NCBI RefSeq assembly: GCF_024300825.1
Contig: NZ_CP101323.1
Coordinates: 3,348,001-3,412,000, forward strand
Length of the DNA stretch: 64,000 bases
Source: Natronomonas gomsonensis
Lineage (GTDB): Archaea > Halobacteriota > Halobacteria > Halobacteriales > Haloarculaceae
Direction: 5' to 3'
The stretch's first letter is position 1. Each line of letters begins with the position of its first letter. Below the pieces are notes generated by a model. The model was not told the origin of the DNA and did not search any database. It saw nothing but the letters and a program-made list of their open reading frames with translations. The position numbers and the translations under genes were made by a program. This document shows, one piece after another, positions 1 through 64,000 of this stretch.

Positions 1-1292
1 CGGACGCTCGTCGGCTGTTTGACGAACTCACCGGTCGAGGCGGCGACGACCTGGTCGACGCCCCGCTGGGCGGCCACGTCGAGGAGCCGCTGGTCCAGTT
101 CACCGTCGACGACGACGGCGGTGGGCACCGTCTCGGCGTCGACCAGACAGTCGAAGGCGTCCGCCGCGGGGCACTCCTCGGTCGCTCGAAAGTCGGCATC
201 CAGCAGTCTGGCGCGGCCGCTCTCGCCGCCGATGATTTCACGGACGTGCCCGCGAAGCGTTCCGGGGTCGCCGTCGTCGTCGCTTTCAGTCGCCGTCGCT
301 TCGGATTCTTCGGGTTCGGTCATCTCGGTGTCGGCCGCCGCGTCGGTGCCGTCCGTCGGCTCCTCGGCGGGGGCTTCGGCCGACGCGTCGACTGCGGCGG
401 TTCCGTTGTTCGTCGGGCCGGATGCCGACGCCACTGACTCCGACGATTCGACGCTCGGTGTCTCGGGAGAGTCCTCCGCTTCGGTGGCCTTGATGGCCTG
501 TTCGTGGGGAACTTTCTCCCGAAGCGCGGCCATCACTTCGTGGCGCGCGAGGTCCTCGACGCATTTCCCCTCCGGTGCGAAGGCGACGTAGTCGATGTCG
601 CCGACCTGCGACAGTTCCTTCCGGATGAGTTCGCCGCCGCGGTCGCCGTCGAGGAAGACGGTGACGGTCTTCGATTCGGTCAATTCGGCGACTGCGTTGG
701 GGACGTTCGTCCCCTCGACGGCGATGGCGTTCTTGATGCCGTACCGGAGCAGCGTGAGCACGTCGGCGCGTCCCTCGACGACGACGATGGCGTCGGAGTC
801 GACGACGCGGGGGCCGGCCGGGAGGCCCTCGTATTCGGTGATGTCCTCGACGCGAACGGCCTCTCGGACTTCCTCGACGAGGTCACGGCTGGAGCGGACC
901 GTATCGTCGAAAGCCTCGCCGAACAGCGCCTTCGCGCGCTCGACGACTTCGCGGCGCTTTGCGGCGCGGACGTCCTCGATTTTTCTGACCTCGATGGTCG
1001 AGCGACAGGGACCGACGCGGTCGATGGTCTCCAGTGCCGCCCCGAGAATGGCCGTCTCGACTTGGTCGAGGCTTGTCGCGATGGTGATGCGCCCGAACGA
1101 CTGGCCGTTCTGGGAGTCGATTTCGACGTCGATGCGGCCGACTTTCGAGGAGTCCTGTAACTCCCGGAGGTCGAGTTCGTCGCCGAGGAGGCCCTCGGTT
1201 TGCCCGAAGACCGCCCCCACGACGTCGGAGCGCTCGACCACTCCGTCGGCGGTGATGTCCGCGTGAACGAGATATTTGGCTGTGTCCTGCAT
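1..1292 (-). CDS. dnaG: DnaG-type primase, 3' end beyond window
   Basis: This is the archaeal DnaG-like primase, a Toprim-fold protein that makes short primers in vitro and is also a subunit of the archaeal RNA-degrading exosome. The ATG at 1292 starts [14 protein letters not shown]. The Toprim acidic motif [10 protein letters not shown] and the second motif [11 protein letters not shown] are both present, as expected for catalysis. They are followed by a long, low-complexity acidic linker rich in Glu, Ala, Ser and Thr, typical of haloarchaeal DnaG. The frame stays open for 430 codons and runs off the left edge, so the C-terminus is missing. An inverted repeat and two TATA boxes lie upstream. 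Recognition is firm. Confidence 0.93.
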
Positions 1293-1334
1293 TGATGAAC
1301 TGCCCGTCGCCGGGCGTGGATGATGATGGTGAAT

Positions 1335-1387
1335 CCATGAGCGAACTCATGGGTATATAAATTACGCCGACACGCGTATATAAACCT
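1335..1387. promoter_or_regulatory. dnaG promoter region with inverted repeat and two TATA boxes
   Basis: A perfect 7-bp inverted repeat, CCATGAG-CGAA-CTCATGG, occupies 1335-1352. TATATAA follows at 1354-1360 and a second copy sits near 1377-1383. Read toward dnaG, the first TATA box would place the start point near 1330, so the repeat lies between TATA and transcript start, a place where a repressor could act. The second TATA may serve the rightward gene starting at 1454. The operator role is inference. Confidence 0.5.
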
Positions 1388-1453
1388 GCGGACGGACTCG
1401 GGCTTTGGCCAGCCTTCGGGACCGTTTATGTACGTCCACGACGAGGGCCGCGT

Positions 1454-1801
1454 ATGGGTATCGACGAACCCGATATCGACCCGACGGCGTTCTTGGAGGA
1501 CGTGGAGATGCGCATCGGCGAGATAACGAGCGTCGAACCATTCCCGGAGGCCCGAAAGGACGTGTACAAACTCGAAGTCGACTTCGGCTCCGAGACGCGG
1601 CAGTCGGCGGCCGGACTCACCGACCTCTATGACCCGGATGACCTCCTCGGTCGACAGGTCGTCGCCGTCGTCAACCTCGGGACGGTGAACATCGCGGGCT
1701 TCGAGAGTCAGTGTCTCGTCACGGGTGTCGACAGCGCAGGCGGTGGCATCGTCCACCTCCAACCCGAACGCGACGTGCCGAACGGGACGCGCGTGTACTG
1801 A
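1454..1801 (+). CDS. CsaA-like tRNA-binding domain protein
   Basis: The 115-residue protein is essentially one OB-fold tRNA-binding domain of the EMAPII/CsaA type. The core VEMRIGEITSVEPFPEARK, the segment LGRQVVAVVNL and the pattern NIAGFESQCLVTG match this family, as does the length of about 110 residues. In bacteria CsaA has export-chaperone activity, while free-standing domains of this sort can bind tRNA. The role in haloarchaea is not established. The gene is divergent from dnaG and ends before a degraded symporter. The ATG at 1454 begins MGIDEPDIDPTAF, which fits the domain start well. Confidence 0.75.
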   Translation: MGIDEPDIDPTAFLEDVEMRIGEITSVEPFPEARKDVYKLEVDFGSETRQSAAGLTDLYDPDDLLGRQVVAVVNLGTVNIAGFESQCLVTGVDSAGGGIVHLQPERDVPNGTRVY

Positions 1802-1951
1802 TTGCCGTCGGTCTCTGACTGATGAAGAGGATTCTTCTTCGATACTGGCCATTGTCGAGCGATTAGCAACATTTAGGCGTGCGGGTCGGTAAGGAGTGGC
1901 AACCAATGGTCTCGACAGCGGAGAAATCTGTGTGATGACGGTCACACGGTG

Positions 1952-2272
1952 CTTGGATTGCCGGTATGGCTGTAGTGGCATATCGGCTGGATGGTGCTGG
2001 CCTCGGCAACCGTCTTGTACTGGCGGCGCACGACACGGGGCGGCATCGTCGCGGGTATCCTCGTCCCGCAGGTCGTCTACGTTGGGTTCAACTTCCTGCC
2101 GGAAGTGCCGCTCGGCCCCGTGACGCTCTTTACGGACTCCTACTTCGGCTGGGGGGTCTCCATCTACTGTATGATTCTCGGACTGCTCGTTACGGTGGTC
2201 GTCTCCGCCGTCACGGTTCGGTCGCCCGACGAGGATACAGACCTGTACTTCGAGGGGTTGAGCGCCGATTAA
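1952..2272 (+). pseudogene. Remnant of a sodium:solute symporter, C-terminal part only
   Basis: The readable frame from 1991 gives 93 residues with two membrane helices. It includes LYWRRTTRGGIVAGIL, which resembles the well-known late segment of SLC5-type sodium/solute symporters, and an acidic tail ending YFEGLSAD. In the same frame upstream, LGLPVWL is followed by a TAG at 1973-1975 and then WHIGWMVL, which looks like the preceding helix broken by a stop. A whole symporter has about 500 residues, so roughly 80 percent is missing. It could instead be a small real membrane protein starting at 1991, but a decayed transporter fits better. Confidence 0.55.
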
Positions 2273-2288
2273 AAACGGAAAGCGTCGA

Positions 2289-2882
2289 TTAGTCGTCGGC
2301 GGCCGCGACCGCCTCGCCGTGGCTCACTTCGTCGCCCAACAACTCCATGAACCCGGCCAGCCACTCGGGGTGGTCGGGCCACGCCTGTCCGGTGACGAGG
2401 TTGCGGTCGGTGACGACGCCGTCGACCCACGAACAGCCGGCGGCCTCACACTCGGCGCGAACCGCCGGATAGGAGGTCATCTCGTAGCCGTCCAGTACGC
2501 CGGCGGCCGCCAGAATCTGCGGGCCGTGACACAGCGTCGCGACCGGCTTGTCCGCCTCGAAGAAGTGCTGGACCGCCTCGATGACTTCCTCGTGGGTCCG
2601 GAGGTACTCCGGCGCCCGTCCGCCGGGGATACACAGCGCGTCGTAGTCGCTCGGATTCACCTCTGCCATCGTGGCGTTCAACTCGAAGTTGTGGCCTCGT
2701 GACTCCATGTACGTCTGGTCGCCACGGAAGTCGTGGATGGCAGTCTTGATTGCCTCGCCCGCTTCCTTGTCGGGACAGACGGCGTGGACTTCGTGGCCCA
2801 CCATCTGCAGCGCCTGAAACGGCACCATAATCTCGTAGTCCTCGCCGAAGTCACCGACTATCATCAGGATGTCTTTGCCCAT
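2289..2882 (-). CDS. DJ-1/PfpI family protein
   Basis: This 197-residue protein belongs to the DJ-1/PfpI superfamily of cysteine-dependent hydrolases and glyoxalase- or protease-like proteins. The nucleophile elbow is ATLCHGPQ, with the cysteine near residue 118 followed by histidine as in PfpI. The acidic partner is in IPGGRAPEYL. The length matches single-domain PfpI proteins, and no signal peptide is seen, so it should be cytoplasmic. I prefer the ATG at 2882 (MGKDILMIVG) over a GTG three codons upstream because the first beta strand starts at once. The substrate cannot be told from sequence. Confidence 0.85.
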   Translation of the reverse strand: MGKDILMIVGDFGEDYEIMVPFQALQMVGHEVHAVCPDKEAGEAIKTAIHDFRGDQTYMESRGHNFELNATMAEVNPSDYDALCIPGGRAPEYLRTHEEVIEAVQHFFEADKPVATLCHGPQILAAAGVLDGYEMTSYPAVRAECEAAGCSWVDGVVTDRNLVTGQAWPDHPEWLAGFMELLGDEVSHGEAVAAADD

Positions 2883-3013
2883 CGGTATCACCCAGCAAAA
2901 CTACACCGACGAGAAGCATAAACGCCTCGGTGGGCTCCCACTCCGGTATCGAATCCGGTCCTCCGGGTTTCGGGAGTGAACCACTTAACAGGCAGTCGGT
3001 CGAACGCCCCTCC

Positions 3014-3910
3014 ATGCAAACCCACATCGTCCCGGTCGGCTTCGATTACGACCGGCTCATCGCCCCGCTGGTGCGGGACCAACTCGACGTTGACCGCGTC
3101 GTGTTGCTGGAGGGGGCCGTCGGCAGCGAGGCCAACGTCGAGTACTCCCGGAACCTCGCGAAGAAGCTCGAAAAGGACTTCACGAACCTGCTTGGCGCCG
3201 AAACCGAGCGGTTCGTCGTCGAGGACGTCTACGACTACGACGCCGCATTCGAGCAGGCCTACGACCTCATCAACACGGAACTCGACGCCGGCGGCGAGGT
3301 GTGGGTGAACGTCTCGGCGATGCCCCGGACGGTCTCGTTTGCCTTCGCCACCGCCGCTCACTCCATCATGGTCGAACGCGAGGGCGACCGCGACCGCATC
3401 CACACCTACTACACGGTTCCCGAGAAGTACCTCGAAACCGAACTCGCCGAGGAACTTCGCGCCCAGCGTGACCTGCTGGAGGACCTCCTCGACGACGAAA
3501 TCGACGACGAGCGCATCGAGGAGCACCTCGACCTCGCCGACGACTTACTGGAGGAGTTCGACGAGCGGGGCACCACCATCGGCGCAAAGCAGTTCGGCGA
3601 CAGCCACATCATCGAGTTGCCGGTCGCCTCGTTCTCGAACGTCAAACCGTTCGAGGAACTCATCCTCTTCACGCTGGGTGAACACGGCGTCTTCGAGTCG
3701 GTTTCGGAACTCGCCCAGACGCTCGCCCGCGAGTTGGGCGAGGAGTACACCGACTCCTTCCGGTCGAAGGTCATCTACAACGTCGACCGCCTCGGTCCCG
3801 GCGGGAAGGGATACATCGAACAGGAGGAACACGGCAAGTCCTACCGGACACGGCTCTCCCGCATCGGAGAGCTATGGGTCAGGTCGCACGCCGACCAATC
3901 GGAGCTGTAA
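3014..3910 (+). CDS. HFX_2341-type transcriptional regulator with CARF-like N-domain
   Basis: The 298-residue protein resembles the haloarchaeal HFX_2341 family of putative transcription regulators. The N-terminal 140 residues look like a Rossmann-type ligand domain: an initial strand (THIVPVGFDYDRLIAPLV), then VVLLEG, and a segment GGEVWVNVSAMPRTVSFAFA at the position where CARF domains carry their nucleotide-binding turn. An acidic helical linker rich in Asp, Glu and Leu follows at about 150-190. The C-terminus (ELILFTLGEHGVFESVSELA onward) looks like a winged helix. The internal ATG at 3014 is chosen because the upstream 28 codons look non-coding. The ligand and target genes are unknown. 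Confidence 0.7.
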   Translation: MQTHIVPVGFDYDRLIAPLVRDQLDVDRVVLLEGAVGSEANVEYSRNLAKKLEKDFTNLLGAETERFVVEDVYDYDAAFEQAYDLINTELDAGGEVWVNVSAMPRTVSFAFATAAHSIMVEREGDRDRIHTYYTVPEKYLETELAEELRAQRDLLEDLLDDEIDDERIEEHLDLADDLLEEFDERGTTIGAKQFGDSHIIELPVASFSNVKPFEELILFTLGEHGVFESVSELAQTLARELGEEYTDSFRSKVIYNVDRLGPGGKGYIEQEEHGKSYRTRLSRIGELWVRSHADQSEL

Positions 3911-4720
3911 TCAGCCGGTCCGAAACGAGAAATCCAGCGCCGACGCGGAGTGGGTCAACGACCCCATCGAAATCACGTCGACGCCCGTCGCCGCGTAGTC
4001 GGCTACGTCGTCGATGGTGATGCCGCCGCTGGCTTCGGTCAGCGCCCGGCCGTCGACCGACTGGACTGCTCGTTCGACCGCATCCGGGGCCATGTTGTCC
4101 AGCAGGACGATGTCTGCGCCCGCCTCGACGGCGTCGACGGCCGTCGAGGGCTCTTCGACTTCGACCTCGATTTTCGTCGCGAAGGAAACGCGCTCTCGGA
4201 ACCGCTCGACTGCGCGCTCCATCCCCAACTCGGCGACATGGTTGTCCTTCACCATCACCATATGCGAGAGGTCCAGCCGATGGGTGTCGCCGCCGCCCGC
4301 GGCGATGGCGCGTTTCTCGACTCCCCGAAGGCCGGGCGTGGTCTTTCGGGTGCCCGCGATGCGAACGTCGTCGCTGACCTGATGGGCGATATCGACCGCC
4401 CACCGGGTTCGGGTGGCGATACCGGAGGCGTGGCCGGCGATGTTGACCGCGACGCGCTCGCCCCGGAGGACGTCCGTGGCGGGCCCCGAGACTCGAAGAA
4501 CCGGAACGCCGGCTTCGATGGCCGTGCCGTCGGTCTCCCGATTCTCGATAGCCACGCCGAGATACTCGAAGACGGCTTCGGCGGCGTCGAGGCCGGCGAC
4601 GACGCCGCCCTCTTTGGCGACGAGCCGTCCGGCCGTCTCGCCGGGCACGTCGTTGGTCACGTCGTGATGGCCGAGGTCCTCCCGGAGCCAGCGTTCGACC
4701 TGTGAGCGCTCAATCGGCAT
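3911..4720 (-). CDS. nadC: Nicotinate-nucleotide pyrophosphorylase (carboxylating)
   Basis: NadC converts quinolinate and PRPP to nicotinate mononucleotide, carbon dioxide and pyrophosphate, the third step of de novo NAD synthesis. The 269-residue product carries GTRKTTPGLR, the substrate-binding arginine/lysine segment of this family, then GGGDTHRLDLSHMVMVKDNH, KIEVEVEE and ADIVLLDNM of the TIM-like barrel, and a final GGITIDDVADYA. Length is as expected. The ATG at 4720 (MPIERSQVERWL) overlaps the end of nadB by 11 bp, so the gene is the last of a nadA-nadB-nadC operon. The stop abuts the stop of the convergent CARF-like gene. Confidence 0.95.
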   Translation of the reverse strand: MPIERSQVERWLREDLGHHDVTNDVPGETAGRLVAKEGGVVAGLDAAEAVFEYLGVAIENRETDGTAIEAGVPVLRVSGPATDVLRGERVAVNIAGHASGIATRTRWAVDIAHQVSDDVRIAGTRKTTPGLRGVEKRAIAAGGGDTHRLDLSHMVMVKDNHVAELGMERAVERFRERVSFATKIEVEVEEPSTAVDAVEAGADIVLLDNMAPDAVERAVQSVDGRALTEASGGITIDDVADYAATGVDVISMGSLTHSASALDFSFRTG

Positions 4721-6212
4721 CGGCGGTCGGTTCCTCGACGAGGTGGTGACAGCCGCGCGATTCCTCCTGTTCGGCCGCCGCCCGTGCGACAAGCAGGGCG
4801 GTGACGCAGGCGCCACGGAGTTCGTACAGCGGACGACTCGTCCGGGTACGGGTGTAGGCATCGACCTCGCCCTTCAGCCGCCGGAGGACGGACTGTGCCC
4901 GTCGCAAATCATCGGGAGTGCGCTCGATGCCGACGTACTCGTCCATCACGCGCCGGAGACGGACGGCCTTCTCCTCGGCGAACCCCTCGGGAAGTGTGGG
5001 GTCGCGGTCCAGCAGTTCGGACGCCTCGATTTCCTCGGCGTCGAAGCCGGTGGCGGCCTCGCCCGCTCGAAGCCCCCAGACGAGGGCTTCCAGCAGGCTG
5101 GTCGAGGCCAGTCGGTTCGCGCCGTGGACGCCCGTCCGGGCACATTCGCCGACGGCGAATAGCCGGTCCAAGGAGGCCCGGCCCTCGGTGTCGACGGCGA
5201 TGCCGCCACAGAGGAAGTGTTCGGCGGGGGCGACCGGAATCCCGTCGTCGGGGTCGACGCCACGTTTCTCGCATTCGGCGTGGAGGTCCGGGAACTCGGC
5301 TTCGAAATCGAGTGGAGTCACGTCCAGATACACCTCGCCCGTGCGGTCACGTTCCGTTTCGACGGCGCGAGCGACCACGTCTCGGGGGGCGAGTTCGGCG
5401 TCGGCGTGGTACTCCGGCATGAACCGCTCGCCGTCTCCGTTCCGGAGGAGGGCGCCCTCGCCGCGGACGGCCTCGCTGAGCAGGAAGGTGCCCTGTCCGT
5501 CCCTATTCGTCTCGCCCGCAAATGCGGTTGGGTGAAACTGGACGTACTCCATATCTTCGAGGTCCGCACCGGCCAGCGCAGCCATGGCGATGCCGTCGCC
5601 GGTCGCCGTTTCGGGGTTCGTCGAGCGACCGTAACACGCTCCGATGCCGCCGGTCGCAAGTACCGTCGCGCCGGCGAAACACGGCGCCCACTCGCCATCC
5701 TGCTCTAACATTGCACCGTGGACGCGCCCCTCGTGAGTCAGCAATTCGAGGGCAGCGGTGTCCTCCAGTATCTCGACGGCGTCGTGGTCGGCGAGATGGT
5801 TCAAAAATGGCGCCAGTAGGTGCTTGCCCGTCGAGGCGTCGACGTGGAGGATTCGGGCCTCGCTGTGGGCGGCCTCCCGACCGTAGTCGGGGGACTTCTC
5901 GCCGTCGAACTCGACGCCGAGGGTATCGAGAAACACGTCTTCGACGGCCTCGTCGGCGGAGTCGACCAACACGTCGACGGCCTCGGGGTCGGCGACCCCA
6001 TCGGCCGCTTTCAGGATGTCGGCTTTGAACGCCTCGGGTTCGCCGCGCGTGACGGCGACGCCGCCCTGTGCCCAGTAGGACGTCGACTCCTCCGGTTGGG
6101 TGGCTTTCGTCGCGAGCGTCACGTCGGCGCCTGCTCGGGCCCCCGCCAAGGCGGCCGCACAGCCGGCGACGCCGCTGCCGACGACCAGAAGGTCAGTGGT
6201 GCGTTCGTTCAT
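4710..6212 (-). CDS. nadB: L-aspartate oxidase
   Basis: NadB oxidises L-aspartate to iminoaspartate, feeding NadA. The 500-residue flavoprotein starts MNERTTDLLVVGSGVAGCAA, with the dinucleotide-binding GxGxxG motif for FAD. It carries the succinate-dehydrogenase/aspartate-oxidase hallmarks YWAQGGVAV, EYVQFHPTAF, HFLCGGIAVD and GANRLASTSLLEALVWG. Length is typical (about 500-540). The ATG at 6212 overlaps the nadA stop as ATGA, which indicates translational coupling. The long in-frame extension upstream of 6212 is antisense to nadA codons and is not part of the protein. Confidence 0.96.
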   Translation of the reverse strand: MNERTTDLLVVGSGVAGCAAALAGARAGADVTLATKATQPEESTSYWAQGGVAVTRGEPEAFKADILKAADGVADPEAVDVLVDSADEAVEDVFLDTLGVEFDGEKSPDYGREAAHSEARILHVDASTGKHLLAPFLNHLADHDAVEILEDTAALELLTHEGRVHGAMLEQDGEWAPCFAGATVLATGGIGACYGRSTNPETATGDGIAMAALAGADLEDMEYVQFHPTAFAGETNRDGQGTFLLSEAVRGEGALLRNGDGERFMPEYHADAELAPRDVVARAVETERDRTGEVYLDVTPLDFEAEFPDLHAECEKRGVDPDDGIPVAPAEHFLCGGIAVDTEGRASLDRLFAVGECARTGVHGANRLASTSLLEALVWGLRAGEAATGFDAEEIEASELLDRDPTLPEGFAEEKAVRLRRVMDEYVGIERTPDDLRRAQSVLRRLKGEVDAYTRTRTSRPLYELRGACVTALLVARAAAEQEESRGCHHLVEEPTADAD

Positions 6213-7342
6213 ATCTCCAACATCCGTTCTAACGCCAGTCCGGCGAGTTCCTTCTCGCGCGGTGCGACTTCGATGACGTTTCGCTCCTCGCCCTCGGCCA
6301 GTCCCTCCAGTACCCACGTCAGGTAGTTGGGGTCGACCTGCCGCATGGCGTTGCAGTCCATGCAGGCGTCGCCACACAGCGGCACCACGTTCACCTCGGG
6401 ATGCCACCGCTGGAGGTGGTTCGTGAGGTGGATTTCGGTGCCGATGGCCCACGTCTCGCCGGGGTCGGCCTCGGCGACCGTCTCACAGATGGTCGAGGTC
6501 GACCCGGCCACGTCGGCGGCCTCGACGACCTCTCGGCGACACTCGGGATGGACGATGACGTTGGCGTCGTCGTAGCGCTCCCGAACGTCTTCGATGTGGG
6601 CCTCGGTGAACCGCTCGTGGACCTGACAGTAGCCGTCCCACAGCACGATGTCGGCGTCGGCCACCTCGTCGGCGTCTTTCGATTCGGGGTCCCACGGGTC
6701 CCACTCCGCCGTTGAATCTTCCATCCCGAGGCGGTGGGCGGTGTTCTCCCCGAGGTGTTTGTCGGGCAGGAACAGCACCTTGTCGCCGCGCTCGAAGGCG
6801 TACTCGAAGGCATCGTGGGCGTTCGAGGAGGTACAGACCAATCCGCCCTGTTCGGCACAGAACGCCTTCAGGTCGGCGTAGCTGTTCATGTACGTGATTG
6901 GGATGATGTCGGCGTCCGGGGCCGCCTCGGTGAGTTCGGCCCACGCGGCGTCAACTTGCAGCGCCTCGGCCATCCCGGCCATCGGACAGGACGCCTCCAT
7001 CGATGGCAGGATGACCGTCTGGTCGTCGTCGGTGATGATGTCGGCCGATTCGGCCATGAACGTCACGCCGCAGAAGACGACGTAGTCGGCGTCGGCGTCG
7101 GCGGCACGCTTGCTCAACTCGTAGGAATCGCCGATGAAGTCGGCGTGCTCGACGATTTCCCGCCGCTGGTAGTTGTGGCCGAGGATGATTACGTCCTCGC
7201 CCAGTTCCTCCCGGGCGGCGGCGATTCGGTCCGTGCGTTCGCCCTCGTCCAACTCCCGGTACTGTGGCGGAAGCTGTTCGAGGTTGTCGTACTTGAAGAG
7301 GCTGAGGTCGGTCTGAAGGTCGACCGTTTCCATTTCGGGCAT
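6209..7342 (-). CDS. nadA: Quinolinate synthase
   Basis: NadA condenses iminoaspartate with dihydroxyacetone phosphate to quinolinate, using an oxygen-sensitive [4Fe-4S] cluster. The 377-residue product shows the family repeats: VIILGHNYQRREIVEHADFI, VVFCGVTFMAESA (cluster Cys), LVCTSSNAHDAF and CGDACMDCNAM with further cysteines. It is slightly longer than many bacterial NadA proteins because of an N-terminal extension. Two ATGs (7342 and 7333) are plausible; I chose 7342. It heads the nadABC operon, and a perfect inverted repeat lies 10 bp upstream of this start. Confidence 0.95.
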   Translation of the reverse strand: MPEMETVDLQTDLSLFKYDNLEQLPPQYRELDEGERTDRIAAAREELGEDVIILGHNYQRREIVEHADFIGDSYELSKRAADADADYVVFCGVTFMAESADIITDDDQTVILPSMEASCPMAGMAEALQVDAAWAELTEAAPDADIIPITYMNSYADLKAFCAEQGGLVCTSSNAHDAFEYAFERGDKVLFLPDKHLGENTAHRLGMEDSTAEWDPWDPESKDADEVADADIVLWDGYCQVHERFTEAHIEDVRERYDDANVIVHPECRREVVEAADVAGSTSTICETVAEADPGETWAIGTEIHLTNHLQRWHPEVNVVPLCGDACMDCNAMRQVDPNYLTWVLEGLAEGEERNVIEVAPREKELAGLALERMLEI

Positions 7343-7351
7343 GGGTGATAC

Positions 7352-7394
7352 TCCGTGGGGTACCCTAGCCCACGGACTGCCATATTGATAAAAT
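7352..7394 (-). promoter_or_regulatory. nadABC promoter with 8-bp inverted repeat
   Basis: Upstream of nadA the arms TCCGTGGG (7352-7359) and CCCACGGA (7369-7376) form a perfect inverted repeat around a 9-nt centre. An AT-rich TATA-like element, TTTATC on the minus strand, lies near 7386-7394, which puts the transcript start close to 7363, inside the repeat. This is a good candidate operator for a NAD-responsive repressor, or an mRNA hairpin in a short leader. The regulator is unknown. Confidence 0.5.
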
Positions 7395-7465
7395 TTTGTC
7401 TTCAATAACTGATGTTGGTTGGGGCAACGTTCGCTACTGCGCTATCCGAACTGCGCTATTCAATC

Positions 7466-7489
7466 AAAAACCGGTGTATGCCGGTTTTT
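7466..7489. promoter_or_regulatory. 9-bp inverted repeat upstream of zupT-like gene
   Basis: AAAAACCGG (7466-7474) and CCGGTTTTT (7481-7489) form a perfect palindrome with a 6-nt centre, ending 27 bp before the ATG of the ZIP transporter. For a leaderless haloarchaeal gene this is where the TATA box should be, and the T-rich right arm could serve as one. It may be an operator for a metal-responsive regulator. As no gene ends here, a terminator is less likely. Confidence 0.5.
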
Positions 7490-7516
7490 TAATCCATCAC
7501 GGCCACGGTGGACTGT

Positions 7517-8392
7517 ATGACCTCGGCCGAGTCGCTGTTCGTCGCGATTGTCGGTGAGAACCCCGTGATGCAGGCGTTCGTCGGGGGACTCATAATCGCC
7601 GGGTTGAATCTGCTTGGTGCGGCGCTCGTCCTCGTCTGGCGGAACCCCTCCGAGCGGTCGCTGGATACGGCGCTCGGCTTCGCCGCCGGCGTCATGTTGG
7701 CGGCGAGTTTCACGAGTCTCATCATTCCCGGCATCGACTTCGCGTCGGAGGCGGCGTACAACCCCGTCACCCTCGGCGGGGTCGAGTTGGTCGGTATCGT
7801 TCCGGTTCTCGTCGGACTCATCGCCGGAACGCTGTTTCTCGACCGTGCCGACGCACTCGTTCCGCACGCCCACTACCTCGTCACCGGGGAGCGACGGGCC
7901 GACGCCGCCGATTCAGACACCGACGGTCTCCCCGATGTCGACGCACGCATCGCCTCCGTCGTGCTCTTCGTCCTCGCGATTACGCTGCACAACATGCCCG
8001 AAGGGTTGGCCGTCGGCGTCGGATTCGGCTCCGGCGATTTGGGCGGTGCCCTCGCGCTGATGGTCGCTATTGGCCTCCAGAACATCCCCGAGGGGTTGGC
8101 CGTCTCCATCGCGGCGCTGAACGCCGGCCTCGATAGTCGGTGGTACGCGGCGGTCGCCGGACTGCGGGCCGGCGTCGTCGAGATTCCGCTGGCCGTCTTC
8201 GGTGCCTTTGCCGTCCAAATCGCCAGTCCCCTTCTCCCCTACGCGATGGGATTTGCCGCCGGCGCGATGCTGTTCGTCATCTCCGACGAAATCATCCCCG
8301 AGACTCACACCCGCGGCAACGAACGCGTCGCCACGCTCGGAACGATGGCCGGTATCGTCGTGATGTTGACGCTCGACGTGGTGTTGGCCTGA
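7517..8392 (+). CDS. ZIP family metal transporter
   Basis: This 291-residue integral membrane protein is a ZIP family divalent metal importer (zinc and related metals) of the ZupT/GufA type. Eight hydrophobic segments are visible. The two signature helices are LHNMPEGLAVGVGFG and LQNIPEGLAVSIAALNAG, carrying the metal-ligand residues His, Asn, Glu and Pro of the family. The loop between helices 3 and 4 is short and acidic with one His-rich spot (PHAHYLV). The ATG at 7517 is preferred to a GTG at 7508. It is divergent from nadABC and has its own palindromic promoter. Confidence 0.9.
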   Translation: MTSAESLFVAIVGENPVMQAFVGGLIIAGLNLLGAALVLVWRNPSERSLDTALGFAAGVMLAASFTSLIIPGIDFASEAAYNPVTLGGVELVGIVPVLVGLIAGTLFLDRADALVPHAHYLVTGERRADAADSDTDGLPDVDARIASVVLFVLAITLHNMPEGLAVGVGFGSGDLGGALALMVAIGLQNIPEGLAVSIAALNAGLDSRWYAAVAGLRAGVVEIPLAVFGAFAVQIASPLLPYAMGFAAGAMLFVISDEIIPETHTRGNERVATLGTMAGIVVMLTLDVVLA

Positions 8393-8398
8393 GTCGAG

Positions 8399-9898
8399 TC
8401 AGGCCCGATAGACGACTTCGCCGTCGACGACCGTCATCGAGATGTCGATGTCGGCGATGGCACCGGCGTCGACTGTCCACGGAGATTCCTCGAGTACGAC
8501 GAAGTCCGCCCGTTTGCCGACTTCGACGGTGCCGAAACGGTCCTCGTCGTGGCCCGCGTAGGCCGCCCCCGAGGTGTAGGCTTTTAATGCCTCGGTGACC
8601 GAGAGTCGCTGGCTCGGTTCCGGGGCCGTCACCGCCTGCTGGACTCCGAAGAGGGGGTCCAACGGCATGCAGTCGCTGCCGAACGCCAGCGGTACGTTCG
8701 CATCGAGTACGTCCGCAAAGCGGTTCGATTCGGCGGTTCGCTCGGCGCCGAGGCGGCGCTCGTAGAGGCCGTCTTCCCGTGCCCACCGAAGGAAGTTCGG
8801 CTGCATCGAGGCGACGGTGTCGAATCCCTTGAGGTCGGCCGGCAGCAACTCGGCGTGTTCGATGCGGTGGCGGGTCTCGGAGTCTTCCGGGAGGGCGTCG
8901 AGGGCGACCTCGATTGCCTCGTCACCGATGGCGTGGACGGCCAACTGCATCCCGAGTTCGTCGACGCGGTCGGCGATATCGGCCAATTCCTCGGGGTCGA
9001 CGACCCACTCGCCGGTCCCCTCGTGGTCGGCGTAGGGTTCCGAGAGCTTCGCCGTTCCCGCACCCAGCGACCCGTCAGTGTAGGTCTTGATGCCGCCGAC
9101 GGAGACGCAGGCGCCGCCGTGGTTCGTCACAAGCCCCGTCTCTTCGACCGCATCGAGGTGGTCGGCCCAGTAGTACAGTCGCACGCGCAAATCGAGGTCG
9201 TCTTCTACGGCCAACGAACGATAGGCTGCCGGAGCGTCCGAGTGCCGCACCATGTCGTGGACGCCCGTCACGCCGAGTCGATGGGCGCGGTCGCGGGCAG
9301 CCTCGACGAGTCGTTTCGTCTCGGCGCGTCCGGGTGCGGTCTCCATCCGCAGGAACTCGGCGGCGTCCTCGGTGACGACGCCGGTCGGATCGCCCGCTTC
9401 GCGCTGGATTCCGTCTTCGGGTAAGGACTCCGCGTATCTGTCGAGGACGACCGAGTTCACCGAGGCGGTGTGGAGGTCCTCCCGGAAGGCGACGACCGGC
9501 CGGTCACTCGACACCTCGTCTAACTCCTCGCGGGTGAGATAGCGGTCGTCGTCCCACGACGATTCGTCGTAGCCGTAGCCAAGAATCCACTCTTCGTCCG
9601 GCGCTTCCCGAAGACGGTCGAGTGCTGCCGTCCGGTCGTCGGTCGCGAGGTCGGCGTGAACGAGTCGCCGCCCGACGATTTCCATGTGGGTGTGGGCGTC
9701 GATGAATCCCGGCAGCAGGACACCACCGTCGCAGTCGATGACCTCGGTGTCGACGCCCTCCAGAAACCCGATTTCGTAGGCGGAGTCGACGCGGACAATT
9801 CGGCCGTCTCGGACGGCGACGGCCTCGTGTGTTTCGTCGGGGTCGGCCAGCGTGTGTACCTCGGCGTTCGTGAAGATGCGGTCCGCCGCCTGTGTCAT
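8399..9898 (-). CDS. Amidohydrolase 3 family (YtcJ-like) metal-dependent hydrolase
   Basis: The 499-residue protein belongs to the amidohydrolase superfamily, YtcJ/amidohydrolase-3 branch, which hydrolyses C-N bonds of unknown physiological substrates. The metal-site motif GFIDAHTHMEIVG lies near residue 60. The core segments GVHDMVRHSD, TYTDGSLGAGTAKL, LAVHAIGDEAIE, HRIEHAELL and FGSDCMPLDPLFG follow in family order, and the last has the conserved aspartate. The C-terminal ADFVVLEESPW is the usual composite-sandwich ending. The ATG at 9898 is the first codon that places the expected first strand at the N-terminus. Convergent with the ZIP gene, divergent from hmgA. Confidence 0.88.
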   Translation of the reverse strand: MTQAADRIFTNAEVHTLADPDETHEAVAVRDGRIVRVDSAYEIGFLEGVDTEVIDCDGGVLLPGFIDAHTHMEIVGRRLVHADLATDDRTAALDRLREAPDEEWILGYGYDESSWDDDRYLTREELDEVSSDRPVVAFREDLHTASVNSVVLDRYAESLPEDGIQREAGDPTGVVTEDAAEFLRMETAPGRAETKRLVEAARDRAHRLGVTGVHDMVRHSDAPAAYRSLAVEDDLDLRVRLYYWADHLDAVEETGLVTNHGGACVSVGGIKTYTDGSLGAGTAKLSEPYADHEGTGEWVVDPEELADIADRVDELGMQLAVHAIGDEAIEVALDALPEDSETRHRIEHAELLPADLKGFDTVASMQPNFLRWAREDGLYERRLGAERTAESNRFADVLDANVPLAFGSDCMPLDPLFGVQQAVTAPEPSQRLSVTEALKAYTSGAAYAGHDEDRFGTVEVGKRADFVVLEESPWTVDAGAIADIDISMTVVDGEVVYRA

Positions 9899-10005
9899 AC
9901 CGGAGTGCGGTCCGGAACGGATATTAATCTGGTCGCTCCCTCGTTCGGTCGACCGCCCCGTCACCGGGACGGAAACCCTTAGTCGCCCGCCCGCAACTCG
10001 ATGAT

Positions 10006-11214
10006 ATGGACACAGAGGAACTCGTCGAAGGCGTACAGGACGGCGAGTTACGCCTACACGAACTCGAACAGCACGCCGACGCCGACGCTGCGGCCGAGGC
10101 GCGTCGACTGCTTCTCACCGCCGAAACCGAGGCCGACCTCGACGCCATCGGCGCTTACACCTTCGACGCCGCCGACGCCGGCCCGAACATCGAGAACATG
10201 CTCGGCGCCGCACAGGTGCCGATGGGCATCGTCGGCCCCGTCCGCATCGACGGCGGGTCGGTCGAGGGCTCGAAGTACCTCCCGCTTGCGACGACCGAAG
10301 GCGCCCTCGTCGCCTCGGTCAACCGTGGCTGTGCGGCCATCCGGGCGGCCGACGGCGCGACCGCTCGGGTGCTGAAGAACGCGATGACCCGTGCCCCCGT
10401 CTTCCGCGTCAACGACGTGGGAGAGGCAAGCGAGGTCGCCTCGTGGGTCCGGGCCAACGTCGATACCCTCGCGGAGGCCGCCGAGTCGACGACCAGCCAC
10501 GGCGAGTTGCGCGACGTGACGCCCTACGTCGTCGGCGACAACGTCTTCCTCCGATTCGCCTATGACACCAAGGACGCGATGGGGATGAACATGGCCACCA
10601 TCGCCACCGAAGCCGCCTGCGACGTGGTCACGGCGGAGACGCCCGCCGAACTCGTCGCTCTCTCCGGAAACCTCTGTTCCGATAAGAAACCCGCCGCCGT
10701 CAACAGCGTCGAGGGCCGCGGCCGGACCGTCGCCGCCGATGTGGAAATCCCGCGGGAAACCGTCGAGAGTTACTTCAAGACGACCCCGGAGGCCATCGCC
10801 GAGGCCAACACCCGAAAGAACCTCGTCGGGTCGGCAAAAGCCGGCTCGCTCGGCTTCAACGCCCACGCTGCGAACACCGTCGCCGCGGCCTTCCTCGCGA
10901 CCGGCCAGGACATCGCACAGGTCGTCGAGGGCAGTAACGCGATTACGACCGCCGACGTGCGTGACGGGGACCTCTACGCCTCGCTGACCATCGCCTCCTT
11001 GGAACTCGGCACCGTCGGCGGCGGGACGAAACTGCCGACCCAATCCGAGGCGCTCGATATCGTCGGCGTCCGCGGCGGCGGCGACCCCGCGGGGTCCAAC
11101 GCCGACGCGCTGGCGGAACTCATCACGACCGCTGCGCTCGCCGGTGAGTTGTCGCTTCTGGGGGCACTGGCTTCGGACCACCTCGCCAGCGCTCACGAGG
11201 AACTGGGTCGATAA
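10006..11214 (+). CDS. hmgA: Hydroxymethylglutaryl-CoA reductase (NADPH)
   Basis: HMG-CoA reductase makes mevalonate, the committed step of isoprenoid lipid synthesis, and is the mevinolin target in haloarchaea. The 402-residue class I type enzyme lacks membrane anchors. Motifs include VPMGIVGPVRIDGG, TTEGALVASVNRGC (catalytic Glu), FAYDTKDAMGMNMATIA, SDKKPAAVN (catalytic Lys) and GTVGGGTKLPTQ with the family glycine run; a histidine near the C-terminus (ASAHEELG) fits the catalytic position. Length equals known haloarchaeal HmgA (about 400). A TATA-like element about 25 bp upstream suggests a leaderless transcript. Confidence 0.97.
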   Translation: MDTEELVEGVQDGELRLHELEQHADADAAAEARRLLLTAETEADLDAIGAYTFDAADAGPNIENMLGAAQVPMGIVGPVRIDGGSVEGSKYLPLATTEGALVASVNRGCAAIRAADGATARVLKNAMTRAPVFRVNDVGEASEVASWVRANVDTLAEAAESTTSHGELRDVTPYVVGDNVFLRFAYDTKDAMGMNMATIATEAACDVVTAETPAELVALSGNLCSDKKPAAVNSVEGRGRTVAADVEIPRETVESYFKTTPEAIAEANTRKNLVGSAKAGSLGFNAHAANTVAAAFLATGQDIAQVVEGSNAITTADVRDGDLYASLTIASLELGTVGGGTKLPTQSEALDIVGVRGGGDPAGSNADALAELITTAALAGELSLLGALASDHLASAHEELGR

Positions 11215-11307
11215 GACGACGGATACGACGGGCCCCATCCGCACCCGTCTCGTCGTGCCGAACGGTCCCTAGTTTGATAGGAGTTCGAAAACGGGATACA
11301 CCCATCC

Positions 11308-14214
11308 TTGCTCAGGAATCGACAGCGAGCTCGGGGGGTTGGAATCGCTACACTCGCGGTGCTGCTCGTGGTTTCGGTTCTCACAGCCGGTGTCGCGGCG
11401 TCGACGGGGGCGGCCGCCGGGACCGCTTCGAGCGCCGAACCGACGGCCACGGCAGATATCGACGAGTCGTTACGTGACCGCACGGGGACGGTTCAAGCGG
11501 TCGTTCGGTTCCCGGCGGCCGATACCGCGGGCGTTTCGTCGACAGACCGTGTTGAGCGATTGCAACGCCACGCCGAACGCAGTCAGTCGCCCTTTCGGGC
11601 GTTCGCGGCCGACACGCCGGGGGTCGACGTCGAACGGTCGTTTTGGCTGACGAACGCCATGCTCGTCTCGGTCGATACGGAGACAACGCCACTGGAGACG
11701 CTGGCCGAGGTCGAGGGCGTCAGCCGAATTCACGAGAACTACGGCGGGAATCTTCAGGCGACGGGCGGCGAGACGACGGGAGCCTCGAACGACCACGTTC
11801 CACGGCCGAGACAATCGGACGAGGGACCGCCCGTCGCTCCCGGAATCGACCAAATAAGCGCACAGACGGCCTGGCAGTTCCACGACACCCGTGGCGAGGG
11901 CAGCGCCGTCGCGATTCTCGATACTGGGGTTGACCCCGAGGGTCACGCAGGTATCGCCGACTCGCTGTCTCGCGGCGGGTGGGCGGAGTTCCACCCACGG
12001 ACCGGCGAACGCGTCGAGAGCGAGCCATACGACCCGAAGGGCCACGGAACACGTCTCAGCGGCATCGTCGCGGGCGGACAGACTGATGAGGGAGTCGCCT
12101 ACGGCGTCGCTCCCGAGACCGCGCTGTATCACGGCAAGGTTGTCGGGGAGAGAGGGTTCTCCTTTGCATCGGTCACCGCCGGCATGGAGTGGGCCATCGA
12201 AAACGACGTGGATGTAGTGTCTCTGAGCCTCGGTCCGGTCAGATACGCCGACGCCTTCCTCGAACCGGTCGAGAACGCCCGCGGCGCCGGGGTCGTTGTC
12301 GTCGGCTCGATCGGCAATGCCGGTCGATACACGAGCGTCGGGCCGGGGAACCTCCCGACGGCTGTCGGCGTCGGCTCCGTCGACTCTGACGGCTCGGTTC
12401 CCGAGTGGTCGGGCGGCGAGGCAGTCGACACACAGCGGTATTGGGGAGAGAACGCGCCGTCTCAGTGGGGAGACAACTACACGGTGCCGGAGGTAACCGC
12501 GCCCGGTGTCGGCGTCACCGTCTCCCAGCCAGGCGGCGGATACGGGACCGGCGAGGGGTCGAGTTACGCGACGCCACACGTCGCTGGCGTGGCGGCGCTT
12601 GCGGCGTCGGCGACCGATGCCGAGATGGCTGAAATCGAATCCGCACTCGTCCAGACGTCGATACACCCCGACGCGCGTGAGCCGTTTTCGGTCGACCCTG
12701 GTCGTGACGACCGCCACGGCTCCGGGGCCGTCAACGCTGTCGCAACCGTCTCGCGGCTCCGGGCGAGCGAGACTGTCTCGGGGGTCGTCACGACGGCTGA
12801 CGGCGAACCACTCGAGGGCGCCCTCGTCGGGTCCGAAGCGGGCCCCCGGACCCGAACGGACGCCGACGGCCGGTACACGCTGGAACTCCCGCCGGGTGAA
12901 CAGCCGGTCGTCGCTCTCGGTGTCGGCTTCGACCCAACCGTCGAGACGCTTGACCCGGCGACGACCGACCAACAGTCATTCGAACTCACGTCCGGGGCCC
13001 CCGGTGCCAGAACGCTCCAACCGCTTGGTGATCGGGTCGACCCCGGACAACCGGCGGTGACGACCCTCGAAGTCGGGTCCGCGGAGTCGGTAACCGTCGA
13101 GGTCAACACACAGGGGTTGGTTCAACGGGACGCTCTCACGCTCCGTATCGACGGGGAGGCGGTGAGTTTCGGCGAGACGGTCGACCTTGAGCCCTCGGAG
13201 ACGCCCCGCCGACTCACGATAGAAATCGACACTGAAGAAGGAACGCCGCCGGGTTCCGTCGAACCAATGGTACGACTGGAGGGTGAAAGCGAGTCGCTCT
13301 CGGGCCGCATCGGGCGATTTTACATCCACACCGACCCGGTCCGTATCGGCCCCGATGTTCCGGTGGACATTCAAGAGCCGGTCGACGTTCTTGCGCCCGG
13401 AACGACCATCGTTCTCGAAGACGGGACCTACGAGGCCTCCGAGGCCGGCCCTGCGTCGCTCGTCCTCGACCGGCCGATTTCACTCGTCGCTGCCGAGGGG
13501 GCGAATCCGACGCTCGTTGCCTCGAGTGACGCCGAAAACGGCGTTCTCATCACCGCGAACGATGTCGAGATACGGGGGCTGGAGATAGACGGCGACGGTG
13601 CCGAGACGACCGTTCAGGTCGGTACGCAGGCGACCGGTCGGGAGACGGTCGCTCCCTCCGGTGTCACCGTCGCGGACAACCGACTGCTGGGCGGCACCGA
13701 CGGCCTCGTTACCTGGGGTGGTCCTGCGCTGTTGGTCGAACGCAATCGCGTCGCCGCCCAACGCGACGGCATCCGGGTCAGTGACCCACAGCGTTCGACC
13801 GTCCGTGACAACGTCATTCAGGGTGCCAACACAGGCATCCGAATCGAGGGGTCGGCGACGGATATCGCCGGGAACCGCATCTCCGGTGCCGAAACGGGGA
13901 TTCACATCGAGGTCCCGCTGGAGGCTCTCGAAGCGCTGGCCGTCGAGTTCGGCCCCATCGCTGGCAACGAAATCAGTGACTCGGCCGAAGGACTCCGTAT
14001 CGTTGGCGGCGTCCCGGAAGGGTCGGTCGGCGACAACACCTTCCGGAACGTCACGACCAACCGAGTTACCACAGGAAACGGGAGCGGCAGCGCCCCGACC
14101 GGCCCGGGCGGTACTGGCGATTCCGCACTCGGGGTCGCCCTCTATGCTGCGACGGGGGTGTCCGTCGCGTTGTTGTTCGTTCCGTACGGTATCCGACGAC
14201 TCAGGAGGCGATAA
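11308..14214 (+). CDS. Secreted subtilisin-like protease fused to NosD-like beta-helix, membrane-anchored
   Basis: The 968-residue product has a signal peptide (residues 1-33), an inhibitor-like propeptide region (about 55-150) and an S8 protease domain (about 175-490). The catalytic triad is intact: Asp205 in AILDTGVD, His246 in GHGTRLSG and Ser419 in GSSYATPHVAGVAAL, with oxyanion Asn337 in GNAG. A carboxypeptidase-regulatory-like domain (about 505-585), a beta-sandwich and a right-handed beta-helix with NosD/PbH1-type repeats (about 680-920) follow. The C-terminus has one membrane helix and RRLRRR. The start is a TTG, chosen because it gives a complete signal peptide. An ABC ATPase and permease follow at once, so the protein may act on what that transporter moves. 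The substrate is unknown. Confidence 0.85.
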   Translation: MLRNRQRARGVGIATLAVLLVVSVLTAGVAASTGAAAGTASSAEPTATADIDESLRDRTGTVQAVVRFPAADTAGVSSTDRVERLQRHAERSQSPFRAFAADTPGVDVERSFWLTNAMLVSVDTETTPLETLAEVEGVSRIHENYGGNLQATGGETTGASNDHVPRPRQSDEGPPVAPGIDQISAQTAWQFHDTRGEGSAVAILDTGVDPEGHAGIADSLSRGGWAEFHPRTGERVESEPYDPKGHGTRLSGIVAGGQTDEGVAYGVAPETALYHGKVVGERGFSFASVTAGMEWAIENDVDVVSLSLGPVRYADAFLEPVENARGAGVVVVGSIGNAGRYTSVGPGNLPTAVGVGSVDSDGSVPEWSGGEAVDTQRYWGENAPSQWGDNYTVPEVTAPGVGVTVSQPGGGYGTGEGSSYATPHVAGVAALAASATDAEMAEIESALVQTSIHPDAREPFSVDPGRDDRHGSGAVNAVATVSRLRASETVSGVVTTADGEPLEGALVGSEAGPRTRTDADGRYTLELPPGEQPVVALGVGFDPTVETLDPATTDQQSFELTSGAPGARTLQPLGDRVDPGQPAVTTLEVGSAESVTVEVNTQGLVQRDALTLRIDGEAVSFGETVDLEPSETPRRLTIEIDTEEGTPPGSVEPMVRLEGESESLSGRIGRFYIHTDPVRIGPDVPVDIQEPVDVLAPGTTIVLEDGTYEASEAGPASLVLDRPISLVAAEGANPTLVASSDAENGVLITANDVEIRGLEIDGDGAETTVQVGTQATGRETVAPSGVTVADNRLLGGTDGLVTWGGPALLVERNRVAAQRDGIRVSDPQRSTVRDNVIQGANTGIRIEGSATDIAGNRISGAETGIHIEVPLEALEALAVEFGPIAGNEISDSAEGLRIVGGVPEGSVGDNTFRNVTTNRVTTGNGSGSAPTGPGGTGDSALGVALYAATGVSVALLFVPYGIRRLRRR

Positions 14215-14215
14215 C

Positions 14216-15139
14216 ATGGCGATGATAGACACTACTGACCTGACGAAACGCTACGGCGACGTGACCGCAGTCGACGGTATCGACCTCACTGTCGAGGCCG
14301 GCAGTCTTCACGGCTTCGTCGGTCACAACGGGGCCGGGAAGTCGACAACGATGCAGATGCTCGTCGGCCTCGTCTCGCCGACGGAAGGGGAGGCCTACAT
14401 CGACGGCGAACCCGCAGGGTCGGCCGCAGCAACCGAAAAAATAGGCTATGCGCCCCAAGAGCCTGAGTTCTACGAGTCGATGTCCGGACGGGCCTACCTC
14501 GTCTACATGGGAAAACTGGCGGGGGTGTCGACGCCGGGTGAACGCGCCGAGGAACTACTGTCGTGGCTCGACCTCGCCGACGCCGCCGACCAGGCCATCG
14601 GGGGATACAGCGGCGGCATGCGCCGCAAACTCGGGATGGCGCAAGCGATGCTCGAATCCCCGGAGTTACTCGTTCTCGACGAACCGACGGCCACGCTCGA
14701 CCCCGAGGGTCGGGCGTCAATCATCGATGCTCTACAAGGGTTGACCGACGACGGAACGACGGTGTTTGTCAGCAGCCACGTCCTCGCGGAACTCGAGCAG
14801 TTCATCGACACCGTGACGATTCTACAGGGGGGTTCCATCGCCGCGTCGGGGCCCATCGACGAGGTGCTCTCCGACGTGGCGGCCGAGACGTACGTCGTCG
14901 ACGCCTCGGACAACCGCCAACTCGGGGAACTGCTGGAGGGCCACTCGACCGTCGAGCAGGTCCGGCACCGAGACGACGGCCGTTTGACCGTCGTCGCGAC
15001 GGACCCCCAGGCGTTCACCGTCGCGCTGCCAGAACTGCTCTACGAGGCGGGCCTCGGTCTCCGGTCGCTCCAACAGGAGGGTGGTCTCGAAGAGACGTTC
15101 CTCGACATCGTCAACGGAGCGGGTGAAGATGACGCGTAA
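14216..15139 (+). CDS. ABC transporter ATP-binding protein, NosF-like
   Basis: The 307-residue ATPase has Walker A GHNGAGKST (about 35-43), a Q-loop in YAPQEPEFY, signature YSGGMRRKLG, Walker B LLVLDEPTATLD and switch histidine in VSSHVLAE. A C-terminal domain of about 80 residues follows, as in ABC-2 and NosF-type ATPases. It would energise export or conformational coupling of the downstream permease. The ATG at 14216 lies one base after the protease stop, with AGGAGG at 14203-14208, an unusually good Shine-Dalgarno for this organism. The end overlaps the permease by 11 bp. The set forms one operon with the protease. Confidence 0.93.
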   Translation: MAMIDTTDLTKRYGDVTAVDGIDLTVEAGSLHGFVGHNGAGKSTTMQMLVGLVSPTEGEAYIDGEPAGSAAATEKIGYAPQEPEFYESMSGRAYLVYMGKLAGVSTPGERAEELLSWLDLADAADQAIGGYSGGMRRKLGMAQAMLESPELLVLDEPTATLDPEGRASIIDALQGLTDDGTTVFVSSHVLAELEQFIDTVTILQGGSIAASGPIDEVLSDVAAETYVVDASDNRQLGELLEGHSTVEQVRHRDDGRLTVVATDPQAFTVALPELLYEAGLGLRSLQQEGGLEETFLDIVNGAGEDDA

Positions 15140-16055
15140 GTCCATCACGATTCTTGGCAAGACCCTCGGGGACCTCTCGGACCCTCGGGTGCTGGCAGCG
15201 TACGCCGTGGTGTACATCGGCGTTCTCGGGTTTCTCGCCCTCGCGTTCGGACAAAATATCATCCCCGACGGTGGCGGCGACCTTCCGGTCGCCGAGCAGG
15301 GGGTCTACATGTTCGGTGCCTTCCTCGCGATGTCGCATCTCTGGGCGCTGGGTATCGGCCTGCTGCTGTTCGGGGCGGTTGCGGGGGCGAACACCCTCGC
15401 TCGTGAGGCCGAACGGGGGACGCTGCGTATCGTCCTCAGCAAGCAGGTCCGTCGCTGGGAGGTGTTGCTCGGCACCTTCGTCGGAATCACGCTGTTCGTC
15501 GGCTTGGTCGGCGTCGCCAACGCCCTCGTCGGTGCGGTGGCGCTGTTTTGGTTCTCCGACGTGAGTGCGGCGGCGCTGGAAGTCGGCGTCTTCGATGCGC
15601 TTTCCGGTACCGTCGCCTACGCGCTGTTCGTGGGAGGGTTCGTCGCCTCCCTCAGTCTCGCGCTGTCGGTGTTCACCAAGAACCGCCTCCAGACGGCACT
15701 CGGTCTCTTGGTCGTCCCGGCGCTGTACTTCGCACTCTCGGTCGCCCGCCTCTTCGGCCCGGAGTTCTACGAGGACAACGCGCTGTATCTCGCCGATATG
15801 TCCTATCATTTCGGGAATGCCTTCGTCGTGATACACGAGGCAATCGGCGGTGACCTTCCGGTGGAGGCACAGCAGGCACTCAGCATCTTCAGCGGCGTCT
15901 ACGACCTGCCATCGGGTGAAAATCAGGAGGCGTTACCGGAGTCGCTCGAACTGGCTGGCCACGTGGACCCGATGGTCTCCGTTTCCGTTCTGGTCGGTGT
16001 TGCCGCTGTTTCGTTCCTCGTTGCTCTCGTCGGGTTCCAGCGGACCGACCTCTGA
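15129..16055 (+). CDS. ABC-2 type permease, NosY-like
   Basis: The 308-residue membrane protein has about six hydrophobic segments. The arrangement GANTLAREAERGTLRIVLSKQVRRWEVLLG is the cytoplasmic ERxxGTL coupling loop of NosY and other ABC-2 permeases. A large extracytoplasmic segment (about 210-285) separates the last two helices. The ATG at 15129 overlaps the ATPase gene by 11 bp, supporting translational coupling. With a beta-helix protein, ATPase and permease the operon has the NosD-NosF-NosY layout, but no nitrous-oxide reductase gene is nearby and the beta-helix partner is fused to a protease. Transported substrate unknown. Confidence 0.88.
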   Translation: MTRKSITILGKTLGDLSDPRVLAAYAVVYIGVLGFLALAFGQNIIPDGGGDLPVAEQGVYMFGAFLAMSHLWALGIGLLLFGAVAGANTLAREAERGTLRIVLSKQVRRWEVLLGTFVGITLFVGLVGVANALVGAVALFWFSDVSAAALEVGVFDALSGTVAYALFVGGFVASLSLALSVFTKNRLQTALGLLVVPALYFALSVARLFGPEFYEDNALYLADMSYHFGNAFVVIHEAIGGDLPVEAQQALSIFSGVYDLPSGENQEALPESLELAGHVDPMVSVSVLVGVAAVSFLVALVGFQRTDL

Positions 16056-16115
16056 GCGGGCGACTCGACACCCATCGTCTCTCTGACCCGGCCGCCACCC
16101 GTTCGACGGTATCGA

Positions 16116-16622
16116 TTACACTCGGCGATAGACGCCGTTGGATTCGATAATATCGCCGCTCTGCCGGAGCTTCGTTAGCGCCGTCTCGACGTAGGACTCG
16201 GGGACGCCCTCGGCGGTGGCGTACTCGACGACTGCTTCGGTGGTCGGCTCCTCTAGCTCTGAGAGTGCGTCGAGGACGACCTGTTTACGACTCCGAGAGC
16301 GCTCCGTGCCACCTTCGGCGCGGTCGCCGGCCGCCGCCACCTCCTCGGCGTCCAGTCCCGAGGCGGTGAGATACTCCTCGTCATCGACGCCGACGCCGTC
16401 GATGTCGATTTCCTCGGGGTCGAGAAATTCGCCGTCGTCGGCGCGGTCGGCGAGCATCGAACTCCGGACGCGGGCGGCGGCCTCGGAGGTCTCGGTCTCG
16501 GCGAACTGCTTCAGTTTCTCGAACTGGTGGCGTTTTCGACAGCGGGGACACTGCGTCGTCTCGGGGTGCCCCTCGACGACCCACAGTGCCAGACACTCCT
16601 TGCACCCGACGACGGAGTACAT
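16116..16622 (-). CDS. DUF5817-type zinc-ribbon and winged-helix protein
   Basis: The 168-residue protein starts with a zinc ribbon, CKECLALW at residues 7-10 and CPRCRKR about 18 residues later, four cysteines as expected for one zinc. A long acidic linker follows. The last 60 residues (QVVLDALSELEEPTTEAVVEYA to the end) have the pattern of a winged helix-turn-helix. I take it as the haloarchaeal DUF5817 family. A role in transcription or RNA binding is plausible but not shown. It is divergent from the cupin gene with about 110 bp between them. Confidence 0.7.
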   Translation of the reverse strand: MYSVVGCKECLALWVVEGHPETTQCPRCRKRHQFEKLKQFAETETSEAAARVRSSMLADRADDGEFLDPEEIDIDGVGVDDEEYLTASGLDAEEVAAAGDRAEGGTERSRSRKQVVLDALSELEEPTTEAVVEYATAEGVPESYVETALTKLRQSGDIIESNGVYRRV

Positions 16623-16732
16623 ACGTTCCCGTCCGGCGCCTCGGGCTAAAAGTTCGATGCATCGCCACCCTTCGGACGACCACCTGCTGGGTCACCCGGA
16701 AACGTATCAACGCCCAGCGCTCAATAGAGCGT

Positions 16733-17071
16733 ATGCAACGCGTCGGACTCTCCGAGCGGGATTCTGTGGAGGCGGTCGAGGCCGTCCACCTCACACAACT
16801 GGCGATGGGCGAGGAGACGAGCATTCAGGCGTTCGAAATCGAGTCGGGGGCGACCGTCCCCGAACACAGCCACCACCACGAACAGACCGGCTTCGTCTAC
16901 GAGGGCGAGTTGACGTTCGTCGGCCCGGACGGCGAGACGGTCGTCGGTCCCGGGGACTCGTTCACTATTTCCGGCGAGGAACCCCACGCCGCCGAAAACC
17001 GCGGCGACGTGACTGTTCGCGGCGTCGACATCTTCGCGCCGCCGCGGGCGACCCCCGACTGGAAGGAGTGA
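16733..17071 (+). CDS. Single-domain cupin protein
   Basis: The 112-residue protein is a small cupin barrel. Motif 1 is PEHSHHHEQTGFVYEGELTF, with the histidines and glutamate that bind the metal; motif 2 is GDSFTISGEEPHAAENRG with the distal histidine. Such proteins can be mannose-6-phosphate isomerase-like or dioxygenase-like, or act as sensors; the activity cannot be told here. The ATG at 16733 begins MQRVGLSERDS and is the likely start because earlier codons lie in the divergent promoter. It ends two bases before the lipoprotein gene and may be cotranscribed with it. Confidence 0.85.
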   Translation: MQRVGLSERDSVEAVEAVHLTQLAMGEETSIQAFEIESGATVPEHSHHHEQTGFVYEGELTFVGPDGETVVGPGDSFTISGEEPHAAENRGDVTVRGVDIFAPPRATPDWKE

Positions 17072-17073
17072 CG

Positions 17074-17895
17074 ATGCCGGTCGGCCGGCGTCGGTTCCTC
17101 GCGGTGGTTTCGGCACCGCTTTTCGCGGGCTGTAACACCAGCAACTCGAACGCCGAATCCGTGGGAACGCCGACGGCCGTCCCGGTGCCGACCGACCGCC
17201 CGACACCGCAACGTGCCCCGCCGCCGGACCTCTCGACGCTCGGCGTCGAGGACGCCCCCGAACTGGCTCGCGGCCACCGTGACAGCCTGCTCGCGGGGCC
17301 ACACGGCTTCACCCGTGAGGTGGCCGTCACCGAGGACGGCACACCAATTCGGACGCTCCGGGTCAGCGTTCGGTCGGACGCCGACGCCGAGTCCTATCAT
17401 TTCGTCTTCGACACCGAGGACACCGAGCGGTATCCGACCCAACCCGCCGAACCGTACTTCGAGACGTGGGACGACGGAACGACACACAACCGCTATGGGC
17501 GGCGCAATCCGGAGTACTTCGTCTCGGAGAGTCGAGCCTTCGACTCCCCGACCGACGGCACGACCGACCGCTTTCGCATCCGCAGACTGTTCGGCTCGTT
17601 CGCGTCGGTGGCCATCTCGGAGACGACTGACGGCGCGTCCGCGGTCGGAACCGACCTCCGTGCCGGGTGGGACGTAACACCCGCACGGATTCGAGTCATC
17701 ACGACGCTGTATAGCGGGCGCTTCGAGGCGACGGTGCGGTCCAATCCGTTGTACGTCGACGGCTACGACCTCTCGGTTGCGGCGTCGATTTCGGGCCAGC
17801 CGGTCGACATCGAGGCGACCGTCGATTACGAGCGACTGGACGAACCGCCGGCTCCCCCAGCGTGGGTCGAGACGGCGAAAGAAGAGGCAGAGTGA
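17074..17895 (+). CDS. Haloarchaeal Tat lipoprotein of unknown function
   Basis: The 273-residue protein starts MPVGRRRFLAVVSAPLFAGC, a twin-arginine signal ending in a lipobox cysteine at residue 20, so it is probably exported folded and anchored by lipid outside the cell. A Thr/Pro-rich spacer follows. The body (about 60-260) is beta-rich and acidic, with a repeated pattern seen in many haloarchaeal surface lipoproteins, but I recognise no catalytic motif. It follows the cupin by two bases and ends beside icd, which points the other way. Function unknown. Confidence 0.75.
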   Translation: MPVGRRRFLAVVSAPLFAGCNTSNSNAESVGTPTAVPVPTDRPTPQRAPPPDLSTLGVEDAPELARGHRDSLLAGPHGFTREVAVTEDGTPIRTLRVSVRSDADAESYHFVFDTEDTERYPTQPAEPYFETWDDGTTHNRYGRRNPEYFVSESRAFDSPTDGTTDRFRIRRLFGSFASVAISETTDGASAVGTDLRAGWDVTPARIRVITTLYSGRFEATVRSNPLYVDGYDLSVAASISGQPVDIEATVDYERLDEPPAPPAWVETAKEEAE

Positions 17896-17896
17896 G

Positions 17897-19153
17897 TTAC
17901 GCGAGGTCTTCGAGGTTGTCGATGACGGCGTTTGCGTACTCGCTGGTGGCGAGTTTCTCGCCGCCCTCGATTTGGCGCTCGATGTCGTAGGTGACCTTCC
18001 GGTCGACGATGGTCTGCTCGACGGCGTCACGAACGAGGTCGGCGGCGTCGTCCCAACCCATGAACTCCAGCATGATGCGGCCGGAGAGAATCATCGCCGT
18101 GGGGTTGACCTTGTCCTGGCCGGCGTACTTCGGTGCCGAGCCGTGGACGGGTTCGGCCAGCACGCGGCCGTCGCCGACGTTGGCGCCGGGGGCGATGCCG
18201 AGTCCGCCGATTTGGGCGCCACAGGCGTCCGAGAGGTAGTCGCCGTTGAGGTTCGGCAGCGCCAGTACGTCGTACTGGTCGGTGCGGGTGAGAATCTGTT
18301 GGAGCATGTTGTCGGCGATGCGGTCGTTGACGACGACGGCGTCCTCCGGCGGTTCGCCGTCGCGCTCCTCCCAGAGGGTGTCCTCGGTGATGACCTTCTC
18401 GCCGTACTCCTCTTCGGCGACTTCGTAGCCCCAATCGCGGAAGGCACCCTCGGTGAACTTCATGATGTTGCCCTTGTGGACGAGCGTGACCGAATCGCGG
18501 TCGTTCTCGAGGGCGTAGTCGATGGCCTTCCGGACGAGCCGTTTCGTCCCGAACTCGGTGATGGGCTTGATGCCGATGCCGACCGGGCCGTCGTGGATGG
18601 TCGAATCGAAGCCCATCTCGTCTTCGACGAACTCCTTGACCTGCTGGACCTCGTCGGTGCCGGACTCCCACTCGATGCCGGCGTAGACGTCTTCGGTGTT
18701 CTCCCGGAACGATACCATGTCCATCTGCTCGGGTCGCTTGACCGGTGATGGGACACCGTCGAGGTGGTACGTCGGACGGATGTTGGTGTAGAGGTCGAGT
18801 TTCTTCCGGAGGGCGACGTTGAGGCTGCGGAAGCCGGCACCGACGGGCGTCGTCAGCGGACCCTTGATGGAGACCTTGAACTCCTTGAGCGCCTCGATGG
18901 TGTCGTCGGGGAGGTTCTCGTCGTACTTCTCCCGTGCGGACTCGCCGGCGTAGACGCGCATCCAGTTGATTTCCCGGCCGGTCGCGTTGGCGGCGGCCTG
19001 CAGCACGTCCTGTGCCGCCGGGCCGACGTCGACGCCGATACCGTCGCCGTGGATGATGGGGATGATGGGGTCGTCCGGTACGACGAGTTCGTCGTCACCC
19101 GTTACCTCGATTTGCTCGCCCTGCTTGGGCACCTCGACTTTGTCGTATCCCAT
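17897..19153 (-). CDS. icd: Isocitrate dehydrogenase (NADP-type)
   Basis: This TCA-cycle enzyme oxidatively decarboxylates isocitrate to 2-oxoglutarate. The 418-residue protein has the decarboxylating dehydrogenase hallmarks: IPIIHGDGIGVDV, the substrate segment PVGAGFRSLNVALRKKLDLY (Ser, Asn and Arg residues binding isocitrate), SFRENTEDVYAGIEWE, LVHKGNIMKFTEGAF and the signature NLNGDYLSDACGAQIGGLG. C-terminal GSAPKYAGQDKVNPTAMILS completes the cofactor site. Length matches bacterial and haloarchaeal Icd (about 417-420). The ATG at 19153 is unambiguous. Confidence 0.96.
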   Translation of the reverse strand: MGYDKVEVPKQGEQIEVTGDDELVVPDDPIIPIIHGDGIGVDVGPAAQDVLQAAANATGREINWMRVYAGESAREKYDENLPDDTIEALKEFKVSIKGPLTTPVGAGFRSLNVALRKKLDLYTNIRPTYHLDGVPSPVKRPEQMDMVSFRENTEDVYAGIEWESGTDEVQQVKEFVEDEMGFDSTIHDGPVGIGIKPITEFGTKRLVRKAIDYALENDRDSVTLVHKGNIMKFTEGAFRDWGYEVAEEEYGEKVITEDTLWEERDGEPPEDAVVVNDRIADNMLQQILTRTDQYDVLALPNLNGDYLSDACGAQIGGLGIAPGANVGDGRVLAEPVHGSAPKYAGQDKVNPTAMILSGRIMLEFMGWDDAADLVRDAVEQTIVDRKVTYDIERQIEGGEKLATSEYANAVIDNLEDLA

Positions 19154-19307
19154 ATGCTTGTGCTTCTACCGGCCCCCTGAAAGGCGTACCGCTCTCGCGG
19201 CGAATTTTGCATGAACGACCGGGGAGAACTCCCGTGCGGTTTCCGAGCGTTCGGCTTTCGTCCCAACAAGCCGCAAACCGTAACACGGCGGCGGCCGGAA
19301 CTGGCGT

Positions 19308-20198
19308 ATGCGCGTCATCGTCCACGGCGGGGCCGGCAGTCCGGCCGACGAGCCGACACCGCGACAGGAAGTCCTCGACGCCGCCGCCGAAACCGGCGGG
19401 GAGACCGACGACCCGACCGATGCGGTCGTCGCCGCGGTTCGCGTTCTCGAAGGCGACCCACGGTTCAACGCCGGCGTCGGGTCGGCGGTCCAGTCCGACG
19501 GCTACATTCGCACCGACGCCGGCCTGATGACCGACGACCGCGAGGCGGGGGCGGCCTGCGGAATGCCCGGCGTCGAAGCCGCAATCGAGGTCGCCCGCCT
19601 CGTCAAAGAGGGGACGCCACACGTCCTCGTCTCGGGCGTCCACGCCGTCGACCTCGCCGAGGCCTTCGGCGTCGAGACCGAGGTCGACCTCTGGTCGGAG
19701 CGGACCCGCGAGCAGTGGGAGGACCTCGATGAGCGCCCCGCCGGCGACGCCGGGGAACACGCCGAGTGGGTATCCGAACGGTTCGGCGGCGACCCGGAGG
19801 GACGGGGCGAAACGCCCGCCGACCACGACACGGTCGGCGCGGTGGCGACCGATGGCGAGACGGTCGCCGCCGCCACCTCGACGGGCGGCCGCTGGCTGGC
19901 TTTGGCCGGCCGGGTCGGTGACGTGCCGCAGGTCGGCAGCGGCTTCTACTGCACCGAGGTCGGCGGGGTCTCCGCGACGGGTGCCGGCGAGGACATCGCT
20001 CGCCTGAACCTCTCCCGTCGCGCCAGTCAGTTCCTCGAAGACGGCCTCGACGCTCAGGCGGCCGCCGACGCCGCCCTCGCGGAGTTCGGCGACCTCGCCG
20101 AGGGGTCGGCGGGGCTCATCGTTCTCTCCCCCGACGGCGACTGTGGGCAGGCGTACAACAGCGAGGCGATGCAGACTGCCGTTTCGGGGTCGGTCTGA
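19308..20198 (+). CDS. Isoaspartyl peptidase / L-asparaginase, Ntn type
   Basis: The 296-residue proenzyme belongs to the plant-type asparaginase family of N-terminal nucleophile hydrolases, which cleave isoaspartyl dipeptides or asparagine after self-cleavage. The N-terminus VIVHGGAGS is typical. The cleavage site is HDTVGAVA, with Thr175 as the predicted nucleophile of the beta subunit; GRVGDVPQVGSGFYC and SATGAGEDIAR follow, matching the substrate and oxyanion segments. The linker before the cleavage site is acidic. No signal peptide is present, so it acts in the cytoplasm. A single gene with its own promoter. Confidence 0.9.
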   Translation: MRVIVHGGAGSPADEPTPRQEVLDAAAETGGETDDPTDAVVAAVRVLEGDPRFNAGVGSAVQSDGYIRTDAGLMTDDREAGAACGMPGVEAAIEVARLVKEGTPHVLVSGVHAVDLAEAFGVETEVDLWSERTREQWEDLDERPAGDAGEHAEWVSERFGGDPEGRGETPADHDTVGAVATDGETVAAATSTGGRWLALAGRVGDVPQVGSGFYCTEVGGVSATGAGEDIARLNLSRRASQFLEDGLDAQAAADAALAEFGDLAEGSAGLIVLSPDGDCGQAYNSEAMQTAVSGSV

Positions 20199-20244
20199 GG
20201 GCACCCTCGCAAAATTATATGCGTGAAAGCGCCGACTGCACAGT

Positions 20245-20685
20245 ATGCCGCGTCAGATACTCGTTCCGTACGACGGTGGGGACCCGGCGGATGCTGCTCT
20301 CTCGTTTGTGCTCCGGGAGTTCCCCGACGCCTCGATAACCGTGTTGCACGTCGTCGAGCCGTTTCCCGACCACACCGCGGCGGGAACGGAGGACCCCTCG
20401 GCCGACACTTGGCAGGGACGAGCAGTCGACATTGCCGAGGAGGTGTTCGACGGCGTGTGGGAGCGCACTGCCGATCACGACGCCGACATCGACACTCACT
20501 GGGAGTACGGCCGCCCTCGTCACGTCATCGTCGAGTACATCGAAAACAACCCAATCGACCACGTCGTGATGGGGAGCCACGGTCGCGGTGCGGTCTCCCG
20601 GTTGATTCTCGGGAGCGTCGCGGAGGCGGTCGTCCGCCGCTCGCCGGTCCCGGTCACGGTCGTTCGTGACCCCGAAGCCGACTGA
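20245..20685 (+). CDS. Universal stress protein, UspA family
   Basis: The 146-residue protein is one Usp domain. The N-terminus [16 protein letters not shown] and the C-terminal ATP-binding motif [20 protein letters not shown] (G-x2-G-x9-G-S) indicate the nucleotide-binding subgroup. A TATA-like AAATTATATG lies about 25-30 bp upstream, fitting a nearly leaderless transcript. It stands alone between the asparaginase and the convergent ribose-bisphosphate isomerase. The role is presumably stress or energy sensing; nothing in the sequence narrows it further. Confidence 0.92.
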
Positions 20686-20714
20686 GTTCGGAGGTCCGCT
20701 CTCGTCGGCTCCCC

Positions 20715-21674
20715 CTATGGTTCTTGCCACGGTTCGTCGACGCTCTCGCCGAACAACTCCCGCATCAACACGACGACGCTTTCCGGTGGGAACTGGCCGC
20801 GCTCGGTGACGATGGCGTCGACGTGTCTCGGCGGCGTCACGTCGAAGGCGGGATTGGCGACCTCGATGTCGCCGATATCGGCGCGGGTTTCCTCGTCGAT
20901 GACCTCCGAGTCGTCGCGCTGTTCGATTTCGACCGCCGCGCCGGTCAGGGTCTTGGGGTGGAGTTTGATGGATTGGGCGGCGACCATCACCTCGACGCCG
21001 CGGTCGCGGGCGGAGACGGCGAGGCCGGCGGTGCCGATTTTGTTGACGACGCTGCCGTCGGCGGCGATGCTGTCGGCACCGACGAGTAAGTGGTCGGCGT
21101 CGTCGAGAAAGCGGTGGGCGGCGTTGTCGACGACGAGCGTCACCGGCACGCCCAACTCCCGGAGCTGACGGGCGGTGATGTGGCCCTGATTGCGGGGGCG
21201 CGTCTCCTTGACGATGGCTTCCAGTTCCGTGCCGGCTTCGACGGCGGCCTCGATGCAGGCCATCGCGTCCGTCGAGTGGCAGTGGGTCATCACCACGTCG
21301 CCGTCGGAGAGCCGCCCCGCTCCGATACGGCCCAGACGGTCCTGTGCGTCGTCGAGGTCCGACCGGAAGCGGGTGACGGTTCGCTCCACCGAGCGCCGCA
21401 ACTCCTCGACGCTGTCGCCGTCCATCCCCGAGAGGACGTACCGGAGGGCGTTCGGGAGGCTGACTGCGGTCGGCCGGGTGTCGTGGAGTTCCCGAGCGGC
21501 CGCCCGGAGTTCCGCCCGGAACGCCGACACCGACTCGGCGTCGCTGTCGGCGGCCTGCCTGCCGAGGGCCGCGGCGGCCGCGTCGGCGATGGTGGCGGCA
21601 CCGCGAACCTCCATCTCGGCGATGCGGTCGGCCGTCTCGCTGACCTCCGGATGTAGCGACGGCGGTTCGGTCAT
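20715..21674 (-). CDS. Ribose-1,5-bisphosphate isomerase (eIF2B-like family)
   Basis: The 319-residue protein belongs to the eIF2B-alpha/MtnA-like isomerases, archaeal R15P isomerase branch, which converts ribose-1,5-bisphosphate to ribulose-1,5-bisphosphate in nucleoside catabolism. Diagnostic segments are [25 protein letters not shown] (phosphate-binding arginines), [20 protein letters not shown] and [15 protein letters not shown]. The helical N-domain is present. The ATG at 21674 ([12 protein letters not shown]) is chosen because the longer frame upstream overlaps the deoC promoter. It is divergent from deoC, consistent with a shared role in pentose-phosphate salvage. A translation-factor role (aIF2B) is the alternative. 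Confidence 0.85.
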
Positions 21675-21773
21675 GGTCGTCGTTACCACGGCAGCGGCAA
21701 AAGACTCGCGCCCGAATCGCCCTCGGACGGGGCGAGGGGTCGATTTATCCCGTTCGGTTGCGAGGTATTCGGT

Positions 21774-22418
21774 ATGAACCGCGCCGAGTTCGCCGCCCGC
21801 ATCGACCACACCGTCCTCGGGCCGGAGACGACGTGGGACGACGTGAAAGCGGTGCTCGACGCCGCCGACACGCACGGAATGAACGCCTGCATCCCGCCGT
21901 GTTACGTCGCCGAGGCCGCCGAGTACGCCCCGGACGTAACCCTCGTCTCGGTGTGTGGGTTTCCGCACGGACAGGCGGCCCCCGAGACCAAGGAGTTCGA
22001 AGCCGAGCGGGCGTGGCAGGACGGTGCCGACGAAATCGACGTGGTGCTCAACGTCGGCCGTCTCCGAAGCGGCGACACCGAGGCGGTCGCCGAGGAACTC
22101 GCCTGCGTCGTCGCCGCCGTTCCTCTCCCGGTGAAGGTCATCGTCGAGGCGCCCCTCCTCGAGGAGGCGGAACTGCGGACGGCGTGTGAACTCGCCGCCG
22201 AGGCCGATGCGGCGTTCGTCAAGACCGCGACGGGGTTCTCCGATGGTGGTGCGACCGTCGCGGACGTACGCGTGATGACCGAGTATCTCCCGGTGAAAGC
22301 AAGCGGGGGCATCGGCTCTTCCGAGGACGCCGTCGCGATGCTGGAGGCCGGCGCCGAGCGCATCGGTGCCTCCTCGGGCGTCGAGTTGGTCGAGGGGTAC
22401 GAGAACGGCGCGTTCTGA
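21774..22418 (+). CDS. deoC: Deoxyribose-phosphate aldolase
   Basis: DeoC cleaves 2-deoxyribose-5-phosphate to acetaldehyde and glyceraldehyde-3-phosphate, salvaging carbon from deoxynucleosides. The 214-residue TIM barrel matches the archaeal short form. The active-site lysine is in [15 protein letters not shown] and the second lysine in [16 protein letters not shown]; the early [14 protein letters not shown] and [12 protein letters not shown] are also family signatures. The gene is divergent from the R15P isomerase across a 99-bp promoter region, suggesting joint use during nucleoside breakdown. The convergent neighbour begins one base after its stop. Confidence 0.95.
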
Positions 22419-23573
22419 TTATTCGAGGGCGTACAGCGTCGCCTCGCCCTCGTCGTTTTGGGCGGCACCGAACACCGCTCCGTCGGCGACTGCGAGTCCA
22501 GTGGCGACGGTCCCATCGACGTCGTATTGCCAGCGCTTTGTGCCGATGCGGTAGTCGTCGACGCCCGTCCCGCCGTCCATCGCGTATCCGGCGATGAACC
22601 CATCGCCGCCGGAGTAGACGGTGTCGCCGGCGCCGGCCGGCGGCGCTCGCAGGCGGTCGTCGACCGACCAGCGTTCCTCGCCGGTTCGGGTGTGAATCGC
22701 TGTGAGGCCACCGCCGACGGCGTAGGTGTTGCCGGCGGCGACGAAGCCGTGGGAACCAGTCGAGTGCGACCAGCGGGCCGCGCCAGCGCTTTCGCCGTCG
22801 CGACGACTCGTCGGGCCGCCGAACACCGAGACGACGATGCCGTCGCCGTCGAGCAGGCTGACCTGAATCACTCGTCCGTCCAGCTGTCTCCGCCACATCC
22901 CCTTTGGGCCCTGAAGGTCGAAGTAGACGAGCAGTTCGCCACCGGTCGTTCCCGCACAGAGTTGGTCGCCCCACGAGGCGAGCGCCGAGACCGGGGTGAA
23001 CGTTTCGCGGTCCCACAGTCGTTCGCCACCGATGTCGACACCGACGAGTCCGCCGTCGGTGCCGACGGCGAGTCGCTCCCGGTCGTAGTCGACGACTGGC
23101 GCCGTCGTCGGCGAGGCACCGATGTCGACCCGCCAGTTCGTCTCCCCGGTGTCGACGTCGAAGGCCACCAGTTCATCCATCCCGCCGGCATAGCCGACCC
23201 CGTCGACGACGATGGGCGCCGTCTCGATGGCGAGTTCTTCGTCTTTGAACCCGACCCGCCAGCGCTCCTCACCAGCGAGGTCGTAGCCGATGAGGCCACC
23301 CTGGGCCGGAAGCACCACTCGTCCGTCGGCGACGACCGGTCGTCCGGCCGGCCAGACCGTCTCCACCGCCCACCGCTGTTCGGGTTCTTCGCGGGGGGCG
23401 ACGGCATCCGCGCGGTAGCAGTCGAAGCGGTCGGTGCCGCCGGGTTGTGGCCACTCGGTGTCGGCGTCGGTACCGGGTGTCGCGTTGCTCGCGGGACCGG
23501 CGTCGGTACAGCCGGCGAGTCCGACCGCGGCGACGCTCCCGAGACTGCAGAGAACGCGTCGTCTGGAGGGCAT
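22419..23573 (-). CDS. PQQ-like beta-propeller lipoprotein
   Basis: The 384-residue protein starts MPSRRRVLCSLGSVAAVGLAGC, a twin-arginine signal with a lipobox cysteine, so it should be an exported lipid-anchored protein. The rest is a run of PQQ-like/BamB-type blades with repeated pattern G(x)LxAxDxxTGExxW, seen as LIGYDLAGEERWRVG, LVAFDVDTGETNWRVD, LVGVDIGGERLWDRE and TAIHTRTGEERWSVD. That suggests a 6-8 blade propeller. Haloarchaea have many such proteins; cofactor binding is doubtful because there is no alcohol dehydrogenase core. Function is probably scaffold-like or unknown. Confidence 0.85.
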   Translation of the reverse strand: MPSRRRVLCSLGSVAAVGLAGCTDAGPASNATPGTDADTEWPQPGGTDRFDCYRADAVAPREEPEQRWAVETVWPAGRPVVADGRVVLPAQGGLIGYDLAGEERWRVGFKDEELAIETAPIVVDGVGYAGGMDELVAFDVDTGETNWRVDIGASPTTAPVVDYDRERLAVGTDGGLVGVDIGGERLWDRETFTPVSALASWGDQLCAGTTGGELLVYFDLQGPKGMWRRQLDGRVIQVSLLDGDGIVVSVFGGPTSRRDGESAGAARWSHSTGSHGFVAAGNTYAVGGGLTAIHTRTGEERWSVDDRLRAPPAGAGDTVYSGGDGFIAGYAMDGGTGVDDYRIGTKRWQYDVDGTVATGLAVADGAVFGAAQNDEGEATLYALE

Positions 23574-23689
23574 GTTTCAGGAATTTCGAACCTTCGGCAA
23601 GTGTTTTTCGGTGGTGTGCCACCGAGGGTGTCGGAGTCGGACGAAACGTCGCCCTTTTGGCCGCGCACATACAATCGAAGCACAAGCCG

Positions 23690-24934
23690 ATGGCCACGTA
23701 TCACATCGAGACGTACGGCTGTACGTCCAACCGGGGTGAGAGCCGACAAATCGAGCGCAAGCTCCGCGATGCGGGTCACTACCGCGTCGACGGCCCCGAG
23801 GAGGCGGACGTGGCCATCCTCAACACCTGTACCGTCGTCGAGAAGACCGAACGCAACATGCTCCGGCGGGCTGAGGAACTCGAAGCCGAGACTTCGGACC
23901 TCATCGTCACCGGCTGTATGGCGCTCGCACAGGGCGAGGAGTTCGAGGACCTCGACGTACAGGTGCTCCACTGGGAGGACGTACCGACGGCGGTGACAAA
24001 CGGCGAGTGTCCGACGACGACCCCCGACGCCGAACCGATTCTGGACGGCGTCGTCGGCATCCTCCCCATCGCCCGCGGCTGTATGTCGAACTGCTCGTAC
24101 TGTATCACGAAGTTCGCGACGGGCCGGGTCGACTCCCCGCCCGTCTCGGAGAACGTCGAGAAAGCCCGGGCGCTGGTCCACGCCGGTGCCAAGGAAATCC
24201 GCATCACCGGTCAGGACACCGGCGTCTACGGCTGGGACACTGGCGACCGGAAGCTCCCGGAACTATTGGACCGCATCTGTGACATCGAGGGGGAGTTCCG
24301 GGTTCGACTCGGGATGGCCAACCCCGGCGGTATCCACGGTATTCACGAGGAGTTGGCCGAAGTCTTCGCCGAGAACGAGAAACTGTACAACTTCATCCAC
24401 GCGCCGGTTCAGTCGGGCAGCGACGACGTTCTCGAAGATATGCGTCGACAACACCGCGTCGAGAAGTTCCGGGAGGTCGTCGATGCCTTCGACGACCGTC
24501 TGGACCACTGGACGCTGTCGACGGACTTCATCGTCGGCTTCCCCACCGAAGACGACGACGACCACGAAAAGTCGATGGAACTGCTCGACGACGTTCGCCC
24601 CGAGAAAATCAACATCACGCGCTTCTCGAAGCGGCCCGGCACCGACGCCGCCGACATGAAGGGCCTCGGCGGGACGGTGAAGAAGGAGCGCTCGAAGGCG
24701 ATGACCGACCTGAAGATGGATGTCTGCCGGGAGGTCTACGAGTCGATGGTCGGCGAGACCCACGAGACGTTGGTCGTCGAGGAGGGCACCGGCGACTCGG
24801 TGAAGTGCCGCGACGAGGCCTACCGGCAGGTCATCGTCACCGACGCGGAGACGAAGGGCATCGAGGTCGGCGACTTCATCGAGGTCGAGATTACCCAAAA
24901 CGAGACCGTCTACTGTTACGGCGAACCGGTCTGA
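23690..24934 (+). CDS. tRNA threonylcarbamoyladenosine methylthiotransferase (MtaB/e-MtaB type)
   Basis: This radical SAM enzyme adds a methylthio group to t6A37 of tRNAs reading ANN codons. The 414-residue protein has an N-terminal UPF0004 domain with three cluster cysteines (ETYGCTSNRGE, LNTCTVVEK, VTGCMALAQG), the radical SAM motif ARGCMSNCSYCITKFATGR and a C-terminal TRAM domain (ETLVVEEGTGDSVKCR to the end). Archaeal sequences of this type group with eukaryotic CDKAL1. The ATG at 23690 gives MATYHIETYGC, the standard N-terminus. It overlaps the convergent CDF gene by 19 bp at the 3' end. Confidence 0.94.
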   Translation: MATYHIETYGCTSNRGESRQIERKLRDAGHYRVDGPEEADVAILNTCTVVEKTERNMLRRAEELEAETSDLIVTGCMALAQGEEFEDLDVQVLHWEDVPTAVTNGECPTTTPDAEPILDGVVGILPIARGCMSNCSYCITKFATGRVDSPPVSENVEKARALVHAGAKEIRITGQDTGVYGWDTGDRKLPELLDRICDIEGEFRVRLGMANPGGIHGIHEELAEVFAENEKLYNFIHAPVQSGSDDVLEDMRRQHRVEKFREVVDAFDDRLDHWTLSTDFIVGFPTEDDDDHEKSMELLDDVRPEKINITRFSKRPGTDAADMKGLGGTVKKERSKAMTDLKMDVCREVYESMVGETHETLVVEEGTGDSVKCRDEAYRQVIVTDAETKGIEVGDFIEVEITQNETVYCYGEPV

Positions 24935-25860
24935 GTTTCCTCGGCGTCCTTCCACTCCCCGATACCTGCGGGGTCGAGATGAAGGTGTACGTCGCCGACA
25001 TCGTCAAACTCGCGGAGACCGTCCATGAGTTCCGTCTCGATGTCGTGGGCCTCGATGAGTGTTAACTCGCCGTCGACCTCGACGTGGGCTTCGACTTCGA
25101 GGTCGGTGCCGTCGTAGAAGACGGCGAGGTCGTGGACGCCCTCGACGGCCGGGTCTGAGCGGAGTTCCTCGATGATTCGTCGGCGCTCGGCTTCCGAGGG
25201 GGCGGCGCCGACGAGATACGTGACGTTCTCGCGACCGATGTCGGCGCCCTGATACACGACGAGCAGGCTGACGAGGCCACCGGCGGCGGCGTCGAGAACG
25301 GGATACCCGAAGAAGACCCCGACGACCCCGACCAGCGCCGCGATGGTAGTATAAATGTCGTTGAGACAGTCGATGGCGAGTGCCTCAAGCGCCGAGGAGC
25401 CAATATTCGCGTTGACGCGCTCGGTGTACCAGTAGAGGAGGTACATGTCGGCCATCGCGAACAGCAGCGCACCGATTAAAAACGGGCTGAACGTGACGGT
25501 CGGTCCTTCGATGAGGCCGAGTGCGGACTCATACAGAAGGTTCAACCCGAGGATGACGATGACGCTGCCGACGAACAGCGCGGCCAGCGGTTCGACCCGC
25601 TGGTGACCGTGAGGGTGTCGCTCGTCGGGGTCGGCGTAGACGCTGCGGCCCCACACCAACACAACGAGGCTGGCGACGAGGTCGGCGACGGAGTGGGCGG
25701 CGTCGGCCACCAGCGCGACCGACCCGAACGTCAGTCCGGCGGCGGCCTCGACGACGATTTTGACGGCGTTGCCGAGGACGTTGACGACGCTGGCACGGGT
25801 GAATCCCCGCTTTGCGGCGTCGGTGTCCAACCCCGCCTCTGCGACCGCCGTGTCGCTCAT
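24916..25860 (-). CDS. Cation diffusion facilitator family transporter
   Basis: The 314-residue protein is a CDF efflux pump for divalent cations such as zinc, iron or manganese. Six membrane helices are followed by a cytoplasmic ferredoxin-like domain. Helix 2 carries LVADAAHSVADLVAS and helix 5 EALAIDCLNDIYTTIAA, with Asp residues of the transport site; the loop SVYADPDERHPHGHQRVEPL is the DxxHPxGH signature. The C-terminal VEVDGELTLIEAHDIETELM contains the conserved metal- or dimer-contact histidine. I chose the ATG at 25860 (MSDTAVAEAG), though one at 25887 is also possible. Confidence 0.93.
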   Translation of the reverse strand: MSDTAVAEAGLDTDAAKRGFTRASVVNVLGNAVKIVVEAAAGLTFGSVALVADAAHSVADLVASLVVLVWGRSVYADPDERHPHGHQRVEPLAALFVGSVIVILGLNLLYESALGLIEGPTVTFSPFLIGALLFAMADMYLLYWYTERVNANIGSSALEALAIDCLNDIYTTIAALVGVVGVFFGYPVLDAAAGGLVSLLVVYQGADIGRENVTYLVGAAPSEAERRRIIEELRSDPAVEGVHDLAVFYDGTDLEVEAHVEVDGELTLIEAHDIETELMDGLREFDDVGDVHLHLDPAGIGEWKDAEETQTGSP

Positions 25861-25930
25861 TGCCCGGAATACCGCAACCGGAGGCATAAGCGGTCGGGTT
25901 AGTTGGGTCGAACCGCGAAGTTCGACGGGA

Positions 25931-26470
25931 CTAAAACTCGATGTGGACCGACCCGCTGTCGGAGACGGCGGCGCCATCCTGCGTTCGGAACGCGTCGTGG
26001 AGCGTCTCGTAGGTGTCCTCGACGGCCTCGACGATGACTTTCGTTTCCGAGGTGACGGGCATGAAGTTGGTGTCACCGCGCCACCGCGGGACGACGTGCG
26101 TGTGGAGGTGGTCGTCGATGGAGCCACCTGCCGCGTCACCGAGGTTCAACCCGGCGTTGACGCCGTCGGCACCCAATCCCTCCTCGATTGCGCGGATGGT
26201 TCGCTGTTTCAGGCGGGCGTGGTCGAGGAGGGTCTCGTCGTCGAGGTCGCCGAACGACCCCGTGTGTGTGCGAGGAATAACCATCGCGTGACCGGGGTTG
26301 TACGGGTAGTTGTTCATGAGGACGAACGCGTGGTCGGATTCGGCGACGACCAACGCCTCGCGGGCGTCGTCTCGCTCCGGGAGCACGCAGAACGGACAGC
26401 CGTCGATGTCGGCGTTGCCCTCGTCACGCTCGACCCACTCGATTCGCCACGGCGCGAACAACTGGTCCAT
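25931..26470 (-). CDS. HIT family hydrolase
   Basis: The 179-residue protein belongs to the histidine triad superfamily of nucleotide hydrolases and transferases. The triad is in DDHLHTHVVPRW (His-x-His-x-His). An N-terminal zinc-type pair is in CPFCVLPERD, and GHAMVIPRTHTGSF precedes the catalytic strand, as in archaeal HIT proteins acting on AMP-linked substrates. No nucleic-acid or sugar domain is attached. Start is ATG at 26470 with the usual MDQLFAPWRIEWVER terminus. It is separated from the CDF gene by 70 bp. Confidence 0.92.
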   Translation of the reverse strand: MDQLFAPWRIEWVERDEGNADIDGCPFCVLPERDDAREALVVAESDHAFVLMNNYPYNPGHAMVIPRTHTGSFGDLDDETLLDHARLKQRTIRAIEEGLGADGVNAGLNLGDAAGGSIDDHLHTHVVPRWRGDTNFMPVTSETKVIVEAVEDTYETLHDAFRTQDGAAVSDSGSVHIEF

Positions 26471-26712
26471 GTCGGTCGATGGGGCCGGTAGGTGGTTAAC
26501 GCTGTTATCCGACGGAATGAGGCACTATATAAAACTATTGGCTGTTCAACTATACGAAGCGTGAATGAAGTGTTCAGAACGTTTTCTAAACCGTTTCGAG
26601 CGATTTCGAGCGCCGAACGTGCTGTGGGGAAATAATCGCGGGATGAACGGTTCGAACGGAGTCCAACCGAATGGGGTTTTTATGCTTCAATCCCGGCAAT
26701 CCGGAACTACGC
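26471..26712. promoter_or_regulatory. AT-rich intergenic region with two strong TATA elements
   Basis: This 242-bp stretch is unusually AT-rich. CTATATAAAAC at about 26524-26534 is a very good TATA box. Rightward it would start a transcript near 26555 that has no convincing ORF before the zinc-ribbon gene; leftward it could serve the HIT gene with a short leader. GGTTTTTATGC near 26684-26694 is properly placed for the zinc-ribbon gene at 26713. The intervening part holds a tandem TTTCGAGCG repeat (near 26598-26618). A small RNA is possible but unproven. Confidence 0.4.
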
Positions 26713-26910
26713 ATGGCAACCCGAATCGACGACGACGGTATGACCGAGGAGTGTGAGGAGTGTGGCCGCGAGACATCCCACGAGGTGAGCATCGAACTCC
26801 TCACCGAGAGCACCAAAGAGGAGAACGCCGAGTTCTCCCGGGAACCCTACCGCGTGTCGACGTGTCGCGTCTGTGGCACCGAGATGTCGGTACGGATGAA
26901 CAACGCGTGA
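26713..26910 (+). CDS. Small double-CxxC zinc-ribbon protein
   Basis: The 65-residue protein has two cysteine pairs, CEECGRET near residue 14 and CRVCGTEM near residue 54, that can hold one zinc as a beta ribbon; the middle is acidic. Small proteins of this type are common in haloarchaea and many influence growth or stress traits, but this one has no known role. The ATG at 26713 is preferred because a TATA element lies about 25 bp upstream; an in-frame upstream start at 26671 would lie inside the promoter. Confidence 0.75.
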   Translation: MATRIDDDGMTEECEECGRETSHEVSIELLTESTKEENAEFSREPYRVSTCRVCGTEMSVRMNNA

Positions 26911-26950
26911 CGGACGCGCCGCCGAATCGGTAGCTGTTTTCGAAGCCGCG

Positions 26951-27844
26951 TTACCGCGAACGAGTCGTCACTTCACAGCCGTCCTCGGTGACGATAATCG
27001 TGTGTTCCTTCTGGCTGACGAGGAAGCCGTCCTGTTCTTTCAGGACGGGGTAGCCGTGGACCACGTTCTGCTGTTGGAGTCGTCGCAGCGCCATCTCCGC
27101 CCGGGAGGTGTCGAGCCATCGGCGGGCGAAAGGCAGCGTTTTGAACTCCTCGACTATCTGTTCGAGGGCTTCCCGGGCCTGTCGGTTGCGCACCGACGCT
27201 TCGCGTTCGAGGGCGTAAATCTCCTCTTTGGCTCCCTCGGTGACTTTCCCGCCGCCGTCGGTGGCAAACGGTTCGATGGCGACTACGTCGCCGACCTCCA
27301 ACTCGATTCCCTGTTCGACGCCGCGGTTCGGGATGTTCGGGTCGGTGTGCTGTTCCCAGTGGCCCAGGCCGTGACCCGAGAGGTTGACGACGGGGTTGTA
27401 GCCGTAGCCGTCGATGACTGACTCGATTTCGGCGCCGATTTCGCCCGTCTCGATGCCGGGTTCGATGATTTCGAGGGCGGCATCCAGCGCCTCGGCCGGT
27501 GCCTCGGCGAGTTCCGGGTTCCCCGAGAGGTCGACCGTCACCGCCGTGTCGGCGAGCCAGCCATCGACGTGGACGCCGATGTCGAGGTTCACCATCTCCT
27601 CGCCGAACGTCGAGTCGTCGTCGGGTTTTGGCGTCGCGTGGGCGGCCTCCTCGTCGATGCTGATGTTGACGGGGAAGGCGGGTTCGCCGCCGAGTTCGCG
27701 GATGCGCTCTTCGGCGTACTCGGCTATTTCGAGGTGGCTGGCTCCGACCTCGACGCGGTCGGCAGTTTCGTCGCGGACCTGCGCGAGAATCTCGCCGGCC
27801 TCTCGGTTCTTCTCGTAGGACTCTTCGGTGAGGTCGACGCTCAT
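26951..27844 (-). CDS. map: Methionine aminopeptidase, type II
   Basis: Map removes the initiator methionine from nascent proteins. The 297-residue product lacks the N-terminal extension of eukaryotic MetAP2 but has the type II insertion. Metal ligands are visible in LDIGVHVDGWLADTAVTVDL (two aspartates), NLSGHGLGHWEQHTDP (His), AIEPFATDGGG (Glu) and the last strand with Glu. ISIDEEAAHATPKPDD is the conserved substrate-pocket region with its histidine. Length equals archaeal enzymes (about 295). The ATG at 27844 begins MSVDLTEESYEKN. It is divergent from the DUF63 gene. Confidence 0.95.
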   Translation of the reverse strand: MSVDLTEESYEKNREAGEILAQVRDETADRVEVGASHLEIAEYAEERIRELGGEPAFPVNISIDEEAAHATPKPDDDSTFGEEMVNLDIGVHVDGWLADTAVTVDLSGNPELAEAPAEALDAALEIIEPGIETGEIGAEIESVIDGYGYNPVVNLSGHGLGHWEQHTDPNIPNRGVEQGIELEVGDVVAIEPFATDGGGKVTEGAKEEIYALEREASVRNRQAREALEQIVEEFKTLPFARRWLDTSRAEMALRRLQQQNVVHGYPVLKEQDGFLVSQKEHTIIVTEDGCEVTTRSR

Positions 27845-27944
27845 GCCGCCCGGTTCGACGGGTTCGATAAAAGGGGTTGTGTTCGGGCCTCGACCGCTTC
27901 CACAATCGCAACGTTTTCCGGCGCTGGCGTCGCTGGATACGGTA

Positions 27945-28766
27945 GTGTCGCCACTCCCATCGGGGTTCGCCTTGCCCGCCCTGCCGTATCTGGTCGGCCT
28001 GCTCGTCGCCGCCGCCGTCGCCGGTGGCCTCCTCTATCGTCGGCGACCGTCGGTCACCGAGGCGACGGTGACGGCGCTGACGCCGTGGATGGCTGCCGGC
28101 GGCGGTCTGTACGCGCTGTTTCAGTTCGGCGCCGTGCCGTCGGCCGTCGCACCGCTGTTCGGGTCGCCCGCCGTCTACGCCTCCGTCGGCGTTCTCGCGG
28201 CGGTCGTCTGGGCGGCCATCGCCGACCGTCCCGCCGAGGGCTGGGGAACGACCACCGCCCCGGGACTGCTCGCCGGGGCGGGCGGCCTGTTGCTCGCCTC
28301 GACGGTCGCTGCCGCCGGCATCGCCGCCGCCACATCCGCCGGTGGCCGCCCCGACGCCTCCGCGGCTATCCTCCTCGCGACGCTCGTCGTCACGGCCGGG
28401 GTGTGGGCCGGTCTTCGACGCGTCGCCACCGTCGAGGCAACCGGCCCGGTCGGCGTTCTCGTCGTCTTCGCCCACGCTCTCGACGGCATCTCGACGGCGG
28501 TCGGCTACGACCGCCTCGGGTTCGGCGAACAGACGCCGCTGTCGCGAATCATCATCCACGCCGGCGAGGCGCTGCCGACCGCGGAACTCATCGGTGCCGG
28601 CTGGCTATTCGTCGTCGTGAAACTCCTGCTTGCGGCGGGCATCGTCGCGCTGTTCGAGGAGTACGTCCGCGAGGACCCGACCGAGGGATATCTGCTCTTG
28701 GCGCTCATCACCGCCGTCGGACTCGGGCCGGGCGCACACAACCTCGTGTTGTTCGCGCTCGTTTGA
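27945..28766 (+). CDS. DUF63 family integral membrane protein
   Basis: The frame encodes a highly hydrophobic protein with about eight membrane helices and little polar sequence, matching the archaeal DUF63 family. Characteristic segments are VVFAHALDGISTAVGYDRLG and GWLFVVVKLLLAAGIVALFEEYV, with polar residues (HxxD, K, E) inside helices. The start is uncertain: the longest frame begins at 27828 but its first part is antisense to map. I use the GTG at 27945, which follows a TATA-like GATAAAAG at 27867. Function unknown, possibly transport or membrane homeostasis. Confidence 0.75.
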   Translation: MSPLPSGFALPALPYLVGLLVAAAVAGGLLYRRRPSVTEATVTALTPWMAAGGGLYALFQFGAVPSAVAPLFGSPAVYASVGVLAAVVWAAIADRPAEGWGTTTAPGLLAGAGGLLLASTVAAAGIAAATSAGGRPDASAAILLATLVVTAGVWAGLRRVATVEATGPVGVLVVFAHALDGISTAVGYDRLGFGEQTPLSRIIIHAGEALPTAELIGAGWLFVVVKLLLAAGIVALFEEYVREDPTEGYLLLALITAVGLGPGAHNLVLFALV

Positions 28767-28820
28767 GCCTGGGCGACGGTCGCTGGGGAATTTATCACCG
28801 ACCGGCACGGAGTCGGGGCC

Positions 28821-29663
28821 ATGCGAGTGGTCTGTGTGGGACACGTAAACTGGGACGTGACGTTTCACGTCGACCGGCTTCCCGGCCCCGACGAGGAGGC
28901 ACACATTCACGAGCGGTCGGCGGCGGGCGGCGGTAGCGCGGCCAACGCCGCCGTCGCCTTCGCCGCGCTGTCGTGTGAGTCGCGACTGCTCGGCAGCGTC
29001 GGCGACGACGACTGCGGGAAGCGAGCGCTCGCCGAGTTGGAGGCCGCCGGCGTCGACACGCGCGTTCGGGTCGTCGAGGGGAGCGAAACGACCACGAAGT
29101 ACGTCCTCGTCGAGGATTCGGGGGAGGTTGCCGTCCTCGGAACCGACGGCGCAAACGAGGCGCTCGCCCCCGACGACGCGGCACCCGAACTGCTCGACGG
29201 CGCCGACGCACTCCACCTGACGAGCCAGCGACCCGATACGGCCGAACGGCTGGCCGAACTCGCCGACGCTGCCGGCGTTTTCGTCAGTTTCGACCCGGGA
29301 AGACGGCTCGCCGACCGCGACTACGGGGCCGTCCTCGAGCGGAGTGACCTCCTCTTCGTCACCGATACCGAGGCCGCCCGAATCGACGCCGAGGGAGTTC
29401 CGCAGGTGACGAAACGAGGCATCGACGGTGCCGTTCTCCGGTGTCCCGCCGGCACCTTCGAACACCCCGGATACGACCTGCCGTCGGTCGACTCGACGGG
29501 CGCTGGCGACGCCTTCGCGGCCGGCTTTCTCGCCGTCTGGCTCGACGACGACGGCCCCGAGCGTGCGCTGGCGGTCGGAAACGCCTGCGGCGCCATCGCG
29601 GCCAGCGAGCGCGGCCCGAAACCGGACCTCTCTTGGGAGCGCATCGAGGCGGTGATGGCATGA
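28821..29663 (+). CDS. PfkB family sugar kinase
   Basis: The 280-residue protein is a ribokinase/PfkB-type kinase. The first signature AAGGGSAANAAVAFAAL and the second DSTGAGDAFAAGFLAVW, containing the catalytic aspartate and anion hole, are intact. The substrate lid VCVGHVNWDVTFHVDRLP is the usual start. In this neighbourhood of nucleoside-catabolism genes, ribose-1-phosphate is an attractive substrate, but ribose, fructose-1-phosphate or an adenosine-like substrate cannot be excluded. Its stop overlaps the next gene as ATGA, so the two are cotranscribed. Confidence 0.88.
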   Translation: MRVVCVGHVNWDVTFHVDRLPGPDEEAHIHERSAAGGGSAANAAVAFAALSCESRLLGSVGDDDCGKRALAELEAAGVDTRVRVVEGSETTTKYVLVEDSGEVAVLGTDGANEALAPDDAAPELLDGADALHLTSQRPDTAERLAELADAAGVFVSFDPGRRLADRDYGAVLERSDLLFVTDTEAARIDAEGVPQVTKRGIDGAVLRCPAGTFEHPGYDLPSVDSTGAGDAFAAGFLAVWLDDDGPERALAVGNACGAIAASERGPKPDLSWERIEAVMA

Positions 29664-30205
29664 TTCCATCGTCGACGCTGGCGGTTCCGCTGCACGTTCC
29701 TGGAGAGGTTCCGCCGCCGTTGAGCATCCGACTCGCCGTCGCGTTGCTCACTGGACTCCTGGCCACCCTCGGCATGACTGTCGTGATGCGACTGCAATCG
29801 TACGGCTACGTCCCCGCCTACGTTGCCGCCGGAGCGGTGTGGCAGCGGCCCGCCGAACGCGTTTCGTGGTCGGCGGCAAACGCCGTCCACCTCGCGGCGG
29901 GGATGCTCGCCGGCGTCGGCTTCGAGGCGCTGCTCGTCGGCTACGAGCAGGTCCGTGCCGTCCTCGGTATTCGAACCGAAATCGTCGTCGCCAACGTGAC
30001 GACGGTATCCGAACTCGCCATCGTCGCCGTCGTCGTCGCGTTCCTGTACGGGTTCTTCTCGTGGGCCGTCTTCCCCCGGTACGGCGGCGCCGCCTACGAA
30101 ACTCGTCCCAAGACGGTTCGCCGGCAGTGGGCCGTCTCGGCGGTCGTCTACGGCGTCTGTCTGTTCGGGTTCGTAACTGTCGTCTACAGGTTCCTGCCGG
30201 TATAG
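29660..30205 (+). CDS. Haloarchaeal four-helix membrane protein, unknown function
   Basis: The 181-residue protein has about four membrane helices (near 25-45, 78-100, 115-138 and 155-177). Polar residues are few, and I see no motif. Its ATG overlaps the stop of the PfkB kinase by four bases (ATGA), so translation is probably coupled. The following HAD gene starts 43 bp after its stop. It is not recognisably a nucleoside or sugar transporter, since it is too short and has no known signature. Function unknown. Confidence 0.7.
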   Translation: MIPSSTLAVPLHVPGEVPPPLSIRLAVALLTGLLATLGMTVVMRLQSYGYVPAYVAAGAVWQRPAERVSWSAANAVHLAAGMLAGVGFEALLVGYEQVRAVLGIRTEIVVANVTTVSELAIVAVVVAFLYGFFSWAVFPRYGGAAYETRPKTVRRQWAVSAVVYGVCLFGFVTVVYRFLPV

Positions 30206-30248
30206 ACCGGCGAAAGGGGTTTACCTACGACAGCACCTATTCGGTTGC

Positions 30249-30893
30249 ATGACTGTCGGCTACCTCTTCGACCTCGACAAGACGCTCGTCACCTACGAGC
30301 CGGAGGTGCCGGGCATCTTCCGGAACGCCTGCGCTGAGGTCGGCGTCGAGCCGACGCCCGAGGCCGTCGATACGCTCGCGCCGAGTTACGTCGAGACGTT
30401 CCTCGAGTTCGAGGAGAGCCCCTACGTCGGTGCCGCCCGTGCCGCCCGCGATGCCGGCATGGACATCGACCCCGAATCGTTCGCCGACACCTATGTCGAC
30501 GCCGAAATCGAGGCAACCCACGTCCCAGAGGGCGTCGGAAACCTCCTCGCGTCCTTAGAGCACGTCGGCGTCGTCACGAACGGCTACGGCCCCGTCCAAC
30601 GCCGGAAACTCGCCGAAAAGGGGCTGGACGCACACATCGACGCGCTGGTGTGTGCCGACGACGTGGAGGCGTTCAAGCCCGACGACGCGCCGTTCGACGC
30701 CATCACCGACGCCGTTCCCGCCGACGACTACGTCATGGTCGGCGACAACGTGAACTACGACATCCGACCGGCCGCCGAACGCGGCTACCGGACGGTGTTC
30801 GTCGGCGATGCGGCCGACGCCGAAGGCCTCGCTGACCACCGCGTGTCGGACCCATCGGACCTCGCTCAGATGTCGACCATGATGCGGCCCTGA
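30249..30893 (+). CDS. HAD superfamily phosphatase
   Basis: The 214-residue protein has the HAD motifs in order: FDLDKTLVT (nucleophile Asp11 and acid/base Asp13), VGVVTNGYGPVQRRKL (motif II Thr and the segment after it), AFKPDDAPFDAI (motif III Lys) and MVGDNVNYDIRPA (motif IV Asp pair). It has an alpha-helical C1 cap between motifs I and II, as in phosphoglycolate- or sugar-phosphate-phosphatases. In the neighbourhood of a PfkB kinase and uridine phosphorylase, a pentose-phosphate substrate is plausible. That is inference from context. Confidence 0.88.
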   Translation: MTVGYLFDLDKTLVTYEPEVPGIFRNACAEVGVEPTPEAVDTLAPSYVETFLEFEESPYVGAARAARDAGMDIDPESFADTYVDAEIEATHVPEGVGNLLASLEHVGVVTNGYGPVQRRKLAEKGLDAHIDALVCADDVEAFKPDDAPFDAITDAVPADDYVMVGDNVNYDIRPAAERGYRTVFVGDAADAEGLADHRVSDPSDLAQMSTMMRP

Positions 30894-30990
30894 CTCGGCG
30901 GTTGGCTCGACGGAAGAATATTCCCGTATTCGGGGTACGAAGCCGTCGACTGTGGTTTTACATACGGTCTTTGCGTACTATCCGTGAGGA

Positions 30991-31560
30991 ATGGGGTTGT
31001 GGTTCCGACCATCGGAGAGATTCGAGAATACAGAGAGTCTCGGTTCTGATAATCGGGCAATCGCGCCGGCAATCGGGATAATCCTCCTCGTCGGTATCGT
31101 CCTTGTTCTCGCCGCCAGTACGGGGGCGTTCGTCTTCGACGACCGGAAGCAACCCGAGGAGTCATCGCCTGTGACGGCCTTCGACTTCGAGTATCAGCCC
31201 GGTGATAGACGGTCCGGCGACGAACTCACCGTGACTCACGTCCGGGGTGATACGATAGTCGGCGAACGGCTCGACCTTCGGATTCGAAACGCTAGATACA
31301 AAGAAGAGCGGTTCGGCAGCGAAGCGGATGCCTCACGGAAACCATCGGCGTCGTTTTTCCGAATGGACTCCGTCACTGCGGGCGATTCGACCACCGTGAC
31401 GACCGGAGATTTCGAACGCGGCATCGCGTTCGGACTGGTCGGTGACCGGGATTTCGACCTCTCGAAAGCGGAGGTCTGTGTCGTCTGGCAGACGGATGGA
31501 AACGATTCGGAGTTGCTGAAATGCTGGCGTGGCCCCGATACGGAGGGGTTCGTCGAGTAG
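30991..31560 (+). CDS. Type IV pilin-like protein
   Basis: The 189-residue protein has a class III signal: after an N-terminal acidic/basic stretch, SDNRAIAPAIGIILLVGIVL is the haloarchaeal pilin signature, with the prepilin peptidase site at the charged residue before the hydrophobic helix. The helix is about 22 residues and serves as anchor and assembly scaffold. The rest is a beta-rich extracellular domain with two cysteines near the C-terminus (VCVVWQ and LLKCWRG). It stands alone with its own TATA-like promoter, so it may be a minor pilin for adhesion, not part of a pil operon here. Confidence 0.8.
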   Translation: MGLWFRPSERFENTESLGSDNRAIAPAIGIILLVGIVLVLAASTGAFVFDDRKQPEESSPVTAFDFEYQPGDRRSGDELTVTHVRGDTIVGERLDLRIRNARYKEERFGSEADASRKPSASFFRMDSVTAGDSTTVTTGDFERGIAFGLVGDRDFDLSKAEVCVVWQTDGNDSELLKCWRGPDTEGFVE

Positions 31561-31640
31561 GCTCCGAATACGGCAGTCGACACACCGCTGTAGCGACCCG
31601 ATGCCGACCGACTTTTGACCGTCGGCGGTGACCTCGTCAC

Positions 31641-32366
31641 ATGGCAAAACAGCCGCATCTCCTCGTCGAGGACGGCGATGTCGCCGACATCGCGCTCGTC
31701 CCCGGCGACCCCGGCCGCGTCGACCGCATCGCCGACCAATGTGACGACAGCGAGACCGTCGCAGAGAACCGCGAGTACAAGGTCGTAAACGCCACCTACG
31801 AGGGGCGGGACCTCACCATCTGCTCGACGGGAATCGGGTCGCCGTCGGCGGCAATTGCGGTGGAGGAACTCGCCGCCGTCGGCGTCGAGACGTTCATCCG
31901 GGTCGGCACCACCGGCGCGCTCCAGTCCGACATCGAAATCGGCGACATGGTCGTCGCCACCGGCGCCGCCAAAGACGAGGGAACGACGAAGCGCTACGAG
32001 GCCGTCGAGGTTCCGGCCGTCGCCGACTACGAGGCGCTGTCGACGCTGGTCGAGTCGGCCGAGCGGAGACAGGCGCCCGTGCACGTCGGCCCAATCGCCA
32101 CCGACGACGCCTTCTACGCCGAAACCCAAACCTACGTCGAGGCGTGGAACGACGCCGGCCTGCTGTGTGTCGAGATGGAGGCCGCCGCGCTGTTCACGCT
32201 GGCCCGCCGAAAGGGACTGGCCGCCGGCGCCATCTGTACCGTCGACGGCAACCTCGTCGAGGGTACCCAGAAGGGCGAAACCGACGACGAGGAACTGCCC
32301 GAGAAGGCAAAGGACAATGTCGGCCGGGCCATCCGCATCGCGCTGGACGCCGTCACCGAGTTGTAG
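31641..32366 (+). CDS. udp: Uridine phosphorylase, nucleoside phosphorylase family
   Basis: The 241-residue enzyme cleaves nucleosides with phosphate to base and ribose-1-phosphate. The phosphate-binding segment VPGDPGRVDRIA and glycine motif STGIGSPSAAIAVEELAAVG match the NP-I family; IRVGTTGALQ and VEMEAAALFTLARRKG are the substrate-site Glu-Met-Glu signature. Uridine rather than purine preference follows the overall type but is an inference. It may feed ribose-1-phosphate to the PfkB kinase and then the R15P isomerase. The ATG at 31641 is the natural start (MAKQPHLLVED). Confidence 0.9.
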   Translation: MAKQPHLLVEDGDVADIALVPGDPGRVDRIADQCDDSETVAENREYKVVNATYEGRDLTICSTGIGSPSAAIAVEELAAVGVETFIRVGTTGALQSDIEIGDMVVATGAAKDEGTTKRYEAVEVPAVADYEALSTLVESAERRQAPVHVGPIATDDAFYAETQTYVEAWNDAGLLCVEMEAAALFTLARRKGLAAGAICTVDGNLVEGTQKGETDDEELPEKAKDNVGRAIRIALDAVTEL

Positions 32367-32388
32367 CGTCGGTTGGGTTTCGTCGAGC

Positions 32389-32404
32389 CTCCGAGCGCTC
32401 GGAG
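32389..32404. repeat. 16-bp perfect palindrome before purC
   Basis: CTCCGAGC at 32389-32396 and GCTCGGAG at 32397-32404 form a perfect, uninterrupted palindrome in the 83-bp gap between the uridine phosphorylase stop and purC. It may be a terminator stem, a repetitive intergenic element or an operator. No T-run follows, so a simple terminator is less likely. Confidence 0.45.
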
Positions 32405-32449
32405 CGGCGATGGAAACGCCTTTCCGGGTTCACGGATTCGGTTCCGGTA

Positions 32450-33469
32450 ATGACCAGCGTCAAGGAGTTCCGCGTCGAGGAGCCCGCGAGTGCCGACTCG
32501 CTCGGGCGCGGTGCCTTCGTCTTCACCGATGACTACTCGGTGTTCGACTGGGGGAAGATGCCCGATTCGATTCCGAACAAGGGGGCGTCGCTGTGTGCGA
32601 TGGGTGCGGCGAACTTCGAGTTACTCGAATCCGAGGGCATCCCGACACACTACCGTGGCGTCGTCAACGGGGCCGACGTAGTGCCACTCGGTGATGTCGT
32701 CACCCCGCCGCGGGAGATGGCCATCGATTTGACACAGGTGCCGGAGCTCCCCCACGAAGGGCGGGAGTACGATTACACGGCGTTCCACGAGGTTGCGGGC
32801 GAGAACTACCTGATTCCGCTGGAAATCGTCTTCCGGAACACGGTGCCGGTGGGGTCGTCGCTTCGCGGCCGTGCCGCCCCCGAGGAGTTCGGCCTCGACT
32901 ACGCCGACTGGCCCGACGAGCCAGTTGACCTTCCCGAGCCGGTCGTCGAGTTCTCGACGAAGTACGAGGAGTCCGACCGCTATCTCTCCCGGGACAACGC
33001 CGACTACATCGCGGGCAAAGCGGACATCGACGACCTCGAAACCGTCGCCCGGGAAGTCAACGACCTCGTGACCGAACAGGCTGCGGCGGCGGGACTGAAA
33101 CACGAGGACGGCAAAATCGAGTGTCTGTACTACGACGGCGAGATTCGCGTCGCCGACGTGGTCGGAACGTTCGACGAGAATCGCTTTTCCTTCGAGGGCC
33201 AACAGCTCTCGAAGGAGGTCGTCCGGCAGTACCACAAGCGGACCCAACCGGAGTGGGTAGATGCCGTCGACGCGGCCAAGGCGGAGGCGAAAGCCGAGGG
33301 CGTCGCCGACTGGCGCGAGCTGTGTGAACGCGACCCCGAACCGCTTTCGGGCCACGTCGTCGACGCGGTTCGGGACATGTACACCGCCGGTACGAACGCC
33401 TACATCGGCCGGGAGTTGTTCGACGCGCCGTCGCTGTCGGAGGCCGTCGAGACGATTCGATCGCTCTGA
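32450..33469 (+). CDS. purC: Phosphoribosylaminoimidazole-succinocarboxamide synthase
   Basis: PurC joins CAIR and aspartate to give SAICAR in IMP synthesis, using ATP. The 339-residue haloarchaeal form is longer than the 235-residue bacterial one. GRGAFVFTDDYSVFDWGKMP carries the start of the ATP-binding fold, LIPLEIVFRNTVPVGSSLRGR the glycine-rich loop, VVEFSTKYEESDRYLS the substrate arm, and VADVVGTFDENRF the acid cluster near the end. The ATG at 32450 begins MTSVKEFRVEEPA. Other pur genes (purS, purQ) lie 1.6 kb downstream, so purine synthesis is dispersed in this region. Confidence 0.95.
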   Translation: MTSVKEFRVEEPASADSLGRGAFVFTDDYSVFDWGKMPDSIPNKGASLCAMGAANFELLESEGIPTHYRGVVNGADVVPLGDVVTPPREMAIDLTQVPELPHEGREYDYTAFHEVAGENYLIPLEIVFRNTVPVGSSLRGRAAPEEFGLDYADWPDEPVDLPEPVVEFSTKYEESDRYLSRDNADYIAGKADIDDLETVAREVNDLVTEQAAAAGLKHEDGKIECLYYDGEIRVADVVGTFDENRFSFEGQQLSKEVVRQYHKRTQPEWVDAVDAAKAEAKAEGVADWRELCERDPEPLSGHVVDAVRDMYTAGTNAYIGRELFDAPSLSEAVETIRSL

Positions 33470-33535
33470 AGTCGCTGGAACCCCACGCACCGAAAACCCA
33501 CGAGGTTTTTATTCTCCGACGCAGAACCGCCGGCT

Positions 33536-33700
33536 ATGTTCCCCCTACAGACGATTTCGGACCCGGCGATGGCGGTGGTCGTCCTGAGTGTCGTCATGAC
33601 GCTCGTGGTCATCTTCGCGTTCATCTGGGCGTACGGAAAGATTCGACAACCGCCGGAAGAAATCGAAGAACACGAAAGCGGCAACGGTCACGGCGCCTGA
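33536..33700 (+). CDS. Small single-helix membrane protein (54 residues)
   Basis: The ATG at 33536 opens a 54-residue frame with a single strong membrane helix (AVVVLSVVMTLVVIFAFIW, about residues 13-31) and an acidic C-terminal tail (EEIEEHESGNGHG). A TATA-like GGTTTTTATT lies near 33505-33513, about 25-30 bp upstream, as expected for a leaderless gene. The predicted topology is a [10 protein letters not shown] membrane protein. Homologues in haloarchaea would be needed for certainty; no function is known. Confidence 0.6.
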   Translation: MFPLQTISDPAMAVVVLSVVMTLVVIFAFIWAYGKIRQPPEEIEEHESGNGHGA

Positions 33701-33892
33701 CGCTGTCGCTGCGGTTCGCGGATTTTCGACGTCGAAAGGGACAGACGCGGAGTCGACGGGCAGGCGCCCGCGGCCCGGTTGTGTTGATGCCCACGGTGTG
33801 ACCGGTGCCGTCCGCTGCGCGAGCGTCGGACCACTCGACCGACTCGCGCTATCGTTTTAGGCGGACCTAAAACACAAAAAGCTATCGACTCC
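33701..33892. repeat. Intergenic region with 8-bp inverted repeat and T-rich purU trailer
   Basis: The 192-bp gap between two converging genes holds no ORF. A perfect inverted repeat GTTTTAGG-CGGA-CCTAAAAC lies at 33854-33873. Read leftward from purU, the T-rich run CTTTTTGTGTTTT comes first, which is a typical archaeal terminator; the repeat follows it. The core TTAGG-N4-CCTAA also resembles DtxR/IdeR-type operators, but no gene start lies next to it, so terminator use is the simpler view. Confidence 0.4.
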
Positions 33893-34867
33893 CTACTCCT
33901 CGCCTCGGGAAACGACGCTGCCGAGTCCGTCGACGGGGCGGTCGGCCAGCAAATCGTCGACGGCGTTCGGCAGGCCGAACTGGTAGCCCTCGGCGTCCAC
34001 GTCGTCGCGGAGTTCCGTCCGGCCGTGATACACCGAAATCGCGCTGTCGAGGTGTAACTGGACCGCTTCCAAGAGCGCCTCGGCCTCCAGCGGCTGCCCG
34101 CGCCGCTCGATTTCATCGACGCTTGCACCCGCGGGAACGTTGAACGCCCGCTGGGTGATGATGGGGCCTTGGTCTAGGTCAGTCGTCACGTAGTGGGCGG
34201 TGACGCCGGCGATGCGGACGCCCTCCTCCCGCGCCTGTCGGTAGGCCTCGGCGCCGGGGAACGCCGGGAGAAGCGAGGGGTGGATGTTGATGATGCGGTC
34301 CTCGTATCGGAAGACGACGTTGGGACTGAGGATGCGCATGTATCGGGCCAACACGATGAGGTCGGTGTCGTACTCTGCCAGGATGTCGAGTAGTTCGGCC
34401 TCGTCGGGATTGCCCTTCTCGTCGCCGATGTCGTGGAAGTCGACGCCGTAGTGCTCGGCCAGCGGTTCGAGGTCGTCGTGGTTGCCGACGATGACGCTGA
34501 TTTCGGCGCCCAACTTCCCGTCGGCCCACGCCTCGAACAGCGCCTCCAGACAGTGGGATTCCTTCGTGACCAACACCGCAATGGTTCGGGTCTCACGGTC
34601 GGCCGGGAACCGAACCTGGATGTCCATATCGAGGTCGTCGCCGAGGTCGTGAAGCGCCTCGCGGAGTTCCTCTTTTTCGGTCGTCATCTCGGCGGTGTCG
34701 ACGTGCATCGTCATCCGAAAGACGCCGTCCCGAACCGCCTGGTCGAGGTCCTCGATGTTGATGTCTCGCTCGAACAGAAGCGTCGTCACGCGGGCGATGA
34801 GGCCGGTCTTGTCGTCGCCGACGACGGTAATCTCGGTGTACTCGCGGGTCACAAGCGACACCTCCAC
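33893..34867 (-). CDS. purU: Formyltetrahydrofolate deformylase
   Basis: PurU hydrolyses 10-formyltetrahydrofolate to formate and tetrahydrofolate, balancing the folate one-carbon pool. The 324-residue protein starts with an ACT domain (TEITVVGDDKTGLIARVTTLL, about 10-95). A formyltransferase-type catalytic domain follows, with INIHPSLLPAFPGAEAYRQA holding the conserved Asn-His pair and TTDLDQGPIITQ the catalytic Asp. The start is a GTG at 34867, with two further GTGs at 34861 and 34852 possible. It is divergent from purS. Confidence 0.93.
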   Translation of the reverse strand: MEVSLVTREYTEITVVGDDKTGLIARVTTLLFERDINIEDLDQAVRDGVFRMTMHVDTAEMTTEKEELREALHDLGDDLDMDIQVRFPADRETRTIAVLVTKESHCLEALFEAWADGKLGAEISVIVGNHDDLEPLAEHYGVDFHDIGDEKGNPDEAELLDILAEYDTDLIVLARYMRILSPNVVFRYEDRIINIHPSLLPAFPGAEAYRQAREEGVRIAGVTAHYVTTDLDQGPIITQRAFNVPAGASVDEIERRGQPLEAEALLEAVQLHLDSAISVYHGRTELRDDVDAEGYQFGLPNAVDDLLADRPVDGLGSVVSRGEE

Positions 34868-34888
34868 GTGGTGGCAGCAGTCATACTA

Positions 34889-35001
34889 CCGCCTGAGAGG
34901 CGGGTTCTCAAAAGGGCGACGTTCCGTACGTGTGCTCCCGCTGACGCCGGTTGTGGCGAGTCGACGGTCGACCAGCGGCAGAACAATGCACAAACGTGCA
35001 T
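34889..35001. promoter_or_regulatory. purU/purS divergent promoter with two inverted repeats
   Basis: The 184-bp region between the two divergent genes has CCGCCT-GAG-AGGCGG at 34889-34903, close to purU, and ATGCAC-AAAC-GTGCAT at 34986-35001, about 50 bp before purS. Both are perfect 6-bp repeats. The second may be an operator for purine regulation. It lies upstream of where a purS TATA box is expected, so an activator site is also possible. Confidence 0.4.
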
Positions 35002-35051
35002 ACCGATTCGGATACACAACCGTTTTCACGCACGAACACGCCACTTCGCGT

Positions 35052-35303
35052 ATGACCGCCTACACCGCGACCGTCACCGTCCGGCTGAAGCGGGGCGTCC
35101 TCGACCCCGAGGCCGAAACGACCCAACAGGCGCTGGAACGGCTCGGGTTCGAGTTGGACGACCTCCGGTCTGCCGACCGCTTCGAGGTCGACCTCGACGC
35201 CGCCGACGCCGACGACGCCGAGGCCCGCGCCACCGAGATGGCTGAACGCCTGCTGGCGAACCCGACCATCCACGACTACACGGTCGAGGTCGCCGAAGCA
35301 TAA
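35052..35303 (+). CDS. purS: Phosphoribosylformylglycinamidine synthase subunit PurS
   Basis: PurS is the small subunit that links PurL and PurQ in FGAR amidotransferase, step four of purine synthesis. The 83-residue protein starts MTAYTATVTVRLKRGVLDPE, the conserved PurS beginning, and has the pattern LERLGF, then RLLANPTIHDYTVEV at the end. Length is typical (80-85). purQ starts 60 bp downstream in the same direction, forming a purSQ operon; purL is not seen here. Confidence 0.95.
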   Translation: MTAYTATVTVRLKRGVLDPEAETTQQALERLGFELDDLRSADRFEVDLDAADADDAEARATEMAERLLANPTIHDYTVEVAEA

Positions 35304-35363
35304 CTCGATGACCGTCTCTCTCAATCCGATAGCGACGCTCTGCTCCCACACGAGGTGGTCGCT

Positions 35364-36038
35364 GTGACCGTCGCCATCATCCGATTCGGTGGGTCGAACT
35401 GCGACCGCGACGCCCTCCGTGCGCTGGAGCATCTCGGCATCGACGCCGAAATCGTCTGGCACGACGACGGCCTCCCGGCGGACTCCTCGGGTATCGTCAT
35501 TCCTGGCGGGTTCTCCTACGGCGACTACCTCCGGGCCGGCGCGATGGCCGCCCGTGCGCCCATCATGGACGAAATTCGGGCGGCGGCCGAGGAGGGGACG
35601 CCCGTCCTCGGCGTCTGCAACGGCGCCCAAATCGGCTCCGAGGGTGGGCTGACCCCCGGCGCGTTCACGACCAACCGGAGCGCCCGCTTCCAGTGTGAAC
35701 CCGTCTACCTGCGCGTCGAGAACGCCGAGACGCCGTGGACCGAAGCCTTCGAGGAAGGCGAGGTCATCGAGGTTCCCATCGCACACGGCGAGGGACGCTT
35801 CGAGGTCCCCGACGACCACCTCGAAACGCTGAACGACGAGAACCGGGTGCTGTTCCGGTACTGTGACGCCGACGGCAACGTCACCGACGAGGCCAATCCC
35901 AACGGGTCGAAAGAGAACGTCGCGGGCGTCCTCGGCGCCGACGACAACGTCGCCGTGTTGATGCCTCACCCCGAGCGGGCGTCGCTGCCCGACATCGGCC
36001 CGACGGACGGACAGGGCGTCCTTCTCGGCTTTCAGTAA
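35364..36038 (+). CDS. purQ: Phosphoribosylformylglycinamidine synthase subunit PurQ
   Basis: PurQ is the glutaminase subunit that supplies ammonia to PurL. The 224-residue class I amidotransferase has the nucleophile cysteine in GVCNGAQIGSEGG and the catalytic His-Glu pair in MPHPERAS. VIPGGFSYGDYLRAGAMAA is the oxyanion strand. The GTG at 35364 gives TVAIIRFGGSNCDRDA, the standard N-terminus; a GTG three codons earlier is the alternative. Downstream of purS in one operon; its stop abuts the convergent RaSEA gene. Confidence 0.95.
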   Translation: MTVAIIRFGGSNCDRDALRALEHLGIDAEIVWHDDGLPADSSGIVIPGGFSYGDYLRAGAMAARAPIMDEIRAAAEEGTPVLGVCNGAQIGSEGGLTPGAFTTNRSARFQCEPVYLRVENAETPWTEAFEEGEVIEVPIAHGEGRFEVPDDHLETLNDENRVLFRYCDADGNVTDEANPNGSKENVAGVLGADDNVAVLMPHPERASLPDIGPTDGQGVLLGFQ

Positions 36039-37118
36039 CTACCGCACCAGCGGCTGGTTGTACGTCGTCTCCTCTGCCATCACGTACTCCCAGGTCGCCT
36101 CACACTCACATGACACTTCCTCGAACACCGAGGGGTCCTGTCTGAGGTCGAAGTCCTTGATGGCGCGCTGGACGAGGTCGTCACACTCCCCGCAGTTGTG
36201 CGGGCCGCGGTCCGACCCGTGACCGACCGGGTCGGAGACGACGATGGCATCCACATCCGCGGTCGATTCGAGCACGTCACACACCGACCACAGCCACGGC
36301 GGCCGGTAGCCGCCGTCGTGGAACAGCTCCTCGACCATCGTGTAGCGCTGGACGTTACAGGGGTTCATCGAGACGGTGTGACAGCCCTCGACGGCGGCAC
36401 AGCGCCGAACCGAGCGCTTCATGTCCTCGACGGCGTCGGGTTCGGCGAGGAACGGCGGCTTCATCAGGAGATACGCTTTGACGCCCGCTCCCGCCGCCCG
36501 TGCCTCTTCGCAGGCGGCCTCGAACTCCGAGAAGTCGAAGTACTTGTTGACGGCGTCGTGACGGACGCGGTCGGTCGCGGTTTCGAGACCGACCGCAACG
36601 TCGGTTTCCAGCCCCTGTTCGGTGAAATCACGGAGTTTCTCGCGGTCGACGAAATCGGGGAGGGACTCGACGACGATGCGGTCGCGGTCGCCGAAGGTCT
36701 CGGCGATGGCGCGGCGGGTCTCGGCAGGCACTTCCCGCTCGTCGAGGAACGACCCGGAGGTATAGATTTTGATGAGGTCCGCCGTTTCGTCGTCGGCGTT
36801 TTCGGCTTCGTGGTCCAGACAGTGCTCGATTTGGGTCATCAGGTTCTCGTGGCCGACGCTGCCGCCCTCGACGCTCTCGGCGACGTAGCCACACATCGTA
36901 CACCCGCCGGCGCGTGCCCACCGACAGCCGCCGGTGTTGAGGATGATGGTGAGCGACTGGACGACACCGTCTGGGGTGTTGTCCTCGTCGAGCCACACCC
37001 GCGTCGGCTCCGTGGGATCGTAGGTCGCGTCGTTGCGGCCCCGTATCTCCCGCATCACCTCGTTGTGTGCGTCCATCCCCCGACCTTGCTCGTGTGCGTC
37101 GGGACTCGGCTGACTCAT
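36039..37118 (-). CDS. raSEA: Archaeosine biosynthesis radical SAM enzyme RaSEA
   Basis: RaSEA works with ArcS to convert the lysine adduct of preQ0 to archaeosine at position 15 of archaeal tRNA. The 359-residue protein has the unusual cluster motif GGCRWARAGGCTMCGYVAESV, in the Elp3/COG1244 style instead of plain CxxxCxxC. LIKIYTSGSFLDEREVP, VVESLPDFVDREKL and GLETATDRVRHDAVNK follow in family order. C-terminal cysteines (HNCGECDD and SCECE) may hold a second metal site. ArcS is not in this window. The stop abuts purQ. Confidence 0.9.
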   Translation of the reverse strand: MSQPSPDAHEQGRGMDAHNEVMREIRGRNDATYDPTEPTRVWLDEDNTPDGVVQSLTIILNTGGCRWARAGGCTMCGYVAESVEGGSVGHENLMTQIEHCLDHEAENADDETADLIKIYTSGSFLDEREVPAETRRAIAETFGDRDRIVVESLPDFVDREKLRDFTEQGLETDVAVGLETATDRVRHDAVNKYFDFSEFEAACEEARAAGAGVKAYLLMKPPFLAEPDAVEDMKRSVRRCAAVEGCHTVSMNPCNVQRYTMVEELFHDGGYRPPWLWSVCDVLESTADVDAIVVSDPVGHGSDRGPHNCGECDDLVQRAIKDFDLRQDPSVFEEVSCECEATWEYVMAEETTYNQPLVR

Positions 37119-37169
37119 TGGCGGGCGTAGCCGACGCGCGCCTAAAGCGGTGTCGTCTGTGGCGCGGGG

Positions 37170-37559
37170 CTACCGCTCGGCACCGAACCACGGCGCGACC
37201 AGCCACCACAGCGCCGCCCCGATGGACGCGCCGCCGGCGTTGACGAGTGCGTCGAAGGCACTCATCGTCCGATAGGAGAGAAAGCTCTGGACGAGTTCGA
37301 CGCCGGCGCCGTACAGCACCGAGACACCGGCCGCGACGAGAAGCGCCCGGCGGTCGGCAGCCAACAGCGCGTAGCCGACCGCGCCCGCAAAGCCCGCGTA
37401 AGCGAGGACATGGAGATACACCGTCACGCCGACGCCGAACAGCGTCTCCGGGGTGCCCTTGCCGGGGTTCAGAACCGAGGCATAGAGGATGACGGCAGCA
37501 CACGCGAGGACGCCGACGTACCGCAGCGACCGCGGCGCGGGAGGCAACGAAGTGGGCAC
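37170..37559 (-). CDS. VanZ-like family membrane protein
   Basis: The 129-residue protein has three or four membrane helices with polar residues placed as in VanZ-like domains: VLNPGKGTPE near the first helix, YLHVLAYAGFAGAVGY, and GVELVQSFLSYRTMSAFDALVNAGGASIGA at the end, including the characteristic Glu and Asp-x-x-x-Asn. The biochemical role of VanZ-like proteins in archaea is unknown. It follows the RaSEA start by about 50 bp and is probably separate from it. Confidence 0.85.
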   Translation of the reverse strand: MPTSLPPAPRSLRYVGVLACAAVILYASVLNPGKGTPETLFGVGVTVYLHVLAYAGFAGAVGYALLAADRRALLVAAGVSVLYGAGVELVQSFLSYRTMSAFDALVNAGGASIGAALWWLVAPWFGAER

Positions 37560-37602
37560 GGCCGTAGGTGTCCGGCCCCGGACTTCAACGGTGCGGTCCG
37601 AC

Positions 37603-38508
37603 TCAAAAGGGCAGCGGCGTGCCGAAGTAGGCGGCGGTCAGGCGGACGCCGAGATACACCGCGAGGACGCCGCCGACCGTGAGAGCCCCGCTTCGGCCGG
37701 CGTAACGCAGCGTCACGTCGTCGGTGCCGGCGTCGATGACTCGGTCGGCGTCGAGCGTTCCGCCCGTATCGACCTCGCCGAGGACGGTCAGTTCTCGACC
37801 CTCGGCGGCGACCGCCTCCTCGTATCTGTATCGGTCGCCGCCGATGGACGACCGGAGGTTCGAGCCGACGGAACCGGGTTGGGCGTCGTCGGCGTCGTAC
37901 ACCTGCCTGCGGCCGCCGTACAACTCGATGTGCGCCTCTCGGGGGTCGACGGTCACCGCTCCAGTGCCGTCGTCGAGGGCGAACGGGACGCCGCCGGAGC
38001 CGACCTGGTCGGTCTGCCAGCCGATGTCGCGGTCGTCCCAGCCGAGTTCCAGCGACCACGTCCAACAAGCCGCCTGCCGGCCGAACACGGGCGACGTTCC
38101 GGGTGTTTCTTCGACGAGTCCCGTAACTGCGATTCGTTTCGTGCCCGCCTGACGGACGATATCATCGGTGTTGGCCGCCTTCGCACGGACCAGTCGGAGG
38201 ACGACGAGGCCGTTGTCGACGGCGACGGCGAGGGCGCCACAGCCGACGACGAGCGGGGCGACGTGTACCAACAGGGCGAAGGCGTCGCCCCGTCCGCCGA
38301 ACCCCTCCGGTAGTGAGCCGTACAGGGCGATGATGCCGGCCGCGATGACGCCGAGGAATCCGGCCGTCATGTACCACGTTGTCGGCGTGCCGGTCCGCTG
38401 CTCGATGATGTCGCCGCTGGATTCGGCGTCGTAGTACCCCGCGACGGCGAACACCGCGACGAACAGGAGGACGACCCCGAAGACGTACCACTCAACCAGC
38501 GCGGCCAT
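37603..38508 (-). CDS. GIDE-like membrane protein
   Basis: The 301-residue protein has N-terminal helices at about 7-25, 45-65 and 75-100, a soluble domain of about 170 residues and a C-terminal helix near 275-297. The soluble domain resembles the GIDE domain of MULAN-type proteins: SPVFGRQAACWTWSLELGW, then VDPREAHIEL and RYRYEEAVAAEGRELTVLGEV, which match its order of conserved residues. It lacks the RING finger of the eukaryotic E3 ligases, so ligase activity is not implied. ATG at 38508 chosen. It is divergent from aor. Confidence 0.6.
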   Translation of the reverse strand: MAALVEWYVFGVVLLFVAVFAVAGYYDAESSGDIIEQRTGTPTTWYMTAGFLGVIAAGIIALYGSLPEGFGGRGDAFALLVHVAPLVVGCGALAVAVDNGLVVLRLVRAKAANTDDIVRQAGTKRIAVTGLVEETPGTSPVFGRQAACWTWSLELGWDDRDIGWQTDQVGSGGVPFALDDGTGAVTVDPREAHIELYGGRRQVYDADDAQPGSVGSNLRSSIGGDRYRYEEAVAAEGRELTVLGEVDTGGTLDADRVIDAGTDDVTLRYAGRSGALTVGGVLAVYLGVRLTAAYFGTPLPF

Positions 38509-38570
38509 ACCGACTGTCCGACCCCGACGGACAAAATACTCCCCCGGAAACGCCGTTCGGGACCGCGATG

Positions 38571-38652
38571 TATAATTGCCGTAACCGATTGTGGTTATGT
38601 CGCTGTGGCAAGTATTACACCGGTTGCGAACCACTAGCAAGTGTAACTCGTT
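38571..38652 (+). promoter_or_regulatory. aor promoter and structured leader
   Basis: TATAA at 38571-38575 would start a transcript near 38600, leaving about 55 nt of leader, long for this organism group. TAACC-N6-GGTTA (38582-38597) and TTGCC/GGCAA (38576-38580 with 38607-38611) are nested inverted repeats around the start point. In the leader, TTACAC (38615-38620) pairs with GTGTAA (38641-38646), and GGTT/AACC (38622-38632) forms a stem inside it. The structure ends 9 nt before the ATG. A cis-acting control element is possible. Confidence 0.45.
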
Positions 38653-38655
38653 ACT

Positions 38656-40593
38656 ATGACAGACTTAGGCGGTTTCCACGACAACGTAGCTCGGGTCGAC
38701 CTCTCGGAGGGGAGCGTCGACTACGAGAGCATCGACCAGGAGGACGCGGAGAAGTACATCGGCGCGCGCGGATTGGGTGTCAAGTACGTCTTCGAGCAGG
38801 GGCCGGACGTCGACCCCGAGGGGCCGGAGAACCTACTTGCGTTCATGAACGGCCCGCTAACCGGCACGCAGGTGACGATGAGCGGCCGTATCGCCATCTG
38901 TACGAAATCACCGCTGACGGGTACGGTTACGGACTCCCACCACGGCGGGTGGTCCGGCGCTCGCCTCAAGTGGGCCGGCTTCGACGGCCTGCTGTTCGAA
39001 GGCAAGGCCGACGAACCGGTGTATGCCGTCGTCGAGGACGGCGAAGTCGAACTCCGGGATGCCTCACACCTCTGGGGACAGGGCTTCCACGACACGCGTG
39101 ATGCCCTCGAAGAGGAAGTCGAGGGGTCTTATGGCAAGAACCTCTCCGTGATGGGAATCGGTGAAGCCGGCGAGAACGGTGTCAAGTACGCCTGTATCAT
39201 GAACGAGGACGACCGGGCATCCGGTCGCGGCGGCACCGGCTGTGTGATGGGGTCGAAGAACCTCAAGGCCGTCGTCGTCAAATCCTCGACGAAGATGCCC
39301 AAACCGGCGGACGAGGAGACGTTCAAGAAAGGCCACAAACAGGCCATGGAGGTCATCACCGAATCGGACGTGACTGCCCCCAACGAGGGCGGGCTTTCGC
39401 TGTACGGGACGAACGTCCTGATGAACGCGACCGAGGAGATGTCCGGGTTGCCGTCGAAGAACGGCAAGTACACCTCGACAGCCGACGCCCGCAACGACGG
39501 CTACGGCGGCGACGACTTCGACTCCGAGAAGGTCTCCGGGGAGAACGTCCGCGAGAACATCCTCGTCGACGAACCGACCTGTCACTCCTGTCCCGTCGCC
39601 TGCAAGAAGGAAGTCGAAGTCGACGTGATGCACAAAGGCGAGGAGTTGAACGTCCGCACCGAGTCCTACGAGTACGAATCGGCGTGGGCACTCGGGCCGA
39701 ACTCCGGGCACACCGACCGCGACGAAATCGCGCTGATGCTCCAGCGCTGTAACGACCACGGTATCGACACCATCGACACGGGCAACATGATGGCGATGGC
39801 CATGGAGATGTCCGAGGAGGGCAAACTCGACGACCTCGAAACCATCGACTGGGGCGACTCCGAGGCCATCGTCGAGATGATTAGCCGAATCGCCCACCGC
39901 GAGGAGGGGCTGCCGGACCTGCTCGCTGAGGGGCCACGCCGCGTCGCCGAACGCCGGGACGCCCACGACAACACCCTCGCCGTGAAGGGACAGACGATGG
40001 CGGCCTACGACCCGCGCTGTATGAAGGGGATGGCTATCGCGTATGCCACCTCGAACCGCGGCGCGTGTCACCTGCGCGGCTACACGCCGGCCGCGGAGAT
40101 TCTGGGGATTCCCGAGAAGGTCGACCCCATCGAGTGGGAAGGCAAAGGCGAGTTGACGGTACTGTTCCAGGACATGCACTCGATTTCGGATTCGTTCGAC
40201 ATCTGCAAGTTCAACGCCTTCGCGGAAGGTATCGAGGAGTACGTCATGCAGTACAACGGCATGACGGGCCGCGATGTCGGCGAAGAGGAGTTGATGCAGG
40301 CTGGCGAGCGCATCTACACCCTCGAACGGTACTACAACAACCTCAACGGCTTCGACGGGTCCGACGACGACCTGCCGGGCCGGTTCGTCGAGGGCCACGA
40401 GGACGCCGTGCCCGGACAGGGTGGTGTCGAGGGCAGTCTCGTCGAACTCGATAAGCTCAAAGAGGAGTACTACGAGGTTCGCGGCTGGGTCGACGGCGTC
40501 GTCCCCGATGAGAAACTCGAGGAGTTGAACATCGACATCGGCCCGGGAACCGGCGTCTCGGCCGGCGATTCGGCCGCTCCCGCCGACGACTAA
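38656..40593 (+). CDS. aor: Aldehyde ferredoxin oxidoreductase (tungsten-type)
   Basis: AOR-family enzymes oxidise aldehydes to acids with ferredoxin, using a tungstopterin and one [4Fe-4S] cluster. The 645-residue protein has Cys309, Cys312 and Cys316 (CHSCPVAC) plus Cys517 (DICKF) as the cluster ligands, matching the family. Pterin-binding segments GRGGTGCVMGSKNLKAVVV and RGACHLRGYTP are present. Length fits (about 600-650). The tail after residue 630 is a short acidic extension. The substrate among aldehydes or 2-oxoacids is unknown. A T8 run follows the stop. Confidence 0.94.
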   Translation: MTDLGGFHDNVARVDLSEGSVDYESIDQEDAEKYIGARGLGVKYVFEQGPDVDPEGPENLLAFMNGPLTGTQVTMSGRIAICTKSPLTGTVTDSHHGGWSGARLKWAGFDGLLFEGKADEPVYAVVEDGEVELRDASHLWGQGFHDTRDALEEEVEGSYGKNLSVMGIGEAGENGVKYACIMNEDDRASGRGGTGCVMGSKNLKAVVVKSSTKMPKPADEETFKKGHKQAMEVITESDVTAPNEGGLSLYGTNVLMNATEEMSGLPSKNGKYTSTADARNDGYGGDDFDSEKVSGENVRENILVDEPTCHSCPVACKKEVEVDVMHKGEELNVRTESYEYESAWALGPNSGHTDRDEIALMLQRCNDHGIDTIDTGNMMAMAMEMSEEGKLDDLETIDWGDSEAIVEMISRIAHREEGLPDLLAEGPRRVAERRDAHDNTLAVKGQTMAAYDPRCMKGMAIAYATSNRGACHLRGYTPAAEILGIPEKVDPIEWEGKGELTVLFQDMHSISDSFDICKFNAFAEGIEEYVMQYNGMTGRDVGEEELMQAGERIYTLERYYNNLNGFDGSDDDLPGRFVEGHEDAVPGQGGVEGSLVELDKLKEEYYEVRGWVDGVVPDEKLEELNIDIGPGTGVSAGDSAAPADD

Positions 40594-40607
40594 CTCCGAG
40601 ATTCGTC

Positions 40608-40615
40608 TTTTTTTT
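40608..40615 (+). terminator. Oligo-T terminator after aor
   Basis: Eight consecutive T residues occur 15 bp after the aor stop codon, in a GC-rich setting. Short T-runs end transcription in archaea without needing a stem, so this should end the aor transcript before the ribosomal gene's own promoter. Confidence 0.65.
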
Positions 40616-40693
40616 CGCGACACGCCGAGCGGCCGGTTTCTCCGGCGAGTTCAAGCCGAGGGGTTCAAGTACGCGGCAGGGCACCGATAGGGT

Positions 40694-41065
40694 ATGAAGA
40701 GCCACGCGCGGTCCACGAAGAAACGGACGGGCGGCCGACGCCGCGCCGTTCGCAAGAAGCGCAAACACGAGATGGGTTCCTCCCCGACGGAGACCCGTGT
40801 CGGCGAGGAGAAACTGAAAGTCGCAGAGACTCACGGCGGCAACACGAAGGTTCGCGCCATCGCCAAGACCGTCGCCAGCGTCGCCACCGACGACGGCGCC
40901 GTCGCCGCAGACATCGAGGACGTCGTCGAGAACCCCTCGAACCCCAACTACGTCCGACGGAACATCATCACGAAGGGCGCCATCATCGAGACCTCCGCGG
41001 GACGCGCCCGCGTCACCTCCCGCCCCGGTCAGGACGGGCAGGTCAACGCCGTTCTCGTCGAGTAA
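40694..41065 (+). CDS. rps8e: Ribosomal protein S8e
   Basis: The 123-residue small-subunit protein starts MKSHARSTKKRTGGRRRAVRKKRKHEMG, reported here only in part, a very basic rRNA-binding beginning unlike the acidic rest of the proteome. VGEEKLKVAETHGGNTKVRAI and the C-terminal NPNYVRRNIITKGAIIET pattern are typical of archaeal S8e. Length matches (about 125). It is transcribed alone, which is common for this gene in haloarchaea. Confidence 0.97.
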   Translation: MKSHARSTKKRTGGRRRAVRKKRKHEMGSSPTETRVGEEKLKVAETHGGNTKVRAIAKTVASVATDDGAVAADIEDVVENPSNPNYVRRNIITKGAIIETSAGRARVTSRPGQDGQVNAVLVE

Positions 41066-41086
41066 CGACCGAACGCGTTTTTCCGG

Positions 41087-41920
41087 CTACGCCAACTCCC
41101 GGAGTCGCGACTTCACCATCCCCGACAGCGCCCGGAGTTTCGAGGGCTGGCGGATGCGGTTCATTTCGTCGTCGGTGAGTTCGAAATCGAACACGTCGAG
41201 GTTCGATTCGAGGTGGTCGCGACTCGTCGCCTTCGGCACGGTGGCGACGTTCGGTTGTTGGAGGAGCCAACGAATCGCCACCTGTGCGGGCGATTTGTCG
41301 TGTCGTGCGGCGATTTCTGCGAGCACCGGGTCGTCGAGGACGCCGCCGTGGGCAAGCGGCGAGTACGCCGTCAACAGCACGTCGTGAATCCGGCAGTAGT
41401 CCAGCAGTTCGCCCTGGCTCCAGTAGGGGTTGTACTGGACCTGATTCGTGAGGATTCCGTGTTCGGAGAGTCGGCGGGCGTCGTCGAGGCCGTCGACGTC
41501 GAAGTTCGAAACGCCGAGATGGCGGACCTTCCCGGCATCGACGAGTTCGTTCATTGCAGCCAGAGTGTCCCGAAGCGGCGTGGTGACGTTGGGGTGGTGA
41601 ACCAACAGCAAATCGACGTAGTCGGTGCCGAGTTTCGCGAGGCTCTCCTCGGTCGAGCGGAGTACGTCCTCGTAGCCTCGATTCTTCGTCTCCAGTTTGG
41701 TCGCGAGGAACACCTCGTTGCGGTCGACGCTGCTGTCCCGGAGGGCGTTTCCGACCTGCCGTTCGTTGCCGTAGGCCTGTGCGGTGTCGATGTGGCGATA
41801 GCCGACGTCGAGGGCGGTGTGGACCGCCTCTCGACAGGTCTCGCCGGTGAGTCGCCACGTCCCGAGGCCGACAGCGGGCACGTCGACACTTCGGACGGTC
41901 GTGAACTCCATGATGGCCAT
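41087..41920 (-). CDS. Aldo/keto reductase
   Basis: The 277-residue NADPH-dependent TIM-barrel oxidoreductase has the catalytic tetrad segments GYRHIDTAQAYGNERQVG (Asp and Tyr), FLATKLETKN (Lys) and LLLVHHPN (His). VRHLGVSNFD and NQVQYNPYW are the substrate-side signatures, and VPKATSRDHLESNLD is the cofactor-binding end. It is closest to the small-carbonyl/2,5-diketogluconate-type subfamily, but the substrate is unknown. ATG at 41920 (MAIMEF); one at 41911 also possible. Divergent from the MQO-like gene. Confidence 0.92.
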   Translation of the reverse strand: MAIMEFTTVRSVDVPAVGLGTWRLTGETCREAVHTALDVGYRHIDTAQAYGNERQVGNALRDSSVDRNEVFLATKLETKNRGYEDVLRSTEESLAKLGTDYVDLLLVHHPNVTTPLRDTLAAMNELVDAGKVRHLGVSNFDVDGLDDARRLSEHGILTNQVQYNPYWSQGELLDYCRIHDVLLTAYSPLAHGGVLDDPVLAEIAARHDKSPAQVAIRWLLQQPNVATVPKATSRDHLESNLDVFDFELTDDEMNRIRQPSKLRALSGMVKSRLRELA

Positions 41921-42066
41921 ACGGCCGCCGCGGTTGTATAGATACGGCTCTCGACGTGCGCCGGTATAGTGGGTGAAAACCACACGCATGCGCGGCGACG
42001 TACGGGGAGGATTAAGTGGGAGTCCTCGCTCACTCCGAACGAGAACGACCAACACGAGGACCACCT

Positions 42067-43536
42067 ATGCCAGAAGAATACGACTTACTCATCGTCGGCG
42101 GCGGAATCAGCGGGGCATCGTTGCTGTACACTGTCTCGAAGTTCACGGACGTAGAGCGCGTCGCGCTTCTCGAAAAGGAGGAGGACCTTGCGGCCATCAA
42201 CTCCCATCACACAAACAACTCCCAGACGCTTCACTTCGGGGACATCGAGACCAACTACACCCTCGAGAAGGCCGAGGAAGTAAAGGAAGGCGCGGAGTTG
42301 CTTGCGGGGTATCTGGAAGCGGTCGACCCCGACCGGGAGATGTACAGCAAGCGGAGCAAGATGGTGCTCGCCGTCGGCGACGAGGAAGTCGAGGAACTCG
42401 AAGACCGCTACTACGAGGAGGGCTTCGGCGACCTCTATCCGAAACTGCGTGCCATCGGGCGCGACGAGATTGCGGACCTCGAACCGGCCGTCGTCGAGGG
42501 TCGGGACCCCGACAAGGAGATGCTCGCCCTCCAGACGCCGGACGGCTACACCGTCGACTACGGACAGACGACGAAGTCGTTCGTCGAGGCCGCCCGCGAG
42601 GAGGCCGGCGTCGACGTCTACACCGGCACCGAAGTCGAGGAGATAAACGAGACCGATGAGGGATTCCTCGTCGAGACCGACGACGGCTGGTTCGAATCCG
42701 AGGCGACGGTCGTCGCCGCCGGGTCCCACAGCCTTCAGTTCGCCCAAGAGATGGGCTACGGCGAACACCTCTCGCTTTTGCCGGTCGCGGGGAGTTTCTT
42801 CCTCGCCGACGACCTCCTGAACGGGAAGGTGTACACCCTCCAGATGAAGAAACTTCCCTTCGCCGCGGTCCACGGTGACGCCGACGTTCACGACGACGGC
42901 GTCACGCGGTTCGGCCCGACGGCGAAGTTGGTGCCGACGCTGGAACGGGGTCGCTTCTCGACGGTGAGCGACTTCTTCGACGTGTTCGGGCTCCGACCGG
43001 CCTCGGCGCTGAGTTACGCGAACATCCTCTCGGACCGCGTCCTGTTGCCGTACGTGCTCCGGAACCTCGTCTACGACATCCCGGAGGTCGGCAAGCGCGC
43101 GTTCCTGCCGAACGTGCAGAAGGTCGTCCCCGGCGTCGAACTCGACGACATCGAACGAGCGGAGGGCTACGGCGGCGTCCGACCGCAAATCGTCGACACC
43201 GAGCGGAAGTCCCTCGACATGGGCGAGGCGAAACTCGTCGAGGAGGACATCATCTTCAACATCACGCCCTCGCCGGGCGCTTCGACGTGTCTAAAGAACG
43301 CGATGCGTGACACCGAACAGGTCGTCGAGTTCCTCGACGCCGACTACACCTTCGACGAGGAAGCGTTCCGGGCGGCGACCATCGACAACTTCCCGCGGGC
43401 CGAAGCGGCCGAGGAGTCCGAAGCCGACGCCGACGAGGCGGACGCCGAGCCGACCGACGACGCGGAGACGGCCGATGCCGGCGCTGAAAGCGACGACGAC
43501 GCGGGTCAGACGGCGGTCCCCTCCTCGACCGATTAG
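42067..43536 (+). CDS. FAD-dependent oxidoreductase, malate:quinone oxidoreductase-like
   Basis: The 489-residue protein starts MPEEYDLLIVGGGISGASLL, with the FAD-binding GxGxxG. NSHHTNNSQTLHFGDIETNY and FGPTAKLVPTLERGRF match the malate:quinone oxidoreductase family, which moves electrons from malate to the quinone pool at the membrane face. Residues after about 455 form an acidic Glu/Asp/Ala-rich tail with repeats that is not part of the enzyme fold. Assignment as MQO is likely but not certain; 2-hydroxyglutarate or other hydroxyacid oxidases are related. Its stop overlaps the convergent regulator. Confidence 0.8.
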   Translation: MPEEYDLLIVGGGISGASLLYTVSKFTDVERVALLEKEEDLAAINSHHTNNSQTLHFGDIETNYTLEKAEEVKEGAELLAGYLEAVDPDREMYSKRSKMVLAVGDEEVEELEDRYYEEGFGDLYPKLRAIGRDEIADLEPAVVEGRDPDKEMLALQTPDGYTVDYGQTTKSFVEAAREEAGVDVYTGTEVEEINETDEGFLVETDDGWFESEATVVAAGSHSLQFAQEMGYGEHLSLLPVAGSFFLADDLLNGKVYTLQMKKLPFAAVHGDADVHDDGVTRFGPTAKLVPTLERGRFSTVSDFFDVFGLRPASALSYANILSDRVLLPYVLRNLVYDIPEVGKRAFLPNVQKVVPGVELDDIERAEGYGGVRPQIVDTERKSLDMGEAKLVEEDIIFNITPSPGASTCLKNAMRDTEQVVEFLDADYTFDEEAFRAATIDNFPRAEAAEESEADADEADAEPTDDAETADAGAESDDDAGQTAVPSSTD

Positions 43537-44264
43537 GGGAACTCCCGCAAAGAATCGAGCAGTTCTTCCAGCGGTTTCGTCGTCGTCGCAAGCGAGACGC
43601 CGTCGGCTTGCGCGAGTGCCGGGGCGTGTTCCCAGAGGTCCTCGTCGTCGAGGCCGTGAAGGACGACCGCAGAGGGCGTCGGTGTGACCACCCGCAACGC
43701 GACCAGCGGCGACTCCCCGCGCGTGACGTTCGTGAACACGAGCGCTCGGTTCGTCGACTGGCCGTACAGGCGATAGAACTCCTCGCTGGAGAGTCGTTTG
43801 ATGGCCTCGACGCTGTTGATGACGGTGTGGCCGGCGACGGTGTCGGCCCGCCCGGCGACGACTTCTTCGGCATCGATGGCGCGGTACAGTCGGTCAGTCG
43901 ACACCGTCACCGAGTACTCCCGGAGGTCGTACACCACGTCGGAGTCGAAGCCAGCGGAGATGACGCGGGCGTGTTGACGGACGCGGTCGCCGCCGCGGCG
44001 CTCGTCGACGGCGAGCAGTCCCTCGACGACACGCCGAACGACGCCGATTCCCGGGTTCTCCCGACGGCCGCTCTCGTAGTCGGAGACGACCGACGCGGAC
44101 ACGTCGAGTTCGTCGGCGAGCGTCGTCTGTGCTACGTCGAACTCCTCGCGCCACTTCCGTATGGTCGCGCCGGGGTCTTCCGAAAGCGTCACCTCGCCAG
44201 CGATGCGCTCGGCGAGTTCCTCCCGTGGATCGCGCATGCCCGGAGGGAGTGGACGATGGGGCAT
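43533..44264 (-). CDS. XRE-type transcriptional regulator, COG1709-like
   Basis: The 243-residue protein has an N-terminal helix-turn-helix near residues 35-90 (WREEFDVAQTTLADELDVSA then SVVSDYESGRRENP) of the XRE/Cro type. A larger C-terminal domain of about 150 residues has VVYDLREYSVTVSTDRL and FTNVTRGESPLVALRVV, as in archaeal COG1709 regulators. ATG at 44264, with ATG 44237 as an alternative. The divergent DUF2178 cassette starts 90 bp away, and a cluster of TTTAC boxes lies between them, so it may control that promoter. The MQO-like gene is convergent. Confidence 0.8.
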   Translation of the reverse strand: MPHRPLPPGMRDPREELAERIAGEVTLSEDPGATIRKWREEFDVAQTTLADELDVSASVVSDYESGRRENPGIGVVRRVVEGLLAVDERRGGDRVRQHARVISAGFDSDVVYDLREYSVTVSTDRLYRAIDAEEVVAGRADTVAGHTVINSVEAIKRLSSEEFYRLYGQSTNRALVFTNVTRGESPLVALRVVTPTPSAVVLHGLDDEDLWEHAPALAQADGVSLATTTKPLEELLDSLREFP

Positions 44265-44291
44265 AAGGCTGCCCGAAGGAATTAAGTGAAT

Positions 44292-44344
44292 GTGTAAAGT
44301 ATGCTTTACTGTAGAGCGAACTTTACGGAAGAGATGCTTTACAC
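44292..44344. promoter_or_regulatory. Four-box operator between COG1709 regulator and DUF2178 cassette
   Basis: Four copies of a TTTAC-type box lie in 53 bp: GTAAAG at 44294-44299 (inverted) and CTTTAC at 44304-44309, 44321-44326 and 44337-44342. The first two form GTAAAG-TATG-CTTTAC. ATGCTTTAC occurs twice, exactly 33 bp apart (three helical turns), and GTGTAAAG at 44292 is inverted as CTTTACAC at 44337. The boxes cover the likely TATA and start region of the DUF2178 gene (ATG 44354). A multi-site operator is a strong inference. Confidence 0.6.
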
Positions 44345-44353
44345 CCTTCACCC

Positions 44354-44767
44354 ATGACAGCGAACACGTCCCCAACGACGAATCGGTCCTCCAGTCCACG
44401 CCGGTATCGAATCGCGATGTACGGGTTTCTGGCCGTCGGATTCGTCGGCTACATCGCTGGCCTTCGAGTAGACGCACCGCTGGCCGCCCTCGGTATCTAC
44501 TGGGTCGGCTTCCTCGGATTCCTCGGCGTCTGGAAGGGCAGCTCGGTCACGCTGTACGACGAACGACACGAGGCACTGGAAGCCGAGGCGATGAGGACCA
44601 CCTTCGGCGTTATCGGTGCGGTGTTGATACTCGTCGGTCCGGCACTCCCGGCGGTTCTCGATGCCGGTTACGAAGTTCCGTCACTCGCCCTCGGCGCGCT
44701 GTACGGCTACGGCGCGATGTTCGGCGTCTACATGGTCGCCTCCATCGCAGTTCGCATCCGCTCTTGA
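44354..44767 (+). CDS. DUF2178-like membrane protein (first copy)
   Basis: The 137-residue protein has four predicted membrane helices (about 24-40, 46-60, 84-105 and 112-133) separated by the cytoplasmic segment LYDERHEALEAEAMR, the DER-x-E-type motif seen in DUF2178 proteins. These genes commonly travel with a small XRE regulator, as here. ATG at 44354 fits the position of the operator and TATA. The following gene encodes a related protein 10 bp after its stop. Function unknown. Confidence 0.75.
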   Translation: MTANTSPTTNRSSSPRRYRIAMYGFLAVGFVGYIAGLRVDAPLAALGIYWVGFLGFLGVWKGSSVTLYDERHEALEAEAMRTTFGVIGAVLILVGPALPAVLDAGYEVPSLALGALYGYGAMFGVYMVASIAVRIRS

Positions 44768-44777
44768 CCCTTCAACG

Positions 44778-45179
44778 ATGAACTCCACTACTACGACACG
44801 GTTCGACCCCACGACGTACAGACGCACGACGTTCGGAGTCACCCTGCTTGCTGCGCTCGCCCTCGCTTTCGGGGTGGTCTTCGAGGTACCGTTCGTCGGC
44901 ATCGCCGTCTACGCTCTCGGACTGGTGGCGGTGTTTTCGCTGCCGGCCGTCACCGACGTGCGACTGTTCGACGAACGCGACGACGCCATCGCCCGTAAGG
45001 CCGCCGGGACGACGCTGACCCTTTTCGGCTGGCTGTCGGCCATCGTCTACCCCTCGCTCGTCGCGCTGTCCGCGACCGGGCAGTTCTCGTGGGGGCCGGC
45101 CAGCACCGCGGTCGCCTTCGCGACTGCCGCCGTCTACGCCGTCTACCTGCTCGCGCTCGGCTACCACCGATACCGATGA
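44778..45179 (+). CDS. DUF2178-like membrane protein (second copy)
   Basis: The 133-residue protein has the same four-helix layout as its upstream neighbour, with RLFDERDDAIARKAAGTTL as the cytoplasmic motif, matching the LYDERHEALEAEAM element. The two proteins are probably old paralogues. Its stop overlaps the next gene's ATG (ATGA), so it is coupled to the small HTH regulator. Function unknown; a membrane stress or quorum role has been guessed for similar cassettes, but nothing in the sequence proves it. Confidence 0.75.
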   Translation: MNSTTTTRFDPTTYRRTTFGVTLLAALALAFGVVFEVPFVGIAVYALGLVAVFSLPAVTDVRLFDERDDAIARKAAGTTLTLFGWLSAIVYPSLVALSATGQFSWGPASTAVAFATAAVYAVYLLALGYHRYR

Positions 45180-45367
45180 AAAACAACCTCAAGGAGCGCC
45201 GCGCCGAACGCGGCGAGAGTCAAGCCGACCTCGCGGCGGCCGTCGACGTGACGAGACAGACCATCAACGCCATCGAGCGCGAACGGTACGACCCCTCCCT
45301 GGAGTTGGCCTTCGCCCTCGCCGCGCACTTCGACTGTGCTATCGAGGACATTTTCGAACCGGAGTGA
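45176..45367 (+). CDS. Small XRE-family regulator (63 residues)
   Basis: The 63-residue protein is a minimal Cro/C1-type helix-turn-helix: LKERRAERGESQADLAAAVD then VTRQTINAIERERYDPSLEL, ending AIEDIFEPE as in the YozG/HipB-like small regulators. The ATG overlaps the upstream DUF2178 stop by four bases, so it is made with those proteins and probably represses the cassette promoter. It lacks a sensor domain, so the signal must come from the membrane partners or from its own level. Confidence 0.88.
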   Translation: MKNNLKERRAERGESQADLAAAVDVTRQTINAIERERYDPSLELAFALAAHFDCAIEDIFEPE

Positions 45368-45427
45368 CCGCGCTCCAACCGTCGCCCCGGCCGCGAACTT
45401 AAGCCCTCTCGGCCGTACCGACCGGTA

Positions 45428-46069
45428 ATGCCGCCGACTCTCGTCACCGTCGCCGTCGGCGTCCTCATCGGTGTCGCGCTGCTCGGCCCGGCCTTCGACC
45501 GGCGGTCGCTGGCCCTCGTCGCGCTCGCGGCCGCACTTCCGAACCTCGACGCTGCGGCTAGCCTCCTCGCTTCTGGTGTGACCAACGCCCTGTTGCACTC
45601 CGCGTTCGTTCCGGCGGCCGCCGCCGTCGCGCTCTACTACGACACCGAACGTCGAGAGTCGTCGTGGCTCCGCCAGCGTTACGGCTGGTACGGCGTCCGC
45701 GTCGCATGGGTCGCCGTCGCAGCCTACGCCGTCGCCGGCATCGGTCTCGATTTGTTCAACATCGACAGCGCCGCAGTGTTGTACCCGCTGTCGGACCGGT
45801 ACTACTCGATTACGGGCAAACTCGTCCTCTCGACACAGGAGGGAATCGTCCAGACGTACGTCGAGTGGGGCGACGGCTGGCTGGAAGTGACCTCGCCCGG
45901 AACGACCGAAACCCACCGCGTCGAGACGTGGCTCAATCCCTCGTCGGGTGCTGACGGCGACGTAGTCCGCCGCCTCCGGTTCGTCGACTCCGGGTGGCAA
46001 CTCGTCGTTGTCATCATCGCGGCGGCCGCCGCGCCCGCGAAACGACTGCTCGATGGAGGGAGTGATTGA
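45428..46069 (+). CDS. YdjM-like membrane-bound metal-dependent hydrolase, copy 1
   Basis: The 213-residue protein has a short N-terminal helix, a middle hydrophobic region and a C-terminal helix. It resembles YdjM/DUF457 (LexA-binding, inner-membrane hydrolase-like) proteins: ALPNLDAAASLLAS, LLHSAFVPAAAAVALY, then GIGLDLFNIDSAAVLYPLSDRYY. The HS and DLFN pairs replace the usual HR/HH and DW residues, so the metal site may be altered. Its TGA overlaps the ATG of a similar gene (46069), pointing to tandem duplication and coupling. Activity unknown. Confidence 0.65.
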   Translation: MPPTLVTVAVGVLIGVALLGPAFDRRSLALVALAAALPNLDAAASLLASGVTNALLHSAFVPAAAAVALYYDTERRESSWLRQRYGWYGVRVAWVAVAAYAVAGIGLDLFNIDSAAVLYPLSDRYYSITGKLVLSTQEGIVQTYVEWGDGWLEVTSPGTTETHRVETWLNPSSGADGDVVRRLRFVDSGWQLVVVIIAAAAAPAKRLLDGGSD

Positions 46070-46743
46070 TGCCGTCGACCGTCGTTCACGCCGCGGTCGC
46101 GTTCTGCCTCGCGGTCGGCCTCCTCGGGGAGTCCTACGACCGGCGGGCGCTCGTGTTCGTCCTCGCCGTCGTCCTCGCGCCGGAAATCGACACGTTCGCG
46201 GGATGGTTCCTCGACGGCGCCCACCGGGCGCTGTTGCACAACCTCGTGTTTACCGCCGTGGCCGCGCCGGTCCTGTTGTGGGACACGACGCGGGAGTCGT
46301 CGTGGCTCCGCGAGCGTTTCGGTGCCCGCGGCGTCCGGCTCGTGTGGGTCGGACTGTTCGTCCACACCTTCGCTCACATGCTGTTCGATTGGTCGCATCT
46401 CGACGGAATCAACCTCTTTTACCCGATTACGGACCGCTTCTTCAATCTCGACGGCGAAGCGTTCTTCTCGACGGCCGAGGGGTTCACCCAGACGTTCATC
46501 GAGGTGACGACCGACCCCGAGACGGGCCAACAGTCGGTCGACGCCGGACAGGGCGGGACGACCGGAAACACCCACGTCTCCAGTCCGGTCGACCCCTCGC
46601 CGGACCCCGAGCCGGATGGCGTCGACCGCCGGGCGCCCATCGCGGTCCAGGGGTGGCAGTTGTATCTCATCGTCCTCGGTGCGTTCACGCTCGTCGCGAA
46701 GAAGCTACAGTCGCCGCTCCCGTCGGAACGGGACGATGACTGA
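46069..46743 (+). CDS. YdjM-like membrane-bound metal-dependent hydrolase, copy 2
   Basis: The 224-residue paralogue keeps more of the canonical residues than copy 1: LAPEIDTFAGWFLDGAHRAL, LLHNLVFTAVAAP, VHTFAHMLFDWSHLDG and NLFYPITDRFF. His and Asp residues here could hold a metal. A C-terminal helix (WQLYLIVLGAFTLVAKKL) anchors it. A Ser/Pro/Asp-rich loop near residues 150-190 is specific to this copy. It starts within the previous stop (ATGA) and overlaps the next gene by 8 bp. Start ATG at 46069, with a TTG one codon earlier rejected. Confidence 0.7.
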   Translation: MPSTVVHAAVAFCLAVGLLGESYDRRALVFVLAVVLAPEIDTFAGWFLDGAHRALLHNLVFTAVAAPVLLWDTTRESSWLRERFGARGVRLVWVGLFVHTFAHMLFDWSHLDGINLFYPITDRFFNLDGEAFFSTAEGFTQTFIEVTTDPETGQQSVDAGQGGTTGNTHVSSPVDPSPDPEPDGVDRRAPIAVQGWQLYLIVLGAFTLVAKKLQSPLPSERDDD

Positions 46744-47233
46744 GGAGCCGACCCTCCGGCCGTACGACCCCGGCGCCGACCGAGAGTCGCTGTGGAAACT
46801 GAAGCGGGCTTTCGAGACCGGACTCGGTGCCGAAGGCGGCGACGAGAAGGCCGCCACCTACGAGTCCAAACTCACCGACGAGTATCGACGCGAGTGGCTG
46901 GCGTGGGTCGACCGCTGTGTCGCCGACGACGAGCGCTGTGTGACGCTGGCGGTCGCCGACGGCGAGGCGGTCGGCTACGTCTTCGTCCTTCCCGAGCGAC
47001 TCGCCTTCGTCTGGGACGCCGCCGTCGTCAACGAACTGTATCTCGACGCGGCGTATCGTGGCAGCGGCGTCGCCGAGGCGCTGCTGGAGGCCGCCGTCGA
47101 CCTCGCGACCGAACAGGACCTCCCGCTGGAGCGGCTGTTACTCGACGTGGACCCGGACAACGAGCGGGCCTACGCCTTCTACGAGAAGTTGGGATTCGAG
47201 CCGTGGGGCGAAATCGTCGCCCGAGAGCTATAG
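46736..47233 (+). CDS. GNAT family acetyltransferase
   Basis: The 165-residue protein has the GNAT fold. AVADGEAVGYVFVLPERLAF is the central strand region, VNELYLDAAYRGSGVAEALLEAAVDLA contains the acetyl-CoA pyrophosphate-binding motif R-x-x-G-V-x, and LLDVDPDNERAYAFYEKLGFEPWGE is motif B. The substrate is unknown; the N-terminus with TLRPYDPGADRES is typical of acetyltransferases acting on amines. The start overlaps the YdjM-like gene by 8 bp, and its stop converges with the next gene by 6 bp. Confidence 0.88.
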   Translation: MTEEPTLRPYDPGADRESLWKLKRAFETGLGAEGGDEKAATYESKLTDEYRREWLAWVDRCVADDERCVTLAVADGEAVGYVFVLPERLAFVWDAAVVNELYLDAAYRGSGVAEALLEAAVDLATEQDLPLERLLLDVDPDNERAYAFYEKLGFEPWGEIVAREL

Positions 47234-47806
47234 GCCGCTGGAGTCGTCTTCGGCCGTCACGGAGGCGATGGCGCCGCCGATGGCGCCGAAGACGACGGGG
47301 TAGACGATGCCGGCGAGGATGATTGCGGGCAGGAGGTCGGGTTGACCGCTCGCGCCGCCGGCCTCGACGCGGAACAGGAACGCGCCGACTATCGAGAGTA
47401 TCAGATACCCCGGGACGACGAGCGCGCCGGCGATGGCGCCGTCGTTGATGTCTGTGACGCCCTGATATCGCCCGATAGCGAGGCCGGAGGCCAGTATCAA
47501 CGCGACCGGAATGACGTAGAGGAGGGCGGTGAAGCCGTTCTCGCCGCCGATGAAGCTCGTCGTGTCGCCGAAGAAGCCGGCGTCGATGACCGTCTCGGCG
47601 AAGTGGGAGTTGAAGAACACCCAGCCGACGAGTTCGTACGTTGCGTCACCGTCGCCGAACGCCTGGGCGAACTGGTTCAGCCCCGACTCGCGGAGGTCGG
47701 AACTCACCAGCAGGTACGTGAACACGTATCCGAGGACCCACGCGGCGACACCCGCGAGGGCACCGGGGACCAGTGGAAGGCTGTCAGCATCGATGTTGGA
47801 CGACAT
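47228..47806 (-). CDS. Haloarchaeal membrane protein of unknown family
   Basis: The 192-residue protein has about four or five membrane helices (near 12-32, 88-108, 122-145 and 160-184) and a large extracytoplasmic loop between the first two that is acidic and polar (DGDATYELVGWVFFNSHFAE). It has no cofactor or catalytic signature I can name. It is probably a conserved haloarchaeal membrane protein. It faces the GNAT gene and shares six bases with its end. Function unknown. Confidence 0.65.
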   Translation of the reverse strand: MSSNIDADSLPLVPGALAGVAAWVLGYVFTYLLVSSDLRESGLNQFAQAFGDGDATYELVGWVFFNSHFAETVIDAGFFGDTTSFIGGENGFTALLYVIPVALILASGLAIGRYQGVTDINDGAIAGALVVPGYLILSIVGAFLFRVEAGGASGQPDLLPAIILAGIVYPVVFGAIGGAIASVTAEDDSSGL

Positions 47807-47863
47807 ATCAGTTCTTCCGACACGCCGCTGTATGAATAAATTTGTGGCCTCATGAAGGACGGA

Positions 47864-48700
47864 CTACTGGAGTGTCGCCTCGGTGTCGACGCCGTACACT
47901 CGCGCTGGAGTTTCGACGTGAGTCCGGTACAGCGCCTCGGAGTAGCCCTCCTCGGCGAGCCACTCGGTGCGTCTGGGGACGGTCTTCGGCCCCATGACCG
48001 CGCCCGGGCGGTCGGGGTCGTCGATGAAGTCCGTCTCCATGAAGAACGGCCAGTCGCCGCCACAGGCCCGTTCGAGTTCGTCCTTGTCGCAGATGACGCT
48101 CGGAATCGGCCCCTCAACGTAGCCGTTCGAGTAGTGTTTGACCACCTGCTCGCGGGGCAGGCCCTCGGCTTCGGCCCACTCGGTCACCTCCGTGAACGCC
48201 TCGCCGCCTTCGGTGTGTAGTTGGACGGCACAGCCGACCTCTGCACCGCGGGCGAAAGCGTGACGCATCACGTCGTTGGAGGCCGCCCAGACCGCGTCGC
48301 TCACGTCGTAGTGCGGCCGGCCGGATTTGATGGCCAGCGCCGGTCCCTCGGCGACGTACTCGGCGGCCACGTCGATGCCGGTCTTCATCAGTTCGGCGGC
48401 CGCCTCGGCGTCGTAGCCGCGGTCGACGAGTTGGGATATCAACGCCGGATGGACCCCGAGAACGGGCCACGCTTTCCCGGGGAGTGTCTCGTCGGCCTCC
48501 CGGGTCACCTCGACGGTGATATCGAACGTCTCCCGGAAGCCCTCGGCGTCGTCGACCTCGCCGACGAGGTGCCACGATGGCTTGTTCAGAACGTTCAGAT
48601 GCGTCCCGCCGACCTCGGCGAACTCCGCGGCGGCCTCGGCGCCGCGGCCGTTTACCGGGTCGAGATGGAGGTGATTGTCGAGAATCGGGCCGTTGTACAT
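47864..48700 (-). CDS. TatD-family metal-dependent hydrolase (COG1831)
   Basis: The 278-residue protein belongs to the archaeal TatD-like group. The metal site begins with ILDNHLHLDPVNGRGAEAA (HxH), and later VQLHTEGGEAFTEV, VVKHYSNGYVEG and FFMETDFIDDPDRP match the order of the TIM-barrel ligands. Family members are DNases or related phosphodiesterases. The ATG at 48700 gives MYNGPILDNHLHL, as expected. It is a monocistronic minus-strand gene next to the interrupted kinase. Confidence 0.85.
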   Translation of the reverse strand: MYNGPILDNHLHLDPVNGRGAEAAAEFAEVGGTHLNVLNKPSWHLVGEVDDAEGFRETFDITVEVTREADETLPGKAWPVLGVHPALISQLVDRGYDAEAAAELMKTGIDVAAEYVAEGPALAIKSGRPHYDVSDAVWAASNDVMRHAFARGAEVGCAVQLHTEGGEAFTEVTEWAEAEGLPREQVVKHYSNGYVEGPIPSVICDKDELERACGGDWPFFMETDFIDDPDRPGAVMGPKTVPRRTEWLAEEGYSEALYRTHVETPARVYGVDTEATLQ

Positions 48701-48750
48701 GGGTGTGCGTTGTATTGGGGGCGTCAAAAGGAGTCCGCTCCGTGGAGCTG

Positions 48751-50481
48751 TTAATTAACCAGCGGCAACTCGACGACGAACACGGCACCTTCTGGATCGT
48801 TGTCCTCGACCCATACTTCACCGCCGTAGTGAGTGACCAGGTGCTGGACGAGGTAGAGGCCAAGTCCCGTCCCGGAACTGTCGAGTCCTTTCTCACCCTT
48901 CCCAAAGATTTCTTCTTTCTGTCCATCGGGCACCCCCGGACCGTTGTCCGCAATACAGACGGTAGCCCGCTCGTCGCAGGCCGCCGCCGACACCGAAAGC
49001 TCCGGTGTGGCTTTATCATTATGTTGAATCGCATTTGAGAGGAGGTTCTGGAACACCGAATTTAACATCCGGTTGGCCTGAATCTGCACTGCTGGTAGCG
49101 ACCCCTCGACTACCACGTCTGCGTCTGGATACTCGGATTCGACCTTGTCGAGTTCACGCTTGAGGGTGTTGCGGAGGTTGACCCGATTCTGTTGTTGTGC
49201 GTCTTCTCGTGAGAGCATCACGTCGGCCATATCACGTGCCGTCTTGGTCAACTCAACTGCATGGTTAGCGCTTTCTCATAACGTATCGAGATGCTCAGCC
49301 CCATCCTCGTCGACGTGGTCGGTCAGAACATCGCCGTACCCGGTCACCAACTGCAGGTCGTTCCGAATATCGTGACGCAAAACCTGATTCAGGATGTCGA
49401 GGTTGTCGCGTTGCTCTTGTAACTGCTGTTGGGCCTTTTTCCGCGTCGTAATGTCGCGTATCACGAATAACGTCCCAAGCGTCTGCTCGATTTCACTCGT
49501 AAAATTGGAGGCTGATATCTCAAGAGTCCGTGTTTCGGTGTTCGTCCCGAGTTGCACCTCGAATGGTGGTGTGTTCTCTGCCTCTCTCAGCATCTGCTCA
49601 TCTCTGGTATCGAACAGCTCTGAAACCTGCATCCCAGCGAGTGGTGCCGCAACGTCGAGCAACGACCGGGCACTCTGATTAGCATCGATAATTCTTCCAT
49701 TAGTGTTCACGAGCAAATACCCCTCACTCATATTTTCGATCGTCCGAGAGCGGGCTAACGCTTTCGTGTCGAACGTCTCGTAGCGGAACGCTGCGTAGCC
49801 AACTCCTGCCATGCCGACGGAAAACGAGGCGGGCGTCAAAATCGTTCCCGGCGTCTCGAACGGAAGGAGTGAGAACGTCTGAGCGACGGACAAAAGCATC
49901 GGGGCGAAGATGGCAGGGACGAGAATCGCCGTCTGGCGCGGGCTGAGACTCGGGTCGGACCACGTCTGGTAGACGATGTAGGACAGTCCGATTGTCGCTA
50001 TGATGTAGAACGCCGAGAGATACGAGACGTAGATGACCCCGTTTCCGTGTGCAATGACTGAAAACGCGCCGAACGGGGTAAGACCGGGATTTTCAAACAG
50101 GATGGGAACAGGGTCGGTGAACAACAAGACGAACACCGGCAACAACAACACCGCGATAACGGAGACTGTCTTCCCATTTACCCATCGGCGTGCGTCTCCC
50201 ACCGAGAGCCCGTACAAGAGCACCGCGGGTGCGGTGGTGAAAGACCCGAAGTGGAGCATTTTGTACGCCCAATAGGACCGCTCAAACGTGGTCGCAGTTA
50301 ACTGTAACAGCGCGAAAAACGTCCAAACTGTTATACTAAATGACAAAACGGTAAACGCTATGACCTGTTTGGTTCGCTCATACTTGTTGAGATAATAGGT
50401 GGCGTAGGCGGTCGTTAGTACTCCAACCGAAGTTGCTAATACGATGAGAATAAGCGGCAGATGGAATTGGAAACCATCCAT
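48751..50481 (-). pseudogene. Sensor histidine kinase interrupted by an in-frame TGA
   Basis: Read through one stop, this is a complete kinase of about 576 codons: a 7-helix membrane domain (about 1-225), a PAS domain (about 235-350), a dimerisation domain with the phospho-acceptor in NQVLRHDIRNDLQ, and an ATPase domain with N-box FQNLLSNAIQHND, G1 DNGPGVP and G2 GTGLGLYLV. A TGA at 49276-49278 breaks the frame between AEHLDTL and ESANHAVELTKTARDM, with no shift. The locus is AT-richer than its neighbours. It may be dead, or made as two pieces by restart at a TTG (49251). Start is ATG at 50481. Confidence 0.85.
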
Positions 50482-50600
50482 ATATGGCTTCAAAATAGCC
50501 ACTTATATAACTGGTATTGTCACTATTAGCTGTGATTCTGTCTCCGGTTCTAATCCCCTCTCTCGCTACTCGTTTTCAGACGGGTCCGGTGTTCGACTCC

Positions 50601-51041
50601 TCACCCCAGCGTGATTTCGTCGTGGGCGGCGTTCCGAAGGGCATCGGAGCGGCCGTGGGTTCCCGGCGCGACGGCGACCGTCCGGAGGCCACGTTTCGAC
50701 GCCGTCTCCAACACGGGCTTGAAGTCGGTGTCTCGGGAGACGACGACGACCGTATCGATTTGCTCGGCGACGGCGGCCTCGACGGCGTCGACGGCGAGTT
50801 TCACGTCCACGTCGCCGCTGGTCGTCACCACCTCGAACCCCCGTGCCTCGGCGGCCTGAATCAGCCCGCCGGTGGCGTTTTCGTCGACGTAGACGCGGGC
50901 GACGGCGACCGTCCCCTCCCCGCGGGCGATGTTCCGGAGTTCGTCGAGGTCGACGTCGAACTCCTCGCGGAACACGTTCGGCCCGTCGACGAAGATACCG
51001 ACGCGGGTCGAGCGTGGGCGAAGACGGTCGAGCAGTCCCAT
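50601..51041 (-). CDS. NYN domain (PIN-like) protein
   Basis: The 146-residue protein is a NYN-domain nuclease-like fold: VGIFVDGPNVFREEFDV contains the first acidic and Asn residues, GDVDVKLAVDAVEA the second acidic pair, and VVVVSRDTDFKPVLETASKRG the DxDF motif. All four acids of a PIN/NYN active site are present, so RNA cleavage or RNA metabolism is plausible. It is the single-domain archaeal form. It follows no operon and is divergent from gcvT. Confidence 0.85.
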   Translation of the reverse strand: MGLLDRLRPRSTRVGIFVDGPNVFREEFDVDLDELRNIARGEGTVAVARVYVDENATGGLIQAAEARGFEVVTTSGDVDVKLAVDAVEAAVAEQIDTVVVVSRDTDFKPVLETASKRGLRTVAVAPGTHGRSDALRNAAHDEITLG

Positions 51042-51127
51042 GACGGCCCCTCCGCGGTCGGTGGTGAAATCGGTGTTGGTCGGCGGCGAGGGGAACTTCT
51101 TACTCCCCGGCCGACGAGGTGTCGAGT

Positions 51128-52213
51128 ATGTCCCTTCGAACGCCGCCGCTCGGCGAGACTCACGCCGCGGCGGAGGCGAAACTGACGGAGTTCGGTGGCT
51201 GGGAGATGCCCGTCGAGTTCGACTCCATCACCGTCGAACACGAGGCCGTCCGCGAGTCTGCGGGCAAGTTCGATGTCTCGCACATGGGCGAAATCGAGGT
51301 TTCCGGCCCCGACTCGACCGAGCTGATGAACCGCCTGACCACCAACGACGCCTCGGCGCTCGACCCCGGTGACGCCCAGTACTCGGCCATCACCGACGAG
51401 GCCGGCGACATCATCGACGACACCGTCGTCTATCGCCTGCCCGAGGCCGACGACGCGGCGTTCCTCTTCATCCCCAACGCGGGCCACGACGAGGACGCCC
51501 ACGACCGCTGGGTCGCCTACCGCGAGGAGTGGGGCCTCGACGCCACCGTCGAGAACGCGACCACGGAGTACGGCATGATAGCGCTGCAGGGCCCCGACGC
51601 CCTCTCGTTGCTCGGCGAGTTGTGTGAGGCTCCCGAGGACATCTCGCGGTTCACCGTCGCCCACCGCGACGTGGGCGGCGTCGACTGTCTCGTCGCTCGG
51701 ACCGGCTACACCGGCGAAGACGGCGTCGAGTTGCTGTTCGACGCCGACGATTCCGAGGCCGTCTGGTCGACACTGGAGTGTCAGCCCTGCGGCCTCGGCG
51801 CGCGCGATACGCTCCGACTGGAGGCGGGCTTTCTGCTCTCCGGGCAGGACTTCGACATCGACGAGAACCCACGGAACCCATACGAGGCCGACATCGGCTT
51901 CGTCGTCGACCTCGACACCGAATTCGTCGGCCGCGAGGCGCTCGCGGCGGTCGCGGAGGCTGGCGTCGATGAGACATTGGTCGGCTTCCGTCTGCAGGAA
52001 CGCGGCATCGCGCGTCACGGCTACGACATTACCGTCGACGGCAACGTCGTCGGTACCGTCACGAGCGGGACGATGAGTCCGACGCTGGGCGATGCCATCG
52101 GTCTCGGTTACGTCCCACTCGAGCACGCCGACCCCGGGACCGAAATCGACGTGTTGGTTCGGGGGCGTGAGAAACGGGCGAAAGTCGAAGAACTGCCGTT
52201 TTACGGTCGCTGA
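51128..52213 (+). CDS. gcvT: Glycine cleavage system T protein (aminomethyltransferase)
   Basis: GcvT transfers the methylene group from aminomethyl-lipoyl-GcvH to tetrahydrofolate, releasing ammonia. The 361-residue protein has FGGWEMPVEFDSITVEHEAVRE and FDVSHMGEIEVSG at the folate-binding start, ARTGYTGEDGVELLF as the hallmark and GLGARDTLRLEAGFLLSG with the conserved Arg. EIDVLVRGREKRAKVEELPFY closes the C-domain. ATG at 51128 is chosen over a GTG at 51119. gcvH follows after a small opposing gene; no gcvP is seen in the window. Confidence 0.95.
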   Translation: MSLRTPPLGETHAAAEAKLTEFGGWEMPVEFDSITVEHEAVRESAGKFDVSHMGEIEVSGPDSTELMNRLTTNDASALDPGDAQYSAITDEAGDIIDDTVVYRLPEADDAAFLFIPNAGHDEDAHDRWVAYREEWGLDATVENATTEYGMIALQGPDALSLLGELCEAPEDISRFTVAHRDVGGVDCLVARTGYTGEDGVELLFDADDSEAVWSTLECQPCGLGARDTLRLEAGFLLSGQDFDIDENPRNPYEADIGFVVDLDTEFVGREALAAVAEAGVDETLVGFRLQERGIARHGYDITVDGNVVGTVTSGTMSPTLGDAIGLGYVPLEHADPGTEIDVLVRGREKRAKVEELPFYGR

Positions 52214-52390
52214 TTATCGCATCTCTTCGAGCGACCGAACGGTGTCGGACATGAGCCACGCGGTGTCGCTGTCGGGGTCCTCGATTGAGAGCGCAAAGAA
52301 CGACTCGCGGCCCTCGTCGACGGTAATCCGGTATCCGCGCCCCACCAAGCCGTCGGACTCGTCGGTAGCGTCGGATTCTGGGGTGTTCAC
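52214..52390 (-). CDS. Small DUF7331-like protein (58 residues)
   Basis: On the minus strand a GTG start at 52390 opens a 58-residue frame with an acidic N-terminus (MNTPESDATDESDGLVG) and a compact core (GRGYRITVDEGRESFFALS, IEDPDSDTAWLMSDTV). The stop TAA at 52214 abuts the gcvT stop. Such short proteins are widespread in haloarchaea, some under DUF7331. Coding is supported by clean haloarchaeal codon use and by its position in an otherwise empty gap between gcvT and gcvH. Function unknown. Confidence 0.65.
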   Translation of the reverse strand: MNTPESDATDESDGLVGRGYRITVDEGRESFFALSIEDPDSDTAWLMSDTVRSLEEMR

Positions 52391-52489
52391 GCTCGGGCCT
52401 CAGGGACGACGAAAAATAACGGGCACGGTTCCGGCCGCGAACCGCGCTGAGTCGATACCACTACATTCCCCACCACAGATACGACACCT

Positions 52490-52873
52490 ATGAGCTTCGA
52501 CGTACCAGACGACTGTCGGTATCTGGAGAGCCACGAGTGGGTCCGCCGCGACGGTGACACCGCCCACATCGGCATCACGGATTTCGCACAGGACGAACTC
52601 GGTGACGTGGTGTTCGTCGAGTTACCCGAGGTCGACGAGTCGGTCGACAAAGACGAGGAGTTCGGCGTCATCGAGTCCATCAAGGCGGTGTCAGACCTGT
52701 ATGCACCCGTCTCCGGCGAGGTAGTTTCGGTCAACGAAGACCTCTTCGACGCCCCCGAACTCGTCAACGAGGACCCCTTCGGCGACGGCTGGATGCTGGA
52801 AGTCACCCTCGACGACGAATCTGAACTCGACGCGCTGTTGTCGCCCGCAGAGTACGAAAACCAAATCGCATAA
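52490..52873 (+). CDS. gcvH: Glycine cleavage system H protein
   Basis: GcvH carries the lipoyl arm that moves the aminomethyl group between P, T and L proteins. The 127-residue protein has the lipoyl-lysine motif [20 protein letters not shown], with Lys65 as the attachment site, and the N-terminal [18 protein letters not shown] standard for the family. ATG at 52490 begins [12 protein letters not shown]. It follows gcvT after the small opposing gene, but the next gene is crtB, not gcvPA. The P protein must be elsewhere in the genome. Confidence 0.97.
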
Positions 52874-52972
52874 ACCGGAAAAACGCCCGCAAAACCCCCC
52901 ACGTACTGCCGCTTTCTTTCAATTCGCGTACAAACACATAAGGTGGTTCCTGCCGTATGAAGCATGTACTGA

Positions 52973-53926
52973 ATGGTCGACGACACCCAGCTTGCAGAGA
53001 GCAAGTCCATCCACAGAGCGACTGGGAAGACCTTCTACTACGCGACGAAGTTGCTGCCCGAGCGTGTCCGCCACGCGACGTACGTGTTGTACGCCTTCTT
53101 CCGAGTCGCCGACGAGGTTGTCGACAATCCCGATGGGATGTCGCCCGACGAACAGCGCCGCAGACTCGATTCGATTCGTGAGGCGGCTCTCGGCCGCGAT
53201 CCGACCGACGACCCCGTCCTGTCGGCGTTTTCCGAACTTCGGGAATCCTACGACATTCCCGACGAGGAAATAGAGGTGTTCATCGACGCGATGTGTGCCG
53301 ACATCGAGACCTCCCGCTACGACACCTACGAGGAACTCGAAACGTACATGCGCGGGTCGGCGGCCGCCGTCGGCGTCATGATGACGCTCATCATGGAGTG
53401 TGACGACCCCGATACCGCGATTCCCCACGCCCGAACGCTCGGCGAGGCGTTCCAACTCACCAACTTCATCCGCGATGTGGGCGAGGACATCGTCGACCGC
53501 GACCGCATCTATCTGCCACGGGAGACCCTCGAGGGACACGGTGCCGACCCCGCCGACATCGAAGCACGGCAGTTCACCGACGAAATCGGTGCGGCTATCG
53601 AACACGAACTCCGACGCGCGGAAGGGCTGTACCGCGAGGGTGTCGCCGGCATCCAGTATCTGCCCCGGGACTGCCAACTCCCCGTCCTGACCGCGGCCGT
53701 CCTCTATGCCGACCACCACCGACTGGTGCGACAGCGGGGCTACGACACCGTCACCGAGACTCCGTCGTTGTCGACGTGGCGGAAACTCTCCTTGGTCGCA
53801 CGCACTCGGTGGCACTGGTTCTGGAGCAAGGACCCCGAGACGGTGTTCGCGAAGGTGAGTGTCGTCCCGTCGGCGGCCGACCACCGCACAGAGCGCCGAC
53901 CGAACGAGCCCTCCCCGACGCGATAG
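52973..53926 (+). CDS. crtB: Phytoene/squalene synthase family protein
   Basis: CrtB condenses two geranylgeranyl diphosphates to phytoene, the first carotenoid step. The 317-residue protein has both aspartate-rich motifs, FRVADEVVDNPDG and FIRDVGEDIVDRDRIYLP, which bind magnesium and diphosphate. The late segment YRIYREGV-like LYREGVAGIQYLP and the C-terminal helix region match haloarchaeal CrtB. ATG at 52973 (MVDDTQLAES). It converges with the cruF-lyeJ-crtD operon, which supports bacterioruberin synthesis over squalene synthesis. Confidence 0.93.
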   Translation: MVDDTQLAESKSIHRATGKTFYYATKLLPERVRHATYVLYAFFRVADEVVDNPDGMSPDEQRRRLDSIREAALGRDPTDDPVLSAFSELRESYDIPDEEIEVFIDAMCADIETSRYDTYEELETYMRGSAAAVGVMMTLIMECDDPDTAIPHARTLGEAFQLTNFIRDVGEDIVDRDRIYLPRETLEGHGADPADIEARQFTDEIGAAIEHELRRAEGLYREGVAGIQYLPRDCQLPVLTAAVLYADHHRLVRQRGYDTVTETPSLSTWRKLSLVARTRWHWFWSKDPETVFAKVSVVPSAADHRTERRPNEPSPTR

Positions 53927-53927
53927 C

Positions 53928-54764
53928 TCACCGCTCCGGGAAGTCGAAGCGGTCCGTTTTCCACAGCGCGTAGCCGTACCCCACCGCCAGCGTCGCGGGA
54001 ATCCAGTTGCCGAAGTAGGCGTTGATGCCCCCCCACAAGATGACGAAACTCACGAGGTCGTCGAGCATGAACCGACAGGCCTCCAGTCGAGTGAGGACGG
54101 CGTTTCGGTCGAAGGCGTAATCGAGGACGGCCACGGCGACGACGGCCGACAACAACCACCCGGCGTAGTTCGACCACGGGACGCCGTAGTAGAGGCCGCC
54201 GGCTTCGTAGGCCCAGAAGCCGATGGAGACGGCCGCGGGGTCGAGAACGAGGTCCATGCCGATGACGGCGGCGACGACGGCAGGGACCCGGAGGACGACC
54301 CGCCGGGCGGCGTCGCCGAGGAGTAACAGACACAGTAGGTAGGCATTGGCGACGAGCGGGAGGAAAAACAGCGGCAGCGCAACCGGAATCCCGCCGAGCA
54401 TCGGTCCCAACTCGACGCCGTACTGGAAGGTGCCGTAGGGGTAGCCCGTCGTGACGCCGACGTACTCGATGGCGTAGGTGTAGCCACACAGCGCGGCGAG
54501 GCCGACGGCGGCCTTCCGAGTGAGAACCGGCGCGAGGCCGGCGACGAGTGGCAGCCGCATCACCGCAACGCCGAACAAAAGGAAGTAGGGGTTGAAACTG
54601 AGTGGCTCCGGGAGCAGGCCCTCCGCGGAGGCCAAAAGCGTCACTGCCCCGAGCGCCGGGAAGACGACGGCGATGGTGAATCGATTCTCGTCGACGAGTT
54701 CGTCGAGACGGCCTTCGATGCGTCCTCGGGGCGGGAGTTCGAACTCGGAGACGGCCTCACGCAT
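53928..54764 (-). CDS. cruF: Bisanhydrobacterioruberin hydratase CruF
   Basis: CruF adds water to the 1,2-position ends of bisanhydrobacterioruberin in C50 carotenoid synthesis. The 278-residue membrane protein has about seven helices. Family segments are YAIEYVGVTTGYPYGTFQYG, GMDLVLDPAAVSIGFWAYE and YYGVPWSNYAGWLLSA, with the Asp, Glu and Asn of the presumed active site. It is the last gene of crtD-lyeJ-cruF, overlapping lyeJ by 8 bp. ATG at 54764 begins MREAVSEFELP. The assignment is firm from context. Confidence 0.92.
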   Translation of the reverse strand: MREAVSEFELPPRGRIEGRLDELVDENRFTIAVVFPALGAVTLLASAEGLLPEPLSFNPYFLLFGVAVMRLPLVAGLAPVLTRKAAVGLAALCGYTYAIEYVGVTTGYPYGTFQYGVELGPMLGGIPVALPLFFLPLVANAYLLCLLLLGDAARRVVLRVPAVVAAVIGMDLVLDPAAVSIGFWAYEAGGLYYGVPWSNYAGWLLSAVVAVAVLDYAFDRNAVLTRLEACRFMLDDLVSFVILWGGINAYFGNWIPATLAVGYGYALWKTDRFDFPER

Positions 54765-55629
54765 ACAGCATCACCCACAGCGCCGCGAGCGTCAGCACCA
54801 TCCCGGCGGCCGTGTTCAGCGCCGGGAACCACCAGTAGGCGCGGTCGACGGCCACGTCAGCGACAACGATGCCGGCGACGAAGACGGGATAGACGCCGAG
54901 AACCGCCGCGAAGAACGGATGGACCGTCCCGAAGACGGCGGCCGCGGCGAGCCAACACGCCGCGCAGTAGGCGTAGGTTCGTGATTCGCCGAGAAGCGTC
55001 GCCGTCGTCTCGATGCCGGCCTCGCGGTCCGGTTCGATGTCGGGAATGGCCGAGAAGGTGTGCATGCCCATCGCCCACAGCCAGCCGCCGGCGACGGCGG
55101 CAAGCGGCGGCGCCTTTCCGGCGACGGCGGCGTAGGCGACGACGCCCGGCAGGACGTAGAGGCCGTTCGACAGCGAGTCGAGAAGTGGCGTTGTCTTGAA
55201 CCGCAACGGTGGGGCGCTGTACTCGATTGCCAACAACAGAAAGCCGACCATTGCGACCGCGCCGGCCGTCGGAAGTGTGGGGAGAAACAGGATGCTGGCC
55301 CCCCCCGTCAGCACGACGAGGACGGGCACCAGTCGGTCGCCCTGATAGCGGACTTCGCGGTCGTCTTTCTTCGGGTTCGCCTCGTCGATGTCGGCGTCGA
55401 ATACATCGTTGACACCGTAGAGGAACACGTTCGCCGGGACGAGGAAGTACGCGAACAGGGCGACGGCGAGCGGGCCGAACAACTCCGACGGTGCGTCGGC
55501 GGCGTAGGCGACGCCGACGATGACCGGTCCGGCGAGGTAGAACCAAAAGCGGGGCCGCGACATCCGGAGGACGTAGCCGCTCGGCGTCGCCTCACTCGGC
55601 AGCAGACGGTCGATTGCGTGGTCGGTCAT
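54757..55629 (-). CDS. lyeJ: Lycopene elongase/hydratase LyeJ
   Basis: LyeJ is a UbiA-family prenyltransferase that adds a C5 unit and hydrates lycopene ends for bacterioruberin. The 290-residue protein has nine predicted helices and the two Asp-rich motifs NDVFDADIDEANPKKDDREV and IPDIEPDREAGIETTAT. Length matches haloarchaeal LyeJ (about 290). It lies between crtD and cruF in one operon, the arrangement known for Haloarcula and other haloarchaea. ATG at 55629 begins MTDHAIDRLLPS. Confidence 0.93.
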   Translation of the reverse strand: MTDHAIDRLLPSEATPSGYVLRMSRPRFWFYLAGPVIVGVAYAADAPSELFGPLAVALFAYFLVPANVFLYGVNDVFDADIDEANPKKDDREVRYQGDRLVPVLVVLTGGASILFLPTLPTAGAVAMVGFLLLAIEYSAPPLRFKTTPLLDSLSNGLYVLPGVVAYAAVAGKAPPLAAVAGGWLWAMGMHTFSAIPDIEPDREAGIETTATLLGESRTYAYCAACWLAAAAVFGTVHPFFAAVLGVYPVFVAGIVVADVAVDRAYWWFPALNTAAGMVLTLAALWVMLYA

Positions 55630-55644
55630 GGTCGGCGAGTCCCG

Positions 55645-57120
55645 TCAGGCGTCCTCGATGAGGGCGTCGGCGGTGTGTTGGCCGCTGATGAGACACATCG
55701 GGACGCCGATTCCGGGGGTGGTGTACGAGCCGGTGAAGTACAGCCCCGGACAGGCCTCAGAGCGATGCGGCGGTCGGAGCAGCGAGGTCTGTCTCAGGGT
55801 GTGGGCCATCCCGAGTGCCGTCCCCTGTTGGCTGTTGTAGCGGTCGGCGAACTCCGAGACGGAGAATATCTCCTCGAAGACGAGGCGGTCACGCAACTCG
55901 ACGCCGGTGTTCTCGGCGATGTCGTCGAGGATTACATCGCGGTACCACGTCCGAACCTCCTCGGTGTCGTCGAGGCCGGGAGCGATGGGGACGAGCGCAA
56001 AGAGGTTCGAGTGGCCCTCGGGGGCGACGCTATCGTCGGTCTTCGAGGGGACACAGAGGTAGTAGGCGGGGTCTTCGGGCCAGGTCGGGTCCTCGAAAAT
56101 CTGCTCGAAGTGGCCGTCCCAGTCGGTCGGGAGGACGAGCGTGTGGTGTTCGAGTGGCTCCACGTCGCCCTCGACGCCCATGTACATCAGGAAGGCACTC
56201 GGTGCGTAGGTGCGGTCGTCCCAGTAGTCGGCGTCGTACTGGCGTTCGTGTTCCGGGAGCAGTTCCTGTTCGGTGTGGGCGTAGTCGGCGTCGCTGACGA
56301 CGTACTCCGCCTCGAAGTCGCCGGCGGCGGACTCGACGACGAACGCCTGCTTGCGGTTGACGATTTCTGACACCTCGGCGTCGGTGACGTACTCGACGCC
56401 GAGTTCTTCGCCCAACTCGACGCAGGCGTCGACGACCGACCCCAGTCCGTCTTCGGGGTAGTAGACGCCGAGGTTGAAATCGACGTGACCCATCATGTTG
56501 TACAGCGCGGGCGTGTTCGACGGCGCGCCGCCGAGGAACACCAGCGTGTACTGCATTATCTGCTGGAGTTTCGGGTTGTCGAAGTAGTCGGCGACGTAGT
56601 CGTCCATCGTCCCGAGCAACTGCAGGCCGATGGGCGCGGCCTTCATCACCTCCCAGTCGACCCAATCGCGGAGGCGGGGGCGGTCGGTGTAGACGAACTG
56701 CTCCATCGCCACCTCGTAGTGGGTTTCGGAGGTATCGAGATACTCCTCTAAGGCGTCGCCAGCGCCCGTTTCGTAGGATTCGAAGAGGTCGTACATCGCC
56801 TCTCGGTCGGAGGTCACCTCGGCGGTGTCGCCGTCCTTGAAGAAGATGCGATAGTGGGGGTCCAACCGATTGAGGTCGTAGTAATCCTCGGGTTCCTTCC
56901 CGAAGTGGCCGAAGAACCGCTCGAATACGTCGGGCATCAGGTACCACGACGGTCCCATGTCGAACCGGAAGCCGTCGGCTTCCAGTCGGGAGGCCCGTCC
57001 CCCCAGTTGTTCGTTCTTTTCGAGGACCGTCACATCGAAGCCCGCGTCGGCGAGATAACATGCGGTCGAGAGGCCGCCGAACCCGGAGCCGACGACGACA
57101 ACCTCGCGGGGTGTGGACAT
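55645..57120 (-). CDS. crtD: Carotenoid 3,4-desaturase CrtD
   Basis: CrtD introduces 3,4-desaturation in the bacterioruberin route; the family also includes phytoene desaturase. The 491-residue flavoprotein starts MSTPREVVVVGSGFGGLSTACYL with the FAD GxGxxG motif and has GGRASRLEADGFRFDMGPSW, the substrate hallmark, and ends with the carotenoid-desaturase signature GLYFTGSYTTPGIGVPMCLISG. It heads crtD-lyeJ-cruF. ATG at 57120; the longer frame upstream overlaps the divergent SDR promoter. Assignment as CrtD and not CrtI comes from the operon. Confidence 0.9.
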   Translation of the reverse strand: MSTPREVVVVGSGFGGLSTACYLADAGFDVTVLEKNEQLGGRASRLEADGFRFDMGPSWYLMPDVFERFFGHFGKEPEDYYDLNRLDPHYRIFFKDGDTAEVTSDREAMYDLFESYETGAGDALEEYLDTSETHYEVAMEQFVYTDRPRLRDWVDWEVMKAAPIGLQLLGTMDDYVADYFDNPKLQQIMQYTLVFLGGAPSNTPALYNMMGHVDFNLGVYYPEDGLGSVVDACVELGEELGVEYVTDAEVSEIVNRKQAFVVESAAGDFEAEYVVSDADYAHTEQELLPEHERQYDADYWDDRTYAPSAFLMYMGVEGDVEPLEHHTLVLPTDWDGHFEQIFEDPTWPEDPAYYLCVPSKTDDSVAPEGHSNLFALVPIAPGLDDTEEVRTWYRDVILDDIAENTGVELRDRLVFEEIFSVSEFADRYNSQQGTALGMAHTLRQTSLLRPPHRSEACPGLYFTGSYTTPGIGVPMCLISGQHTADALIEDA

Positions 57121-57241
57121 GTCCTGACGTAGGGGCGGACCGCCCATAAAACGGGCGTGGTGAACGGTGGCATGGTGCTGGCCTCGCGGACCGGACCACC
57201 GGTTGGGAAACGTCCTTGTCGGCACCGCTCTATTGTGCGGT

Positions 57242-57937
57242 ATGAACACTGCAGTCGTCACCGGTGGGTCCCGAGGCGTCGGCGAAGCCGTCGCGAGACT
57301 GCTCGCAGCGGAGGGCGTCCACGTCGTGCTGTGCGCGCGGGACGGAGACGCCGTCGAGTCGGTCGTCGAGGCCATCGAAGCCGACGGTGGGGCGGCGACG
57401 GGGGTTCGCGCCGACGTTCGCGACGAGTTCGACGTCGAGCGACTGATGGAAACCGCCTCGCGGGCCGGCGAGCGCAGTGGTATCAACTTCGTCGTCGCCA
57501 ACGCGGGCGTCTACCACGGCGCTCCCGGCGAGACGCCGCTGGCGGAGGCTTCGTACTCGTCGTTCGACGACACGCTCCGCATCAACGGTCGCGGCGTCTT
57601 CGCGACGATTCGCGAGGCCGTTCCGCACCTGACCGACGACGCACGCGTCGTCGTCCCGTCGGGCGCTATCGCCCGCGAGGCGAAACCCGGATTCGGCGCC
57701 TACGCGGTGTCGAAAGCGACCGCCGAGGCCGTCGCCCGGCAGTTCGCCGCCGAACTGGAGCAAGCCGTCGGCGTCCTCGATTTGGGGCCGGTACAGACGG
57801 AGTTGACGAACCGGATGCAGGGACGAGACCCCGCCGACGTCGCGCCGATGTTTCTGTGGTCCGCGACGGAAGCCGACGCCGAAGCCATCGATGGAGAGGT
57901 CGTCGGGCTACGGGAGTGGAAGGCGGCGATGCGGTGA
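57242..57937 (+). CDS. SDR family oxidoreductase
   Basis: The 231-residue protein is a classical short-chain dehydrogenase/reductase. VTGGSRGVGEAVARLL is the TGxxxGxG cofactor motif, VVANAGVYHGA the NNAG-type strand, and the catalytic YAVSK (YxxxK) with the preceding serine in VVVPSGAIAREAK is intact. NADPH is suggested by Arg after the glycine motif. The substrate is unknown. It lies divergent from crtD with 121 bp between, and its stop abuts the Usp gene. Confidence 0.9.
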   Translation: MNTAVVTGGSRGVGEAVARLLAAEGVHVVLCARDGDAVESVVEAIEADGGAATGVRADVRDEFDVERLMETASRAGERSGINFVVANAGVYHGAPGETPLAEASYSSFDDTLRINGRGVFATIREAVPHLTDDARVVVPSGAIAREAKPGFGAYAVSKATAEAVARQFAAELEQAVGVLDLGPVQTELTNRMQGRDPADVAPMFLWSATEADAEAIDGEVVGLREWKAAMR

Positions 57938-58642
57938 CTACTCCTCGGCGCCGTCTTCTTTGGTTTCACGGCGGACGACCAACACCGGGCCGACGGAGGC
58001 GGCGGCGAGGCGCTCGGATTCGTCGCCCAGCAGGAATTGCGACAGCGACGGTGCGGCTTCGCCGACGACGACCGCGTCGTGGTTGGGGACGGCCTCGATT
58101 AGCGTCTCGAAGGGTCGGTCGCTGACGACGCGTTCGGTCGTCACGTCGATGCCGTCATCTCTGAGCCGTTGGGCGCTTCGCTGTAACAGGCCGTCGGCGC
58201 CGTCGGATTCGCTGGCGAGAAACAGCGTGATGGCGATGTCACGGTCGCCGACCAGTTCCGTGACGAACTGGAGAACACGGTCGACGGCAACGTTGCCGCT
58301 CAATGGGACGAGCAACCGATTTACGTCACCGGTCGCGCCGTTTATCGCATAGGCTCGGGTGCCGATTTCGTCGGCGACGCGCTCGATAGTCTGTTGGCGG
58401 TCGTGGGTGAAGACGAGTCGGTAGTCCGCGGCGCCGCCGGCCTTGCGGAACTCCTCGGTGGTGTCTTCGAGCCCCGAGACGGCCCGCTCTTCGTACTGCT
58501 CGCGGGCTTGGTCGGCTGGCGTCTGTTCCGGCAGGACGTGATAGCCGAGGACGGTCACGTCCATCGTCCCGAGCAGGTCCATCAGTCCGTAGGCGACCGA
58601 TTCACCCTCCAGCACCGCCAGCGGCATGAGTACTCGTGTCAT
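57938..58642 (-). CDS. Usp-like stress protein paired with APC transporter
   Basis: The 234-residue protein has two Usp-like halves (about 1-90 and 105-228). The ATP-binding glycine motif is not complete: VVVGEAAPSLSQFLLGDESERLA replaces the GSxGxG pattern, so nucleotide binding is doubtful. This class often sits next to or fused to amino acid transporters, and here the gene starts one base after the APC permease stop. A regulator of that permease is the likely role. ATG at 58642. Confidence 0.82.
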   Translation of the reverse strand: MTRVLMPLAVLEGESVAYGLMDLLGTMDVTVLGYHVLPEQTPADQAREQYEERAVSGLEDTTEEFRKAGGAADYRLVFTHDRQQTIERVADEIGTRAYAINGATGDVNRLLVPLSGNVAVDRVLQFVTELVGDRDIAITLFLASESDGADGLLQRSAQRLRDDGIDVTTERVVSDRPFETLIEAVPNHDAVVVGEAAPSLSQFLLGDESERLAAASVGPVLVVRRETKEDGAEE

Positions 58643-58643
58643 C

Positions 58644-60056
58644 TTACAGTGCCCCCTTGAGTTTTACATCGCGTGCATAGTAGAAGTACCACCCGGCGGA
58701 ACCAAGCATAATGAGGAAGCCGAGTACCTGCGAAAGCGGTTGCATGAACAGGATGAGCGCGAAACTCGCCACGCCGCCGACTATCGGTACGACTGGGTAG
58801 CCGGGGACCCGAAAGTCGGGGTCGTACCACTCCGGTTCGTCGCGTCTGAGCGCGAGTAACGCAACACAGATGAGGCCGTAGGCGACGAGGTGCAGAAACG
58901 AGGCGACTTCGGCGAGCACTTCGACGCGGCCGGTCGCCGTCAAGAGGAGAATCGGACCGCCGGCCATGCCCAAAGCGACGTGTGGGGTCCCGTATTTCAG
59001 GTTGATACGACTCGCACGTCCCGGCAACAGCGCGTCCTTCGAGACGGCGTAGACGGCCCGTGAGGTCGAGAGAATCGAGGCGTTGGCACTCGACATCGTC
59101 GCCAGCAGGCCGCCAAGGATGATTGCGAAGCCCCCTGCCGGACCGAGGAGTTCTCGGCCGACATCGACCATCGCGGTCTCGCCCGCCAGCGACAGCGCGT
59201 TGCTCCCGACCGCACTCGTCGCAACGAAAATGGTCACGACGTACAACACGCCGACGATGACTACCGACCCGACCATCGCCAGCGGGAGGTTCCGGCCGGG
59301 GTCTTTCATTTCGCCGGCGACGGTCGCAACCTGAGCGAACCCGAGATACGAGGTGAACACCAGCGCGGCCGTCGTCAGAATCGGGAACGGGCCGTAGGGA
59401 GCGAACCGTTCCGGCGTGGTCGGTTCGCCGACGAGACCGACGGCGTCGAGGATGCCGAACCCGAGGAAGACGACGAGAATCGACAGCAACAGCGCGACGA
59501 CGCCGTTCTGGAGTTTCGCCGCGTTTTCGGTGCCGGTGACGTTCAGGAGCGTAAAGCCCGCGCCGAACAGCAACGCAATCGGGATGACGAGGCTCTCTCC
59601 GACGGCGATGCCGAGAAAGCCGAGAGCGTCGACGGCGTAGTAGCCGAAGCCGACGAGGTAAAACGCCGTCGCAAAGACCAATCCGAGCCACAGCGAGAGG
59701 CCGACGACCGACCCCGCGAGCGCCCCGAGGCCGCGGGAGATGAAGTAGTAGCCGCCGCCGGATTTCGGCATCGCCGTCGCCAACTCCGAGGTTGGAAGTG
59801 CGACCAACAGCGCGATGACCGCGCCGATGGTAAACGACAACGCCGCCGCGGGTCCGGCCCGACCCGCCGCGAGGCCGGGAAACACGAAGATACCGGCCCC
59901 AATCATCGTACCGATACCGATGGCCAACCCCCCGGAGAGCCCGAGCGTGCGTTCGAGTTCTGCGTTTTCGGTGACCGTCGCCTCATCGGTTTCGACGACG
60001 GGTTCCGAAACTGGACTCTCGCCCTCGATGTTCTGTCCGCTGGGCTCACCGCTCAT
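58644..60056 (-). CDS. APC family amino acid permease
   Basis: The 470-residue protein has about twelve membrane helices. The helix 1 signature [22 protein letters not shown] and the helix 2 turn with [22 protein letters not shown] are diagnostic of the APC superfamily (amino acid:proton or amino acid:cation transport). The substrate cannot be told from sequence; the acidic N-terminal 30 residues are cytoplasmic. It is followed directly by the Usp-like gene. Start ATG at 60056, with a Ser/Glu-rich haloarchaeal leader. Confidence 0.9.
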
Positions 60057-60128
60057 GTACTGTCGACGAACGAGGAGCGGCCTTATTGGTGTTTGGTGGG
60101 TCGAGTCGGTTCATTGATGCGAACGCGG

Positions 60129-60896
60129 CTACAGTCCCGTCGGGTGGTCGACGTACGTCGTCTCGACGCCCCACTCCTCGACTAGGTCGGCGAGGGCTCG
60201 AACGCCGAACGTCTCCGTGGCGTAGTGGCCCGCGAGGAAGACGTTCAGCCCCGCTTCGCGAGCCTCGTGGTAGGCCTTCTGCTTGCCCTCGCCGGTGACG
60301 AGGGCGTCGACGCCGGCGTCGGTGGCTTCTCGAATCCAGTCGGTGCCGGAGCCGGTGACGATGGCGATGTCCTCGATTCTATCGGGGCCGAAATCCAGCG
60401 TCCGAACTGACTCTCCGCCGGTATCGAGGTCCGACAGCCGGTCTTCGAGGTCAGAGGTGGTGTACGGTTCGGCGGCACGGACGCGCTGGCCGATGGTGAC
60501 GCCGCCGTAGTCGCCGAACGGGTCGACGATTTCACAGTCGAGAAACTCGGCGAGGCCGGCGGCGTTGCCCAACTCGGCGTGGCCATCCAGCGGGAGGTGC
60601 GAGACGTACAGCGCGAGGTCGTTTTCGATTAAGGTGGCGACGCGGTCGTAGTCGCGGCCGGCGACGCGGTCGAGACCGCCCCAGACCATACCGTGGTGGA
60701 CGATGAGGACGTCCGCCCCCGTGTCGGCAGCCGTTTCAGCGGTCGCCTCGACGCCGTCGACGGCGAAGGCGGCACGCTCGACGGGTCGACCGTCGGCCCT
60801 GCCTACTTGCAGGCCGTTGGCGCTGGCGTCGACGCCCGCGTAGTCGGCGTGGTTCAGCTGGTCGTTCAGCCGGTCGCGGAACTCCGAGAGTTGCAT
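60129..60896 (-). CDS. Nif3-like dinuclear metal center protein
   Basis: The 255-residue protein is a Nif3/YbgI-type hexameric metal-binding protein. Conserved His and Glu ligands appear in LIVHHGMVWGGLDR, YVSHLPLDGH and the last GHYATETFGVRALA. Related proteins are GTP cyclohydrolase-like or affect DNA repair and metal homeostasis, but the true activity is open. ATG at 60896 is preferred to an upstream start because of the standard MQLSEFRDRLN. It stands alone, 70 bp from the APC permease. Confidence 0.9.
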   Translation of the reverse strand: MQLSEFRDRLNDQLNHADYAGVDASANGLQVGRADGRPVERAAFAVDGVEATAETAADTGADVLIVHHGMVWGGLDRVAGRDYDRVATLIENDLALYVSHLPLDGHAELGNAAGLAEFLDCEIVDPFGDYGGVTIGQRVRAAEPYTTSDLEDRLSDLDTGGESVRTLDFGPDRIEDIAIVTGSGTDWIREATDAGVDALVTGEGKQKAYHEAREAGLNVFLAGHYATETFGVRALADLVEEWGVETTYVDHPTGL

Positions 60897-60938
60897 ACCG
60901 GACCCTCGCCCGGCTTGCATTTGTATTCCCTGCTCGCC

Positions 60939-61607
60939 TTAGGCGTCACCGTCCGTGACGTAGTCGCTCTCATCGCCCGAGGCGAGCGTCAGGCTGTCGT
61001 ACAGCAGTCGAACCAACAGGACCGGAACGACCGTGCCCGAGGTGAGTGCGATTCCCGACAGGACGGCCGCGCCGGGAACCCACTGGACGGCGTTTTTGAC
61101 GCTGAATCGCGCACGGACGGCCAACAGGCCGGCGGCCGAGACTGCGCCAGCGACGTAGGGGCCGCCGCCCAAGGCGAGGATTGCCTCGATGGCGACACCG
61201 AAAAACAACAGCGCCTCGACGGTCGCCCCCGTCGCTGCGACCGCGAGGCGACGGTGAAGCGGCTGCTCGAAGACGACGAGTGATGCCGGGTCGGCGCTGA
61301 CGCCGCCGCGGAACTTCGCGAGCAGCGCGACGGCGAGCATCGTCCCGCCGAAGGCGATGAACCCGAACAGAAAGCCGTCGACTATCGCGCCGACCGACGG
61401 GACGGTAAGGCCAGCGTCGGCGGGCGAACCGGTGGCGACGACCAGAGTGACGACGCCGACGAGAAGCGCCGCGTTCAGCGCTAACCCCCGTCTGAGTCGC
61501 GGCCAGTCGGGCGGTTCCGTGTGCCCCCAGTGACGATAGAGGCTGACGATTGGGACGGCGACGACGACACCCAACGCGAGGAGGGATACGAGCGTGGAGG
61601 GCGGCAT
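60939..61607 (-). CDS. Membrane protein of unknown function (six helices)
   Basis: The 222-residue protein has about six membrane helices, with a small acidic C-terminal tail (SGDESDYVTDGDA). GATVEALLFFGVAIEAIL is faintly like the CPBP protease signature EExxxR but lacks the second Glu and the Arg, so protease activity is unlikely. The start is ATG at 61607 (MPPSTLVSLLALG), since the longer frame upstream overlaps the speB-like gene's 3' region and has a different character. Function unknown. Confidence 0.65.
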   Translation of the reverse strand: MPPSTLVSLLALGVVVAVPIVSLYRHWGHTEPPDWPRLRRGLALNAALLVGVVTLVVATGSPADAGLTVPSVGAIVDGFLFGFIAFGGTMLAVALLAKFRGGVSADPASLVVFEQPLHRRLAVAATGATVEALLFFGVAIEAILALGGGPYVAGAVSAAGLLAVRARFSVKNAVQWVPGAAVLSGIALTSGTVVPVLLVRLLYDSLTLASGDESDYVTDGDA

Positions 61608-61692
61608 ACAGTTCCCCGCAGGTCGGCGCTCGAAATAGTAGTTTTGAACGCGCTGTCGTGGGGTTCGGGTCCGCCGTGTGCGGCGGGCTTCG

Positions 61693-62499
61693 TTACTCCG
61701 AACTGTCGGCGTGGGTGAAGACGAACTCCCGGAGCAGTTTCGCCGCAAGCGATGCGGCCTGGCCGTCGTCGCGGTCGTTGACCTCCACGATGTCGAAGCC
61801 GACTGCGGAGGGGGCGACCGCTCGAACGACATCGCGCATCTCTCGGGCGGTGAGTCCGAACGGTTCCGGCGTTCCGGTGCCGGGGGCGAAGGCGGGGTCT
61901 GCGGCGTCGATGTCGACGCTCAGGTAAGCCTCGCCGTCGAAATCGGGTCGCCACTCGGGAACCTCCTCGGGGGGAACGACGGTTACGTCGGATTGTGCGG
62001 CACGGTCCCACTCGGTCTCGCTGCCGGTGCGTGTCCCGAGGAGAACCGCCTCGTCAGCGATGTCGAGGGCGTGGTGGGTCACCGTTGCATGCGAGTGGTC
62101 GTTGCCCGCATACGCCTCATAGAGGTCGAGGTGGGCGTCGAGACAGACATACACGTCGGGGTCGGCCGCGCGGAGGCCGGCGACGGTGACGGTGTGTTCG
62201 CCGCCGACCACCAGGGGGAGATGGCCGTCGTCGTGGTGGTCACGCAGACTGCCCGAAAGGAAATCGAGGTAGTCGGCGGCGTCGTCCCACGCGGCCACGT
62301 CGCCGGCGTCGAAAACGAGGTCCGAGAAATGTCGGTCGGTTCGCTGGTCGTAGTCATCGAACGGGCGAGCGAACCGTCGGACCCGGTCGGGTCCGAAGCG
62401 GGTTCCGGGGCGAAACGTGGTAGAAACGTCGAGTGGTGCGCCGACGACGGCGTAATCGGCGTCGTCCGGGTCGGCGTTCGCACCGGGGAACTCGCCCAT
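61693..62499 (-). CDS. speB: Agmatinase-like ureohydrolase
   Basis: The 268-residue protein is of the arginase/agmatinase family, which hydrolyses guanidinium groups at a dimanganese site. Ligand motifs are GGEHTVTVAG (family GGDHS with Glu for Asp), CLDAHLDLYEAY (DAHxD) and LSVDIDAADPAFAPGTGTPEPFG (DxD). It starts 7 bp after the aIF5A stop in the same direction, an operon known in haloarchaea, where the gene was linked to aIF5A hypusination through agmatine-based polyamine chemistry (recalled from the literature). Whether it acts on agmatine or an aminopropyl-agmatine cannot be told. Confidence 0.9.
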   Translation of the reverse strand: MGEFPGANADPDDADYAVVGAPLDVSTTFRPGTRFGPDRVRRFARPFDDYDQRTDRHFSDLVFDAGDVAAWDDAADYLDFLSGSLRDHHDDGHLPLVVGGEHTVTVAGLRAADPDVYVCLDAHLDLYEAYAGNDHSHATVTHHALDIADEAVLLGTRTGSETEWDRAAQSDVTVVPPEEVPEWRPDFDGEAYLSVDIDAADPAFAPGTGTPEPFGLTAREMRDVVRAVAPSAVGFDIVEVNDRDDGQAASLAAKLLREFVFTHADSSE

Positions 62500-62505
62500 A
62501 CCGCC

Positions 62506-62880
62506 TCAGACGACCTTGCGCTGTCCTTCGTACTCGAGATACTCGATTTCGTCGTCCGGCGAGGGGTCGAGGTCCTCGGGGATGCGCATCGTGATTGTCT
62601 CGTAGGTTTCGAGGTCCATCACTTGCATGTCGCCGCCGGAGACGGAGACGACCTGTCCCTGCTTGCGGTTGATGATGGGAACCCAGACCTTCGCGTCGAC
62701 GGGCTGGGTGAAGTTTCGCTTCTGGCCGTCGAAGACGCCGGTCCCCTCGACGCGGGCCTTCGCGCTGCCGTGTTTGCCGGGCTTGGACGTGCTGTAGGCG
62801 TAGATTTTGCTCGGCACGTCGTCTATCATCACGTAGTTGCCTTCCTGAAGTTCTCGGACCTCAGTCTGCTCTCTCGGCAT
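62506..62880 (-). CDS. eif5a: Translation initiation factor aIF5A
   Basis: aIF5A relieves ribosome stalling, notably at polyproline. The 124-residue protein has the modified-lysine loop [17 protein letters not shown], with Lys36 the deoxyhypusine or hypusine site. The N-terminal SH3-like domain and C-terminal OB-fold ([17 protein letters not shown]) are complete. ATG at 62880 begins [12 protein letters not shown]. It leads a two-gene operon with the agmatinase-like gene, tying the modification pathway to its substrate. Confidence 0.98.
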
Positions 62881-62933
62881 ACCCACGGCTTGCCTTCGGT
62901 GCAGTATAAACGGTTTGGAAAGCCCCGACGATG

Positions 62934-63419
62934 TCACGCGCCCGCGTAGACACCATCGACGCGCTCGGCCAGCCCGAACGTACAGGCCCACTCCAGAAGC
63001 CGATTGACGCGCTCGCGCCACACCGACTCGGGGTCGGTGTGCCGGAGTCGCTCCCACTGCGGGAGGCGGTCGGCCAATCGCTCGAAGACAGTCTCGGCGG
63101 CCAGTGGTTCCTCGGCAGCGTCCAGCGTCGCGACGACCTCTTCGGCGAGGTACACCCGCTGTAGAAACGCCGACCGCAGCGTTTCGGGGTCGACCTCTTT
63201 CGGGAGTCGCCGGTACTTCCCGTCGGTCTCCTCGACTAACCCCAGTGCCCGCAGGAACGTCAGCCACTCCTTGGCGCGATCCTGTGAGGGGACGCCCGCC
63301 CGCTCCATCACCCTCACACAGCAGGATGTCTCGCCGTCGGGGACGAGCGGAACCGCCCGCTGTATCTCGGCGATGCGGTCGATTGACGGGGCCGGTTCGG
63401 GGACGACTTTGAATTTCAT
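62934..63419 (-). CDS. Haloarchaeal helix-rich protein downstream of mch
   Basis: The 161-residue protein is helical and looks like two winged-helix-like units: [22 protein letters not shown] and [22 protein letters not shown] have the same HTH-then-wing pattern, suggesting an internal duplication. No catalytic motif is seen. The ATG at 63419 shares one base with the mch stop (TGATG), so it is coupled to mch. It could be a regulator of, or partner in, one-carbon metabolism, but no function is known. Confidence 0.7.
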
Positions 63420-64000
63420 CAGAGTCCGAAACTCTCGGCCAACAGCGCCTCGTCGGTTCGGCCCAGCGCCTCGACGCCCTCGCCGACCACGTCGACGGTC
63501 ACCTGCGCCGGCGCGAACATCTCGACCGGGAGGTCATAGAAGTCCCACTCGTGGTCCTCGAAGATGTCGACGAAGGGCCGGCCGAACTCCTCGCGGGCCG
63601 TCGATGGGACCTCATCGAAGCGGTCGAAGCCCTCGTCGACGCTCATGTGGACCTGTCCGCCGTAGGCGAGTGCGTCGTTCGTCCGTGCCATCGCCATCTC
63701 GTCGCTTTCGGCGACGGGGGCGACCGGTGCGGAGGCGGTCACCGTCAGCAACTCGACGGGGTCGTACCCCAACTCCGAGAGCCGGAAGGCGGCGAGTTCG
63801 CCGGCTCGCCCCGCCAACGCGACGCTGCCGGTGACGCTGGCCGTCGAGAACGTCGGCAGAAAGACGCTCGAGACGGGCACGCCACAGCGGTCGGCGATGT
63901 GTTCGGCGACGGCCTCGCCGGGTAATTCCTCGCTTTCGATGGCGAGGACGGCGAACTCCGAGGCGTCGCGGTAGCCGACGCGGGCGTACTCGTCTTCTTC
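63419..64000 (-). CDS. mch: Methenyl-tetrahydropterin cyclohydrolase, 5' part beyond window
   Basis: Mch interconverts formyl and methenyl groups on tetrahydropterin; haloarchaea carry the methanogen-type gene though they use folate. The 193 visible residues are the C-terminal two thirds: [46 protein letters not shown] and [21 protein letters not shown] are diagnostic. The frame is open to the right edge, so the N-terminus lies outside. It shares one base with the helical protein gene. Confidence 0.88.

Follow-up and report, generated by a model that had tools for sequence, protein, structure and literature searches.

A three-gene operon in the haloarchaeon Natronomonas gomsonensis encodes a large secreted protease, an ABC ATPase and a NosY-like permease, and represents one form of a conserved module. 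By sequence comparison, the ATPase, the permease and a C-terminal membrane anchor are the constant parts of this module, and the ectodomain is swapped on them. The operon lies in a stretch of 64,000 nucleotides (contig NZ_CP101323.1, positions 3,348,001 to 3,412,000), hereafter the window. With slightly less than even confidence, we propose that the module belongs to an undescribed, ancient family of ABC machines present in haloarchaea, DPANN, Asgard archaea and at least one member of the Bacillota. Motor and tail would be fixed and heads swappable in this family, large propellers would be the older heads, and the haloarchaeal version with a captured subtilisin-beta-helix head would be an ATP-powered membrane protease. 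In the open-access literature, a search for subtilisin-NosD or propeller-NosFY systems of haloarchaea brought up no relevant paper.

Architecture of the protease and its operon

The three genes are tightly packed on the forward strand (Table 1). The ATPase gene starts 1 bp past the stop codon of the outer protein and overlaps the permease gene by 11 bp, exactly as described in the initial annotation. Pfam and motif reading assign the pair to the ABC-2 type, with an ATPase that carries all expected motifs and a permease of the ABC2_membrane group.

Table 1. Features of the operon and its surroundings, in window coordinates
Feature	Position	Strand	Basis or remarks
Outer (ectodomain) protein, 968 aa, TTG start	11308..14214	+	Signal peptide, propeptide-like region, S8 protease, CarboxypepD_reg, beta-sandwich, beta-helix, C-terminal TM anchor
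S8 subtilase domain, residues 196-459	11893..12684	+	Pfam PF00082 E 2.3e-36; alignment; codons checked
Catalytic residues D205, H246, S419; oxyanion N337	11920, 12043, 12562; 12316	+	Alignment, codons
CarboxypepD_reg domain, residues 489-561	12772..12990	+	PF13620 E 9.7e-11
Beta-sandwich (Ig-like) domain, residues 566-680	13003..13347	+	AlphaFold2 model, pLDDT about 80
Right-handed parallel beta-helix, residues 689-917	13372..14058	+	PF05048/PF13229; most blocks modelled at pLDDT about 70-90; Foldseek
C-terminal membrane anchor (ALGVALYAATGVSVALLFVPYGIRRLRRR region)	14125..14211	+	Shared by every type of haloarchaeal ectodomain on the module
ABC ATPase, 307 aa	14216..15139	+	PF00005 E 5e-30; motifs; clade
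ATPase motifs: Walker A, signature, Walker B, H-loop	14321, 14606, 14666, 14771	+	Sequence motifs
ABC2_membrane_2 permease, 308 aa, NosY-like fold, ATG start	15129..16055	+	PF12679 E 1e-16; model pLDDT 91; Foldseek
Large conserved permease loop YEDxxLYxxDVNYHxGN ahead of the last TM helix	starts 15768	+	Alignments
Presence/absence segment	11219..16113		blastn vs L207 (G750), L208 (G259)
Possible TATA-like element TTTGATA, about 30 nt 5' of the TTG start	11273..11279	+	By eye only

The outer protein has two hydrophobic segments, one N-terminal and one C-terminal. Its Peptidase_S8 domain contains the Asp-His-Ser triad and the oxyanion Asn of S8 subtilases (Pfam, alignment), and it matches subtilisin BPN' at 1e-23 (phmmer). 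The description as a secreted, membrane-anchored S8 protease with an intact triad is thus upheld, and we regard the head as a potentially active protease. To the domains listed in the initial annotation we add the CarboxypepD_reg domain and the beta-sandwich, both located ahead of the beta-helix.

The proposed fusion to a NosD/PbH1-like beta-helix stands as far as the fold is concerned. NosD and Beta_helix Pfam matches span residues 744-924, and the AlphaFold model, built on four sequences and confident only at residues 566-917, shows a beta-sandwich followed by a right-handed beta-helix. The protein is nevertheless not NosD proper, as it scores 53.4 bits against the NosD model TIGR04247 (cut-off 300), compared with 372.8 bits for the NosD encoded elsewhere in the same genome. 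The Foldseek matches of the beta-sandwich/beta-helix part are to GH28, GH55 and polysaccharide-lyase helices and are not specific to NosD. The beta-helix part contains no Met, no Cys and a single His. The terminal helix (residues 941-967) is modelled with low confidence. Since the model failed over residues 1-565 (S8 pLDDT mostly under 45), Foldseek matches to that region are meaningless, and the S8 assignment rests on the Pfam and phmmer matches rather than on the model.

Relation to the Nos system

The permease model (17 sequences) is of much higher quality (Table 1). Its ten best PDB matches are all NosY chains of NosDFY or NosFY entries (Foldseek, best E 2.4e-5), with TM-scores of 0.5-0.6 by query length and 17-20% identity, which identifies a NosY-like fold and not the Type VII permease fold. 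A search of the PDB by sequence with the permease profile returned only designed proteins, at E about 0.2.

The ATPase is a different matter from the NosF-like protein initially suggested. A tree of 86 ATPases places the window ATPase with its relatives in one clade and haloarchaeal NosF in another, each supported at 100/100. The former clade includes the ATPases associated with all head types, the one from Beduini (Bacillota) among them. The NosDFY-like reading of the operon was therefore half right: the permease is nearest to NosY in fold, but the ATPase lies outside the NosF clade and the beta-helix below the NosD cut-off. The best curated models for the window ATPase include drrA and a lantibiotic-protection ATPase, both general for the ATPase class. 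These matches carry no information, because the same two models also lead for the true NosF of this genome. PADLOC returned only general ATPase matches, and a plasmid search with the permease gave no match.

The same genome has a canonical nos locus encoding NosZ, NosD, NosF and NosY (L047, G000:C1:2592000-2606000), whose NosZ scores 725 bits (cut-off 625). A cupredoxin is found at C1:2602605, within the region of that locus. Inside the 64-kb window there is no match to the cupredoxin family PF00127 and no second NosD match, in agreement with the earlier remark that nosZ and cupredoxin genes are absent nearby; NosL was not found anywhere in the genome. Compared with NosDFY of nitrous-oxide reductase copper assembly (PDB 7o0y, 7o0z, 7znq, 7qba), the operon shares the order of outer beta-helix protein, ATPase and permease, as well as the permease fold. 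It differs in its outer protein, a protease fusion with a TM anchor, in the NosD score and the ATPase clade, in lacking nosZ, NosL and cupredoxin in the window, and in that heads of the module are swapped for propellers.

Distribution of the module and exchange of its heads

Few genomes encode an orthologue of the permease. Among 293 genomes of the order, 9 have a strong match (E below 1e-30), one of them being the genome of the window; the seven other genomes searched within the genus have none. In the species-level collection we found 28 matching loci, the last eight of them weak; the genome collections hold one genome per species. The head composed of S8, CarboxypepD_reg and beta-helix is present in six haloarchaeal loci, namely the window, L050/L039, L041, L042, L051 (Halobellus clavatus) and L060 (Halorubrum MAG). 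In each of the six, the two genes behind it encode the same ATPase (65-69% identity) and permease (44-52%).

Other loci carry propellers on the same module. Small propeller-like heads of about 550 aa, with only weak family matches, are encoded in L052/L040 and L054 (Halonotius). Large PQQ/FG-GAP propeller heads of about 1035-1134 aa occur in L043, L044, L056/L045 (Halorussus), L057 (Nanohaloarchaeota) and L059 (Aenigmatarchaeota), and in L053 (Salinibaculum) a large propeller is split over two frames. The heads of Lokiarchaeota are proteins of 1460-1770 aa with propeller matches, and Beduini has a propeller protein of 1053 aa. These observations do not sustain the idea that proteolysis is the core of the system, as the same ATPase, permease and anchor carry beta-propellers in other archaea.

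Some loci appear altered. L058/L046 (Halapricum hydrolyticum) has a truncated ATPase and no outer protein, and L052/L040 (Halobacteriales SW_6_65_15) has its ATPase in two frames; decay or assembly error is possible in both. L055 also appears decayed or incomplete. In the propeller heads of L045, L059 and L072, the EMC1 N-terminal family and the FAM234 beta-propeller family match weakly, the latter in Lokiarchaeota as well; general PQQ-type repeats may be all that these matches reflect. No large head gene lies ahead of the weaker FY-like pairs L048, L191 and L194, nor of the FY-like pairs of Bacteroidota among the matches listed. Behind the L191 permease lies a gene for an Ig-type protein of 553 aa that has a TM helix at one end.

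The S8 heads are not uniform. D, H, N and S are all intact in the window, L050 and L041, and L042, L051 and L060, which form one 100/100 clade, keep D, H and S and have lost the oxyanion Asn (alignment, tree). Strong proteolysis may therefore not be required in every member. The signals also vary: they are twin-arginine-like (RR.FL or similar) in L050, L041, L042, L051 and L060, and plain hydrophobic, without RR, in the window protein.

We compared the membrane anchors with a baseline of hydropathy-preserving shuffles. Seven propeller proteins from haloarchaea and nanohaloarchaea were aligned over their last 45 residues with the tails of S8-head proteins; the best z ranged from 7 to 15, and none of the 300 shuffles scored as well. 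In the same test, the tails of nine S8 proteins without ABC genes reached a best z below 3 against the S8-head anchors. The Aenigmatarchaeota tail is unlike the other anchors (z 1.4). The nine include L108 and L109, secreted haloarchaeal proteases that are the nearest S8-helix homologues without ABC genes. They share 44-50% identity over S8 and the domain order of the window protein, but their tail is of a different type and resembles, by eye, an archaeosortase tail. S8-helix proteins are thus not always neighbours of ABC genes. In contrast, all six of the S8-helix proteins found with the LYAAT-type anchor have ABC genes alongside. At the level of sequence, the anchor type tracks the ABC motor and not the head.

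In a tree of ATPase and permease from 14 loci, the rows with S8 and small-propeller heads form a nested group (97/96). Its neighbour is a row with a large propeller, the head type of all remaining rows too. This pattern suggests that the large propeller is the older, likely ancestral form of the head, and two head changes suffice to explain the tree. The small-propeller pair falls within the S8 rows; a single S8 clade is still not rejected (p-AU 0.17).

The operon is missing from two sister species, G750 and G259. Their genomes lack the whole segment and have hmgA directly beside the gene at 16116 (blastn), with flanks that share about 95% (hmgA) and 93% (downstream) identity with the window. 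In base composition, the operon resembles its surroundings. Gain in the lineage of the window appears more likely than repeated loss.

A proposed motor with exchangeable heads

The NosDFY complex is an ABC machine whose action is directed at an outer partner. We propose, at about even confidence, that the three gene products form one complex, composed of a NosFY-like ABC motor and an anchored outer protein with swappable heads, and that the motor acts on the head or on its substrate outside the membrane. Two ATPase and two permease subunits would make up the motor, and the C-terminal membrane helix would keep the large outer protein beside it. The task of the motor would be work at the outer face of the membrane rather than solute uptake. 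Anchor and motor would remain constant among lineages, and the head, probably a multi-blade beta-propeller in origin, would here be a subtilisin with a beta-helix arm. The motor would most likely make surface proteins, or proteins attached to the membrane, available to the protease, or release the protease's activity.

Two known systems are thought of here as working in a comparable way. In E. coli, the ABC transporter YbbAP carries the extracytoplasmic hydrolase TesA, to which it is proposed to present membrane-derived substrates (PMC12646458). YbbAP-TesA and FtsEX with EnvC and its amidase are both ABC motors coupled to outer hydrolases (PMC12646458; PMC7668044). The likeness to YbbAP-TesA would lie only in the way of working, an ABC transporter acting with an extracytoplasmic hydrolase: its permease has the Type VII fold and its esterase is soluble, whereas the window encodes an ABC-2, NosY-like permease and an anchored protease. 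Similarly, complexes of the FtsEX-EnvC/PcsB type may share ATP-driven control of an extracytoplasmic hydrolase with our proposed system, but they belong to a different family, have another permease fold and control a cell-wall amidase.

The same data allow other readings. The outer protein may be a binding or sensing head with a weak or vestigial protease, and the ABC pair may transmit a signal or mechanical state instead of driving cleavage. Most heads are indeed non-enzymatic propellers and three of the six S8 heads lack the oxyanion Asn; the full set of D, H, N and S in the remaining three speaks against this reading, which we consider unlikely. It is quite unlikely that a peptide or small protein is exported by the ABC pair and then trimmed outside by the anchored S8 domain, in the manner of LanP with lantibiotics. 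Known systems do include S8 proteases that process exported peptides, and drrA and lantibiotic-protection models are among the best for the ATPase, although they carry no information, since they lead for the genome's true NosF as well. Against this reading, an unsystematic look beside the operon revealed no gene for a small peptide, the same ABC pair carries protease-free propellers in many lineages, and the oxyanion Asn is gone from one S8 sub-clade.

The protease and the ABC pair may also be functionally unrelated neighbours on one transcript, since haloarchaeal S8-CarboxypepD_reg proteins are common and most lack ABC genes. The same gene order in six loci, a tail type that follows the ABC genes, and the presence or absence of the three genes as one segment make this very improbable. 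Finally, a copper-loading NosDFY system for a cuproenzyme, suggested by the permease fold and the weak NosD/beta-helix homology, is hardly credible and was rejected given the NosD score, the ATPase clade, the lack of linked nosZ, NosL or cupredoxin, the separate canonical nos locus, the Met- and Cys-free beta-helix with its one His, and the replacement of heads by propellers.

ATP is absent outside the cytoplasm, and energy-driven proteolysis is therefore unusual there. If our proposal of a motor-head complex is true, coupling a protease to an ABC motor would offer one way to power it. The exchange of heads on a constant anchor and motor would also offer a direct route to distinguish the generic from the task-setting parts of NosFY-like ABC machines, and the module directs attention to a complex in Asgard archaea that is so far uncharacterised.

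Two further genes in the neighbourhood were read from the genome. An ORF resembling ZIP-family metal transporters lies at window positions 7508-8392, 5' of hmgA (read from sequence only). About 2 kb past the window end, on the minus strand, a 1064-aa ORF has a split Peptidase_S8 match (L049, G000:C1:3413821-3415635).
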